IMG/VR virus record: IMGVR_UViG_3300038856_000043
Coordinates: 1 to 41,186 of that record
Length of the DNA: 41,186 bases
Reading direction: 5' to 3' (one strand)
Source: a virus
Under the pieces are notes generated by a model. That model had not been told where the DNA came from, did no database searches, and saw only the letters and a program-made list of their open reading frames with translations. Positions 1 to 41,186 of this stretch are shown here, one piece after another. The stretch's first letter is position 1, and the number at the start of each line of letters is the position of its first letter. The translations under genes and the position numbers were made by a program.

Positions 1-127
1 AAAAGTAATTTTTTCATGCTATTTTTTAAATTGAGTTATCAACCGCAAATGACAGGTTAGCGTCTTGTAATACCGTTGCTGAAACAACCGGCAATGAATC
101 CACCTTAAAGGCTACTTTTCGGTCATT
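1..127. repeat. Terminal direct repeat, copy 1 (assembly overlap of a circular genome)
   Basis: These 127 bases are identical to 41060-41186. The repeat covers the 3' end of the gene at 26-808 and the first codons of the gene at 39553-41076, and both genes read correctly when the ends are joined. The length, 127, equals a common maximum assembler k-mer, so it most likely marks a circularly closing contig rather than a biological terminal repeat. The unit genome is then 41,059 bp. Confidence 0.95.
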
Positions 128-808
128 GGCCGTGTCCCATCCTTCACCATAATCCCCTACCTCCCAATTTGCCAGATCCGTGTTTCCCGACCCTTTAACA
201 ACCTGATACCCATCTATTTTAAGTACCGTATAAGCCGACAAATCAACCGTAACCGTTCCTGTGCTTGCCAGGGTTAATGTCAAAATCCCGGTTGATGCTG
301 CAAATACGGCTGTCGTTACATAATCATTGGTTTCATTGTTTACGATCCCCGGTGCTGCTGCGCTGTATGGGGAAGTCGTTTGAATCGTAATTCCTGTTCC
401 TGCGACATAATCCAAAACTTGAGCATCTACATACGCTTTTACTGATTGTTGAGAAGGGACTGCGGTGGCATCGTCAGAAACCATGTCGTCCTCATCCAAT
501 AAATCTGCTACGGCAGCACTTCCCAAACCTAAATTTGTCCTTCCCTGTGAAGCGTCCGCAAGATCACTCAGGTTATTAGTAGAAAGCAAATCCCCGCCAC
601 CGGGCACATTGTCTAATTCAAAAGCCGTTTCCCCTGAATTAACCTTTAAGAACTTCCCGGCTTCACCCGATAAAGTAGCCGCATCAATTTGCGGGACGGT
701 AGTATAGACTTCGGTAAAATTGTCTTTTGTTTTTTCAAACGCCAGCCGTATCTTTTCCGCCGTTCCATCGTTGTCAAATGCTCCATTATTTATTACCTGT
801 TTGCTCAT
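26..808 (-). CDS. Putative tail fibre or other virion surface protein
   Basis: 260 aa. It is rich in Gly, Ala, Ser, Thr, Asp and Val, as fibre-type proteins are. The N-terminal third holds fibre-like phrases such as SDLADASQGRTNLGLGSAA (about residues 81-99), which resembles repeats seen in many phage tail fibres. The C-terminal half looks beta-rich. Its ATG overlaps the stop of the preceding gene (1374-805), so the two are translationally coupled. The next gene in the operon starts 9 bases after its stop, across the circular joint. No enzymatic motif is seen. The fibre call rests on composition and position. Confidence 0.6.
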   Translation of the reverse strand: MSKQVINNGAFDNDGTAEKIRLAFEKTKDNFTEVYTTVPQIDAATLSGEAGKFLKVNSGETAFELDNVPGGGDLLSTNNLSDLADASQGRTNLGLGSAAVADLLDEDDMVSDDATAVPSQQSVKAYVDAQVLDYVAGTGITIQTTSPYSAAAPGIVNNETNDYVTTAVFAASTGILTLTLASTGTVTVDLSAYTVLKIDGYQVVKGSGNTDLANWEVGDYGEGWDTANDRKVAFKVDSLPVVSATVLQDANLSFAVDNSI

Positions 809-1374
809 TGTACGATTTCACAAGATGAAACTTTATCCTGGAGGCTTGCGGGCTGGTCAGAACTTGCTAAAAGACAATCTAAAGTAACCCCTTCTTTTTC
901 AAAACCAGATCCCGGAAAACTTGATAAAAAAGGCGCACTATACGGCTCACTTCCTGTCATTGTAAGTTCATAGCCAGTATAATCAAACCTGCTGCCCCCT
1001 GAACTTGTTTTAACCTCAACATCCAAGCCGTTATGCAAGCCAGCCACCCTGATCTGCCCCATCCAATCCACAACTACTGCCCTGACCTTTTTTTTAATTA
1101 ATGTTTCCAAAAGCGCAACCGTAATATAATCCTGTTTTAAAAGCCTGATTTCTACGGATTGTTCATAACCCCCATCATTAAATTCCTCGTTAAATATTTT
1201 GTTTCGCCCTTCAAATTTGAACATAAGCGTAGTAGGAAAACTCGTTAAAAGCATTGCCTTGTAACCGGCAATATTCCTTTCAGAATACGGAATAAAAGAA
1301 GTAAGCCAAATTTCTTTAAGCCCCCCTATCCCGTCTTTGCACGGTTCCGTCCTTCCGCTTGTTAATACGCTCAT
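805..1374 (-). CDS. Tail-tube-like structural protein, paralogue of the gene at 4034-4567
   Basis: 189 aa. The N-terminus, VLTSGRTEPCKDGIGGLKEI, nearly matches that of the 177-aa protein at 4034-4567 (VLTSGRTEPCKDARGGVAKV). Both have an EIRLLKQ/DVRLKKQ segment near the middle, then a region speaking of replacement of a hydrophobic strand, and a DYTGYELTMTG/DFNGYNVTFTA strand later. A pair of related beta-rich proteins among head and connector genes fits tube or neck components. It carries a longer C-terminal tail with two Cys. The exact role is inference. Confidence 0.55.
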   Translation of the reverse strand: MSVLTSGRTEPCKDGIGGLKEIWLTSFIPYSERNIAGYKAMLLTSFPTTLMFKFEGRNKIFNEEFNDGGYEQSVEIRLLKQDYITVALLETLIKKKVRAVVVDWMGQIRVAGLHNGLDVEVKTSSGGSRFDYTGYELTMTGSEPYSAPFLSSFPGSGFEKEGVTLDCLLASSDQPASLQDKVSSCEIVQ

Positions 1375-1438
1375 CTTCTTTTTTTAGTATTAATTCCATT
1401 CTTGCACGAATAGTGCGTTTCATTCTTCTTTTTTTCAT
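1316..1438 (-). CDS. Possible very basic 40-aa peptide
   Basis: A short reading frame whose ATG overlaps the stop of the connector gene (ATGA). It fills an otherwise empty 60-base gap, then runs 59 bases into the following gene in another frame. The product is extremely Arg/Lys-rich (starts MKKRRMKRTIRARMEL). The stop/start coupling argues for translation; the long overlap argues against. It could instead serve only to couple translation of the downstream gene. Confidence 0.35.
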   Translation of the reverse strand: MKKRRMKRTIRARMELILKKEDERINKRKDGTVQRRDRGA

Positions 1439-2016
1439 CGGCCCTCGTCAAAATAAATGTCCTTCCAGATTTCCTGTTCTGCGCTGGTCATATTGCCCCA
1501 CTTGTTTCCTAAATGCCATCCGCCATACGTATTGACATTTTTGTCTTTTTTAATATCCCAGGCATTGTCTTGGGCTGCGGTGTATTCCGGAATGTTTGCC
1601 TGGTTAAGACTTAAATACCTCTGTATTCGTTCAATAAAAATATCGGCCTTTGCTCTTTGTTTTGATGCTGCAAAATCAGCTTCCTCTTTTGTTATCGGTT
1701 GGGTGTCTTCTGGCAATCTTCTGAAAATTCCCGCGTTATTAACCTCAAACCACCCCATAACGATATACTCTGCTGCTGCTGAGTAAATCAAAATAGTTTT
1801 TATGTATTCAGTTAACATGGTAGAATAAACCCCGGTAATCGTGGCAGCGTCAAAATCTGTGAGAATCTTATCAAATAATTTCGTTCCCAAAATAGGTTCC
1901 AAAATAAACACCTGCGCTTCTTTGATTAAAGTCCGGTATTTATCAATGTCAATATTGCCCCCTAAAGGGCTTCCTTTGGTGAGTTCTATGTCGGTTATAA
2001 GAAGTATATCAGCCAT
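1435..2016 (-). CDS. Head-tail connector-like protein
   Basis: 193 aa from the ATG at 2016, chosen because it overlaps the portal stop as TAATG; the reading frame itself is open further upstream without a good start. It is predicted mostly helical, with a segment containing YRTLIKEAQVFILEPILG near residue 25 and GGWHLGNKWG near the C-terminus, which fits head-completion/connector proteins next to portal genes in Bacteroidota phages. Lying directly after the portal supports an adaptor role between portal and tail. The family assignment is from context and general character. Confidence 0.5.
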   Translation of the reverse strand: MADILLITDIELTKGSPLGGNIDIDKYRTLIKEAQVFILEPILGTKLFDKILTDFDAATITGVYSTMLTEYIKTILIYSAAAEYIVMGWFEVNNAGIFRRLPEDTQPITKEEADFAASKQRAKADIFIERIQRYLSLNQANIPEYTAAQDNAWDIKKDKNVNTYGGWHLGNKWGNMTSAEQEIWKDIYFDEGR

Positions 2017-3710
2017 TAGTTCAATTTCCAATGATTATTATTTGGCCCTGCTATTTGGGCCACTTCTTTGGGGTTTTGTTCCCATTTAGCTGCTTCCCTG
2101 TCTTTAGGTTCTAGTTCTAATATCATTCTTCGGGCTTCGTTAACGCCTATTCGTTTGTTTCCCTTTCGTAGATAAATAATTCTTTGCCACCAATGTTTGC
2201 AGTTAACGCCTCCTTTGTATAAAAATATTGAATACGTGTCCGTCCCGTTAGGACCCATGCCTTTTTGCAAAACCTGATTTTCTGCCGCTTCTAAATCTTC
2301 GATACGGTATATCTTTCCTGCCTTTATAAGTTTCTGACAAAATTCCCTTTCTGGATTTTGACTGCCTGCATATTTATACCTGATTTTAAATAAAGAGGTG
2401 TCTTGTTCTGATGATTTTCTAGCGTCTCCAGGTGGAGTAGACGCTAATTCAATAATAGTATTTAGTTGTGTTTCGCTTAATGTATGTCCTACTACCTCCC
2501 GCTCGTCTATGGTTTCCCATTCTTCGGTAATTTCTTCCCCTAAAGACACTAAATAATCGGCCGCCCCGTCAATGTGTGAAGACAGTTTTACCTCTTCCTC
2601 TTTAGGTTTTTCTTCGACTTTTTCCTCTTTTTCATCTTCTTCTTCCAATGGAAGGAACACAAGCGGAGATCCTATATCGTTGACCTGAACTATTTCCTGC
2701 AAAGCGTCTAGTATTTCATTCTGGTGAGGCCCAACGCTGTATTTTTCCAAAAACCTATTGCCCTCCTGCATTTCATTGGCATTATTTCCGAGACCTGTGT
2801 TATCCTTGACACCGAACAACATAGGAGTAGTTACCCTATGGCCCACTAAAATTTGCTGTCTGGCTTCTCCTGCCCAAAACTCCCATTGTTCGTGGTTTCC
2901 GTTGGATTCTATAACGTCTATGGTGGGGGCTACGTCTTTGTTGTCGTTAAAACTGACAATAACCGCGCCTGCGTTGTTAGACCCTGTAATGCAAGATTTT
3001 ACTTGTAACTCCAATTTATCTTTAAGATCCGGGTCAAGAGGTTCCCCCCCGTTAAAATTTACTATCCACCCCGCAGAAAGTCCATTTTGAATGTGTCTTA
3101 CAGAAAAATTAGCAATTTCTTCTTCTAAATTCGCGTATTGAAGGGAAGGCAAATAACAAGGGTCAGCAAAATAAGTCTTGCCCGGAGAATAGGGTTTTAT
3201 TTCATAGATTTCAACCCCTTTTTTGGAAGTTCCGAAGGCCGGGTAAGGAATAGGTTCATTTTGGTTTACGTTTTTCCAGTCCGAACAAACCCAATAAGTG
3301 TCAATTTCGCCTTTTTCATTTATCCTGTTCGGTGCTACCAACTGTCGTTCCAGGTGTTCTATTTTCGCAATACTGCGCTTTGTGGCCTTAGAATATCTTA
3401 TTTGAAGGGTAGCCGACCCAAATTCATAGAAGTCCCGGCAAATCTTACGTAAATCCTTTTTAGGGAGTATTGAAAGTAATCTAACATATTCGCCTGCGTT
3501 ACTTTTTGCATTGACTATCGAAATGCCCCGCCCGTATATCCTGTCTACATACGCATCAATTAGGGCAGCATTGGTAGGAGATCCGTTATACCTATCGATG
3601 ACATATTGAAAAAACCAGTTTCCCCGCCCGTTCAATACCCACTCCTTCCCCATTTCCTCTTTGATCTGGGGCTTTACATAATTGGATAACTCAAATACTC
3701 TAACGCTCAT
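2016..3710 (-). CDS. Portal protein with C-terminal extension
   Basis: 564 aa. The first ~340 residues look like a phage portal: helical segments, an AYVDRIYGRGI motif near residue 50 and the late segment VTTPMLFGVKDNTGLGNNANEM near residue 290, a typical portal motif. A charged Glu/Lys linker (about residues 355-375) leads to a C-terminal domain of about 150 residues containing REFCQKLI, DTYSIFLYKGGVNCKHWWQR and IYLRKGNKR. That tail resembles segments found in minor head proteins (Mu gpF-like), so this may be a portal/minor-head fusion. The ATG overlaps the stop of the preceding 97-aa gene. Confidence 0.75.
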   Translation of the reverse strand: MSVRVFELSNYVKPQIKEEMGKEWVLNGRGNWFFQYVIDRYNGSPTNAALIDAYVDRIYGRGISIVNAKSNAGEYVRLLSILPKKDLRKICRDFYEFGSATLQIRYSKATKRSIAKIEHLERQLVAPNRINEKGEIDTYWVCSDWKNVNQNEPIPYPAFGTSKKGVEIYEIKPYSPGKTYFADPCYLPSLQYANLEEEIANFSVRHIQNGLSAGWIVNFNGGEPLDPDLKDKLELQVKSCITGSNNAGAVIVSFNDNKDVAPTIDVIESNGNHEQWEFWAGEARQQILVGHRVTTPMLFGVKDNTGLGNNANEMQEGNRFLEKYSVGPHQNEILDALQEIVQVNDIGSPLVFLPLEEEDEKEEKVEEKPKEEEVKLSSHIDGAADYLVSLGEEITEEWETIDEREVVGHTLSETQLNTIIELASTPPGDARKSSEQDTSLFKIRYKYAGSQNPEREFCQKLIKAGKIYRIEDLEAAENQVLQKGMGPNGTDTYSIFLYKGGVNCKHWWQRIIYLRKGNKRIGVNEARRMILELEPKDREAAKWEQNPKEVAQIAGPNNNHWKLN

Positions 3711-4000
3711 GTGTGCAGTTTATAATTTTGTGGCGTTTGGGCCGTAACGAAACATTTTCCCCTCCATACCAGACCGCCCCCTGAATTGTTCGTTACCGTC
3801 ATTTCATAACTTTCCCCCTCACTCATATCATGCGTGAAGGGGATTGTCAAATAACCATCGGCAAACGTGGTTGAGATTGCGGTGTATGTACTCGAAGCGT
3901 CTGTTAATTCTTTCCTTAAAACAAGGTCAACCGTAGCAACATTGGCCCTGGGCCTTACTACTAAATCCTGCTCTGTATCTACTGGTAAAAAAACCTTCAC
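3707..4000 (-). CDS. Small beta-rich virion protein with a GTG start at a late promoter
   Basis: 97 aa, beginning MKVFLPVDTEQ from a GTG codon. No family is recognised; the composition (Thr, Val, aromatic residues in alternation, NNSGGGLVWRGK near the C-terminus) suggests a beta-sandwich virion protein. The GTG lies 12 bases after the C of the CGTTTAATAT element, the expected transcription start, so its mRNA may lack a leader. It overlaps the portal start by four bases, so it probably leads the portal operon. Confidence 0.65.
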   Translation of the reverse strand: MKVFLPVDTEQDLVVRPRANVATVDLVLRKELTDASSTYTAISTTFADGYLTIPFTHDMSEGESYEMTVTNNSGGGLVWRGKCFVTAQTPQNYKLHT

Positions 4001-4002
4001 AC

Positions 4003-4034
4003 ATATTAAACGATTAAACCCCTTTTTTGTCTAT
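4003..4034 (-). promoter_or_regulatory. Late promoter copy 4 (diverged -10)
   Basis: On the minus strand, ATAGACA (4034-4028), 15 bases, then CGTTTAATAT (4012-4003). This is the same arrangement as at 7109-7140, 15377-15408 and 17337-17368 with two changes in the second box. It faces the 97-aa gene and the portal. The -35 box overlaps the last base of the stop of the gene at 4034-4567. Recognition by the phage sigma factor is inferred. Confidence 0.65.
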
Positions 4035-4567
4035 TATGGAGTTACATTGGTTGCACTAACTAACGCTTCCAAAGCAGTTACGGTGGACGCATCCAAATGA
4101 GGGGCCAAAGCAAATTCCTCTGCTGTGAACGTCACGTTATACCCGTTAAAGTCTGATTTATTAGCCCCTGATTCGGCGGTAAGGGCTGTTACGTCGCATC
4201 CTTCTGTAATTCCCATAGCCTTGTAAAGTCCATCATGTCCAACAACCACAATAATAGGCCGGGCATGAACTACCAGCAGCAATTCTGCTGCCGACTGGTA
4301 AGTTTGCTTTTTTAATCTGACATCTAAGGTTTGGGTATTTATAGATGTTCCGGTGTTCTTATCGGACGGCATACTTTCCGTAAATAAATCTACATTTGTC
4401 CTTGTTATGTATTCAAAAACCTCCGTAATCCCTGCATCAATGGCAGTAGCCTGACCCCCGGAAACTGTGAAGTTTGTTGCTGCATAATCCATTAGGATAA
4501 CTTTCGCTACCCCGCCCCTAGCATCCTTGCAGGGTTCTGTTCGTCCTGATGTTAATACACAAGCCAT
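4034..4567 (-). CDS. Tail-tube-like structural protein, paralogue of the gene at 805-1374
   Basis: 177 aa. It begins MACVLTSGRTEPCKDARGG, shared with the 189-aa protein at 805-1374, and has the DVRLKKQ and DFNGYNVTFTAEE segments expected from the same fold. It lies directly after the major capsid gene, separated by an intrinsic terminator, where Bacteroidota phages often place a second abundant structural protein. A major tail tube or capsid-associated protein are both possible; the sequence alone does not decide. Confidence 0.55.
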   Translation of the reverse strand: MACVLTSGRTEPCKDARGGVAKVILMDYAATNFTVSGGQATAIDAGITEVFEYITRTNVDLFTESMPSDKNTGTSINTQTLDVRLKKQTYQSAAELLLVVHARPIIVVVGHDGLYKAMGITEGCDVTALTAESGANKSDFNGYNVTFTAEEFALAPHLDASTVTALEALVSATNVTP

Positions 4568-4580
4568 ATTTTTTTGTATT

Positions 4581-4614
4581 AAAAAAGGGGCAAGGTGAAA
4601 ACCCCACCCCTTTT
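4581..4614 (-). terminator. Intrinsic terminator after the major capsid gene
   Basis: On the minus strand, AAAAGGGG (4614-4607) pairs with CCCCTTTT, with an inner GGTG...CACC pairing, and ends in a run of six T. It lies between the capsid stop (4637) and the next gene start (4567). It would cut transcripts just after the capsid gene, giving a capsid-rich message and weaker read-through into the following genes. Confidence 0.75.
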
Positions 4615-4636
4615 GGGTTGTTAATTAATTTTAGTC

Positions 4637-5572
4637 TTACGCGCTGTAATCCAAATACACAATCTCGTTAGAATTGTAGTACTGGCATCCGCCGTTAAAT
4701 ACCATCTTCGCCCTTACCTGGCCTGTTAAAAGCCCGATCTCATCTTCATCAACCATCGCGATATTGTTGTGATCGCCTAAAAGACCAGTTCCAAACACAA
4801 GGTTAGACCTTCGATAGCCCAATAAAACCCCATCAGGAAGCCCGGCTATTTCAATGACAGGCCATTTTCCGTATTGTATTTGGTTGTTGGTGTTTAGTCC
4901 AAGCCCGTTAGACGCTGCATTGCTGATAAGTAACTGGTATAAAGACAAAACGACATCCGAACTGGCGACCAAAACGAAGTCAGATTTAGTTCTCACAGCT
5001 TTTGGCGCAGCAGTAGTTACCAGTTCAAACCCGGCGAGAACAGTAGTTTTGCCTACTGTGGCCGTTCCAGGGGCGGTAAGTCCGTTGCCATCTTTTATGA
5101 TCGAAGCATCGGCCTCGAAAAGAGTAATAAACCCATCCCATTCATCGGTATTGGAACTATCTCCATTCCAAATGACCCTATCGTTTTCCTCTGCGTTTTC
5201 GGCCAACATTTCTGTAAGCATAGCAGCCTGAACATCCGCAGGTAAAGAAGGATTTGAGGCAGACGGCCCGATAGTATCACCTGACCATTGTGTCCTAAAA
5301 TCTTCCTTACAGACCTGTAGGTCGTTTTTAACCTTAACAGGGGAAAGGGTGCGTTCGGTAAGCGTAACGGCCCCTGAAGGAGTAAACCCACAAGAGTAAG
5401 CCTGTCGCCCGTCCGTGTATCCGATTTTCCGCAGGAAGGTGTCCGTGTTAATGTTTTGCAGGAATGTAACCCCGTTTTTTTGGATGGTGTCCATTTCCTT
5501 GTACGACGCTCCAATAAGTTCTCCGGCGGCTTTCCCTACGTAATTGCTGGTAACTGTTGTTGTTGTAGGCAT
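4637..5572 (-). CDS. Major capsid protein
   Basis: 311 aa. Features consistent with a HK97-fold capsid of Bacteroidota phages are an N-terminal helical arm (KAAGELIGASYKEMDTIQKN), a central region with many acidic helices (AAMLTEMLAENAEENDRVIWNGD around residues 125-150) and a C-terminal beta region ending in NSNEIVYLDYSA. It follows a protease/scaffold gene and a decoration-like gene, and is followed by a strong terminator, as expected for the most abundant virion protein. The ATG follows an A/T-rich leader without a Shine-Dalgarno sequence. Confidence 0.8.
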   Translation of the reverse strand: MPTTTTVTSNYVGKAAGELIGASYKEMDTIQKNGVTFLQNINTDTFLRKIGYTDGRQAYSCGFTPSGAVTLTERTLSPVKVKNDLQVCKEDFRTQWSGDTIGPSASNPSLPADVQAAMLTEMLAENAEENDRVIWNGDSSNTDEWDGFITLFEADASIIKDGNGLTAPGTATVGKTTVLAGFELVTTAAPKAVRTKSDFVLVASSDVVLSLYQLLISNAASNGLGLNTNNQIQYGKWPVIEIAGLPDGVLLGYRRSNLVFGTGLLGDHNNIAMVDEDEIGLLTGQVRAKMVFNGGCQYYNSNEIVYLDYSA

Positions 5573-5592
5573 TTTTCTTTAATTTTTAGTTA

Positions 5593-6015
5593 TTATGTTG
5601 GGTCAGTTGCTGTCATACCTCCATTGACTCCACAAACCCCGTTAATGAGCCATTGACTGTTTCCGGTATCTCCTATAAATTCGACGTAATCCCCTACCGA
5701 TTCGGCAGTTGCTACAAAATTTATTTGATCTTCTGCGGCTGCAAGGACTACTGCAACGGTAGATCCCATATCTGAAATAATGCCGTTGATATTATCACCT
5801 TCCGCTGAATCAATAATCCAGTTTGTCGTGATAAATGTAGATCCAATAATAAATTTAACCCTAAACCCGTCAGCAAGGGCAGGTAGTGTAACGGTAGCCC
5901 CGACGGCGGCATCAAGAATAAATACCTTTCCGTGATCCGCATGGGTAAGCGTTTTCGCTGCCGCAATGGTTTCAACGGAATTTACCTCATATCCATAATT
6001 ATAAGTAGTAGCCAT
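5593..6015 (-). CDS. Putative capsid decoration or head-fibre protein
   Basis: 140 aa, rich in Ala, Gly, Val, Thr and Ile with alternating hydrophobic pattern, few charges, and the segments HADHGKVFILDAAVGATVTLP and GNSQWLINGV, typical of small beta-rich virion surface proteins. It sits between the protease/scaffold and the major capsid gene, the usual place of a decoration protein. No catalytic motif. Function is inferred from context and composition. Confidence 0.55.
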   Translation of the reverse strand: MATTYNYGYEVNSVETIAAAKTLTHADHGKVFILDAAVGATVTLPALADGFRVKFIIGSTFITTNWIIDSAEGDNINGIISDMGSTVAVVLAAAEDQINFVATAESVGDYVEFIGDTGNSQWLINGVCGVNGGMTATDPT

Positions 6016-6020
6016 TTTTA

Positions 6021-7106
6021 TTAATTAAGTGCAGCAGAAACTGCGTTATACAATCTTTCTTTTCCGTTTTTCGGCTCTTTGATAAGTTCCGTTTTAACGA
6101 TTTTCTCCCCGGCTGGTTCTTTAGCCAGTTTGGCTTCCAACCCTTTGTTTTTGTCTTCCTCAACTTTCAGCTTATCCTCAAAGTCTTTTTTGAGTTCAGC
6201 GAACTTGACATCGAACTTATCCTCGGTCTTTTTCATTTCGGCTCTGAAGATTTTAGCCATTTCGGCAACAGCCTCTTTTACTTCCTCGCTCGGCTCTTCA
6301 ACGGCCTCGGCAACAAGCCCGTTTTTGTCAACATGCAGGACCTCGCCGTTTTCCAGTTCGTGATCCCCTTCGGGAAGCGCAAAACGTTCTTCTTTGTCCT
6401 CGGAAAGACCAAATACAGGCATCCCAATCTCCGGGGCGTCCCCTTCAAATTCAATGATCGTTTTGTTGTCTTTGAGTTTTAAACGGCCCATTTTAACATC
6501 GGCCTTACCAAATCCAAGTTCTTTTAATACTTCGGAAAAAGTTTCTTTTAGTGATTTTTTGTCTGACATCGGTTCTTTTTTAAATTGTAATTCTTTAAGG
6601 GAAAACAGCCCATCAATAGAAAAACCTGTTATTTCACCATTAAGGGCTTTATCATAAATTTCATTGTTGTCGCATTTCATTTTAACTACATACGCTCCTT
6701 CAACAATGTCCTCCTTTGGTAGCCCGTATGCGTTTGCGGTGTCGTTTTCAGGATCTTTTACAATCCAGGATTCCACTACGGACATCCCTTCTAACTCTGC
6801 TTTGTGTTCTAAAGTGGAATTTCTATGCAGCCCTCTAGACATAAATGTGTGTGCTGCTTTTTTAATTACGTCCTTAGAAAATCGTATTGTAAACTCCTCT
6901 CCGTCAACATTTCGATATATGTCCTTGTCCGGGATGAGAGCAACCCCTAAAAGGGTGCGTTCTTTTTTGTCAACCTCGGCTAATTTGATGGGCTTGTGAG
7001 CGTTTAAGGTTATGAACTTTGATTCCATAGCCGGATCGCCCACTACTGATATAGCGTATAGCCCTTCATCTTCGGCCTCGTTAAACACGACATCATATCT
7101 TTTCAC
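6021..7106 (-). CDS. XkdF-type prohead protease fused to a scaffold domain
   Basis: 361 aa. The first ~170 residues fit the XkdF/S78-2 prohead serine protease family: LLGVALIPDKDIYR, a conserved LEHKAELEGM with a candidate catalytic His, VVESWIVKDPENDTANAYGL, and ALNGEITGFSIDGLF with a candidate catalytic Ser. Residues ~180-340 are charged and coiled-coil-like (MKKTEDKFDVKFAELKKDFEDKL), as in scaffold domains. Protease and scaffold in one chain immediately before the capsid is common. The start is GTG, 12 bases after the C of a late -10 element, so the mRNA may be leaderless. Confidence 0.75.
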   Translation of the reverse strand: MKRYDVVFNEAEDEGLYAISVVGDPAMESKFITLNAHKPIKLAEVDKKERTLLGVALIPDKDIYRNVDGEEFTIRFSKDVIKKAAHTFMSRGLHRNSTLEHKAELEGMSVVESWIVKDPENDTANAYGLPKEDIVEGAYVVKMKCDNNEIYDKALNGEITGFSIDGLFSLKELQFKKEPMSDKKSLKETFSEVLKELGFGKADVKMGRLKLKDNKTIIEFEGDAPEIGMPVFGLSEDKEERFALPEGDHELENGEVLHVDKNGLVAEAVEEPSEEVKEAVAEMAKIFRAEMKKTEDKFDVKFAELKKDFEDKLKVEEDKNKGLEAKLAKEPAGEKIVKTELIKEPKNGKERLYNAVSAALN

Positions 7107-7108
7107 GT

Positions 7109-7140
7109 AAATAAAACGACTATGCCCTAAAAGTGTCTAT
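7109..7140 (-). promoter_or_regulatory. Late promoter copy 3
   Basis: On the minus strand, ATAGACA (7140-7134), 15 bases, then CGTTTTATTT (7118-7109). If the second box lies at -12 to -3, position +1 is the G of the GTG start of the protease gene. Box sequences and spacing match two other sites exactly. Confidence 0.75.
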
Positions 7141-7167
7141 AAATAATATGTAAGTTGTTGATTTATA

Positions 7168-7200
7168 GAAAGATATAAAGTTGTTATGTGACATAACAAC
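7168..7200 (-). promoter_or_regulatory. Palindromic operator over a possible second head-operon promoter
   Basis: The sequence GTTGTTATG-TGA-CATAACAAC (7180-7200) is a perfect inverted repeat with 9-base arms. On the minus strand it holds a TTG (7199-7197) and is followed after 21 bases by TATCTTTC (7175-7168), close to the TAnnTTTG -7 element of Bacteroidota. Further AGTTGTT/AACAACT half-sites lie on both sides (about 7153-7159, 7204-7221). It could control this promoter, the divergent lipoprotein gene, or both. The palindrome is seen; its binder is unknown. Confidence 0.6.
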
Positions 7201-7253
7201 CAGAAACAACTACAAACAACTAATATTGGTACGCTTTTTGCACTATTTACAGT

Positions 7254-7640
7254 ATGAGAATACTACTACTAATATTATTACTGATTGGATGCACCACCCC
7301 ACAAGACACGGGGTTTGTAAAATTCCAGGCTGCTATCGGCACAAATGAAGTGTGCGGAGAACCTGCATACATCCTAATTGACATTGAAGGAAAAACCCAT
7401 ACTATTTCAGCAAAAGCCATAGACATAGGGGTTATCTCTGATGATTTAATAGAATTGCCTTACGGATGGAACGAAATCACCCGTGTTGAGGTTTTTAATG
7501 AAGATGGGGAAATGATAAGTAAGGTTGTCGATGACTGGGACAATGAATTAGTTGTTGCAACGGTTCCTTTTAAAGTTATGGTTAAGGAAGGCACTACTCC
7601 TTTAGGATTACAGTTATTTTGTACTACCCCAAAGAACTAG
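7254..7640 (+). CDS. Small lipoprotein on the opposite strand of the late genes
   Basis: 128 aa. The N-terminus MRILLLILLLIGC has a hydrophobic core and a lipobox (LIGC, Cys at 13), so it should be exported and lipid-anchored. The mature part looks beta-rich, with two further Cys (C34, C123). It is the only plus-strand gene inside the virion gene region, convergent with the tape measure gene (17-base overlap of 3' ends) and preceded by the operator array at 7150-7221. This fits a moron-type gene expressed independently of the late operon, possibly acting at the host surface (for instance superinfection exclusion); that role is inference. Confidence 0.8.
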   Translation: MRILLLILLLIGCTTPQDTGFVKFQAAIGTNEVCGEPAYILIDIEGKTHTISAKAIDIGVISDDLIELPYGWNEITRVEVFNEDGEMISKVVDDWDNELVVATVPFKVMVKEGTTPLGLQLFCTTPKN

Positions 7641-9105
7641 CAGACACCTTATTCCTTCTTAATTCCTGTGCGCTCGTTACATTTTTATCCACTACAAAAG
7701 CCTCTACGGGTTGCCCTTGTTGCTCTAAAAGGGATTGATTAAGTTGATTTTGAGGGGAATTTTGCACCACATTAAATGCAGGGGGTGTGCTTGGGGATCC
7801 TCCCGCAAAACTTCCACCTCCCTGACCAGGCACTTTAACCGACAATATTTGTTTCACATTCGCCAATCCTGCGGCTACGGCTACGGCTGCAGCTGCTGCG
7901 GCTCTGATTGGAGCGTCTGGCGTAGCGATTTTTAATTGCGATTGAAATGCTAGTTGCGCAGACAGCCAGGTACTCACCAAAGTAGAAGCAACCGCAAAGG
8001 CTTTCCCTGCTGCCGTTTCCCTACCTATCAAATCGGAAGCCGCCGCAAACCCATTCGCTGCAATCATAAAAGATTCTACTTTTGCCTGGGCTTCCAGTTC
8101 TGCTATTCTTTCTCTTGATTTTGCCCCTTCCTCTGCTATTAAAGTTCTTTTTGCCTCTGCTAGTTCTTCACTTGTTAACAATCTTTCAAGTGCTGCGTCG
8201 GAAGATTCCTGTAAAGCGTCTTTGTTTGTTTGGTCTAAATCAAAAAGTTCTTCAAAGTGTTTTGATATTCGTTCCCTTTCTTTATCTACATCCTCTCCCG
8301 TAATAGGATTTATTTTTTCAACCCTATCTCGCTTTTTAGGAGTAGTGGGTTTTACTTCGGGAGTTACTTCTAAAAAGTCTAATTTTAATTGTTCTCTGGC
8401 TAATTTGGCGGCGTTTAATTGATCCCTAACCTCTTTTATTCTGGCAATTTCCTCATCATCTATTAGTTTGGTTTCGCTAAATCCAAATAGAGACCTAACA
8501 TTATCTACAATATTATCCCATGTAGTTAATTCTCTGGCTTTAGATTCTTCAAAATTTAATTGGTTTTCCAGATTCTTTATAAGGATGTCGTTTTCAATCC
8601 GTAGTAATTGGATAACCCTTTCTCTTTGTATTCTTATTTCTTCTGTTGTCTTGCCTTCCCTGATAAATATTTTTTCCCTTGTTTCCAGTATAGCCAATTC
8701 AACCTCTAGGTTATCAATAATCCTGTTTGATAAATCTATCTGATTTTGGAGTTCTTCATTTGCGCCTTGGATGAGTTCTACTATGTCCTCCCAATAAGCA
8801 ATAATCACCCCCAACGCAACTACCAACGCACCAACGCCAGTAGCCACTAGTGCCGCCTTTGTGAGGTTTAATCCGGTAACAACTGACTTTAGGCCAGTCG
8901 CAACGTCTGCTACCCCGGAAGCCCACCCCCTAGTAAGATTGTCCAATGCTCTAATAGCGGGGGCAGATTTTTTAAATTCTGATGGTAGTTTTTGGGCTTT
9001 CCCTTCAACATTGTCGATTGCAAAACCAGCATCCTGTAATTTGCCTACGAGAACTTCGACATCCCCGTCGTTAACCAGTAAATTAAGCGTTATCGTTTTG
9101 GCCAT
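7624..9105 (-). CDS. Tape measure protein
   Basis: 493 aa. It has an N-terminal part, a hydrophobic membrane-like stretch (about residues 75-110, KAALVATGVGALVVALGVII), long helical coiled coils (about 120-350) and a second Ala-rich hydrophobic segment (about 360-420, RAAAAAAVAVAAGLANV). This layout is typical of tape measure proteins, which set tail length and enter the host membrane. At about 1.5 angstrom per residue it would predict a tail near 75 nm. It is the last gene of the tail module. Confidence 0.75.
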   Translation of the reverse strand: MAKTITLNLLVNDGDVEVLVGKLQDAGFAIDNVEGKAQKLPSEFKKSAPAIRALDNLTRGWASGVADVATGLKSVVTGLNLTKAALVATGVGALVVALGVIIAYWEDIVELIQGANEELQNQIDLSNRIIDNLEVELAILETREKIFIREGKTTEEIRIQRERVIQLLRIENDILIKNLENQLNFEESKARELTTWDNIVDNVRSLFGFSETKLIDDEEIARIKEVRDQLNAAKLAREQLKLDFLEVTPEVKPTTPKKRDRVEKINPITGEDVDKERERISKHFEELFDLDQTNKDALQESSDAALERLLTSEELAEAKRTLIAEEGAKSRERIAELEAQAKVESFMIAANGFAAASDLIGRETAAGKAFAVASTLVSTWLSAQLAFQSQLKIATPDAPIRAAAAAAVAVAAGLANVKQILSVKVPGQGGGSFAGGSPSTPPAFNVVQNSPQNQLNQSLLEQQGQPVEAFVVDKNVTSAQELRRNKVSASSLG

Positions 9106-9242
9106 TTCTTTTTCCTTTTACTTTGTTTCCAGGCTTCCCCCCACTTTGTGCATAGCTTGTTCTTTCCTTTGGCTATCTCAATTTCCTCTGAAATGCCATA
9201 AAAATCATCCATTGCCAATATGTCTAATATAATTCCTAGCAT
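9090..9242 (-). CDS. Small basic protein coupled to the tape measure gene
   Basis: 50 aa, MLGIILDILAMDDFYG...KKKWPKR. Its stop lies 16 bases inside the tape measure gene in a different frame. It carries a short hydrophobic start and a strongly basic C-terminus. Position before the tape measure suggests a tail assembly factor, but nothing in the sequence shows it. The bases 9243-9326 between it and the next upstream gene hold no gene I can support. Confidence 0.45.
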   Translation of the reverse strand: MLGIILDILAMDDFYGISEEIEIAKGKNKLCTKWGEAWKQSKRKKKWPKR

Positions 9243-9326
9243 TTTTTAATTTAAAACTAATTCCCTATATTTGATTGTCTTTTATGCGGGCTGTTGTTGT
9301 GGTTTATCCATTTCGGCAGCCTTCTT

Positions 9327-11654
9327 TTATGGGCACGTATAAACATCCGTTACAATTCCACTTGGATTAATCCGTATCACTACCCCGCCAGCTATTTTGT
9401 AGTACTGATCTCCTCCGTTATAAGATGATGTTAAATTCACATCGTTGTAAATAAAAGTCCCCAAATTCGGGGGTACTGTCCCTGCGTATTTTGTGGCATT
9501 AGGCACCTGTGAACATCCACCTAACCTGGTTGCTCCACCTGTTGCCGAAAGGCTAAACGATGTTCCTGTCAATACAGGCGGTTCTGTTGGTGGAGTTGGG
9601 ATTTCCTCTTGCACCGTCAAATCGGAAACCGTGTTATAAATATCGTTCAATAGTTCAAATTCTACCATCTGGTTTGTAACATTAACCGTCATTTGGTTTA
9701 TGATGTACCTTACAGTCCCTATTATCAATTTATCATTCAGTTTTAATTTATTCAATAGCCATACCGGAAGCCTGGCGGTTAAATCGTACATGCGCCTTTT
9801 TGAACTAAATGAATCCGTTATGTAATCCTCGTAATAAAGTTTGTATAAAGAATTAGTAATGTATGCCCCTGTGTGTTCGTCTACTGCACTTCCAAATGTA
9901 GTAGCGTATTCTGCCGTGCTACTATTGGCGTGGGCTGGCATAAACACATTCCCGTTTAGTTGTGCTTTAGTGCCGTCGTCCTGAACAATCGACAAAGGAT
10001 TGGCTGATACACTTTTTTGCTGAATGTAAAGTAAGTGCGCTTCTGGGACGGTATCACTCAACCCTGAATCCAAAGACAGCCCATAGACTATATTGGTAGC
10101 GGAATCGTCATCCAAATCAATCAACTTTTCGTAAACCATCTGCTCAAAATCAAGTTCTATTTCAAACTCACCTCCATCCAATGGAACGTCAACGCCATTG
10201 ATCCTTGAATATAATCTGGTTTCCAGATCACCATAAGCCGTGTTGTTCATCCTTTTAAATTCTTCTGCCAGAATAGTCTCCGGTTCCTGGAAAATAAAGG
10301 AAATGTCTTTGAATATTTTGGCCCTGCTTACCTTCACTTCCGAAGTGTCCACAAATGCGCTTATGTCATAGGTCAACCCTTCGGCGTACCAATCATCCAA
10401 TGTCTGTAAATAAAAAGCTGTTGAGCTTGTAGGTACTATTGCCAGATTATAAGCCTTGCGGATTGATTTCAGGAAATCTATGATTTTTAATTTAGGCATA
10501 AACTCGTATGTATTGGCAGTAGTTCCCGATACGCTAAAGTTTGCTTTGTCGGCAAAAAACACTTCACTATCAAATAAATTGCCCTCAATTTCAAACTCTG
10601 CCAAAGTGATTGTTTTAGCCGCTGTAGTAATGACCCTGCAATAAATTTCAGATCCTACGGCTATACCTGCAGGGGTGTCTAAATCTATTGATAAATTTCC
10701 GGTTCCTGTTACTTCCTGTAATACCTGGTCGCCGTTTACAATCTGGATCCTGTAAGCGACCCCGTCTACGGAAGTCGTTTCAAAAACTATATTCCTGACC
10801 TTTGCTGCCCCCGTTGGGGTGGGAGTCCATTTTCCGGTAGTGTTATCAAAGCCCCCTATACTTGGTTGATCTATTGTTACTGTGTCGTAATCAACTAAAA
10901 TATATTTGCTTTTTAAAGCCTCTGCGCTGTCCTGATTTGCTAACCAAAGGTAAAGATTATCAAAAGGCGTTGTGCCTAAAAAATCCCGCGAGAATGTTAT
11001 TTCGTATTTTGTTTCAATGGCTTCTATGATCCGCATAATTTTTAATGCCGGCCTAAAAGAAGTCCAGTTCATTCCATGATCTACCCCGCTCCCATTCCAT
11101 GCTATATTAGCCAGCCGATCCTCAAAGGTAGTTACCCCTATGTTGGAATTATAAAACCATTGCCTTTCTGTTGAGATAAGCGGAAACACATAATCCTGTG
11201 TGCTGTATCCTGTGACTATTCCTGTTATTACATTGTCCGAAGTGTAGGCTATATCGTAATCCGATAAATCTAAAACACTCAAATAATCATCCCCTATTAC
11301 TTCTTTAAGGTCGATAAGCTGCCCGAAAAATGTCAGTCTGTAGTTTTGTGGTTTGTTGCCTTTGATCTCGCAATGTTCTAACCGGATAGTTCCTGTCTTA
11401 AAAGGAACGGTTTGTATGTCTATCCAGGCATCATGCCTTACCCTTGCGTCGAATCCATTGTTAACTGATGCGTTGTAGAAATGTTTGAATATCTTATTAT
11501 TATTAGGTGAAGCAGGAACGGTGAACGACTGCGAATAATCATTGAACGTGCGCGATATGTCCTCTATGTTTTGAACAGAAGAAACGACCGATATATTCTC
11601 ATCCTCGAATAAGTCCAGTCTTTCATTTTCTATGTATATCGCGGGTTTAAACAT
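9327..11654 (-). CDS. Large tail-tip structural protein
   Basis: 775 aa, the largest protein in the window. The N-terminal part (FKPAIYIENERLDLFEDENISV, then SRTFNDYSQSFTVPASPNNN) is typical of a distal tail or baseplate-like protein of Bacteroidota siphophages. The last ~80 residues form a separate domain with CSQVPNATKYAG, TFIYNDVNLTSSYNGGDQYY and a terminal VYTCP, which resembles small cell-surface-binding domains at the ends of tail proteins. It is followed by the tape measure gene. A role in host contact is likely but inferred. Confidence 0.65.
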   Translation of the reverse strand: MFKPAIYIENERLDLFEDENISVVSSVQNIEDISRTFNDYSQSFTVPASPNNNKIFKHFYNASVNNGFDARVRHDAWIDIQTVPFKTGTIRLEHCEIKGNKPQNYRLTFFGQLIDLKEVIGDDYLSVLDLSDYDIAYTSDNVITGIVTGYSTQDYVFPLISTERQWFYNSNIGVTTFEDRLANIAWNGSGVDHGMNWTSFRPALKIMRIIEAIETKYEITFSRDFLGTTPFDNLYLWLANQDSAEALKSKYILVDYDTVTIDQPSIGGFDNTTGKWTPTPTGAAKVRNIVFETTSVDGVAYRIQIVNGDQVLQEVTGTGNLSIDLDTPAGIAVGSEIYCRVITTAAKTITLAEFEIEGNLFDSEVFFADKANFSVSGTTANTYEFMPKLKIIDFLKSIRKAYNLAIVPTSSTAFYLQTLDDWYAEGLTYDISAFVDTSEVKVSRAKIFKDISFIFQEPETILAEEFKRMNNTAYGDLETRLYSRINGVDVPLDGGEFEIELDFEQMVYEKLIDLDDDSATNIVYGLSLDSGLSDTVPEAHLLYIQQKSVSANPLSIVQDDGTKAQLNGNVFMPAHANSSTAEYATTFGSAVDEHTGAYITNSLYKLYYEDYITDSFSSKRRMYDLTARLPVWLLNKLKLNDKLIIGTVRYIINQMTVNVTNQMVEFELLNDIYNTVSDLTVQEEIPTPPTEPPVLTGTSFSLSATGGATRLGGCSQVPNATKYAGTVPPNLGTFIYNDVNLTSSYNGGDQYYKIAGGVVIRINPSGIVTDVYTCP

Positions 11655-11913
11655 TCAAATAATATTCTTCTATTTCCTTTTTAGTATATTCCCCTACTTC
11701 AATAGCTTTTTGCACGTCTGTTACCTGTAGCACGCCATGAAAAAAGTCAAAATAAAAACTGGCTATTCTTATGTCCTTGCTTTTAAGTTCCTTTTCGTGG
11801 TAATAACATAGACCTTTAAATTCAGGGAACAAACTATTAATCACGTCAATTATCACCGTCGGCTGCCTTGACATTAATTTTACTTCTGTAGTGTAATCGT
11901 TAGGTTTAAACAT
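11647..11913 (-). CDS. Conserved-type small tail-module protein, unknown function
   Basis: 88 aa, acidic/aromatic, with no recognised motif (MFKPNDYTTEV..., C-terminal GEYTKKEIEEYYLNV). Its start overlaps the stop of the 53-aa gene upstream (TAATG), and its end overlaps the start of the tail-tip gene by 8 bases. This places it in a translationally coupled chain of tail genes. Confidence 0.6.
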   Translation of the reverse strand: MFKPNDYTTEVKLMSRQPTVIIDVINSLFPEFKGLCYYHEKELKSKDIRIASFYFDFFHGVLQVTDVQKAIEVGEYTKKEIEEYYLNV

Positions 11914-12074
11914 TAATCAAAATATTCTCTGTTTTCCTTTGCTGATTTAATCGTAAATCTTAAAAGTTGTTCCGTTTCAAGGTCTACAAATAGAACAATG
12001 CAATACCCTATTTTTCTCATAATAGAATCAACCCACACAATAAATCTGTTGTTTAATATCATTTTATATCTCAT
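11913..12074 (-). CDS. Small 53-aa protein, unknown function
   Basis: A short frame, MRYKMILNNRFIVWVD...KENREYFD, whose ATG overlaps the preceding stop (ATGA) and whose stop overlaps the next start (TAATG). This tight coupling on both sides is the main reason to accept it. It has alternating hydrophobic and charged residues in the pattern of a small beta protein. No family recognised. Confidence 0.55.
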   Translation of the reverse strand: MRYKMILNNRFIVWVDSIMRKIGYCIVLFVDLETEQLLRFTIKSAKENREYFD

Positions 12075-12238
12075 TCAGCATTTTTTTCTATAGGCATATC
12101 GGTGGCTATATTGTCAATACGAATCGCTATTTCCCATAAATAAGCCTCGACTTCTTTTGGAAACTGGCCCAAGGTAACATCATGGACTATATCCTTTGAT
12201 ATGTGTATTAACTGCATTCTAATATCTTCTTCCATCAT
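12071..12238 (-). CDS. Small 55-aa acidic helical protein, unknown function
   Basis: MMEEDIRMQLIHISKDIVHD... is predicted helical and acidic. Its start overlaps the stop of the minor tail gene (ATGA) and its stop overlaps the next start (ATGA). With its neighbour it fills the 321 bases between two larger tail genes, which would otherwise be empty. Confidence 0.55.
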   Translation of the reverse strand: MMEEDIRMQLIHISKDIVHDVTLGQFPKEVEAYLWEIAIRIDNIATDMPIEKNAE

Positions 12239-13266
12239 ACATTACTTATTTCATCATACGCGTAATCAAAATCAATCGAATAACTGATTAGTTTATCCAC
12301 TATCCTTGTCTTTAACTCTAAGGAATTAGACCTTATGTTAACAGGGTTGCCATCTATCCAAACATGCTCCGATGATATTAATTCCTGAATTGTGGCGTTA
12401 TAATCCTCATTTAAAAAGCCCGTTTCAATCCGTATGGTTTTGTTGGCGACTACATTGAACTTTTGATATTGGTGCTTTTGCACATCATACGACACCCCGT
12501 TCGTATAGGCGTTCTTAAAAGTTTCCCCTTTGACATTAACCGTTTCTTTTTTGGCCTTGTAGAAATGTACTGCTTCAAATACCCCAAACCTGTTGATAAA
12601 TTGGATTTCATTGACGGGGTATTTACATTCGTCTATGATTTCTATGTTGATAGTTTCCCCCTCGAACACTACGGCAACCGTACCAGAATAAGCTGACAAA
12701 GGCACGACTAAATACTTAACATAATTTTGGTTGTTGTCTGTGAAACTAAGCGCAACTTCAACGGCATTAACCGTTGGATTCCCATCCCCTGATGCAGCCC
12801 TTAAAGGCACAATAAAATACCCCCTTGCATCTGCCTTATACGTGGTATGAGAAAGCAATATCTTTTGGCTGGGCTGGTAGTTTTGACCTTCCGTGTAATA
12901 CCCATATCCATCCGTACAAATGTATTTATTGCTAACGTCGTCCTCGTTGCTGCCTATCGAATCTATTGTAGAAGCTGTTACCTCCACCATTAAAACAGAA
13001 TTAGCCCCCGATGTTCTCATTTCTGCTGCAGATACCCCTGTAAAATCTAACGGGGTAAAGGTGTATAGGTCGCGTATAAAGGGCGATAAATCTATCCAGG
13101 TGTTTGTGGTTGAACTCGACGGGTTCGGCTGGGAGGCGGTGTAGGTTTCAACCGGGACTACGGTTGTTGTGCTTCCAGTTCCTACGATGATTTCAAAATC
13201 TATCGATGTTACATAAACATTCGGATAAACTATGTTATAGTGAAATGGGCTTCTGTTTAAAATCAT
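12235..13266 (-). CDS. Minor tail protein
   Basis: 343 aa, beta-rich, starting MILNRSPFHYNIVYPNVY. It has repeated Ser/Thr-rich strands, a WIDLSPFIRDLYTFTPL segment near residue 55, and a C-terminal half with NRFGVFEAVHFYKAKKETVN and EHVWIDGNPVNI. The character matches large minor tail proteins placed before the tail-tip protein in Bacteroidota phages. Overlaps both neighbours by four bases. Confidence 0.55.
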   Translation of the reverse strand: MILNRSPFHYNIVYPNVYVTSIDFEIIVGTGSTTTVVPVETYTASQPNPSSSTTNTWIDLSPFIRDLYTFTPLDFTGVSAAEMRTSGANSVLMVEVTASTIDSIGSNEDDVSNKYICTDGYGYYTEGQNYQPSQKILLSHTTYKADARGYFIVPLRAASGDGNPTVNAVEVALSFTDNNQNYVKYLVVPLSAYSGTVAVVFEGETINIEIIDECKYPVNEIQFINRFGVFEAVHFYKAKKETVNVKGETFKNAYTNGVSYDVQKHQYQKFNVVANKTIRIETGFLNEDYNATIQELISSEHVWIDGNPVNIRSNSLELKTRIVDKLISYSIDFDYAYDEISNV

Positions 13267-13772
13267 TTTGCATTAAGTGTTGTTTCCATAAATCGTTCCA
13301 CATCCAATCCGTAGGCTTCTAAAAGTTCCTCCGGTAACTCCTGAAATTCCCTGTTAAAAGCATTGGTAAAAAATCTCTTTGGTTTTAGCCCTGTCTCGTA
13401 TATCGACTTGGTGATTGCATAGATAATGTCCTTGCGTTTTATGAACTGCCCACTTTTATCTCTAGGGGCAATTCCTTTTCTTATCATCCACCCGTTTATG
13501 CTCAATCTGAACTCTGACCAACGCCCACTAAAATTACCGCTGCCAAACCTGTACGGACTGTCAGGTGCTTTGCGCGAACTCTTTTTACCCTTCACCCCTT
13601 TGTCCTGAAATTCCATATATTGCTCCATCAAAAACTCCAATCCAAAAGAATTAGGAAAAACATTAAGGTCGTATTCAACCTTCCCCCGGCCCTTAAAATC
13701 TGCATTAGCTTTGGTTGACACGTCTTTGCCGAATCTGTCTAAGGCTTTTTGCACTTCTGTTCTTTCTAACAT
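13263..13772 (-). CDS. Tail completion or neck-like protein
   Basis: 169 aa, basic. It contains EFLMEQYMEFQDKGVKG and KRKDIIYAITKSIYETGLKPKRFF with a C-terminal acidic helix, in the style of HK97 gp10-like or similar neck/tail-completion proteins (the 'G-x-K/T-x-x-R-F-F' segment is common there). The position between small completion genes and the minor tail gene supports this. Overlaps the next gene by four bases (ATGA). Confidence 0.5.
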   Translation of the reverse strand: MLERTEVQKALDRFGKDVSTKANADFKGRGKVEYDLNVFPNSFGLEFLMEQYMEFQDKGVKGKKSSRKAPDSPYRFGSGNFSGRWSEFRLSINGWMIRKGIAPRDKSGQFIKRKDIIYAITKSIYETGLKPKRFFTNAFNREFQELPEELLEAYGLDVERFMETTLNAK

Positions 13773-13981
13773 TACCTTTCTCCTGTCGTTGCTTTAACTA
13801 TATCCCTGTCATAAGTAAACTCCAAATCATAATGATAGGTGCTATTCCCTCCGCAAGCCATCTCATAGACTATGTTGTTCTGTGGTCTAACAGAAATAGA
13901 CGTGATAATCCTGGGGTATTGATCTGGATCAGTTATCAAAAAGACCACATCTCCAATATCGTATTTCGTTTTTATCAACAT
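13772..13981 (-). CDS. Small beta-barrel-like protein
   Basis: 69 aa, MLIKTKYDIGDVVFLITDPDQYPRII... The KYDIGDVVFLITDP start followed by ITSISVRPQNNIVYEMACGG resembles small KOW/YodC-like phage proteins. Its ATG overlaps the preceding gene's 3' end by 7 bases, and its stop shares a base with the next start. Function unknown. Confidence 0.6.
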   Translation of the reverse strand: MLIKTKYDIGDVVFLITDPDQYPRIITSISVRPQNNIVYEMACGGNSTYHYDLEFTYDRDIVKATTGER

Positions 13982-14415
13982 ACTGCTACATCTATTGGGT
14001 ATTCAACTTCAAATATTCCCGCCCATCCGTCTACTATCTCCCCTCGTTTTGAAATTATAGGCTCAAACGGATCTTTGCCGATGAATTCAAAATCACCCCC
14101 CACCTTCAATAACGAAAGATATAGTTTGGTGAGAACATAAAGCATCGTGTTTAAATTATCATCCTCATTGCTGTTTTCAATAAACTTATCCGTTACCTGT
14201 GAATCGGTGTGGTTTCTTAAATCAATAGCCATTACCATAACCCTGAAAATTATAGTTGTTGGTGTTGGGTCAGCAGACAATACGCTAACCTTTGCCAATG
14301 GGTAGATGTTTTTCTTATTGGCTTCCTCTGAATCTGACTTTATAACGGTGTTAACGTCTATGTCTGCCAATAGCAGGTCTTTGAATTTTTGTGTTATTTG
14401 ATAGTAGGCGTTCAT
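13975..14415 (-). CDS. Tail terminator/completion-like protein
   Basis: 146 aa. N-terminal helix (YYQITQKFKDLLLADIDVNTV), then strands including YPLAKVSVLSADPTPTTIIFRVMVMAIDL and a C-terminal WAGIFEVEYPIDVAV. The helix-strand layout and position between the chaperone and the neck-like gene fit a tail terminator (lambda gpU-like) fold. This is a context-based suggestion. Confidence 0.5.
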   Translation of the reverse strand: MNAYYQITQKFKDLLLADIDVNTVIKSDSEEANKKNIYPLAKVSVLSADPTPTTIIFRVMVMAIDLRNHTDSQVTDKFIENSNEDDNLNTMLYVLTKLYLSLLKVGGDFEFIGKDPFEPIISKRGEIVDGWAGIFEVEYPIDVAVC

Positions 14416-14416
14416 T

Positions 14417-14629
14417 TTAGTTCATTTTATCATCTTGCCAAAACAAATCTTCATCGTTTATTGGGCTATCTGCTAGATATGCTTTTTCAGGATCAATACA
14501 TTTTGAATAGGTAAATGTATACCCCGGATAATCTGATTCTTTAAACGTTCCCCGAACACCATAAGACAAATTGAAATGTTTTAAATTCAAATGTTCCGCT
14601 TCTTTTATCATTTCATCAAATAGTGTCAT
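14417..14629 (-). CDS. Small 70-aa acidic/aromatic protein, unknown function
   Basis: MTLFDEMIKEAEHLNLKHFN... with several Tyr, Phe and Asp residues and no recognised motif. It starts in a four-base overlap with the end of the chaperone frame-B reading frame and ends one base before the next gene. Confidence 0.55.
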   Translation of the reverse strand: MTLFDEMIKEAEHLNLKHFNLSYGVRGTFKESDYPGYTFTYSKCIDPEKAYLADSPINDEDLFWQDDKMN

Positions 14630-14880
14630 ACCGCTTTCTTTTTGATTCCCTTTATCATTTCATCGTTTAACTCTTTTTCATAGGCGAGATAGAGTAAGGC
14701 CGTTCCCAAGTGTAGGGAAGTAGCATTTCTAATCTTAAACACACTTCCGCCAGCGAGTCTGTGAATGTGCTGATACCAACCCCATTTTTCTCCAAAACCT
14801 CCGCCGCTTTCGGATTCTCCATCAGTCGTCTTTGTAAATATTTCGGGGTAACGGTCAATAGTTGAGTGCTTAAATTCCAA
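14626..14880 (-). CDS. Tail assembly chaperone, C-terminal part in the -1 frame
   Basis: An open frame of 84 codons in the -1 frame relative to the gene at 14667-15374. The first codon here is TTG, not a convincing start. From about residue 29 it reads FGEKWGWYQHIHRLAGG then TSLHLGTALLYLAYEKEL, which matches the style of the C-terminal tail-chaperone domain in Bacteroidota phages (K-W-G-W-Y-x-x-I-x-x-L-A-G-G). It is best explained as made by -1 slippage on the U9 tract into this frame, giving a 249-aa fusion. An independent internal start is the alternative. Confidence 0.6.
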   Translation of the reverse strand: MEFKHSTIDRYPEIFTKTTDGESESGGGFGEKWGWYQHIHRLAGGSVFKIRNATSLHLGTALLYLAYEKELNDEMIKGIKKKAV

Positions 14881-15374
14881 AAAAAAATGATAGCCCCCAT
14901 CGTTACATCCATAGGCGCGTTTACCATTTCCTCTATGTGGTCTTCATTGCCCTCATATTTTTCAATCCTATACCTTTCCCCTTTCCTTGCTTTTATAGGC
15001 CTGTATAAAACAGCCATTGCCTTGTGGAACTCCTGCCAGTCCTTCATATAGCTGTCCAGATCCACAAACTCGCCCATTGTCATATCTTCATCCAGCGAAG
15101 GGATCATCCCGTACTCAACCCCTCCCATTTTAAATACGTCCTTGTGTTTTGGCTTTTCATCCAACACCTCGATAAGCGTAGCCACTACACTATTAAAATC
15201 TTTCCGCTTCATCTTAGTTACTGCCAACAATGGAATATGGCAGAATATCTGAACCATCTTTTGCCTTATGAATAAATCATCCTGGTCCTTATCTTTAGCG
15301 ACCTTCATAAACTGTTGGTAATCCTTTAAAGGGATTTCAGATAATGAAGTCGGAACGGTAATCTCTATTTTCAT
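14667..15374 (-). CDS. Tail assembly chaperone, zero-frame product
   Basis: 235 aa if read without slippage. It begins MKIEITVPTSLSEIPLKDYQ and has a helical middle; residues ~158-195 (GAIIFFWNLSTQLL... then KNGVGISTFTDSLAEV) look like the end of a G-like chaperone. The last ~30 residues overlap the better-conserved -1-frame domain. Codons 164-165 are TTT TTT inside a U9 run, an ideal slip site. The ATG lies exactly 12 bases after the C of a late -10 element, so the message may be leaderless. The placement between terminase and tail genes fits a tail-assembly factor. Confidence 0.65.
   Translation of the reverse strand: MKIEITVPTSLSEIPLKDYQQFMKVAKDKDQDDLFIRQKMVQIFCHIPLLAVTKMKRKDFNSVVATLIEVLDEKPKHKDVFKMGGVEYGMIPSLDEDMTMGEFVDLDSYMKDWQEFHKAMAVLYRPIKARKGERYRIEKYEGNEDHIEEMVNAPMDVTMGAIIFFWNLSTQLLTVTPKYLQRRLMENPKAAEVLEKNGVGISTFTDSLAEVCLRLEMLLPYTWERPYSISPMKKS
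14879..14887 (-). other. Candidate programmed -1 frameshift site (U9)
   Basis: The mRNA has nine U followed by GGAAUUUAAGC. In the zero frame it reads AUU UUU UUU UGG; slipping back one base gives UUU UUU UUG GAA and continues in the frame of 14626-14880. It has the U UUU UUU heptamer of classic -1 sites and leads to the frame with the recognisable chaperone domain, much as lambda G/GT. No stimulator structure was evaluated. A slip at a later position in the overlap cannot be excluded. Confidence 0.55.
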
Positions 15375-15376
15375 AC

Positions 15377-15408
15377 AAATAAAACGATATAGTGGGGTTT
15401 TTGTCTAT
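15377..15408 (-). promoter_or_regulatory. Late promoter copy 2
   Basis: On the minus strand, ATAGACA (15408-15402), 15 bases, CGTTTTATTT (15386-15377). It overlaps the last codons of the large terminase gene and drives the chaperone and tail module. The ATG at 15374 sits at the predicted +1, which predicts a leaderless transcript. Confidence 0.75.
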
Positions 15409-16571
15409 CTGACATCATAGACCCCGACATTTTTTTTCATTTTCATAATAGCAAAATATCGCATTGCGTCTATGCCATGGTTTAAATAATCAATGGGCTT
15501 GTTGATTTTATGGCCCTGCCTGTCTGTGTCCCAAGTGTATCCTCTTAACTCTTTAATTAGGTTAATGGAAGATGACGTTACTTTGAAATTGTTCTGCTGT
15601 AATAGGTCTATGCCATAGGTTATAGAATCCTTTCCTTTGGTTGCTCCTACTATCCGTATTCCATGCCTTCTGATTTCTTCTATGCTTTTAGGTTCTGCGC
15701 TATCTGCATAAATCAACCTCCTTAGATTGCTGGCTTTAATCTTTGCTGCAATCTCGTTATTTAAAAGTCCTTTCTGGTAAAGAAATTCATCAAATATAAA
15801 TTGATTGTTGAATTGGTAAACGTCTATAATTGTGCTGGGGTCATTGGAATACCCAAAGTCCATGCCTGACCCTAAATATTTAGATGATGCCGGTATGGTG
15901 CCTGTGGTTTTCCAGTCTGTAAAAACTACTCCCTCTAAGATTCCCGTTTCCCCTAATCCGTAAACCTTCCACCAATTAAGCCAATAAGATGATTCTTTAG
16001 CTTTTTCTCTGGCTTTTTCAATCTCAACTACTATGTTTTCAGATAGGGCTTCGTTGTCTTTGTAAGTAAGTACCACCTCTTCAAAGTCTGGGTCCTGTTT
16101 TAATTCCGTATGATACCAAAATTCGTGGGTAGGGTTAAAGTCTATCCAGATCACATCCCTGGTCCTGATTGCCATTTGAATATAGGCATCCCATGTTATG
16201 TTGTTCCCCTCGTTTACATAAAGCCTATGCCGTCTTGCGCCCCTTAACCTGTCTGCCTGATCTGCGCTAAAGAACTCTATAAAAGAGCCGTTCTGAAAAG
16301 TGTATTTTAAAAATGATTTATTGAAGCTGCCATCTATCCATCGGTTTGTATCCCGCATTATTTTCTCGAAGTCTTTTAATGCGCCCCTTCTTAGGTGAGG
16401 GATGGATTCTGATACTATGGATGTTTCTGTTCCGGGGTGTTTTGCTGCGTAGTCTATTTCTACGGGAATGATGCCGTACGTTTTTCCCGCCGACGTACCC
16501 CCGGGCACTCCCCTAATTCTTTTTTTTAGTTTACGGAGTTTCTTTATTGCAGTTGTGTAGACAAAACTCAT
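15405..16571 (-). CDS. terL: Terminase large subunit
   Basis: 388 aa. ATPase domain with a Walker A, GGTSAGKT (residues 24-31), and a Walker B-type LYVNEGN (about 133-139) with the Glu. The nuclease domain has the expected acidic residues in GMDFGYSNDP (about 237-246), IYADSAEP (about 293-300) and HGIDAMRY near the C-terminus. It belongs to the Terminase_3-like (PBSX/SPP1-type) group. It packages DNA by ATP-driven translocation and cuts the concatemer; headful packaging would fit the circular assembly. Starts in a four-base overlap with the small subunit. Confidence 0.92.
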   Translation of the reverse strand: MSFVYTTAIKKLRKLKKRIRGVPGGTSAGKTYGIIPVEIDYAAKHPGTETSIVSESIPHLRRGALKDFEKIMRDTNRWIDGSFNKSFLKYTFQNGSFIEFFSADQADRLRGARRHRLYVNEGNNITWDAYIQMAIRTRDVIWIDFNPTHEFWYHTELKQDPDFEEVVLTYKDNEALSENIVVEIEKAREKAKESSYWLNWWKVYGLGETGILEGVVFTDWKTTGTIPASSKYLGSGMDFGYSNDPSTIIDVYQFNNQFIFDEFLYQKGLLNNEIAAKIKASNLRRLIYADSAEPKSIEEIRRHGIRIVGATKGKDSITYGIDLLQQNNFKVTSSSINLIKELRGYTWDTDRQGHKINKPIDYLNHGIDAMRYFAIMKMKKNVGVYDVR

Positions 16572-17035
16572 TCATTTCCGAATAGGGGTTGTTCTGATTT
16601 AATGTTATGATCTATTTCTGATCTGTCAGACCACCCAAAGTTTTTAAGAGCGAAGATGTTACCAACACATTTATCTCCTTTAGTAATCGCTATTTCGTGA
16701 AATTTCTCTATTCTGCTAATTGCTCTTTTTATGGAGTTGGAAAACTCAACCTTATCTGCGTAGTCGTAAAGGCTTGATTTATTGGCAAATCCTAAGTGTA
16801 AAGACAGTCCTGTAACAGTTGGGGGTTCTGGTTTTCTTATCCACTTAGTCGTTCTTCTGGTTGTTTCAGTTCCCGTTTCAGGGTTACATTCTATTTCCTC
16901 CGTTTCTTCACTTTCCCCTTCTATCCACTTATAATAATCTGCAATAAGCCTTTCAACTTCTTTAGGGTCTGTATGGATGGGTGGCCTCCCTCCTCCATTT
17001 CCTACTGCATTTTTATTTCCTATAGGGGCTGCCAT
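16568..17035 (-). CDS. terS: Terminase small subunit
   Basis: 155 aa. N-terminus PIGNKNAVGNGGGRPP is the usual Gly/Pro-rich start of DNA-packaging proteins. Then a helical region with TVTGLSLHLGFANKSSLYDY (HTH-like, about residues 72-91) and RAISRIEKFHEIAI, and a GNIFALKNFGWSDRSEID end typical of the Terminase_7-like small subunits. It should recognise the packaging site and assemble with the large subunit. It lies directly upstream of terL, in the same operon. Confidence 0.85.
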   Translation of the reverse strand: MAAPIGNKNAVGNGGGRPPIHTDPKEVERLIADYYKWIEGESEETEEIECNPETGTETTRRTTKWIRKPEPPTVTGLSLHLGFANKSSLYDYADKVEFSNSIKRAISRIEKFHEIAITKGDKCVGNIFALKNFGWSDRSEIDHNIKSEQPLFGNE

Positions 17036-17036
17036 C

Positions 17037-17324
17037 TTAATACAATTTCACAACTTCAAAATGTTCTTTGGTGCGTTGGTTTCTGAAAATGGTATCTGAT
17101 AGGGCTTTGTAGTTTTCGGGGTCAATAAACATATTTTGCCCCGGAGAAAACTTTTTGCCTATGTAGATTTTTCCGTCTTCGATGTCGCCGTGTTTCTTTT
17201 CGCTTTCGGAAGGTTTGCCGGCTTCTGCTATTTGAATTAATGCAGATAGTTCCTTAACCGTTGTGTCTTTGTCAAATGGTATTCCTAGTTCTGTGGCTTT
17301 TGCTTGCCAATCTGATTTTTTCAT
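17037..17324 (-). CDS. Small HeH/SAP-like protein at the head of the late operon
   Basis: 95 aa. The N-terminal part (SDWQAKATELGIPFDKDTTVKELSALIQIAE) looks like a helix-extended-loop-helix (SAP/HeH-type) motif, common in small phage proteins beside terminases. The C-terminal half, FSPGQNMFIDPENYKALSD, is not recognised. It is the first gene after late promoter copy 1, but with an A-rich 13-base leader, unlike the other three. Binding to DNA is possible but inferred. Confidence 0.55.
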   Translation of the reverse strand: MKKSDWQAKATELGIPFDKDTTVKELSALIQIAEAGKPSESEKKHGDIEDGKIYIGKKFSPGQNMFIDPENYKALSDTIFRNQRTKEHFEVVKLY

Positions 17325-17336
17325 TGTTTTGTTTTT

Positions 17337-17368
17337 AAATAAAACGTATTGCCTTTAATTTTGTCTAT
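17337..17368 (-). promoter_or_regulatory. Late promoter copy 1
   Basis: On the minus strand, ATAGACA (17368-17362), 15 bases, CGTTTTATTT (17346-17337). The ATG of the gene at 17037-17324 lies 22 bases after the C, giving a short leader. Drives the packaging genes. Confidence 0.75.
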
Positions 17369-17769
17369 AACTTGGCGTAAACGTTAGTCAGTCTATCCCA
17401 ATAAATGAACGCATTACACCCCTGACATCCTTTTATATTCCTATTTAAAACCGAATTATAAAGGGCTATCATTGCAGCTATATCTTCATGGCCTTGCTTG
17501 CCTTTGAATTGTACTTTGCCTGTGGTTATCGGGCCTTTTTTGTTTACGAAATATTTATCCCTGATCCGTTCGTACTCCCTTACCTGGTCTTCGGTCATAC
17601 AATTTTCTTTCGTGTTTCCGTAGGGAATTAGCTTATTTAAAAGGTCTTTTCGCTCCTTACAGCCGCAATCTTCTTTTCCTAGTGCTTTGGCTACTTTTTT
17701 TGCAACTTTGTCTATCCCCGTTGCTTTGGTTAGTTTTTCAATGTCGTCTCCTAGTCCTTGTGATTTCAT
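17365..17769 (-). CDS. Cys-rich basic protein, unknown function
   Basis: 134 aa. The N-terminal half is Lys-rich (KLTKATGIDKVAKKVAKALGKEDCGCKERKDLLN), with a CGC pair near residue 35 and a second Cys pair (GCQGC) near residue 115, so a metal site is plausible. Proteins of this style occur next to terminase genes in Bacteroidota phages. It stops inside the late promoter copy 1 region. No function can be given. Confidence 0.6.
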   Translation of the reverse strand: MKSQGLGDDIEKLTKATGIDKVAKKVAKALGKEDCGCKERKDLLNKLIPYGNTKENCMTEDQVREYERIRDKYFVNKKGPITTGKVQFKGKQGHEDIAAMIALYNSVLNRNIKGCQGCNAFIYWDRLTNVYAKL

Positions 17770-18027
17770 TTATCCAAAATTTTTACGTGCGTCTGTTTCG
17801 TTGTCGTATAATTGACGGCTCCAATAAGTTAGGTTTTTAGGATCATAGTCCCATCTTCCCGGTTTTGTCCAGTCTTTTTTTATGTATTCAAGATATTGCT
17901 TACACATCAAAACATGACAGGCTTCTTGAAAGTTTCGGGCTTCAACTTCCCCGGCCTTATATGCAGCCTCTCGTTCTCCCGTAGCGGCATATCCTTCCAT
18001 CCAAACCTCAAACTTTTTTAAAGGCAT
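17770..18027 (-). CDS. Small 85-aa protein, unknown function
   Basis: MPLKKFEVWMEGYAATGEREAAY... with NFQEACHVLMCKQYLEYIKKD near the middle. It overlaps the end of the sigma factor gene by 10 bases and is followed immediately by the next gene, so it is probably co-transcribed with the sigma gene. No motif is recognised. Confidence 0.6.
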   Translation of the reverse strand: MPLKKFEVWMEGYAATGEREAAYKAGEVEARNFQEACHVLMCKQYLEYIKKDWTKPGRWDYDPKNLTYWSRQLYDNETDARKNFG

Positions 18028-18461
18028 ATCTTTTTTAGTTTAATTATTGCTGTGTCTCGATATTTTGCTACGGTGTCTTTACTTACCATCATTAGTTGGC
18101 CTACTTTTCTAAGGCTTTGTTCCTGGGTTCTTAAAAGTACCTCCCTATCAAAAAATTCCATTTCCCCTAGTGCATCACTTATTTTTACCCGTTCGCTTAA
18201 CTGGTCCTCCGCTGGTTCTTCTTTCAATATTCGTTCCTCTATGTAATAGGGCCGTAGTTTTCTGGTGTAGTCTACAAAGGATGAGTAAATCATAAGGTAC
18301 ACATATCGTTCTGATATTTCTTTTTCTGGGTTTTCCCGCAGGATCTTGTATAGCTTTAAATACATTTCCTGAACAAGATCATTTTTTAGGTCATTGCATT
18401 GGCATATCTTGTAAGCGTATGCCCTGTATTTTTCATCATTTATTACAAACCTTGAAAGCAA
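18018..18461 (-). CDS. Phage sigma-70/ECF-like sigma factor (candidate late-gene sigma)
   Basis: 147 aa. Region 2 is at residues ~10-70, with YKICQCNDLKNDLVQEMYLKLYK (core binding and -10 recognition); region 4 is at ~95-143, with the HTH SLRKVGQLMMVSKDTVAKYRDTAIIKLKK (-35 recognition). There is no region 1.1 or 3, as in small ECF-type factors. Size is slightly below the usual 160-200 aa. It precedes the packaging operon and is the natural candidate to read ATAGACA-N15-CGTTTTATTT; a CGT in the -10 box is typical of ECF promoters. Function as late sigma is inference. Confidence 0.75.
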   Translation of the reverse strand: MLSRFVINDEKYRAYAYKICQCNDLKNDLVQEMYLKLYKILRENPEKEISERYVYLMIYSSFVDYTRKLRPYYIEERILKEEPAEDQLSERVKISDALGEMEFFDREVLLRTQEQSLRKVGQLMMVSKDTVAKYRDTAIIKLKKICL

Positions 18462-18510
18462 TACGGTAGATTTGTAAGTAAATTTACACTTTTTAGTTCT
18501 AAAAAAAAAG

Positions 18511-18518
18511 TATATTTG
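18511..18518 (+). promoter_or_regulatory. Possible -7 element of a plus-strand promoter
   Basis: TATATTTG matches the Bacteroidota -7 consensus TAnnTTTG exactly. No TTG lies at the proper upstream distance (a TTT is there), so it would be a weak or variant promoter. It stands just before a 5' hairpin and an intrinsic terminator on the same strand. Confidence 0.4.
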
Positions 18519-18521
18519 TGT

Positions 18522-18603
18522 GCCGGGATCTCACCCGGAATATAAATTTTGTACAATGAGTTATTTATCTGAATCCCTTGGGGTTATTCCTTGAGGGATT
18601 TTT
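18522..18603 (+). ncRNA. Candidate ~80-nt plus-strand small RNA
   Basis: The predicted transcript starts with a CCGGG-AUCUCA-CCCGG hairpin (18523-18538) and ends in a strong intrinsic terminator at 18572-18603. No plus-strand gene lies upstream to need that terminator. It would be antisense to the end of the gene at 18565-18777 and to the leader of the sigma factor gene. A 12-codon frame (MSYLSESLGVIP) from 18556 runs into the terminator; a small peptide is an alternative. Promoter, hairpin and terminator are seen; expression is not. Confidence 0.45.
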
Positions 18604-18777
18604 AAATACGTTCAATATAGGGAACAGGACTATTTGTAAAATCCCCACAACCCCTAAGATCATTCCTCCTACATATTCCCCTGCATCAATTACGAATAAT
18701 CCGATTACCGATTGAATAATCCCCGTTGAAGATAAAAATATCTGTAAACTCAAATCAGTAAATTGCTTTTCGCTCAT
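18565..18777 (-). CDS. Small membrane protein with two membrane segments
   Basis: 70 aa. Two hydrophobic stretches (about residues 14-30 and 36-57) separated by an acidic turn (DAGEYVG), with a basic C-terminus (KNPSRNNPKGFR). This hairpin topology resembles small holin-like or membrane-modulating phage proteins, but it sits in the middle region, not the lysis module. Its last codons contain the plus-strand terminator. Confidence 0.55.
   Translation of the reverse strand: MSEKQFTDLSLQIFLSSTGIIQSVIGLFVIDAGEYVGGMILGVVGILQIVLFPILNVFKNPSRNNPKGFR
18572..18603 (+). terminator. Intrinsic terminator, plus strand
   Basis: The 12-bp stem pairs AAUCCCUUGGGG (18572-18583) with CCUUGAGGGAUU (18589-18600), including three G-U pairs, around a UUAUU loop. 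The 3' arm runs into five U (18599-18603). On the minus strand there is no T run, so it works only in the plus direction. It lies inside the last codons of the minus-strand gene 18565-18777. Confidence 0.7.
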
Positions 18778-18782
18778 TGGTT

Positions 18783-19127
18783 TTAATCTATAAATCTAAT
18801 GCCTTTTCGCTCAGGTAAGTTTCCCACTCCCAACCCTTTTCTAATGCTATGAAATCTCAAATCACAATTCTTAGAATCTGAAGGTCTTATCCAGTCAGAA
18901 CCTCCTGTACCATATACACGTACAACTTCATAATAAGCATACTTGCCATTACCAAGATCTTTCATAGGTATGATCAATCCAACAGCGCAATTTAAGTATC
19001 CTATCTGCTCCCAATTAACAATAGGAAAAATTACTTCTTCCATATACATAGAAGAATTCCACCAAATTTTTTTCATCATCTTAGGTAGACGATAGTTTTT
19101 CCTTTGAAAATATCTCTTTATACTCAT
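18783..19127 (-). CDS. Unknown basic protein of 114 aa
   Basis: Start chosen at the ATG at 19127 (MSIKRYFQRKNYR), because the upstream zinc-ribbon gene ends at 19139, although the frame is open to 19169. It has a Tyr/Trp-rich middle (IFPIVNWEQIGYLNCAVG) and YYEVVRVYGTGGSDWIRPSD followed by a basic C-terminus. No family recognised. Confidence 0.55.
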   Translation of the reverse strand: MSIKRYFQRKNYRLPKMMKKIWWNSSMYMEEVIFPIVNWEQIGYLNCAVGLIIPMKDLGNGKYAYYEVVRVYGTGGSDWIRPSDSKNCDLRFHSIRKGLGVGNLPERKGIRFID

Positions 19128-19138
19128 GTTAGTTGTTT

Positions 19139-19297
19139 TTAGGTATATACATAGCCACAAGAATGGCAAATATCCTTATCGGGCAATATTGTTAATTCAA
19201 CCCCTTCATCACAATTAACACATCCCTTTAAGTGAGGATACTCTTTTTTAAGGTTTGGTTTTAAATGAGAATAATCATTTCCGTCTGAGTATTTCAT
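19139..19297 (-). CDS. Small zinc-ribbon protein
   Basis: 52 aa: CVNC near residue 26 and CHSC near residue 44 form a CxxC-CxxC zinc ribbon. It is too short for automatic long-frame searches but has a clean ATG, a stop just before the next start, and a clear metal-binding pattern. Likely a small DNA- or protein-binding factor. Confidence 0.6.
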   Translation of the reverse strand: MKYSDGNDYSHLKPNLKKEYPHLKGCVNCDEGVELTILPDKDICHSCGYVYT

Positions 19298-19302
19298 AGT
19301 CT

Positions 19303-19575
19303 CTACTTTATTTGGTTAAAATTTTCTTTAAGTGGCTCTGATAGTGGCATCCAATGGGAAGGTTCATCAATAATCAGATTGCTGTCAACGTCTTCAAAAT
19401 CTGCAACGGCCCAGCCTTCACCAAAATATCCGTTTCCTCCTGCGATTCCTGCCATCATACATATCCTTTTTTCTGTATATTTTCCATACAATTCCTCTTG
19501 GTCTTTTTCGCCGTATTTTATCCTGACATCAACGTCTGTTTCTGGTAATCTGTCTTTTACGCTTATCCATTCCAT
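19303..19575 (-). CDS. DUF551-family protein
   Basis: 90 aa. N-terminus MEWISVKDRLPETDVDV and C-terminal EPSHWMPLSEPL are the two ends of the DUF551 domain, found in many phages. Its function is not established. Between the two ends it carries GIAGGNGYFGEGWAVAD. It lies two bases downstream of the 116-aa gene. Confidence 0.75.
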   Translation of the reverse strand: MEWISVKDRLPETDVDVRIKYGEKDQEELYGKYTEKRICMMAGIAGGNGYFGEGWAVADFEDVDSNLIIDEPSHWMPLSEPLKENFNQIK

Positions 19576-19577
19576 AA

Positions 19578-19928
19578 TTATTCGCTTAAATTGGTTAATT
19601 CTTTTGATTTTTGGATTGCTTCGTTCATTTCGTGAGTTAAGGATGTTAGCTCTTTAATAGACATTTTTTTATAAGCCAATCTTCCCATTGTAAACTCGCA
19701 TGTTGAAACGCACTTTTCTAAAACATCGGTCGTTTCCTTTAATTGTTTCAGCAATCGGGCGTTTGACGTTGTGCGTTCGGCTAAACTTTTTCTATATATT
19801 GCTGCATATTCTTCCATCAACAACACAAAATCTTCAGTACGTCCTGTGTCGGGCCAAGTTATAATCCATTCGGTAAATCCTGGCTCCAATATTTTTTTTC
19901 TCTCTAAAAAGTCAACTGCGTTTTTCAT
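19578..19928 (-). CDS. Helical/coiled-coil protein, unknown function
   Basis: 116 aa, with a basic N-terminus (MKNAVDFLERKKILEPG) followed by long helices rich in Glu, Lys and Leu (about residues 50-110). No motif recognised. It follows the membrane zinc-ribbon gene by four bases. Confidence 0.55.
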   Translation of the reverse strand: MKNAVDFLERKKILEPGFTEWIITWPDTGRTEDFVLLMEEYAAIYRKSLAERTTSNARLLKQLKETTDVLEKCVSTCEFTMGRLAYKKMSIKELTSLTHEMNEAIQKSKELTNLSE

Positions 19929-19932
19929 TTTC

Positions 19933-20148
19933 TTAGATTTTAATTAATTCACATTCCATTTTACACTCCTGACATTGCCAGTATTCGACGGGAACGCCTT
20001 TTGTTATTTTCTTTACATCTGCTCCGTGGCAGTCGCTTACCTTTTTGGGGAGGCTGTTTTTATAGATGATTATGATTGCCCATGTGATTATGAAAATCAT
20101 AAACACAGCTAATGCTATTCCTGATAGTCCTGTTTCGTGTCCTTTCAT
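19933..20148 (-). CDS. Small membrane-anchored zinc-ribbon protein
   Basis: 71 aa. One membrane segment (about residues 11-29, IALAVFMIFIITWAIIIIY), then a cytoplasmic or periplasmic tail with DCHGADVKK and WQCQECKMEC, a likely zinc ribbon. The ATG overlaps the stop of the 31-aa gene upstream (ATGA). Confidence 0.6.
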   Translation of the reverse strand: MKGHETGLSGIALAVFMIFIITWAIIIIYKNSLPKKVSDCHGADVKKITKGVPVEYWQCQECKMECELIKI

Positions 20149-20240
20149 CCCATCAATTTTAGTGGCTCAACATCTAACTCTTTCAATAAGGCTTCTAACT
20201 CATTCATCGTTGATGCCCATTTCATTGTTTCTTTGTCCAT
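20145..20240 (-). CDS. Possible 31-aa peptide
   Basis: MDKETMKWASTMNELEALLK..., an acidic helix. It overlaps the previous gene's 3' end by 19 bases and its stop overlaps the next ATG (ATGA). Coupling on the downstream side makes translation plausible. Function unknown. Confidence 0.4.
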   Translation of the reverse strand: MDKETMKWASTMNELEALLKELDVEPLKLMG

Positions 20241-20407
20241 TTATGGTTATTTATAGGAATAAATGCTGCTGCTGAAATGGTGTCCGACGCTGGGTTGTGA
20301 AACATCATTACAACCCCTCCAATCACTTTTTTTAACCCATCATTACCGACCCAATGTTCTTTGCCTATGGGCAACATCATTGCTATTTGAAAGTCTTTTT
20401 CTGTCAT
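20222..20407 (-). CDS. Small 61-aa protein, unknown function
   Basis: MTEKDFQIAMMLPIGKEHWVGNDG..., with VIGGVVMMFHNPASD in the centre. Overlaps the preceding gene by four bases (ATGA). No motif is recognised. Confidence 0.55.
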   Translation of the reverse strand: MTEKDFQIAMMLPIGKEHWVGNDGLKKVIGGVVMMFHNPASDTISAAAFIPINNHKWTKKQ

Positions 20408-20538
20408 TTCCTTAGATTTAAAATTTCTTCGATTACCCCCATTGAAAACTCTCTGAAAATCCCTCCCATTAAAAATAAAATAAGAAGTCCAATGATGCCG
20501 CCAAGAAAAAGACCTATAATAAATAATAGTGTTTCCAT
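20404..20538 (-). CDS. Tiny membrane protein of 44 aa
   Basis: METLLFIIGLFLGGIIGLLI... is a single Gly-containing membrane segment (about residues 4-25) followed by a basic/acidic tail. The stop overlaps the next ATG (ATGA). Its start is 6 bases after the stop of the 70-aa membrane gene. Confidence 0.5.
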   Translation of the reverse strand: METLLFIIGLFLGGIIGLLILFLMGGIFREFSMGVIEEILNLRK

Positions 20539-20543
20539 TTCGT

Positions 20544-20756
20544 TTATTTTAAATTCTTTTTTTCTTCTTCTGTAACTATTATGTATAATGTATTTGCGTT
20601 AGGAATAAGTGAATCATATTCTGCTTCCGTTACATATTCCGTGTTTGTTATTTCAGTAACACCCGTTCTTTCTTTTGGAAGAGATTTAAACAAAAAGCTA
20701 ATACCAACAATGAACAGAATTATAGCTAGTATTACATATTTTAGGTTAATATCCAT
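20544..20756 (-). CDS. Small membrane protein with a fibre-like EYD...ANTLYII motif
   Basis: 70 aa. One membrane segment (about residues 6-23, KYVILAIILFIVGISFLF) followed by a soluble tail containing TEAEYDSLIPNANTLYIIV. The same phrase occurs in the large fibre-like protein at 39553-41076 (SEYDAITPDANTLYIITD) and in other phage tail fibres. Its presence on a membrane-anchored peptide in the early/middle region is unusual. The 65 bases before the next upstream gene (20757-20821) hold no convincing gene. Confidence 0.6.
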   Translation of the reverse strand: MDINLKYVILAIILFIVGISFLFKSLPKERTGVTEITNTEYVTEAEYDSLIPNANTLYIIVTEEEKKNLK

Positions 20757-20821
20757 AATATTTATTTTAAAGGTTCGTATTCAATTATCTTTTCCTTTGT
20801 GGTATCTACCCCTATAAAATG

Positions 20822-21058
20822 TTAGTTCGTGGATTGTAGGGGTGTTTCTGTTCGTTTTGAGGGGTTTAGATCTCTTTCCAGTTCATCCAAACAGTCTGAT
20901 GTTGTTCGTTGAGACTCCTGGCAAATTTCTACAAGCCTGTAAAAATCATCGTTAGCCGATTCGTATAGCCCATAAAATGCAGAACACAAAAATATCAATC
21001 CCATGCAGAAGGATGATAATACTATAATCGCTATGCTTTTTCCTTTTTCCCGTGTCAT
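20822..21058 (-). CDS. Single-pass membrane protein with extended tail
   Basis: 78 aa from the ATG at 21058, chosen because it overlaps the stop of the 43-aa gene (ATGA); the frame is open further upstream. A membrane segment at about residues 8-29 (IAIIVLSSFCMGLIFLCSAFYG) precedes an acidic, helical tail with two Cys. The N-in, C-out topology resembles an inner-membrane spanin or similar small phage membrane protein, but the location is away from the lysis genes. Confidence 0.55.
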   Translation of the reverse strand: MTREKGKSIAIIVLSSFCMGLIFLCSAFYGLYESANDDFYRLVEICQESQRTTSDCLDELERDLNPSKRTETPLQSTN

Positions 21059-21186
21059 AGTTTTGCTGTTTTTCTCATTGCCTTTCTTTTTGCGTTCCAC
21101 TTCTCCTGCGTTTTTTTATTGCGTCTTTTGTTGCAAATCCTAAACATGGTTATCGGGTTGAGGTTGTCTTGCCAGGGTTCTTTCAT
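21055..21186 (-). CDS. Small basic 43-aa protein
   Basis: MKEPWQDNLNPITMFRICNK followed by a strongly Lys/Arg-rich C-terminus. It overlaps both neighbours by four bases (ATGA on both sides), so translation is well supported although it is very short. A nucleic-acid-binding role is possible from its charge. Confidence 0.5.
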   Translation of the reverse strand: MKEPWQDNLNPITMFRICNKRRNKKTQEKWNAKRKAMRKTAKL

Positions 21187-21404
21187 GTCTTTGGTGGATC
21201 TGGATTTATGTGTTCTTCTTCCCATCGCTTAATCATACGATTGTGAATTTCCTCGGTATATCCATGTTCTAGGATAGAATCAAAAATTGCAACGGCTCCA
21301 TAATACGCTTGATTTGATTTCACTAATTTTTCTATTGCATCCCATTTATCGGTAGCAGATTTTGTAAACCAAGCGTTTGTAATTGTTTCATGCCTTTCCA
21401 TCAT
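21183..21404 (-). CDS. Small 73-aa protein, unknown function
   Basis: MMERHETITNAWFTKSATDKWD..., predicted helical. It may start at the second Met. No recognised motif. It is coupled by overlap to the downstream 43-aa gene. Confidence 0.55.
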   Translation of the reverse strand: MMERHETITNAWFTKSATDKWDAIEKLVKSNQAYYGAVAIFDSILEHGYTEEIHNRMIKRWEEEHINPDPPKT

Positions 21405-21425
21405 AACTGTTTTAAAAATTCGTCT

Positions 21426-21821
21426 TTAGTTTTTAAATTCTTCTAGGGCTTTATTAACCATGACCCTTAAATTTTCTGCAATCTGTTCGTATTTCCATGT
21501 TGCCACATTCTTTGACGAATCTTCGTAAAGTTCTCCCATATTCACTATGTCCACAAATTCCTCAACGATGGTTTTTAATGGCCTGTCTAAAATTCGGTGC
21601 AATTCTTTTTTGGGGATGGGGTCGAATAATGTCGTTTCGTAATGTTTGATAAACTGCCCGTAAAGGTAGATATACAATTTCCCGAATAGCTGGTTGCCGA
21701 TTATTACGTCCTTGTGTTTTGATGCTACATATTCGATCAGGTAGTTGTACGCTTCCCTTTCTTCCCGGCTGGCCTGTGTCATTTTCCTATGTAAAACCTG
21801 TAATGCTTTTGTTGAATTCAT
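21426..21821 (-). CDS. Helical protein of 131 aa, unknown function
   Basis: Mostly helical, with LQVLHRKMTQASREEREAYN near the start and IPKKELHRILDRPLKTIVEEFVDI in the middle. Its ATG overlaps the stop of the upstream gene by four bases, in the replication operon. A role in replication is possible only from position. Confidence 0.55.
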   Translation of the reverse strand: MNSTKALQVLHRKMTQASREEREAYNYLIEYVASKHKDVIIGNQLFGKLYIYLYGQFIKHYETTLFDPIPKKELHRILDRPLKTIVEEFVDIVNMGELYEDSSKNVATWKYEQIAENLRVMVNKALEEFKN

Positions 21822-22087
21822 AGTCCAAAAGGATTTTTAAAATCAGTCCCGAAGAATGCTTTCTCTATGTGTTCACTTGCTTCTTTTAAAGACCCAAAAA
21901 AATCTACCTGACATCCATGAACAACTAATCTTCCAAACGATGGATGTTTTTTCTTTAAGTGATCTTCAAAGCTGCATTTCGCCTCAAATTCACTTAATTT
22001 ATTTTTTGCCCTTACCTTGCCTTTAATTAAAATATTCCCTTTTTTATCAAAAGCCGTGTATTCGATTATGTAATTTTTTCGTGTCAT
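21818..22087 (-). CDS. Small 89-aa protein, unknown function
   Basis: MTRKNYIIEYTAFDKKGNILIKGKVRAKN... begins with a beta-hairpin-like pattern, then an acidic middle and FGTDFKNPFGL at the end. It overlaps both neighbours by four bases, directly downstream of the ATPase gene. Confidence 0.6.
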   Translation of the reverse strand: MTRKNYIIEYTAFDKKGNILIKGKVRAKNKLSEFEAKCSFEDHLKKKHPSFGRLVVHGCQVDFFGSLKEASEHIEKAFFGTDFKNPFGL

Positions 22088-22923
22088 ATCAAACTATTTA
22101 CTGATTCAATAGCCTCCGGTAGCCATTCGTTGTTAACTTCAAAACTAATCGGTTCAAACTTCTTTCCCCTGCCTGGCATTGCTGAAAATTCCGAGTACTC
22201 GCCCATGTCTTTTACAAGAGCAACGCTTTCGCATTTCTGTTCTATGATGGTTCCTAAATGCCCCCGGCCTTTGGTGCTGTCATAATTCACATGCAAAATT
22301 CCTGATATGTGGCAATTCGCTTGTTTGCTGAATGTCATCAACTCTTGTGTGAATTCTAACGACTGTTCCAAGCTGTTGAAATCCTTTACTAAGTCCACAT
22401 ACCCGTCAATAAAAACCATTCCTAAATTGTCCCTGTACTCGCTTTCCAAACACAACCATTGCAAATACTGCCTTCTTTCGGTGGGGGTGTAGTCTCTTAG
22501 TTGAACGTTTAGATAGTTTTTAGGAATTGCCCCCACCATCTTTGGGATTCTCGTTGCGTTTAACCAGGCATCATATTCGCCCTGTTCTGTGTCTAGGTCT
22601 ATAATCCATTTCCCTTCCATGTAGCCTGTAATTTCCTCGCAATAGTTGTTTGCCTTCCCTCCAATAGCACATGCAATTATCAAAGATTTCGCAAATGACT
22701 TTCGGGTTTTGGCAGATCCCTTTATCAAACTTATGTTTCCAAACGTGGCAAACCTCAACGGCCACCTTTGCCCCGCAACGCTTTCCCATCCTATCCCGAT
22801 TGCAATAGGTGGTCTGCTTACTTTTTTGGTTAGGTCGGTTACAGAAGACCTGTGTACCTCCTGCGGGGATTTTTGCCCCTTAATACCCTCCATTGGAACG
22901 AAAAGTTGATTAAGTAAATTCAT
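22084..22923 (-). CDS. RecA/RepA-like replicative ATPase (AAA_25 type)
   Basis: 279 aa. Walker A-like ISLIKGSAKTRKSFAKSL (GSAKTRKS at about residues 69-76, with a non-classical GxAKxxKS form known from RepA/AAA_25 proteins), a later hydrophobic strand with Asp (MVFIDGYVDLVKDF, about 180-193), and HISGILHVNYDSTKGRGHLGT, typical of this family's sensor/loop region. It probably acts as a hexameric helicase or helicase loader at phage replication. The gene overlaps the replication initiator-like gene by four bases, which supports a joint role. Confidence 0.75.
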   Translation of the reverse strand: MNLLNQLFVPMEGIKGQKSPQEVHRSSVTDLTKKVSRPPIAIGIGWESVAGQRWPLRFATFGNISLIKGSAKTRKSFAKSLIIACAIGGKANNYCEEITGYMEGKWIIDLDTEQGEYDAWLNATRIPKMVGAIPKNYLNVQLRDYTPTERRQYLQWLCLESEYRDNLGMVFIDGYVDLVKDFNSLEQSLEFTQELMTFSKQANCHISGILHVNYDSTKGRGHLGTIIEQKCESVALVKDMGEYSEFSAMPGRGKKFEPISFEVNNEWLPEAIESVNSLI

Positions 22924-23591
22924 TTTTTAAAATTATCTAGTTTTCCCTTTGGATCAACAATTCCCATCCAATTCAAAAGGTGAATTTTATATTCTTCAAC
23001 GGTTTTATGAACCTTGTTTGTATGCACTAAATTTTTATTAAACATCTCCATTATAAATCCCAATGTCTTTTTTTTTAGCCTATAAACCATGTATGTTGCT
23101 TGTATCCATTGGGAGTGATTGTCTTGGTTGTTTATAATCTGTTTCATGTGTTTTACGTTAATAGAAAAATCTTTTTCGCCTTTTATTATTTCTTCTTTAT
23201 ATTCTTTACTTTCTTTAGTTGTTGTTACTTGTTTGTTATTTGCCTGTTGATTGTCTGTTGGTTTGTCTGTTGGTTTAACTTCTTCAATCTGCATTTGTTC
23301 CCATTTTACAAGGGTTACGACTTGGTATTTGTTTGTTACTTCCTTTGTTACTTCCCCTGCATCTATTAATTTACCCATTGCCGTCCTGCATTGTTGAACG
23401 CTCATGTAGCACCCTTCGGATAAAGTGGCCCAACTTAAAACCATAGACCCCTTTTTTATAATCCTTCCCCTCCATTTTTTATCCTTGTAATTTACCGAAA
23501 TCAAGAGGTGTATTAACAACCTAACTGCGTTGTCATCTGAATACCATTCCCATTCTGACAAAGACCGATGTAATTTGATATACCCTGACAT
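22920..23591 (-). CDS. Replication initiator/organiser-like winged-helix protein
   Basis: 223 aa. The first ~95 residues look like the N-terminal domain of phage replisome organisers: MSGYIKLHRSLSEWEWYSDDN, then LLIHLLISVNYKDKKWRG, a wHTH-like SWATLSEGCYMSVQQCRTAMGKLIDAGEV. A low-complexity Lys/Gln/Thr linker (about 100-140) leads to a C-terminal helical domain. It should bind the phage origin and recruit the downstream ATPase or host helicase. The ATG follows a long A/T-rich gap with no gene (23592-23640). Confidence 0.7.
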   Translation of the reverse strand: MSGYIKLHRSLSEWEWYSDDNAVRLLIHLLISVNYKDKKWRGRIIKKGSMVLSWATLSEGCYMSVQQCRTAMGKLIDAGEVTKEVTNKYQVVTLVKWEQMQIEEVKPTDKPTDNQQANNKQVTTTKESKEYKEEIIKGEKDFSINVKHMKQIINNQDNHSQWIQATYMVYRLKKKTLGFIMEMFNKNLVHTNKVHKTVEEYKIHLLNWMGIVDPKGKLDNFKK

Positions 23592-23640
23592 TCAATTTAA
23601 AGCGTGTTTGCTTATTTTTAAACGATATTAAACAAAAAAA

Positions 23641-23817
23641 TTATGCCAGATTAAAAAGGTAATTCAGGAGCAAGTGTCGCTCCCCTTTCTTCCAGTTGCC
23701 TTTTTTTAGCCTTGTATCTAGCGTAACTCGGGTAATACCCAGCATGTCGGCTAATTCTGTTTTAGTTATGTAACCCAAGGCAATCTTTTGTTCTATTTCC
23801 TTAGTAATATTTCGCAT
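23641..23817 (-). CDS. Small HTH DNA-binding protein of 58 aa
   Basis: MRNITKEIEQKIALGYITKT... ELADMLGITRVTLDTRLKKG is a clear helix-turn-helix (about residues 18-40). It lies between the DnaA-domain gene and the replication initiator. A possible early promoter, TTG-N20-TAATATTG, immediately precedes it, and a 10-base palindrome (ATTGTACAAT, 23816-23825) overlaps its start, suggesting self-regulation. The size fits a small phage regulator. It was found by reading the gap between larger genes. Confidence 0.7.
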   Translation of the reverse strand: MRNITKEIEQKIALGYITKTELADMLGITRVTLDTRLKKGNWKKGERHLLLNYLFNLA

Positions 23818-23821
23818 TGTA

Positions 23822-23852
23822 CAATATTAAACATTTTATCTTAATAAACCAA
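23822..23852 (-). promoter_or_regulatory. Possible early promoter of the replication genes
   Basis: On the minus strand, TTG (23852-23850), 20 bases, TAATATTG (23829-23822), which differs from TAnnTTTG by one base. It lies directly upstream of the ATG at 23817, so the transcript would be almost leaderless. A palindrome, ATTGTACAAT, overlaps it. Confidence 0.45.
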
Positions 23853-23853
23853 A

Positions 23854-24246
23854 TTAAATAACAACTTCCATGTTGTAAACATACGCAAGCCCTAAGTAGC
23901 CCATAGCCGTGCAGTATCTTTTGCTTATATCCGTTTCGTAGTGGCCTTTTCTTAGGCTTTCCATGATGTCGATAATCTCCTGTCTGTTTTTTGGGTAGAT
24001 TTCGTTAAATCCCTCTTGTATTCCAAAATGATAGAGAACCGTTGCGTGATCTTTGTTTATCTGTTTCCCGATGATTCTTAAACTTTTATCATCGTTGTAT
24101 TTCTTGTAAAAATACTTCTTCGCTAAATAACAATACATTCTCCTGGCTGCAATAGATTCTCCTTTTCTATTTTTAGACCTGACTTTTTCAATATCCGCCC
24201 CGTAGTATTCGCATACTGCTATTAAAAGATCGTTTAGGGTTGCCAT
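23854..24246 (-). CDS. Free-standing DnaA domain IV-like protein
   Basis: 130 aa. The segment IEKVRSKNRKGESIAARRMYCYLAKKYFYKKY followed by SLRIIGKQINKDHATVLYHF (residues ~55-74) matches the DnaA domain IV signature that binds DnaA boxes (compare DHTTVLHA). It has no AAA+ domain. It probably marks or competes for host DnaA sites, or helps origin recognition. The four flanking genes include replication proteins and a methyltransferase. The last ~45 residues continue helically. Confidence in the domain is high, in the role low. Confidence 0.8.
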   Translation of the reverse strand: MATLNDLLIAVCEYYGADIEKVRSKNRKGESIAARRMYCYLAKKYFYKKYNDDKSLRIIGKQINKDHATVLYHFGIQEGFNEIYPKNRQEIIDIMESLRKGHYETDISKRYCTAMGYLGLAYVYNMEVVI

Positions 24247-24842
24247 AGTTGGAGTTGAGATTTATGTTGTTCTAGTCGTTTTTTTCCTGCATCAAAATAC
24301 TCTTTGTCGATCTCGTATAAATCTAGGTCAAAGCCTAAGTTGTGGCAAGCAATGGCAATACTCATGCTGCCTCCGTGAGTATCCAAAATCTTGTTTCCTT
24401 CTTTAGCGTAGTTCATTAATAGCCATTCATACAAGTATATTGGCTTCTGTGTCGGGTGTATTTTATTCCCTATATCTCTTTGGTATGGCCGATCAACATA
24501 TTTAACGGTTCCAGTGCTGCACCACGCCAACTCACCTTCCGCGAAATATCCGTTTTGATGTTTATTCCAAAAAATAACCGCTTTAGTGGGTTCTAGTCTG
24601 TTTAAAAAGTGATTGAATCCCCATATAATTTGATTCTTAGATACCCTGTTTAATTGCTTAAAATATTCTTCTGGTGGGATTTGTTTGTCCCATCCTTTTT
24701 GGGGATGCTTCGAGTACCCTAACTGCCCCCCATCCATCCCTATCCCATAAGGTGGATCAACTATTGCTAAATCATATTGGTTGTCTTTCATTTCTTTTAA
24801 TGCGGGCATACAATCTTCATGGTACAAATTAATTACTGACAT
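24234..24842 (-). CDS. DNA adenine (N6) or cytosine (N4) methyltransferase
   Basis: 202 aa. The catalytic motif IV is DPPY (residues 29-32, in AIVDPPYGIGMDGG). The SAM-binding motif comes later (NKILDTHGGSMSIAIACHNLG, about 155-175), so it is a beta-class enzyme; HPTQKPIYLYEWLL precedes it as expected. The Gly pattern is slightly degenerate (DTHGGS in place of FxGxG) but is often seen in phage enzymes. No restriction nuclease accompanies it, so it probably protects phage DNA from host restriction. The recognition sequence cannot be deduced. Confidence 0.85.
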   Translation of the reverse strand: MSVINLYHEDCMPALKEMKDNQYDLAIVDPPYGIGMDGGQLGYSKHPQKGWDKQIPPEEYFKQLNRVSKNQIIWGFNHFLNRLEPTKAVIFWNKHQNGYFAEGELAWCSTGTVKYVDRPYQRDIGNKIHPTQKPIYLYEWLLMNYAKEGNKILDTHGGSMSIAIACHNLGFDLDLYEIDKEYFDAGKKRLEQHKSQLQLWQP

Positions 24843-25207
24843 TTTGATCCTGGTTTTCTTGTTTCTATTCCGTGCCTATCCATCCTATTCCAAATAGTAG
24901 CAGCACACACATTAAAGCATTCCGCAATTTCTTTTATTGTATGGTTTTTATACATAGCCCTAATTTGTTCCACATCAATTTTTATGGTTGTTTTCTCAAT
25001 GCCAGCCTTTTTTATTTCTGGATGTAGCTTAAAGTGTTTTGACCTGGTAACTATCTCTAAATTTGATATGTCGTTATTATACTTATCACCATCTTTATGA
25101 TGCACAATCTCAGAACTTTTAAGCCTCCTTCCAATGTGCTTTTCCATAACGTGCCTATGTAGCCTGACTTGCTTTTTATTAACCTGTATTGTTTTGTAAT
25201 ATTTCAT
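24833..25207 (-). CDS. HNH homing-type endonuclease with C-terminal HTH
   Basis: 124 aa from the ATG at 25207 (MKYYKTIQVN), chosen because the frame extends upstream to 25234 but that would overlap the previous gene, and homologous HNH proteins begin like MKYY. HNH motif: VRLHRHVMEKHIG, SSEIVHHKDGDKYNNDISNLEIV (HH at 36-37, N near 49). A C-terminal HTH (TIKEIAECFNVCAATIWNRMDRHG) suggests DNA-site recognition. It lies free-standing between two methyltransferase-region genes and could be a selfish gene. Confidence 0.8.
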   Translation of the reverse strand: MKYYKTIQVNKKQVRLHRHVMEKHIGRRLKSSEIVHHKDGDKYNNDISNLEIVTRSKHFKLHPEIKKAGIEKTTIKIDVEQIRAMYKNHTIKEIAECFNVCAATIWNRMDRHGIETRKPGSKCQ

Positions 25208-25218
25208 ATTAAATAATC

Positions 25219-25542
25219 TTATACCGCTTCCCATACGCTTGCATTTGCTCGATGGGCTTTCGGGTTTTTTACCTGACCGTAGCCCTTTCTTTTTATTAAT
25301 CCGTTTTTTACTGCTCTTACTATTATTCCGCCCCAGGCTCTTGCGCTGGGAGGATCTGGAACAGAACCTTTCGACGCTTCCCGCATTTCTTCTGTCATAA
25401 ATTCTCTATTCTGTTGGATGTAATATAGCAAAAAAGTGTATGCTTTTACGCTCCAATTATCGTACTGGTTAGCGTGATCTTCTGCCTGTTTGATTCCCTG
25501 GTCTCTGTTTTTTCTCCCTTGGAATAAGTCTAGTTGGTTCAT
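25219..25542 (-). CDS. Phage protein of the methyltransferase/replication region, unknown function
   Basis: 107 aa: MNQLDLFQGRKNRDQGIKQAEDHA, FMTEEMREAS..., SARAWGGIIVRAVKNGLIKRKGYGQ. The W-G and G-L-I segments look like a small winged-helix-like fold that occurs in many phage genomes near replication or methylation genes. It overlaps the cytosine methyltransferase gene by four bases (ATGA), so the two are co-translated. Confidence 0.6.
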   Translation of the reverse strand: MNQLDLFQGRKNRDQGIKQAEDHANQYDNWSVKAYTFLLYYIQQNREFMTEEMREASKGSVPDPPSARAWGGIIVRAVKNGLIKRKGYGQVKNPKAHRANASVWEAV

Positions 25543-26174
25543 TGATGAGAATTTAAAATATCTATAAATAATTGTTCCGGGATTTTACTCCTTTCATAGT
25601 TGTTTTTCCTCCCTTGTGTGCCCGTTTTTGAGCCTCTTGGGGCTGATTCGTGTTGACATTTTATATTTCCGTTATAGCATTTTGGCCTAGGCTGCCAGCC
25701 TTTTTTATTAAAAATATCTGCAATATTGTTGCTCCAAATATCGGTGGGCTTCATTCTGGTATCTCCATACGAACAATAGGTGATTGTCGTTCTGTCTATG
25801 CCCCGCATAAAAGGCATTTTTCTCAACATGCCTACTGGATTTTCTAAATAGAAAATACATCCAAAATGATTTATCAATTTTAATGTGTTAGCAATGACCC
25901 TGTCGCTTTTTTTAGCAAATTCACTAATCGCTATTGTTCCGTTTCTATGACTGCTAATTGCGGCTATCGAATAACTAGTGCATGGAGGGGATCCCCAAAT
26001 TATATCTGGGATAAAAGGAAATTGTTCCGGCATTAAAAACTCAATATCTGTAATTAAATCTATTCCTGAAAACTGTGATATATCAACAGAAAAAACGGCA
26101 TACCCTTGCTTTTCGGCAACTTTCCCAAAAGATCTACTTCCTGCAAATAATTCGACAATTTTTAGATTAACCAT
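25539..26174 (-). CDS. Short C5-cytosine DNA methyltransferase
   Basis: 211 aa, shorter than typical C5 enzymes (~300-400 aa). Motif I: VELFAGSRSFGKVAEKQ (about residues 7-23). Motif IV: IIWGSPPCTSYSIAA with the catalytic Cys at residue 65. Motif VI: YLENPVGML. The variable and target-recognition parts are short, as in many phage 'DNA cytosine methylase' proteins. Its start overlaps the tail end of the 27-base repeat at 26178-26204. Confidence 0.85.
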   Translation of the reverse strand: MVNLKIVELFAGSRSFGKVAEKQGYAVFSVDISQFSGIDLITDIEFLMPEQFPFIPDIIWGSPPCTSYSIAAISSHRNGTIAISEFAKKSDRVIANTLKLINHFGCIFYLENPVGMLRKMPFMRGIDRTTITYCSYGDTRMKPTDIWSNNIADIFNKKGWQPRPKCYNGNIKCQHESAPRGSKTGTQGRKNNYERSKIPEQLFIDILNSHQ

Positions 26175-26177
26175 TGC

Positions 26178-26204
26178 TTAGCTTCCGTTTTCATAAGTGT
26201 ATTT
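26178..26204. repeat. 27-bp direct repeat, copy A
   Basis: Identical to 26382-26408. On the minus strand it contains an ATG followed by AAAACGGAAGCTAA, the same start as the 63-aa gene, but here the frame closes after ten codons, just inside the methyltransferase start. This copy may be a leftover of a duplication that inserted or moved one of the genes here. Confidence 0.85.
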
Positions 26205-26206
26205 CT

Positions 26207-26398
26207 TTAAATTTTGTCATCAAATGATTCTAAGCAATCCCTTTCAAATCGCTTAGCGTCTATTCTCATTTGGAATTTAGTTTTATACTTTGCGTCATCA
26301 AAAGCGTAATCTATAAACCCCTTTAGAATAAATCCGATCATTCCTGATTCAAAAAAATATTTTGCTTGTTTTTCGTGCTTATTAGCTTCCGTTTTCAT
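26207..26398 (-). CDS. Small 63-aa protein, unknown function
   Basis: MKTEANKHEKQAKYFFESGM... has a short hydrophobic centre (MIGFILKGFIDYAFDD) and a basic C-terminus. Its first codons lie in copy B of the 27-bp repeat. No motif is recognised. Confidence 0.5.
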   Translation of the reverse strand: MKTEANKHEKQAKYFFESGMIGFILKGFIDYAFDDAKYKTKFQMRIDAKRFERDCLESFDDKI

Positions 26399-26408
26399 AA
26401 GTGTATTT
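26382..26408. repeat. 27-bp direct repeat, copy B
   Basis: Second copy of the repeat at 26178-26204. It holds the start codon and upstream bases of the 63-aa gene at 26207-26398. The copies bracket that gene. Confidence 0.85.
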
Positions 26409-26425
26409 TTTAATAAATTGGTTCA

Positions 26426-26605
26426 TTACATGAAGAGGTAAACGACTAATAATATCAAGCACGCAACAATAATTGAAATCCAAACAGGGGACAAAACCCA
26501 CCACCAAGACCAATCAATATACCCCGTTAATTTTAGGACGACAAAAGCGATTGTTAATGCCCCTGAAAATCCTATGCCACTACTTGATGAAGATGATTTG
26601 CTCAT
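26426..26605 (-). CDS. Small membrane protein of a widespread phage type
   Basis: 59 aa. A Ser-rich N-terminus (MSKSSSSSSGIGFSGALTIA) is followed by FVVLKLTGYIDWSWWWVLSP and a second hydrophobic stretch ISIIVACLILLVVYLF. The 'WSWWWVLSPxW' motif is a common hallmark of small phage membrane proteins of unknown function. Two membrane segments are predicted. It was missed as a larger frame only because of its size. Confidence 0.75.
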   Translation of the reverse strand: MSKSSSSSSGIGFSGALTIAFVVLKLTGYIDWSWWWVLSPVWISIIVACLILLVVYLFM

Positions 26606-26617
26606 GTTGTTCTGTTT

Positions 26618-26938
26618 TTAACTCCCGTTTATTCCTGTATATTTTTTTAAATTTTCTTCAAACCAATCGTTATCAAAAGGTATTCCCTGTTCTTTTAACT
26701 CTGTTCTGTGAGTTAATAATAGGGTAGCCATGTGTATTTTTTTGTCCCCGTAATCTAAGTGTTTTTGTCTGGTTAATGCCATCAGGTTTTCTATTCTATC
26801 CTCGCCTCCTTTTCCCCTTGAAATTATATGATGAATATCTTTTGCCCCGTTTCCTGTGATCTCGCATTTTACAAATTGGTCTGGCTGTCCTAAATCATAT
26901 CCGAAGGCTTTAAGATATATTTTGACGTGTTTCTTCAT
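26618..26938 (-). CDS. HNH nuclease-like protein
   Basis: 106 aa. VKCEITGNGAKDIHHIISRGKGGEDRIENLMALTRQKH shows a Cys, the His-His pair (36-37), a conserved Asn (51) and a final His (60), the layout of an HNH domain. It may act in DNA processing near recombination or packaging. The ATG shares a base with the stop of the preceding gene. Confidence 0.8.
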   Translation of the reverse strand: MKKHVKIYLKAFGYDLGQPDQFVKCEITGNGAKDIHHIISRGKGGEDRIENLMALTRQKHLDYGDKKIHMATLLLTHRTELKEQGIPFDNDWFEENLKKYTGINGS

Positions 26939-27192
26939 TACCAGAATTTATACCAAGGGTTTTTTAGTTCTTTGATTTTATCTTGCAGACGCCGTACTTT
27001 CACTTCATAATCAAGGGCTAAGTTTTTAATCGATTCATCCCTTTTTATGGATTGAATAATTACGTATGAAGAATATGGTGTATTTGAAATACGAACGTGA
27101 ATATGCTCACCTTGTTCAAATGCTTTTTCATACTCTTTAAGCTGCGAATATTCCTTTTGTGTAATCGTGATTAATGGTTCAAAGTTTTTCAT
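26938..27192 (-). CDS. Small coiled-coil protein, unknown function
   Basis: 84 aa. MKNFEPLITITQKEYSQLKEYE..., with helical middle and a C-terminal coil (RDESIKNLALDYEVKVRRLQDKIKELKNPWYKFW). Overlaps its upstream neighbour by 14 bases. Confidence 0.55.
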   Translation of the reverse strand: MKNFEPLITITQKEYSQLKEYEKAFEQGEHIHVRISNTPYSSYVIIQSIKRDESIKNLALDYEVKVRRLQDKIKELKNPWYKFW

Positions 27193-27499
27193 AGATTTCC
27201 ATTGCTTTTTCTAATGCTGCTTTTCGGGCTTCGTGGCGGGTTTTATATAAATTATCATCCTCTTCTAATGTTGGTATATCATGTACATAAGAAATAAACC
27301 CTTGTCTTTGGAAGAGGTATATATCTTCCAAATAAACCCCAACACTATCAAAAAAATCAACATACACGCCCCATTGCATTGAGGCTGAAATATTTTTAAA
27401 TGACAGGGCATTTAGTTTATGTGAAATACTTGGTTTTTTTCCCTTAGCAAAAAAATCATCCAATAACCACTTCTTAAAATCCTTTTCAAAGTTTTTCAT
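27179..27499 (-). CDS. Unknown protein of 106 aa
   Basis: Rich in Phe, Tyr and Trp; begins MKNFEKDFKKWLLDDFFAKG, shares the MKNFE start with the following gene, and ends in a basic helix (RHEARKAALEKAMEIYEKL). No family recognised. Confidence 0.55.
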   Translation of the reverse strand: MKNFEKDFKKWLLDDFFAKGKKPSISHKLNALSFKNISASMQWGVYVDFFDSVGVYLEDIYLFQRQGFISYVHDIPTLEEDDNLYKTRHEARKAALEKAMEIYEKL

Positions 27500-27528
27500 A
27501 CCTCAACTATAAATGCTTTTTTATTTGT

Positions 27529-27837
27529 TTATTTTGAATGTATTTTTGAAAGTAATAAGTCTATGTATTTTTTTTGCGTTTTAACTTTCTTTTTTAAAGC
27601 CCCTCGCTCTTGAGCTATCTTTTTATAGACTTCATCTCTTCGTATTTCTTTGTTCAGTTCATGGTCTCGTCTGCTTTCAAGAACCCCTAACTTATGTAAA
27701 AGCTCATCCCGCTCGCTGGTTAACTCCCCTACCTTAAATTCGGTTTCGGAAAGTTTGCGACTTAAAGCAGCGACTGTTTCATCTTTTGAATAAACTCGGC
27801 GCAATTTTATGAGAACATTGTCTATGTATTCGCTCAT
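27529..27837 (-). CDS. Coiled-coil protein of 102 aa, unknown function
   Basis: Nearly all residues from 20 to 100 form a long heptad coil (TEFKVGELTSERDELLHKLG...). It overlaps the winged-helix gene by four bases (ATGA), so they may act together. Confidence 0.6.
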   Translation of the reverse strand: MSEYIDNVLIKLRRVYSKDETVAALSRKLSETEFKVGELTSERDELLHKLGVLESRRDHELNKEIRRDEVYKKIAQERGALKKKVKTQKKYIDLLLSKIHSK

Positions 27838-28136
27838 AATTCCAGTATAAATGCTTTTTTATGTATTTCATCTAGCTCGGCCCAATAGAGGGCTTTTAAG
27901 CCGCTTTTTTGCTGTCTTTGGAGTAGACCCCTGTCGAATAATAGTTTAAGCCTGTCGCGTGATGTACGGGGCTTTAGATTGAAGTTTCTACACAAGTCGT
28001 CCTCCGTTACTTTGCCCTTTAACTTGGAAATTGAATAAATATAAGCAAATGTTGTTAGTTGGGTTCCGTTTAAGTTAAGACGGTGGATCATCCAATCGTA
28101 TATGAAAAAATATAAATTAGGTTTAAGCGAGTTCAT
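27834..28136 (-). CDS. Winged-helix DNA-binding protein
   Basis: 100 aa. LTTFAYIYSISKLKGKVTEDDLCRNFNLKPRTSRDRLKLLFDRGLLQRQQ is a winged-helix/MarR-like DNA-binding domain (about residues 25-75) and the rest a short helical tail. It could be an early regulator. Overlaps neighbouring genes on both sides. Confidence 0.7.
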   Translation of the reverse strand: MNSLKPNLYFFIYDWMIHRLNLNGTQLTTFAYIYSISKLKGKVTEDDLCRNFNLKPRTSRDRLKLLFDRGLLQRQQKSGLKALYWAELDEIHKKAFILEL

Positions 28137-28566
28137 GTCTTGATATTGGATCTAAATTAAAACTTCCTTCAATACTTTTTTTCAGGTCTAAATCATAGGA
28201 GAAAGTTCCCCAAAGGGTATTTCTATCAGACGCCCAAGGCAAATGACCCGATTGTTTTAAATGAGCAACAGCCCTATTTTGTTTCTTTTTTTGGGCTGCG
28301 GTTAACTTGTCTACCCTAATCCAATCTACACTTAGCCTGATTTCGTCTAAAAATAATTTTGATTTATGGGTGTATAGGTCTGCTCCGGCATCAATAACTT
28401 TACATTGACGTTTTTCGTATGTAAATATGTGGTCTTCATATTCCTTTAAAAAATTATACGTGACTAAATATTGCACATTTTCTGTAAGGACGTTTAGAAC
28501 GCCCTCGGCAGAAGTTTTATTTTCGTGAGCATTATTCAATCGCCTTAAAATTTCGGTTGATCTCAT
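28123..28566 (-). CDS. Unknown protein of 147 aa in the RecT region
   Basis: Helical N-terminal half (ILRRLNNAHENKTSAEGVLNVLTENVQYLV), then a mixed central part with HKSKLFLDEIRLSVDWIRVD, a basic middle (AAQKKKQNRAVAHLKQSGHLPW) and an acidic end. No motif recognised. The 25 bases to the next upstream gene hold no promoter with a -35 match, though a CGTTTTATAA occurs. Confidence 0.55.
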   Translation of the reverse strand: MRSTEILRRLNNAHENKTSAEGVLNVLTENVQYLVTYNFLKEYEDHIFTYEKRQCKVIDAGADLYTHKSKLFLDEIRLSVDWIRVDKLTAAQKKKQNRAVAHLKQSGHLPWASDRNTLWGTFSYDLDLKKSIEGSFNLDPISRHELA

Positions 28567-28591
28567 TCTAATTTGTCTTTATAAAACGTTA

Positions 28592-28906
28592 TTAATCTGA
28601 TTTGATTTCGTAACTGATGCTAATTGAAATATTCTTAGCTGCCTCTAAAATTTTCCTGCACATGTAGAGTTGGGGAACTGTTTTATCTGCATGTCGCTCT
28701 TTGGCTGCACTCGATGTTTTTTCTCCTTCTGAATAGTTGTGATATTCCTGATTCCAGGATTGGTTAAATAAAACCTGGTATTTAGTGAGATAGTACATGG
28801 CACACGCTAAATTCCGGTGCATTTCATTTAGCCCCCTGTATTCACCTCCATGATAAGTGTCAACTATGGCTGTGATTTCTTCTAAAAGATCCCTGAATGG
28901 TTTCAT
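28592..28906 (-). CDS. Unknown protein of 104 aa
   Basis: MKPFRDLLEEITAIVDTYHGGEY... has a helical layout and a EKTSSAAKERHADKTVPQLYMCRKILEAA segment. It overlaps the recT stop by four bases. No motif is recognised; it may partner RecT, for which no exonuclease is apparent. Confidence 0.55.
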   Translation of the reverse strand: MKPFRDLLEEITAIVDTYHGGEYRGLNEMHRNLACAMYYLTKYQVLFNQSWNQEYHNYSEGEKTSSAAKERHADKTVPQLYMCRKILEAAKNISISISYEIKSD

Positions 28907-29823
28907 TTTAACTGACTTAGTTTTTTCTTAATATCTCCTTGGTTGTAGTACCCCCCGGATTCTATCGGGTCTTTTTGGTTGTTGTTCAAATACTCAATAC
29001 ATTTTTCTGCCCTCTTTTGGGTCATCCCTTGTGAAAGCGCATCGTATATTTCCTGTTCCTTTTTTCCTTCCAAGGTTGAAGAAATCAAAAGGTTTTCAAT
29101 ATAATGCCCCTGATCGTAGGTCATTGGAAAATCATAGTCTTGGTTGTCAAGTTCAATAGCCCTTTCCAGTTGTTTGTTATCGGATTTTGGGAGGTATTTA
29201 AAATGTCGTTTAACAATGGTTTTGCGGTACATTTCGTGCGGATCTGAAACCCATACAGAAGATGCCCATTCGCCCTTTTTCTTTTTGGCAGTATAAGATT
29301 TGTAACTTTCTGAATAATCTCGGATTTCCAATATCTGTTTTAGGCTCATTATTTCGGCATGTTTCGCCCCGTCCTGTAGCGTAGCGATTGAATACCCAAA
29401 TAAGACCTCTCCCGGCTCTTTTCCCGTTACAACGTATGGAATGTGCTTTTTTATTTTTTGATCGCTTGCAAGGTCTATTTCACACTCATCACCCTGATAA
29501 ACTAACTGGACATTTATAGAATTAATGTTGTCCGTGTCCGTGGCCAATTTAATTAACCCCTGATAGCCCGGCTCCAAAATACATTTCCCTTTGCGGGGGA
29601 TTAGGTATGCGTATCTTAAAACCGGGTTTAAGGTCAGGCCTGTTTGTGAAATGTTGTAGATAGCCTCCAAGACTGAACCGGCATCACATTTTTGAAGTGC
29701 CTGGCTTTTTTTTATGATCTGAATAGCAAAACCAACCTCCCGCTTAAATACTTTTTCATTGGTCAGTTTTACGAAATTCTGTTGTATCGATTTGTAAAAT
29801 GATTCTTGTAGCATTATATCCAT
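28903..29823 (-). CDS. recT: RecT-family single-strand annealing protein
   Basis: 306 aa. FKREVGFAIQIIKKSQALQKCDAGSVLEAIYNISQTGLTLNPVLRYAYLIP followed by KCILEPGYQGLIKLATDTDNI is the classic RecT signature; the C-terminal part includes DPHEMYRKTIVKRHFKYLPK. It pairs complementary DNA strands in recombination and repair of replicating phage DNA. No RecE-like or YqaJ exonuclease gene is recognisable next to it. The ATG overlaps the stop of a 48-aa gene. Confidence 0.9.
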   Translation of the reverse strand: MDIMLQESFYKSIQQNFVKLTNEKVFKREVGFAIQIIKKSQALQKCDAGSVLEAIYNISQTGLTLNPVLRYAYLIPRKGKCILEPGYQGLIKLATDTDNINSINVQLVYQGDECEIDLASDQKIKKHIPYVVTGKEPGEVLFGYSIATLQDGAKHAEIMSLKQILEIRDYSESYKSYTAKKKKGEWASSVWVSDPHEMYRKTIVKRHFKYLPKSDNKQLERAIELDNQDYDFPMTYDQGHYIENLLISSTLEGKKEQEIYDALSQGMTQKRAEKCIEYLNNNQKDPIESGGYYNQGDIKKKLSQLK

Positions 29824-29960
29824 TTTTTAACTTTTTGCAGGAATTGCTCCCCTTTGATTTCTAGTGAATATTTTTCTAACCAGGCACTAAAAGGTATTAC
29901 TTCTATCCTTCCGTTTTTTTGGTGTATGTAGGCTAAGCCGTTTCTAAAAATTGTTTTCAT
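29814..29960 (-). CDS. Small 48-aa protein before recT
   Basis: MKTIFRNGLAYIHQKNGRIE..., basic and aromatic. Its stop lies 10 bases inside the RecT gene in another frame. Coupled position supports translation. No family is recognised. Confidence 0.5.
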   Translation of the reverse strand: MKTIFRNGLAYIHQKNGRIEVIPFSAWLEKYSLEIKGEQFLQKVKKWI

Positions 29961-30027
29961 CGTTCAGTTCTATTTCCGTTATTAAAAAAGCGGCTACTGT
30001 TAATAATATGGTTAGTAAAATGCTCAT
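29944..30027 (-). CDS. Possible 27-aa membrane peptide
   Basis: MSILLTILLTVAAFLITEIE... is one short hydrophobic segment with an acidic tail. Its ATG overlaps the stop of the YopX-like gene (ATGA) and its 3' end overlaps the next small gene. The coupling is the main support. Confidence 0.4.
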   Translation of the reverse strand: MSILLTILLTVAAFLITEIELNDENNF

Positions 30028-30488
30028 AATAGTTCAGGATTTTGGTGAATATTCCCGATTATTTCGGTTTGAGACTCAAAGAATCTAGGATTAACCATTG
30101 CGTTGTCCTCAAAAATATAATGATCCATTTGAAAATGCCCTGGCTGTCTACTAATTGATGCTGTGCCTGTCATTGCTCCGTTTTTCCATTTCAATATATC
30201 CCCTTCATAGATGTCCGTTTCGTTTTTGTCCTTTAGTCCGGTGAATTGCATTAAAATAAACTGATGTGGAGTATTTTTTAAATGTGCCTCAACGGAATGG
30301 TTTGTATAACTGAAAAAAGGAACAATCCCTGAATCTCGTCTTTCAATTATGTGTTTGTATGGTTGAAATTCTGGATTATCAACAAATATCTCCAAACACC
30401 CTCCGTATCCTTTGTTCCAATTCAGACTGCTTGGAATAGCCATTTTTTTCTCTTGGATAAGCCAAGCCCTAAATCGTATTTCTCTCAT
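30024..30488 (-). CDS. YopX-family protein
   Basis: 154 aa. The start MREIRFRAWLIQEKKM, the QFTGLKDKNETDIYEGDILKW middle and the final EIIGNIHQNPELL are all hallmarks of the YopX family, common in phages of Firmicutes and Bacteroidota. Function is not established. ATG overlaps the stop of the coiled-coil gene (ATGA). Confidence 0.85.
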   Translation of the reverse strand: MREIRFRAWLIQEKKMAIPSSLNWNKGYGGCLEIFVDNPEFQPYKHIIERRDSGIVPFFSYTNHSVEAHLKNTPHQFILMQFTGLKDKNETDIYEGDILKWKNGAMTGTASISRQPGHFQMDHYIFEDNAMVNPRFFESQTEIIGNIHQNPELL

Positions 30489-30661
30489 GGCTTAAAAAGG
30501 GTTGTTAGTTGTTCTGCGATTTCTACCTCGTAGGCTAATTTCGATATTCTCCTTTCAGTTTCGTTCCATTCCGTTGTGAGGGAATCGATTTGTTTGTCCA
30601 ATCGGTCTAGCTTCGCCTCTGCGCTTGCTAACTTTCGTTTTAAGGTTTCTAGTTTGTGCAT
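30485..30661 (-). CDS. Small coiled-coil protein of 58 aa
   Basis: MHKLETLKRKLASAEAKLDR..., with heptads through residue 50 and a C-terminal LTTLFKP. It overlaps the upstream gene's end by 13 bases and the YopX start by four. A dimeric helper or regulator is possible; function unknown. Confidence 0.55.
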   Translation of the reverse strand: MHKLETLKRKLASAEAKLDRLDKQIDSLTTEWNETERRISKLAYEVEIAEQLTTLFKP

Positions 30662-31089
30662 AACTCATGTTTTGGGGTTCCGTCTTCCTTGGTTTCAAAT
30701 AAACAAGTGTAGTCCATTACGTTAGGGATGTTGTCTAACTCGCATAGGTATTCTATGACTGCGCAAAGGGCTTTAAATTGAATGTCTTTGTTGTTTGTTA
30801 TTTCACTAGCGTCCCAATCATCAGGCCTCCATTTTTCGTGTCCAGATATTATTTTGTCTGGGTGACAATTTTCAGGAATACGCCCAAACATAAATATCAT
30901 TTCAACCCACATTAATTCTATAGGGCTGTATCCTGTGTCTGTTATAAACCCGTTGTGTTTCCATGAGCTGTCTCCATTACACATATTCCCTACGGCACAT
31001 TTTTTGCAATCCATAGCGTCCAAAGTCCCATTATGAAAAGCGGGATATAGTTTGCTAATTGTTCTGTCAAATCTTTTTGTTGTTTTCAT
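30649..31089 (-). CDS. Cys-rich protein of 146 aa, unknown function
   Basis: N-terminal CKKCAVGNMCNG (about residues 28-39), RPDDWDASE and a helical C-terminal half with ALCAVIEYLCELDNIP. Several Cys suggest a metal or disulfide site. The type is common in Bacteroidota phages and has no defined role. Confidence 0.6.
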   Translation of the reverse strand: MKTTKRFDRTISKLYPAFHNGTLDAMDCKKCAVGNMCNGDSSWKHNGFITDTGYSPIELMWVEMIFMFGRIPENCHPDKIISGHEKWRPDDWDASEITNNKDIQFKALCAVIEYLCELDNIPNVMDYTCLFETKEDGTPKHELCTN

Positions 31090-31099
31090 CTTTTTATGT

Positions 31100-31243
31100 T
31101 TAATCGTTATATTCAGCTATTCTACATTCTTTCGAGCAAAAATGTCCTTTAGATAAATCGCTCATTGGCTTTCCGCAAAAAGAACACTCTTTGCCGCCTT
31201 CGTAATCCCATTCAGGGGGTGTTGTTGGTCTGTAATCTGTCAT
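31100..31243 (-). CDS. Small zinc-finger protein, first gene of the early operon
   Basis: 47 aa: CSFCGKP (20-26) and GHFCSKEC (33-40) give a C-x2-C ... H-x-C-x3-C site, like zinc-finger/TFIIS-type ribbons. It lies 22 bases downstream of the TTG-N20-TATATTTG promoter, so it is made first. It was found by reading the gap between the large early gene and the promoter. Confidence 0.6.
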   Translation of the reverse strand: MTDYRPTTPPEWDYEGGKECSFCGKPMSDLSKGHFCSKECRIAEYND

Positions 31244-31264
31244 CTTGTTTTGATTTTGATACTA

Positions 31265-31295
31265 CAAATATACATAACTTTTTGCACCTATGCAA
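31265..31295 (-). promoter_or_regulatory. Early operon promoter (minus strand)
   Basis: On the minus strand, TTG (31295-31293), 20 bases, TATATTTG (31272-31265): a full match to the Bacteroidota primary-sigma consensus. The TTG lies inside the palindrome O1. Drives the genes from 31243 downwards. Confidence 0.8.
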
Positions 31296-31296
31296 A
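31281..31296. promoter_or_regulatory. Operator O1
   Basis: TTTGCA-CCTA-TGCAAA, six-base arms around four bases, covering the -33 TTG of the minus-strand early promoter. Related in core to O2. The plus-strand HTH protein is a plausible ligand. Confidence 0.6.
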
Positions 31297-31303
31297 TAAA
31301 TTA

Positions 31304-31316
31304 GCAAATAATTTGC
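31304..31316. promoter_or_regulatory. Operator O2
   Basis: GCAAAT-A-ATTTGC, six-base arms around one base, overlapping the -33 TTG of the plus-strand promoter. Two operators each placed over one of two divergent promoters is the layout of a Cro/CI-like switch. Confidence 0.6.
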
Positions 31317-31342
31317 ATATATGATTATTTTTAGTACCTTTG
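31313..31342 (+). promoter_or_regulatory. Promoter of the plus-strand regulator and RNA
   Basis: TTG (31313-31315), 19 bases, TACCTTTG (31335-31342): an exact match to TTG-N17-23-TAnnTTTG. The HTH ATG follows 18 bases after the -7 box. Confidence 0.8.
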
Positions 31343-31360
31343 AAGAAATAATACTACGGT

Positions 31361-31615
31361 ATGGAAAGCAAAATTGCCAAAGTTATTGAGCAGAAAATGA
31401 AAGAGAATGATATGTCTATGTATCAGCTTATGCAAAAATCCGGCATAGCCCAAAGACAAATAGATGCTGTTTTACAACGCAAAGAAAAACAAGGCAAAAC
31501 ATACACCGTTCACACCCTTAGACGTGTCCTGGATGCGTTTGGAATGACAGGATTAACCATAGATATGAACGGAATGCCAGTATCAATAAAATTTAAAAAA
31601 AATAAAGTTCTTTGA
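31361..31615 (+). CDS. HTH regulator (Xre/Cro-like)
   Basis: 84 aa. MESKIAKVIEQKMKENDMSMYQLMQKSGIAQRQIDAVLQRKEKQGK is a helix-turn-helix of the Xre type (recognition helix about residues 28-40), followed by a helical stretch (VHTLRRVLDAFGMTGLTIDM) and a basic tail. No integrase is present, so it may act in lytic timing rather than lysogeny. It probably binds the O1/O2 palindromes just upstream. Its stop codon is contained in the GTTCTTTGACATT box that starts the downstream RNA. Confidence 0.75.
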   Translation: MESKIAKVIEQKMKENDMSMYQLMQKSGIAQRQIDAVLQRKEKQGKTYTVHTLRRVLDAFGMTGLTIDMNGMPVSIKFKKNKVL

Positions 31616-31619
31616 CATT
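31605..31619 (+). promoter_or_regulatory. boxA-like element at the head of the RNA
   Basis: The sequence AAGTTCTTTGACATT resembles the GTTCTTTGACAT motif found in rRNA leaders of Bacteroidota, which serves as boxA for antitermination complexes. Antitermination would help RNA polymerase cross the following ~760 bases of strong hairpins. Resemblance is seen; function is inferred. Confidence 0.4.
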
Positions 31620-32378
31620 ATTAAAAGGGTGCTTATGCTCTTTAGGATAATCCTAGCAATAGGAATAAAGTGGTCTTTGGCTGCGCAGCTTCGGCTGTCC
31701 GTGTAAGCAAATGACAAACGGGATTGAGGGAGGCTACCGCCTGTGATATTCCACCGTCTTAGGTTAAGGATGGTTGAGGTTAATACCAATAGGAAAAGTC
31801 ATAGGGTGCGGTGAAAAAGCCTGATAAGCAACAATCCGCATTCAGTATTAGGGGGTTAAATCTCCTGAAATACCATGATTCATCAAAATCATAGTGGGGA
31901 GTTGTTCTCTAAACCAGTCAAAAGCTGGCAAGAAAGCAAACCGGTGGACGCTTCCCGCAGAGTAAAACTACAACCTACCCGTAGGTAAATACGGACTGAT
32001 TTGTGGATTCAGAAAGCAAAAGTTCCATCGGGCTTATGGCGAAAATGAGGTTATCCTTCTGCAATATGAAGGCATTTAATTTCTCGCAAGGAAATTTTAT
32101 GAGGCTGTAAAATTAGGTCGTCTGGTTAGTGGTCGCACTATTCACCCCGAAAGGGACAGGGCTGAAATGAAAGTTTATATACCCATAAGCAGTAGATCGC
32201 AGCACTTTACGCTGTCCTCATGTCGTTTACTTGCAGAAATGTAAGTGTGTGTAATTTTCGGAAACGGACAAAAACAGCGACAAATATGCTCATCACTCAG
32301 GCAAAAAAAATAACGATACTACTTCTAGGTAGTGCTTGGTTTGGTTAGAGGGGGCGTTGGGGTGATGCCCCCTTTTTT
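31616..32378 (+). ncRNA. Large structured non-coding RNA (~760 nt), class unknown
   Basis: Between two plus-strand genes lie about 760 bases without a sensible reading frame on the plus strand. At least ten local hairpins are seen, several capped by stable tetraloops: UCCUA-GCAA-UAGGA (31651-31664), GCAGC-UUCG-GCUGU (31685-31698), UGCGG...CCGCA (31807-31840), ACCUA-CCCG-UAGGU (31973-31986), AAUUUC...GAAAUU (32078-32096), CCC-GAAA-GGG (32146-32155), ACUUGC...GUAAGU (32229-32246), ACUAC...GUAGU (32318-32333). It ends in a strong terminator. It is not recognisable as tmRNA, RNase P, 6S, SRP, or a group I or II intron. Large ornate RNAs such as GOLLD and ROOL are known from phages; membership cannot be decided by eye. 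Confidence 0.7.
32349..32378 (+). terminator. Intrinsic terminator of the large RNA
   Basis: The 8-bp stem GGGGGCGU (32350-32357) pairs with AUGCCCCC (32365-32372), with a G-U pair, around a UGGGGUG loop; six U follow (32373-32378). It is the strongest intrinsic terminator in the window. Confidence 0.85.
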
Positions 32379-32389
32379 AAAAGATGATT

Positions 32390-32674
32390 ATGGAAACGAA
32401 TACTTTATCAAAGGTTATTTCTGTTGTTGAACTGGCAATAAAAAAATTGCACAAACAAAGCCGTTATTACGGGCTGTTAATTTATGTCCCTAAATATCTT
32501 TTTGATATGATGGAAAATGATTTTAGGGAGCTGATGCCCGCCCATATTGAGAAAAGCGGCCAAATGACCCTGTTCGGATGCAAAATCATGTATAATTATC
32601 AAGACAACATAGTTGTATCTCATCCCGATATACATAAAATCGAAGCAATAATCATTGAAATAAGTGAACTATGA
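32390..32674 (+). CDS. Unknown protein of 94 aa downstream of the large RNA
   Basis: Start at the ATG at 32390 (METNTLSKVISVV); an in-frame ATG two codons earlier is possible. Composition is mixed helical/strand with LIYVPKYLFDMMENDFREL and MTLFGCKIMYNYQDNIVVSHPDI. No family recognised. It follows the terminator by 12 bases, so it depends on read-through or its own promoter, which I cannot see. Confidence 0.55.
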   Translation: METNTLSKVISVVELAIKKLHKQSRYYGLLIYVPKYLFDMMENDFRELMPAHIEKSGQMTLFGCKIMYNYQDNIVVSHPDIHKIEAIIIEISEL

Positions 32675-32708
32675 AAATAGAAAGGGAATCTAATCTTGAA
32701 TTGGTGAA

Positions 32709-32795
32709 ATGTTAGAAATCTGCGTTGGGGTAATAATAATTTTGTTAATCATTCAAATAGGATGGCTTGTTAGGATATTTAAAAAAGATAATTAA
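32709..32795 (+). CDS. Tiny membrane peptide of 28 aa
   Basis: MLEICVGVIIILLIIQIGWL then VRIFKKDN: one hydrophobic segment and a basic end. It is linked to the previous gene by a 14-codon frame (32671-32715) whose ATG overlaps the previous stop and which runs over this ATG; that frame may only couple translation. Confidence 0.4.
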   Translation: MLEICVGVIIILLIIQIGWLVRIFKKDN

Positions 32796-32814
32796 CCAAT
32801 TTAAGCGAATAATT

Positions 32815-33030
32815 ATGGATGAAAGTAGAAATGAAATAAAAAAATCCCTCTATAAAGAACGACCTATAGCCGTGTTTACTGGAATGACGGCTGACGGCAA
32901 AAGGGGCAAGTACACAACAACCCTTAAAAGTAAAATAAGCGTTGATTTTTTGATTCCAGAGAATGAAATAATTGGGTTCAGCAATGAAATGCCAGCTCAA
33001 CTTTTAATTAGATGGATGGTAACCAAATAA
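32815..33030 (+). CDS. Unknown protein of 71 aa
   Basis: Start at the ATG at 32815 (MDESRNEIKKSL), chosen because the longer frame would overlap the preceding peptide. Contains AVFTGMTADGKRGKYTTTL and FLIPENEIIGFSNEM. No motif recognised. Plus strand, in the regulator/RNA cluster. Confidence 0.5.
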   Translation: MDESRNEIKKSLYKERPIAVFTGMTADGKRGKYTTTLKSKISVDFLIPENEIIGFSNEMPAQLLIRWMVTK

Positions 33031-33040
33031 AGTAGAGACT

Positions 33041-33208
33041 ATGGATGAACAAAATATACTTGTTGGCAGAATCGCAATGTTACTTGATTTGCTGGGTCAA
33101 GATGGTAGAATCAGGAAAACTGATCTACAAACAGAAGCCGAAAAATTAATGCGGGAATTGCTAATATTAAAAGGCGTTTCAGAAGAAAATTTAAAACAAC
33201 TAACATGA
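33041..33208 (+). CDS. Small acidic helical protein of 55 aa
   Basis: MDEQNILVGRIAMLLDLLGQ..., predicted fully helical. Starts 10 bases after the previous stop, and its stop overlaps an ATG of a nine-codon frame I do not count. Last supported gene of the plus-strand cluster, convergent with the spanin-like gene. Confidence 0.5.
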   Translation: MDEQNILVGRIAMLLDLLGQDGRIRKTDLQTEAEKLMRELLILKGVSEENLKQLT

Positions 33209-33236
33209 GTAAAGCAGCAGCAGAAATTAAATAATT

Positions 33237-33824
33237 CTAAAGCAAAAAAATCCCCAAAACAATAAGTAACACACCCCCACCCCCTACAAAAACCCCAGTC
33301 TTAAAATCGTTCTTTGCTTTTTTGGCAGCAAATTTCAACCCCTCTTTATACTCGACGATTATGGTATCTTTAAACTGGACAATATTCTCACAATTAACAA
33401 TGACAGCTTTTTGGTTAGATGATATTTTTCTTAAATCTATGACTTCTGAAATCCCCTGTTTTCCATAACTCGCAACATTCGCCCGTCTTGTGTTCCCTAA
33501 GTGAGAACCCCCGTATAACTCCTTCCCTTTATCTAAAACGAAATTTTCATCAATAACGGTCTTTCTTTCAGGAATGATTTTAAGCCGTTCTAAGGAACTA
33601 TCTATGCTGTCCTGGTATATCTTGCCCTCTAAATAGTCATTCGCTAAAGACAGGTCTTTATTTAGCCCCTCGACGGAATCTATTTTAGTTTGAATGGCGC
33701 GCTCGACGGCTTGCGCTTTTTCCCATCGTTTTTGGATTTTATCGTTTGCGGATCTTGAACAGATTAAAAAACCGATTATACCCCCTAAAATCAAAACAGC
33801 GATATATCCAAGTATTTTTTTCAT
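33237..33824 (-). CDS. Spanin-like (Rz-type) protein
   Basis: 195 aa. An N-terminal membrane segment (about 4-22, ILGYIAVLILGGIIGFLIC), a long coiled region with a charged pattern (RSANDKIQKRWEKAQAVERAIQTKID), a middle YGGSHLGNTRRANV, and a second C-terminal membrane segment (about 177-195, GVFVGGGGVLLIVLGIFLL). This is the layout of a two-ended spanning protein for the final step of lysis, downstream of the endolysin. A unimolecular spanin would normally carry a lipobox; the C22 after the first segment could be one only in a shifted topology. Assignment is by layout and place. Confidence 0.5.
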   Translation of the reverse strand: MKKILGYIAVLILGGIIGFLICSRSANDKIQKRWEKAQAVERAIQTKIDSVEGLNKDLSLANDYLEGKIYQDSIDSSLERLKIIPERKTVIDENFVLDKGKELYGGSHLGNTRRANVASYGKQGISEVIDLRKISSNQKAVIVNCENIVQFKDTIIVEYKEGLKFAAKKAKNDFKTGVFVGGGGVLLIVLGIFLL

Positions 33825-33848
33825 TTGGTTGTTAGATTATTTTTTCTT
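33825..33848 (+). promoter_or_regulatory. Possible weak plus-strand promoter between spanin and endolysin genes
   Basis: TTG (33825-33827), 20 bases, TATATTTA (33848-33855) is one base short of the TAnnTTTG consensus. Nothing else in the gap 33825-33954 looks like a gene; a three-codon frame (ATG AAA CAG) precedes the terminator at 33923-33955. Confidence 0.3.
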
Positions 33849-33922
33849 ATATTTAGTTGTTCGATTATAATCATTAAAAACATTTAAAAATGAAACAGTA
33901 AAAGATTTTTAGCTAAAGACTT

Positions 33923-33955
33923 AAACCCCCGTTAAAATGCGGGGTTTATTTTTTT
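33923..33955 (+). terminator. Intrinsic terminator, plus strand, between endolysin and spanin genes
   Basis: AAACCCC (33923-33929) pairs with GGGGTTT (33941-33947), 7 bp, around a loop containing GTTAAAATG; A and seven T follow. The minus strand lacks a strong T run, so it ends plus-strand transcription: either read-through from the regulator/RNA cluster, which would run antisense through the spanin gene, or a short antisense RNA from 33856 onward. Confidence 0.65.
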
Positions 33956-34389
33956 CATATACTAGGTTCTAAAAGTGGTCGCCTGTATCCTAACAATCTC
34001 CCGGATGGATACCCCGAAATTTTAACTTGACTTGATTGGTTGCCTCCCAATGTATAAATCCATCCCGAACGTTCGGTAACATAAAAACCAACGTGCCCCT
34101 TCCAGCTTTCTTTTGAATCACGCCAAAATATTACAATATCCCCTAACTGTGGGTCGTTTACTTGTTGGCCCGTTTCAAGCCAGCTTCGGGCATTTAGTTT
34201 TCCTGTGAACTGATACCCTGAAACCTTACAGCACCAATTAACAAAAGCCGAACACCATGAAGTTTCGTCCTTTAATTTTTGTCCATCAAAACCAATAGCG
34301 TTAAAGTATTCCAATATCAAAGGATTGTCCTGACCTCCTGCAATTTCCTTTATCCCGTATTGGCTAAGTGCTATTTCGTGTGGTGTCAT
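33955..34389 (-). CDS. Endolysin, TIGR02594/NlpC-P60-like peptidoglycan hydrolase
   Basis: 144 aa. Catalytic Cys46 in DETSWCSAFVNWC, His99 in WKGHVGFYV and Asn117 in LGGNQSS are the three key positions of this CHAP/NlpC-like family, which cuts peptide links in peptidoglycan. The YPSGRLLGYRRP end is also typical. No signal peptide, so it needs a holin. The ATG shares one base with the stop of the preceding gene. Confidence 0.88.
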   Translation of the reverse strand: MTPHEIALSQYGIKEIAGGQDNPLILEYFNAIGFDGQKLKDETSWCSAFVNWCCKVSGYQFTGKLNARSWLETGQQVNDPQLGDIVIFWRDSKESWKGHVGFYVTERSGWIYTLGGNQSSQVKISGYPSGRLLGYRRPLLEPSI

Positions 34390-34757
34390 TAATGTACGTG
34401 TTCGATTGCGTGTTCAATGTTTTGGTTTAAAGTGTCCGATTTCTTTACCCCTTTGTTAGTGATGTAAATGTTCAGTCTCAAAAGAGAATCCATTCTGTGA
34501 AGTTTAATATCAAAAAGGCTATCCACTATTTTTTGTTCCCTTCTGTACTGCTGGGTGTTGACTTCTTCTATGCTGTCGATAATGTATTCGCCGTACAACT
34601 TAACCGGGTCCAGGTCTTCAATCATTTCCTCGGTCTTGTACTTTTTTTCAGGGGAAGAAAACCAACGACCCTCGACCGCGCCAAAATAAACAGCCGCCCC
34701 CACAATCCCGGCTAAGGATAAGGTACTCATTATATTGCTTTCAAGCCATTTTTTCAT
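34389..34757 (-). CDS. Membrane-anchored coiled-coil protein of the lysis module
   Basis: 122 aa. One membrane segment (about residues 10-28, IMSTLSLAGIVGAAVYFGAV) and a helical tail (EEMIEDLDPVKLYGEYIIDSIEEVNTQQYRREQKIVDSL). It could be a spanin partner or a lysis regulator. It starts in a four-base overlap with its upstream neighbour. Confidence 0.55.
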   Translation of the reverse strand: MKKWLESNIMSTLSLAGIVGAAVYFGAVEGRWFSSPEKKYKTEEMIEDLDPVKLYGEYIIDSIEEVNTQQYRREQKIVDSLFDIKLHRMDSLLRLNIYITNKGVKKSDTLNQNIEHAIEHVH

Positions 34758-35053
34758 TTCTCTTTAGATAACAATATACCTTTGATTTCCTTTACATCAT
34801 TATAGATGGTAGACTGTCTGTCTTGTAATAAAATCAACGCCTTCCTTTCTTCGGCAGTAATTGTACCGTTAAGAATAGTCTGCTTTTGCTCTTGGGTGTC
34901 AAAGGTCAAATCCCATTTCCTGAAACCTAACAATAAAGCAGACAACACCGCCGTGATGGTTAAGACCCATCGCGCCCAATGCAAATCAACCCTAACAAGC
35001 GTGTATTTTCCGCTAGTCAATTTATCTTCATCGCTCATTTTTTCCTTTTTCAA
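34754..35053 (-). CDS. Single-pass membrane protein of the lysis module
   Basis: 99 aa. A short soluble N-terminus (MKKEKMSDEDKLTSGK...), then a membrane segment (about 28-47, RWVLTITAVLSALLLGFRKW), then an acidic/basic helical tail with QTILNGTITAEERKALILL. Holin-like or antiholin-like roles are possible; the sequence does not decide. Confidence 0.55.
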   Translation of the reverse strand: MKKEKMSDEDKLTSGKYTLVRVDLHWARWVLTITAVLSALLLGFRKWDLTFDTQEQKQTILNGTITAEERKALILLQDRQSTIYNDVKEIKGILLSKEK

Positions 35054-35294
35054 TCTTCAATTTTTGGCTTCGTTCTTTGATGGTCAATACCTTATCAATT
35101 ACATACCAGACAATTTTAATACACCACAAAACAATAAGCATCCATAATAGGATTTCTTTTGCTGGTTCAGGAATGTTTGTTAATTTTTCTAAATCCACCC
35201 CCGTAATCTGCTCTACCAAAACAAACCCCGCCCCTATGTAACAAATCCAGGTTATAAGTAGCTTTAGGGTCTTCATTAAAATTATCTCTGCCAT
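35028..35294 (-). CDS. Small membrane protein of the lysis module
   Basis: 88 aa with two membrane segments (about 6-27 and 50-70: LLITWICYIGAGFVLV and EILLWMLIVLWCIKIVWYVI) and a basic tail (KIEKGKNER). The start may also be at the ATG at 35276, 5 bases after the upstream stop. It overlaps its downstream neighbour by 26 bases. Two-segment topology makes it another holin candidate. Confidence 0.55.
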   Translation of the reverse strand: MAEIILMKTLKLLITWICYIGAGFVLVEQITGVDLEKLTNIPEPAKEILLWMLIVLWCIKIVWYVIDKVLTIKERSQKLKIEKGKNER

Positions 35295-35656
35295 AGCCTT
35301 ATAATTAAGTGCGCTGTCCCAAATATAAATGTCATTAGTAAAATAATCATTAGCCCCTTCGTGTGAAGGGTATATCCTAAAACAACGCCGATAAGATCAA
35401 TCAGGAGGTATAAGGCGACCCATCCCGATATAATCGTTCCGTATTTTCTTTTTTTTAAATGTTCTCCAATCCAAATATAAACAGCCATTAAAAAACTGCC
35501 CGATGAAATCATGTGAAGGGCGACCCTCCATTGATAATATTCTCCGTACCAGTCATTCACATAGGCCAGCCAATTTACTGTATTAACCGCCAACACAATT
35601 AAGGCGATCAAAACAACACAAACATTTTGGACTAATACAAGTGTCCTCCTGTTCAT
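35282..35656 (-). CDS. Polytopic membrane protein of 124 aa
   Basis: Four hydrophobic stretches (about 7-27, 45-63, 73-93, 100-119) connected by short loops. Rich in aromatics and Ile/Val. Starts in a four-base overlap with the holin-like gene. Unknown role, possibly in lysis or host membrane change. Confidence 0.55.
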   Translation of the reverse strand: MNRRTLVLVQNVCVVLIALIVLAVNTVNWLAYVNDWYGEYYQWRVALHMISSGSFLMAVYIWIGEHLKKRKYGTIISGWVALYLLIDLIGVVLGYTLHTKGLMIILLMTFIFGTAHLIIRLWQR

Positions 35657-35895
35657 TGATCGGGCGGCTTACCGGGAGGCGATCCAGGCGGAACCGTCCC
35701 CTGACTTTTAAAATTAATGGTGGTAAGGCCCAATAGCCCCATCCCTGCGCTATAAATAGCGACCCAAATGCTATAATCAACCTTAAATGATGTAAATTGG
35801 TCAATTAAAGCCATGGCTAAAGCAATGCCAGTAGACGCTAGTCCGGCTATTCTCCTGCTACTTGTTTTTCCGCTTTCTTCTTTAAATATGCTCAT
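35653..35895 (-). CDS. Holin-like protein
   Basis: 80 aa from the ATG at 35895 (MSIFKEESGKTSSRR), because its A lies in TGATG over the preceding stop; a GTG one codon earlier is also possible. Features: EESGKTSSRRIAGLASTGIALAMALI, a membrane segment followed by a short turn and a second segment (SIWVAIYSAGMGLLGLTTI), then a Pro/Gly-rich tail (GSPPGKPPDQ). This is a common holin layout in Bacteroidota phages. Confidence 0.6.
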   Translation of the reverse strand: MSIFKEESGKTSSRRIAGLASTGIALAMALIDQFTSFKVDYSIWVAIYSAGMGLLGLTTINFKSQGTVPPGSPPGKPPDQ

Positions 35896-36029
35896 CACTT
35901 TCTAATTTTCTCGATTGTTTCTTCTTTAAAAAATGGCTTGGATAAATCGGATTCCTCCAATTCTTTATAAATTTTCTTTGCGTACATTTTAAGCCATATC
36001 CATGATCGTATTTCCCTTAACCACTTCAT
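35895..36029 (-). CDS. Small basic 44-aa protein
   Basis: MKWLREIRSWIWLKMYAKKI..., with a Trp/Arg-rich amphipathic start and Lys/Glu tail. Start overlaps the previous stop (ATGA) and its stop overlaps the holin start (TGATG). Missed by size-based searches. Confidence 0.5.
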   Translation of the reverse strand: MKWLREIRSWIWLKMYAKKIYKELEESDLSKPFFKEETIEKIRK

Positions 36030-36559
36030 TTCTTTATTTTCTCGTTAATTATAACCCAAATAATCGTAATCGAAGTAAACGAAATTGCACCTTCGCCCCG
36101 TGCAATAAATTCCTTAAACCAAATAACTGTAACCACAAAAGCAATCACCCCCAGCGTTTCCCAAACTATTGACAGGTTTCTTTTCCATCCTCTAGGAAAA
36201 TAATACCACCCTATAAGGTAAGCAAAAAACGCCACTAATCCTGTGGCAATCATGTGAGCAAGGTACGCATCGTAAACATTGACAACGGACACCATTAAAA
36301 AAGAAACCGCCAATCCTAAATAAAGGTATCCGAACTGTATTTTTCCAAAGAGTATTTTTTTTAAATCATTCCTGTTTTCTGCTGTCAACGCCATCCCTAA
36401 AGAACCCATTGCCCCGCACCCTAAATAGAACTGCAAAAAACCATCCCAAGGGGTGAGGGCTAATTGAGAATAAGAAGGCGCGAGCAAAACGATTGCCATA
36501 AAAACAGCATCAATAAAAGCAACCAAGAATAATCCCTTTAAAATGGTCCTGTTGTTCAC
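36026..36559 (-). CDS. Polytopic membrane protein of 177 aa
   Basis: About five or six hydrophobic segments (about 8-28, 40-57, 75-93, 102-121, 132-150, 157-172) with a cluster at GWYYFPRGWKRN. No family recognised. It overlaps the upstream signal-peptide gene by four bases. Similar in character to the 124-aa protein downstream, but I see no clear homology. Confidence 0.6.
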   Translation of the reverse strand: MNNRTILKGLFLVAFIDAVFMAIVLLAPSYSQLALTPWDGFLQFYLGCGAMGSLGMALTAENRNDLKKILFGKIQFGYLYLGLAVSFLMVSVVNVYDAYLAHMIATGLVAFFAYLIGWYYFPRGWKRNLSIVWETLGVIAFVVTVIWFKEFIARGEGAISFTSITIIWVIINEKIKK

Positions 36560-37023
36560 TCTACTTTGATTTTAATTTTAGCCGTGTGCGTTTTCGATAA
36601 AGTAATAGCCTCTGCCTTGATTTCATGCGTACCCGAAGGAATACGGAAAAGGGCAGGGGTGTAGGTCGTCCCGTCTGTGTCTTTTAAAACCTCGTCCAAA
36701 TAAACCTTATATTGAAGGATTTTATCGGGAATGTTTTTATCATCAAGTTCCACGGATATTATTTCTTCTTTTGTTGCAACGTAATTATTAACCGGTGAGG
36801 TGATTTTTAGTAAATTAACCGGAGTAGTTACTGGTCCAACGGGGAATTTTTCATCCACTACTCTCCTTACAACGTCTTCAAAAGCGTTTAAAAGCACATC
36901 GGTTTTAACAGCTTCCTCCCTGATTGCTTTTCGTACAATAGAATCAATTTTATCCTCAATAACCTGACCATAAGAGAAAAAGGACATCAAAAGTAAAATC
37001 AAAAATACTATTATCGTTTTCAT
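36556..37023 (-). CDS. Secreted protein of 155 aa with signal peptide
   Basis: Signal peptide MKTIIVFLILLLMSFFSYGQ, cleaved around residue 19-20. The mature N-terminal half is helical and acidic/basic (VIEDKIDSIVRKAIREEAVKTDVLL), the C-terminal half (LLKITSPVNNYVATKEEIISVELDDKNIP... GTHEIKAEAITL) looks like an immunoglobulin-like domain of the type found on cell-surface proteins. One of four consecutive signal-peptide genes. Function unknown. Confidence 0.65.
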   Translation of the reverse strand: MKTIIVFLILLLMSFFSYGQVIEDKIDSIVRKAIREEAVKTDVLLNAFEDVVRRVVDEKFPVGPVTTPVNLLKITSPVNNYVATKEEIISVELDDKNIPDKILQYKVYLDEVLKDTDGTTYTPALFRIPSGTHEIKAEAITLSKTHTAKIKIKVE

Positions 37024-37118
37024 TCTTCCAAGATTGAATTAAAAAATAACCACCCTAATACCATCAGGCAAAACCAAACTATTATTATTTCGGCCTGGCT
37101 AATCATAAAGCCCATCAT
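37020..37118 (-). CDS. Tiny membrane peptide of 32 aa
   Basis: MMGFMISQAEIIIVWFCLMV then LGWLFFNSILEE: one hydrophobic segment. It begins inside the last codons of the pectate-lyase-like gene and its stop overlaps the next ATG (ATGA). Confidence 0.45.
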   Translation of the reverse strand: MMGFMISQAEIIIVWFCLMVLGWLFFNSILEE

Positions 37119-38805
37119 TTATGTAGTCCAATAAAATCTGAAACCCTCCTGAAATTTCTTCCCAATAGATTTCACGGCTGTAATAAATATTTGATCCTGT
37201 TAGTGTCCCGCTTGAATTTCTTTCTCTGTTATCTATGGTGTAGTTGTCAAAATAATAAAAAGGCAATTTCCCTTTTCCGTCTGTGTGGTCGTTTTTATCT
37301 AATCCTTGGTCATCTTCAAAATTATCGGACATCCCATCTTTATCTGTGTCTGTGTAAGCCGTCCCTGAAGATGGCAAGGAAAGCGTTGAAAGAACTAAAT
37401 TTGCATCAGCACTTATAAAACTTAGGTCTGTTTTATCTTCCAAATCCTGTAAGTTATCATCAAAAAGCGTATTAAGATAATACTGCCTGTCTCCATTACT
37501 ATCGGTATAGTATCTGGACCCTACATTCCGTTCCACAATATTATACTGGAATGCATCGTCTGCGGTTCTTTCAATTTGATCCATCCCATAGCCCGGCGTA
37601 TTCTTGGTAGTTGTAAAAAAACTACTCGGTAATTGGTCGTCAATAGTGTACCCGCCCCCCGTTATGTGTTGTGTCCATGCCGGTTTTTCATCTGTAAGGC
37701 CATCCCTATTATCTAAAAGAGTGCTATTTGCATCCCTGTATAGGTTTCCGGTTGTGTAAATGTTGTCAGGCTCTAAACAGTTTTCATTACCAGAAGTTGA
37801 AGCGTTCCATTTTTGTAAATTGGTTAAAGCTGCCCCTGAATTGAATTTATAGGTATAGATGTTATTAATGTGATTCAACCGAATCCCACACCCGTAACTA
37901 TTGATTCTTGCTCCGTATGTCCTTCCCACGTTGTTTAATTCTTCACATAAATCAGTATCCGCAGCGGTCATGTTAAATTGCCTGTATTGAGTAAAAAATG
38001 CCATGTTATGTGCCGAAGCACTTTGATTTCCGTTTCCTGCGCCAGTAAACCCGCCCATAATACCTCCCTTATCTTCGCCACCTTCTTGCTGACCTTGGGT
38101 CATTAAGGTCCTCATAACGGAATGTGGGCCTCCGCCAGTTCCATAGCCTTCATCATTTCCCCATCCGATAGTACAATCAGAAGTTATAGAATTGCCGTGT
38201 GAAATAGCCATTGCGCTACCAGCTGTATGTGCCCCGTCCGTACCCCGTAAGATGGTTAAATTTCTAAGCACCCAATTATCTGGGCTGGTAGTTCCTTTGA
38301 TTGTCCATCTTGCACCATAAATAAAAATACCTGGATAGGGTGCGCTTGCGCCAATGAATGTTTTATCATCCTGCGCATCGTTACCTCCTGCGGAATCTGT
38401 AAACCAATCCAAGGGGTCTGTGTGGGCATCTATGGCTCCTGAAACATTGAAAAGGATATTAAACGCCTGTGAATCTTCCATTGCCCCTAAAACAGTCCCA
38501 GAATAGCTATCTGTACCAGAATCATACGTCCCCGCCGTATTGTCGTTGCCGTCTAAATCATCTACATAATAGATTTTTCCTTCTCTGCCCCCAACAACGA
38601 CATCGCATCCGGCTCCGAAACAAGACGGAAAAGTTCTTAAAGAATCTAATTGAATTACAGGAAGGTCTGGCAGACTAACTCCAACTTCTAACCCTTCAAT
38701 AGTTCCCGTTCCAAGACTTGCTCCTGTTTCGGTAGTGCCTAAATATACTTTTTGCGCCCCTACAAGGAGCGGAAACAAAACCAAAATGTAAAGTAATTTT
38801 TTCAT
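37099..38805 (-). CDS. Secreted pectate-lyase-like (PL1-type) protein
   Basis: 568 aa. Signal peptide MKKLLYILVLFPLLVGAQ. The central region is beta-helix-like: FNVSGAIDAHTDPL, DKTFIGASAPYPGIFIYG, NWVLRNLTILRGTDG and SDCTIGWGND follow the order of strands and turns in PL1 pectate lyases and related proteins. Near residues 485-512, DTDKDGMSDNFEDDQGLDKND matches the calcium-binding, thrombospondin type-3-like segment that follows lyase domains in marine bacteria. No other phage-structural motif is visible. It may be a capsule or cell-surface depolymerase; specificity cannot be read from the sequence. Confidence 0.7.
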   Translation of the reverse strand: MKKLLYILVLFPLLVGAQKVYLGTTETGASLGTGTIEGLEVGVSLPDLPVIQLDSLRTFPSCFGAGCDVVVGGREGKIYYVDDLDGNDNTAGTYDSGTDSYSGTVLGAMEDSQAFNILFNVSGAIDAHTDPLDWFTDSAGGNDAQDDKTFIGASAPYPGIFIYGARWTIKGTTSPDNWVLRNLTILRGTDGAHTAGSAMAISHGNSITSDCTIGWGNDEGYGTGGGPHSVMRTLMTQGQQEGGEDKGGIMGGFTGAGNGNQSASAHNMAFFTQYRQFNMTAADTDLCEELNNVGRTYGARINSYGCGIRLNHINNIYTYKFNSGAALTNLQKWNASTSGNENCLEPDNIYTTGNLYRDANSTLLDNRDGLTDEKPAWTQHITGGGYTIDDQLPSSFFTTTKNTPGYGMDQIERTADDAFQYNIVERNVGSRYYTDSNGDRQYYLNTLFDDNLQDLEDKTDLSFISADANLVLSTLSLPSSGTAYTDTDKDGMSDNFEDDQGLDKNDHTDGKGKLPFYYFDNYTIDNRERNSSGTLTGSNIYYSREIYWEEISGGFQILLDYINDGLYD

Positions 38806-38806
38806 A

Positions 38807-39571
38807 TCAATTCACTTGAAAAGCTGCTTCAATGTCGTCTATTTGTTGTTGGGTTAATGTTTCTCCAAACTTCAAAGCCATTAAATCTATATCGCTGGTC
38901 GTATTCAAATCCCCGTCATTCCTTGCGCATAGGTTAATATTTGATGCATCGTTTCCTGTGCCTATATTTGTGCTTCCGTCAATTATTTTAGTTCCATCGG
39001 CCCATACATCATAGCTCGAAGATCCCACATTAACTATTATAAGTTCGTTAGAACCGGGGTTATAACTGGAAATGTTTATATTGCCCCCAAGTCTTACAAA
39101 AATATTTCCACTCGAAAGCCCTATATCAAAAGCTCTGTCTACATCCGTAGAAACGGCCTGACTTAACACGGAATTTGTAGACCCACTTATAAAATCCCCA
39201 AAAAGGATAACAAACCACGCACTTTTATCTGAAGATGGGTCATATTGGTAGGTGGTGCCAAAATTCAACCAATCATCGTTGGCCGCTATACATGAACATT
39301 GTACCGCGCTTCCTGCGCTGCCTACATGTATTTCGGGCGTTACCCCTGCCACTCCATCTGGCGTTGCGTTTGCCACATTGGACCATTCCGTTATTGCCGT
39401 CCCTTCGTCTTGATCTGCCGAAACGATTGAACCGGAATTAACATAAATATAAGGGCTAAGGGCTAAAATAGGGTCAGATTCCCCTGCAAACCTTGTGAAC
39501 CTGTCTATTTTCTGGCTTTGAACAGAAAAACAAACAAAAAGAAATAATATAATTAATCTACTGTGTACCAT
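38807..39571 (-). CDS. Secreted lectin-like (LamG-type) protein
   Basis: 254 aa. Signal peptide MVHSRLIILFLFVCFSVQSQ. The mature part has FVILFGDFISGSTN, NIFVRLGGNINISSYN, SYDVWADGTKIIDGS and ends DLMALKFGETLTQQQIDDIE, resembling the strands and final helix of concanavalin A-like/LamG domains. It lies one base upstream of the pectate-lyase-like gene, so the two may act together, for example one binding and one cutting a surface glycan. Confidence 0.6.
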   Translation of the reverse strand: MVHSRLIILFLFVCFSVQSQKIDRFTRFAGESDPILALSPYIYVNSGSIVSADQDEGTAITEWSNVANATPDGVAGVTPEIHVGSAGSAVQCSCIAANDDWLNFGTTYQYDPSSDKSAWFVILFGDFISGSTNSVLSQAVSTDVDRAFDIGLSSGNIFVRLGGNINISSYNPGSNELIIVNVGSSSYDVWADGTKIIDGSTNIGTGNDASNINLCARNDGDLNTTSDIDLMALKFGETLTQQQIDDIEAAFQVN

Positions 39572-41076
39572 ATCGTTACGCTTGGATCTGTTCCTGTATC
39601 TCCGCTGTCTGCGCCGTCTATATCAAAAGTCAATATACTTTGAGCGTTAATTGCTGTATCTGATATAACCGGCTGGTCTGTTGCATCCTCTGACCACTTA
39701 TCGCCGGCTTCTATTTCTATTTTATCTGTACTCATTACAGTTGTTCCGTCTTCATGGATGTCTATTGTAATTGTAGAAGTTGTCCCGGCTGTTAGCACAA
39801 ATCCTGCAACCCTTGTTAATGTTATTGCATCGTGAACCTCCCAAAAATTAAGGTCTGTCCCTGTTGCTACATCCCCACCTATTGCAGTTAAAGGGATTGT
39901 TACCGACAATTCCTGTTTTGCGTCTGTAATGATGTACAAGGTATTTGCATCTGGGGTTATAGCGTCATACTCTGATTGGGTGAGCGACATTGTATTTTCT
40001 ATTTTGTCCGCCCCCGTTACGCCAGTAACGTCGGATTCCACTAAAAGACCTATATCAATATCCTCATCAGGAACAGTCCATACTCTTGTTGTTGCTGTAG
40101 TTAATCCGTCTACTTCAAGCCTCAATTCCTTGGTAGCATCTGAACTACCTTCTACAATGCTAGTTCCATCCCCAACGGGCAAAGAGGCTGCTGAAGATTG
40201 CCACTCAAAATCTCCTGTCGTGGCTTCGTAAGTAAGGAAATATTCATCTGTTGGTGAGTTGACTGCTTTTAGGTGTTCTTCCTGAACAGCATTATCTGCG
40301 ATTTTAGCCTCGGTAATTGCATCAGCCACCAATCCCGTGGTTGGCAAGCCCGTTACATTGGTCATTACGCCTGATGCCGGAGTGCCTAACGCGGGGGTAA
40401 CTAAAGTAGGGGAAGTTGCAAATACTAACGCTCCCGATCCTGTTTCATCCCCTACAATGGCTGCTATTTCCGCGCTGGTGTCAATTAATCCATTATGCGT
40501 TAACGTTTGATCTGCTACAATAGTGTTAAGTTCTGAATAGGTGTCTATGTCTGCTGCGCTAAGGTCGCCGCCTGCACCAACAGTCGCAGGATCTACCCAT
40601 TTAATATCAAAAGACCCACCCCCACTATCGTATTGTAATAGATAAGTGTCTGTAGGCGAATTTGCCGCCTTTAGTTTTGATTCGTCTACTGCGCTTTCTG
40701 CTAATTTATTGGTTGTTATGGCTGCGTCTGCCAAGTCCTGCGTAACAATGGCTTCATTTGTGATGTGAGAAGATGTTATTGATGCTTCGTTCATGGTGGC
40801 ATTATCCGCATCGACAACGGTAAATGGCCCCACGTCCCTGGCCGATCCAAGACCGTCTGCGCCTGATCCATCAGCAACCCATCCTGCGCCCGCTATGTTT
40901 TTTTCGTTCTGTGCCGTAGTTGAATTGTAAATATGCCAGGTTTCCCCGGAAGGAACAGTTAATGCGTCCCTTTCCGTTGAGGTCATGTGTTTTTCAATAA
41001 AAACATCGGCTTTGGCTTTTTGGCTATAAACCGAAATGCCTACTAAAAGAACGGCTAAAAAAAGTAATTTTTTCAT
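39553..41076 (-). CDS. Large fibre-like protein with a signal peptide
   Basis: 507 aa. An N-terminal hydrophobic signal MKKLLFLAVLLVGISVYSQ is followed by a Ser/Thr/Ala/Asp-rich protein with tandem segments AESAVDESKLKAANSPTDTY and DNAVQEEHLKAVNSPTDEYF, and near residue 370 SEYDAITPDANTLYIITD, a phrase typical of tail fibres. The ATG at 41076 equals position 17 across the circular joint, so it is the next gene after that at 26-808. Overlaps the lectin-like gene by 19 bases. A signal peptide on a fibre-like protein is unexpected. Confidence 0.65.
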   Translation of the reverse strand: MKKLLFLAVLLVGISVYSQKAKADVFIEKHMTSTERDALTVPSGETWHIYNSTTAQNEKNIAGAGWVADGSGADGLGSARDVGPFTVVDADNATMNEASITSSHITNEAIVTQDLADAAITTNKLAESAVDESKLKAANSPTDTYLLQYDSGGGSFDIKWVDPATVGAGGDLSAADIDTYSELNTIVADQTLTHNGLIDTSAEIAAIVGDETGSGALVFATSPTLVTPALGTPASGVMTNVTGLPTTGLVADAITEAKIADNAVQEEHLKAVNSPTDEYFLTYEATTGDFEWQSSAASLPVGDGTSIVEGSSDATKELRLEVDGLTTATTRVWTVPDEDIDIGLLVESDVTGVTGADKIENTMSLTQSEYDAITPDANTLYIITDAKQELSVTIPLTAIGGDVATGTDLNFWEVHDAITLTRVAGFVLTAGTTSTITIDIHEDGTTVMSTDKIEIEAGDKWSEDATDQPVISDTAINAQSILTFDIDGADSGDTGTDPSVTIWYTVD

Positions 41077-41186
41077 GCTATTTTTTAAATTGAGTTATCA
41101 ACCGCAAATGACAGGTTAGCGTCTTGTAATACCGTTGCTGAAACAACCGGCAATGAATCCACCTTAAAGGCTACTTTTCGGTCATT
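41060..41186. repeat. Terminal direct repeat, copy 2
   Basis: Exact copy of positions 1-127. It should be counted once. The gene starting at 41076 corresponds to position 17 of the window, just downstream of the stop of the gene at 26-808, so the minus-strand operon is continuous through the joint. Confidence 0.95.

What the first reader, a model, noticed from the sequence alone, without database searches (positions are those of the whole stretch)
31616..32378. A ~760-nt structured phage RNA of unknown class
The region has no coding frame on the sense strand, at least ten local hairpins with GNRA, UUCG and other short loops, a boxA-like head and the strongest terminator of the window. It lies in a plus-strand cluster next to an HTH regulator. 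Size and ornateness recall GOLLD or ROOL RNAs of phages, which form multimers, but I do not recognise those signatures. It may be a new class restricted to Bacteroidota phages.
Basis: partly seen in the sequence, partly recalled or inferred. Interest (0 to 1): 0.88.

Follow-up and report, generated by a model that had tools for sequence, protein, structure and literature searches.

The report
Divergent GOLLD RNA in Bacteroidota phage
The 760-base stretch is not a new class of RNA: it is a divergent copy of GOLLD, a known giant phage RNA that builds hollow RNA-only cages, here in a Bacteroidota phage and just below the standard detection cut-off.

Summary
In detail: 31616-32378 is non-coding on the + strand, highly structured, and ends in a strong terminator. 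The class is known. With Rfam's default cut-off nothing matches. Without it, 31894-32303 aligns end to end with RF02032 GOLLD (74.9 bits, E=2e-19; gathering score 150). Relatives found with GOLLD motifs form a divergent branch; the members in the search scored 45-102 bits, under Rfam's cut-off. A 3'-domain model built without the window finds it at E=9e-20. A 5'-head model built without the window finds 31620-31675 at E=4.5e-10, and also finds the heads of Rfam-passing GOLLDs, so both GOLLD domains are present. In the branch alignment 40 of 49 consensus pairs show compensatory changes. The phage is Bacteroidota-like. Less expected: an rRNA-type boxA immediately 5' of the RNA (31607-31617), shared with four relatives; a Bacteroidota-type promoter upstream of a probably cotranscribed HTH gene; a shortened 5' domain; and no tRNA genes, whereas most relatives sit in tRNA islands. 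By homology to the solved 14-mer it probably forms an RNA cage; that step is inferred. New member of a known kind.

The parts
31312..31342 (+). Bacteroidota-type promoter TTTG-N19-TACCTTTG upstream of the HTH gene; likely promoter of the HTH-GOLLD transcript
   Evidence: pattern match, 4 in window against 2.6 expected; inferred from position
31265..31296 (-). second match of the same promoter pattern, facing the other way; with the repeats at 31281-31323 it forms a possible divergent control region
   Evidence: inference
31361..31615 (+). Cro/C1-type HTH protein, 84 aa
   Evidence: Pfam HTH_26 6.6e-5
31607..31617 (+). boxA-like antitermination signal GTTCTTTGACA overlapping the HTH stop codon
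   Evidence: only match in window, 0.16 expected; same kind of motif ahead of the GOLLD head in L123, L129, L155, L158; rRNA leaders of Chryseobacterium and Phocaeicola carry GATCATTGACAT / GATCTTTGAAAG
31620..31675 (+). GOLLD 5' head: first hairpin plus CCUAGCAAUAGG hairpin and AAUAAAG
   Evidence: covariance model R3 built without the window, 38.7 bits, E=4.5e-10
31620..31893 (+). GOLLD 5' domain (cap domain in the solved structure), about 40-120 nt shorter than in relatives
   Evidence: head to UCAAAAG 279 nt against 317-402
31894..32303 (+). GOLLD 3' domain (ring domain), whole RF02032 model 1-416
   Evidence: cmscan 74.9 bits, E=2e-19; R2 built without the window, 85.4 bits, E=9.2e-20
31914..31928 (+). 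hairpin with conserved UCAAAAG loop
31960..32012 (+). variable linker (inside the cage in the solved structure); no tRNA here
   Evidence: variable region of the alignment; no tRNA
32013..32023 (+). conserved AAAGCAAAAGU
32032..32039 (+). 5' strand of long-range helix GCUUAUGG, pairs with 32183-32190
   Evidence: pairs in the Rfam structure; own-partner duplexes stronger than swapped over the whole set, 0 of 20000 permutations
32183..32190 (+). 3' strand of that helix, CCAUAAGC
32045..32050 (+). 5' strand of long-range helix AUGAGG, pairs with 32216-32221
   Evidence: covarying pairs
32216..32221 (+). 3' strand CCUCAU
32083..32091 (+). conserved CUCGCAAGG
32127..32141 (+). hairpin UAGUG-GUCG-CACUA at the likely place of L21a (self-complementary dinucleotide CG; GC in most relatives)
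   Evidence: comparison with PMC12286853, assignment tentative
32296..32300 (+). conserved CUCAG at the 3' end of the GOLLD model; 3' hairpin closed by UGC/GCA
32347..32378 (+). intrinsic terminator

Best explanation
The element is a GOLLD RNA of about 730-760 nt, from a branch that mostly falls below Rfam's cut-off, in a Bacteroidota-type tailed phage. Shown by comparison: a 5' head and 5' domain, a linker, and a complete 3' domain with conserved helices. Inferred: it is transcribed from a TTTG/TAnnTTTG promoter together with an HTH regulator (probably autoregulated); a boxA at the gene's stop codon recruits host NusB/S10 so that RNA polymerase reads through the long untranslated, structured RNA despite Rho; the RNA ends at 32378. 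It folds into cap and ring domains that assemble into an RNA-only cage like the solved GOLLD 14-mer, enclosing the linker and perhaps a cargo. What the cage does for the phage is not known for any GOLLD. Separate estimates: is a GOLLD RNA 0.97; multimerises into a cage 0.75; boxA acts as antiterminator 0.5.
For: End-to-end RF02032 alignment, E=2e-19. Independent models without the window: 3' domain E=9.2e-20, 5' head E=4.5e-10 at the expected place. The 5'-head model also hits Rfam-passing GOLLDs L010, L019, L025, L050. 40 of 49 consensus pairs have compensatory changes; 6 column pairs pass a phylogeny-aware null at E<=0.05, all standard pairs; own-partner duplexes beat swapped ones. Published: GOLLD forms a D7 14-mer with a 5' cap and 3' ring (PMC12286853). 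boxA. Bacteroidota phage: terminase 56% to Flavobacterium phages, portal 42% to Nonlabens phage.
Against: The Rfam score is half the curated cut-off, and 3'-domain identity to the relatives is only about 42-55%. The 5' domain is shortened, so a 14-mer is not assured. The second hairpin of the pair at 32127-32156 has a GAAA loop instead of the usual GCAA. boxA is absent from most relatives (5 of 29 have it), including the clade member L192. The promoter pattern is weak evidence (4 found, 2.6 expected). No expression data.
Confidence: 0.9

Rival explanations
1. A new class of giant RNA confined to Bacteroidota phages that only resembles GOLLD.
For: No Rfam match at the gathering score; low identity to relatives; absent from the phages collection by blastn.
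Against: Both domains are found by models that exclude the window and the 5' head is shared with Rfam-passing GOLLDs.
Confidence: 0.02
2. A decaying GOLLD: once functional, now losing its 5' domain in a small phage without tRNAs.
For: 5' domain about 40-120 nt shorter; no tRNA genes; altered loop.
Against: Long-range helices are intact with the window's own versions of the pairs (AUGAGG/CCUCAU, GCUUAUGG/CCAUAAGC); core motifs, boxA and terminator are kept.
Confidence: 0.08
3. The structure is a long 5' leader or regulatory region of the downstream genes rather than a free RNA.
For: + strand genes follow at 32384.
Against: A strong terminator at 32347-32378 separates them; GOLLD RNAs are described as independent RNAs.
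Confidence: 0.02
4. A ROOL, OLE, HEARO or intron RNA.
For: Size and hairpin density.
Against: cmscan up to E=5 lists only GOLLD as meaningful.
Confidence: 0.005

Closest known systems
GOLLD RNA, Rfam RF02032 (cryo-EM 14-mer in Kretsch et al. 2025, PMC12286853)
   Same: complete 3' domain, 5' head, linker, phage location
   Different: scores below the Rfam cut-off; shorter 5' domain; Bacteroidota phage; no tRNA nearby or in the linker; boxA leader; GUCG loop instead of a GC loop at the L21a-like hairpin
Divergent GOLLD branch found here (L006, L008, L018, L123, L129, L155, L158, L192 and others)
   Same: AAAGCAAAAGU..CUGMAAUAYG..CGCAAG core and 5' head; window groups with L123 (Prevotellaceae MAG), L155, L158, L192, support 0.99
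   Different: most others lie in tRNA arrays, many on larger contigs, some with a tRNA inside the linker
ROOL RNA
   Same: giant phage RNA that forms a cage (PMC12286853)
   Different: unrelated sequence; no match here
rRNA boxA antitermination leaders
   Same: G(A/T)TC(A/T)TTGA motif ahead of a long structured RNA
   Different: here ahead of a phage RNA; function untested

Membership tests
GOLLD (RF02032) | match to the covariance model of the 3' domain | tested here: met
   whole model 1-416, E=2e-19, though 74.9 bits is below the curated 150; related branch members score 45-102
GOLLD (RF02032) | Rfam gathering score of 150 bits (listing threshold, not a structural feature) | tested here: not met
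   74.9 bits; Kretsch et al. used E<=1e-5, which this match passes in the searched stretch
GOLLD (RF02032) | homologous 5' domain | tested here: met
   head found at 31620 by R3, which also hits Rfam-passing GOLLDs; the rest of the 5' domain is only partly alignable
GOLLD (RF02032) | covariation-supported helices | tested here: met
GOLLD (RF02032) | encoded by phage or prophage | tested here: met
   portal, terminase, tape measure, RecT
GOLLD (RF02032) | near tRNA genes or tRNA in the linker (frequent, not obligatory) | tested here: not met
   no tRNA in the 41-kb record
GOLLD (RF02032) | self-assembly into a 14-mer cage | not testable with these tools
   needs mass photometry or cryo-EM
ROOL / OLE / HEARO / introns | match to the Rfam model | tested here: not met
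   no match up to E=5
rRNA-type boxA | boxA sequence at the head of a long untranslated RNA | tested here: met
rRNA-type boxA | binding of NusB/S10 and antitermination | not testable with these tools
   needs a readthrough assay

The most novel reading that the evidence does not exclude
Bacteroidota-phage GOLLDs form a variant with a reduced cap domain that builds a cage of different size or stoichiometry, expressed through an rRNA-type boxA antitermination signal like that of the host, and independent of phage tRNAs.
Probability: 0.25. Interest if true: 0.65.

Novelty: new member of a known kind. Interest (0 to 1): 0.42.

Why it matters
The standard Rfam cut-off hides much of a branch of GOLLD RNAs; 29 loci of it were collected here, including contigs near 400 kb. 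A tRNA-free, short GOLLD in a 41-kb phage argues against any cage function that needs a phage tRNA cargo, and its smaller 5' domain makes it a compact natural test of which parts set cage size. The boxA suggests how phages may transcribe such long untranslated RNAs.

Tried and rejected
A sigma-70 promoter TTGACA-16-TATGCT (31612-31639) was rejected: its start site would lie inside the conserved 5' head, and such matches are at chance level. TGCTCTTTA (31636) as boxA was rejected: relatives have a hairpin arm of other sequence there. Relatives of the flanking ORFs and of RecT in viral contigs: none. blastn of the RNA, and of the RNAs of L155 and L165, against named phages: none. Two cultured relatives, Nonlabens P12024L and Flavobacterium FPSV-S2, lack the RNA by model R1. 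Of 393 genomes sampled from the order of the L123 MAG only that MAG matched, so it is rare in such genomes. Most genome contigs pattern hits (e.g. the Chryseobacterium set) are chance matches without the other motifs. The Rfam family search of whole records by the genome search missed the window at its first look, so negative results of that tool are weak.

Full report
Observation. The region 31616-32378 has no + strand ORF of 50 aa, folds better than shuffles (z = -2.4) and better than its complement, and ends in a 12-bp GC-rich terminator. The window is a whole virus record of 41,186 bases.

Identity. Rfam at gathering scores gives nothing in the window. A permissive scan of the region gives one meaningful match: GOLLD RF02032, model positions 1-416 to window 31894-32303, 74.9 bits, E=2e-19. 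From its length, RF02032 covers the conserved 3' domain of GOLLD; the 5' domain is more variable (PMC12286853). The alignment keeps the recognisable blocks UCAAAAG, AAAGCAAAAGU, CUCGCAAGG, UUACUU..GAAA..AAGUG and CUCAG.

Relatives. A motif pattern found 67 viral contigs. Of 50 records searched with RF02032 (the window's own and 49 of these contigs), 47 matched and 38 passed the cut-off; a low-scoring group (45-102 bits) shares the window's motif CUGMAAUAYG. Further patterns raised this branch to 29 loci, including a contig of a Prevotellaceae MAG, L123. The window groups with L123, L155, L158 and L192 (support 0.99).

Independent tests. A 3'-domain model made without the window finds it as the only hit in the window, 85.4 bits, E=9.2e-20. 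A 56-position 5'-head model made without the window finds 31620-31675, 38.7 bits, E=4.5e-10; the next hit in the window has 16.6 bits. The same head model finds Rfam-passing GOLLDs L010, L019, L025 and L050. So both ends of the window RNA are GOLLD. E-values from these models are rough.

Structure. In a 24-sequence alignment 40 of 49 consensus pairs include compensatory changes. A phylogeny-aware null made by script (Fitch reconstruction, 20 null alignments, G-statistic with average-product correction) leaves 6 of 43,142 column pairs at E<=0.05, all of them standard pairs (the window positions printed there are one too high). A long-range helix that the alignment blurs, GCUUAUGG/CCAUAAGC in the window, was tested without alignment: over the whole set own-partner duplexes are stronger than swapped ones (0 of 20,000 permutations as good), although for the window alone 8 of 18 swapped partners were as good.

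Anatomy and expression. The RNA follows a Cro/C1-type HTH gene. A TTTG-N19-TAnnTTTG promoter lies ahead of that gene (31312-31342), with a second, opposed match at 31265-31296 and operator-like repeats at 31281-31323; the pattern itself is near chance (4 found, 2.6 expected). That this is the Bacteroidota promoter consensus is from general knowledge. GTTCTTTGACA at 31607-31617 is the only such boxA match in the window (0.16 expected). Four relatives have the same kind of motif ahead of the head (L123, L129, L155, L158), and the rRNA leaders of two Bacteroidota genomes carry it too. Its role is inferred from rRNA antitermination.

Phage. Terminase is 56% identical to Flavobacterium phages, the portal 42% to Nonlabens phage P12024L. 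No tRNA is present, whereas most relatives lie in tRNA arrays and several carry a tRNA at or within the linker.

Mechanism. By homology to the solved structure the 3' domains form rings and the 5' domains caps of a cage, with the linker inside. The window's 5' domain is shorter (279 nt from head to UCAAAAG against 317-402), so its stoichiometry is open. The biological role of GOLLD is unknown; its expression rises during phage lysis according to PMC12286853. That paper's main text names no Bacteroidota and no boxA. Conclusion: new member of a known kind, with some variant features.

Noticed in passing
31265-31342: Back-to-back Bacteroidota-type promoter matches with inverted and direct TTTGCA/GCAAAT repeats between the leftward gene at 30649-31089 and the HTH gene; looks like a divergent switch with HTH operators.
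   Followed up: partly
L018, L143, L162, L166, L199: Contigs of about 394-412 kb (jumbo-phage size) carry this GOLLD branch; tRNA genes lie around it, and L143 and L166 also show a tmRNA.
   Followed up: no
L008 10969-11041, L142 12996-13067, L150 2106-2177, L157 4579-4651: Complete tRNA genes inside the GOLLD linker, i.e. where the cage interior would be.
   Followed up: partly
L066, L143, L148, L164, L192: ARAGORN calls tRNA-Pyl (CTA) in these loci, which may be amber suppressor tRNAs and hint at TAG recoding.
   Followed up: no
RF02032: Rfam's gathering score of 150 bits excludes much of this GOLLD branch; automatic annotation will miss it.
   Followed up: yes
32384-33208: Three small + strand ORFs after the terminator with no confident family match and, for the first, no relatives in viral contigs.
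   Followed up: no
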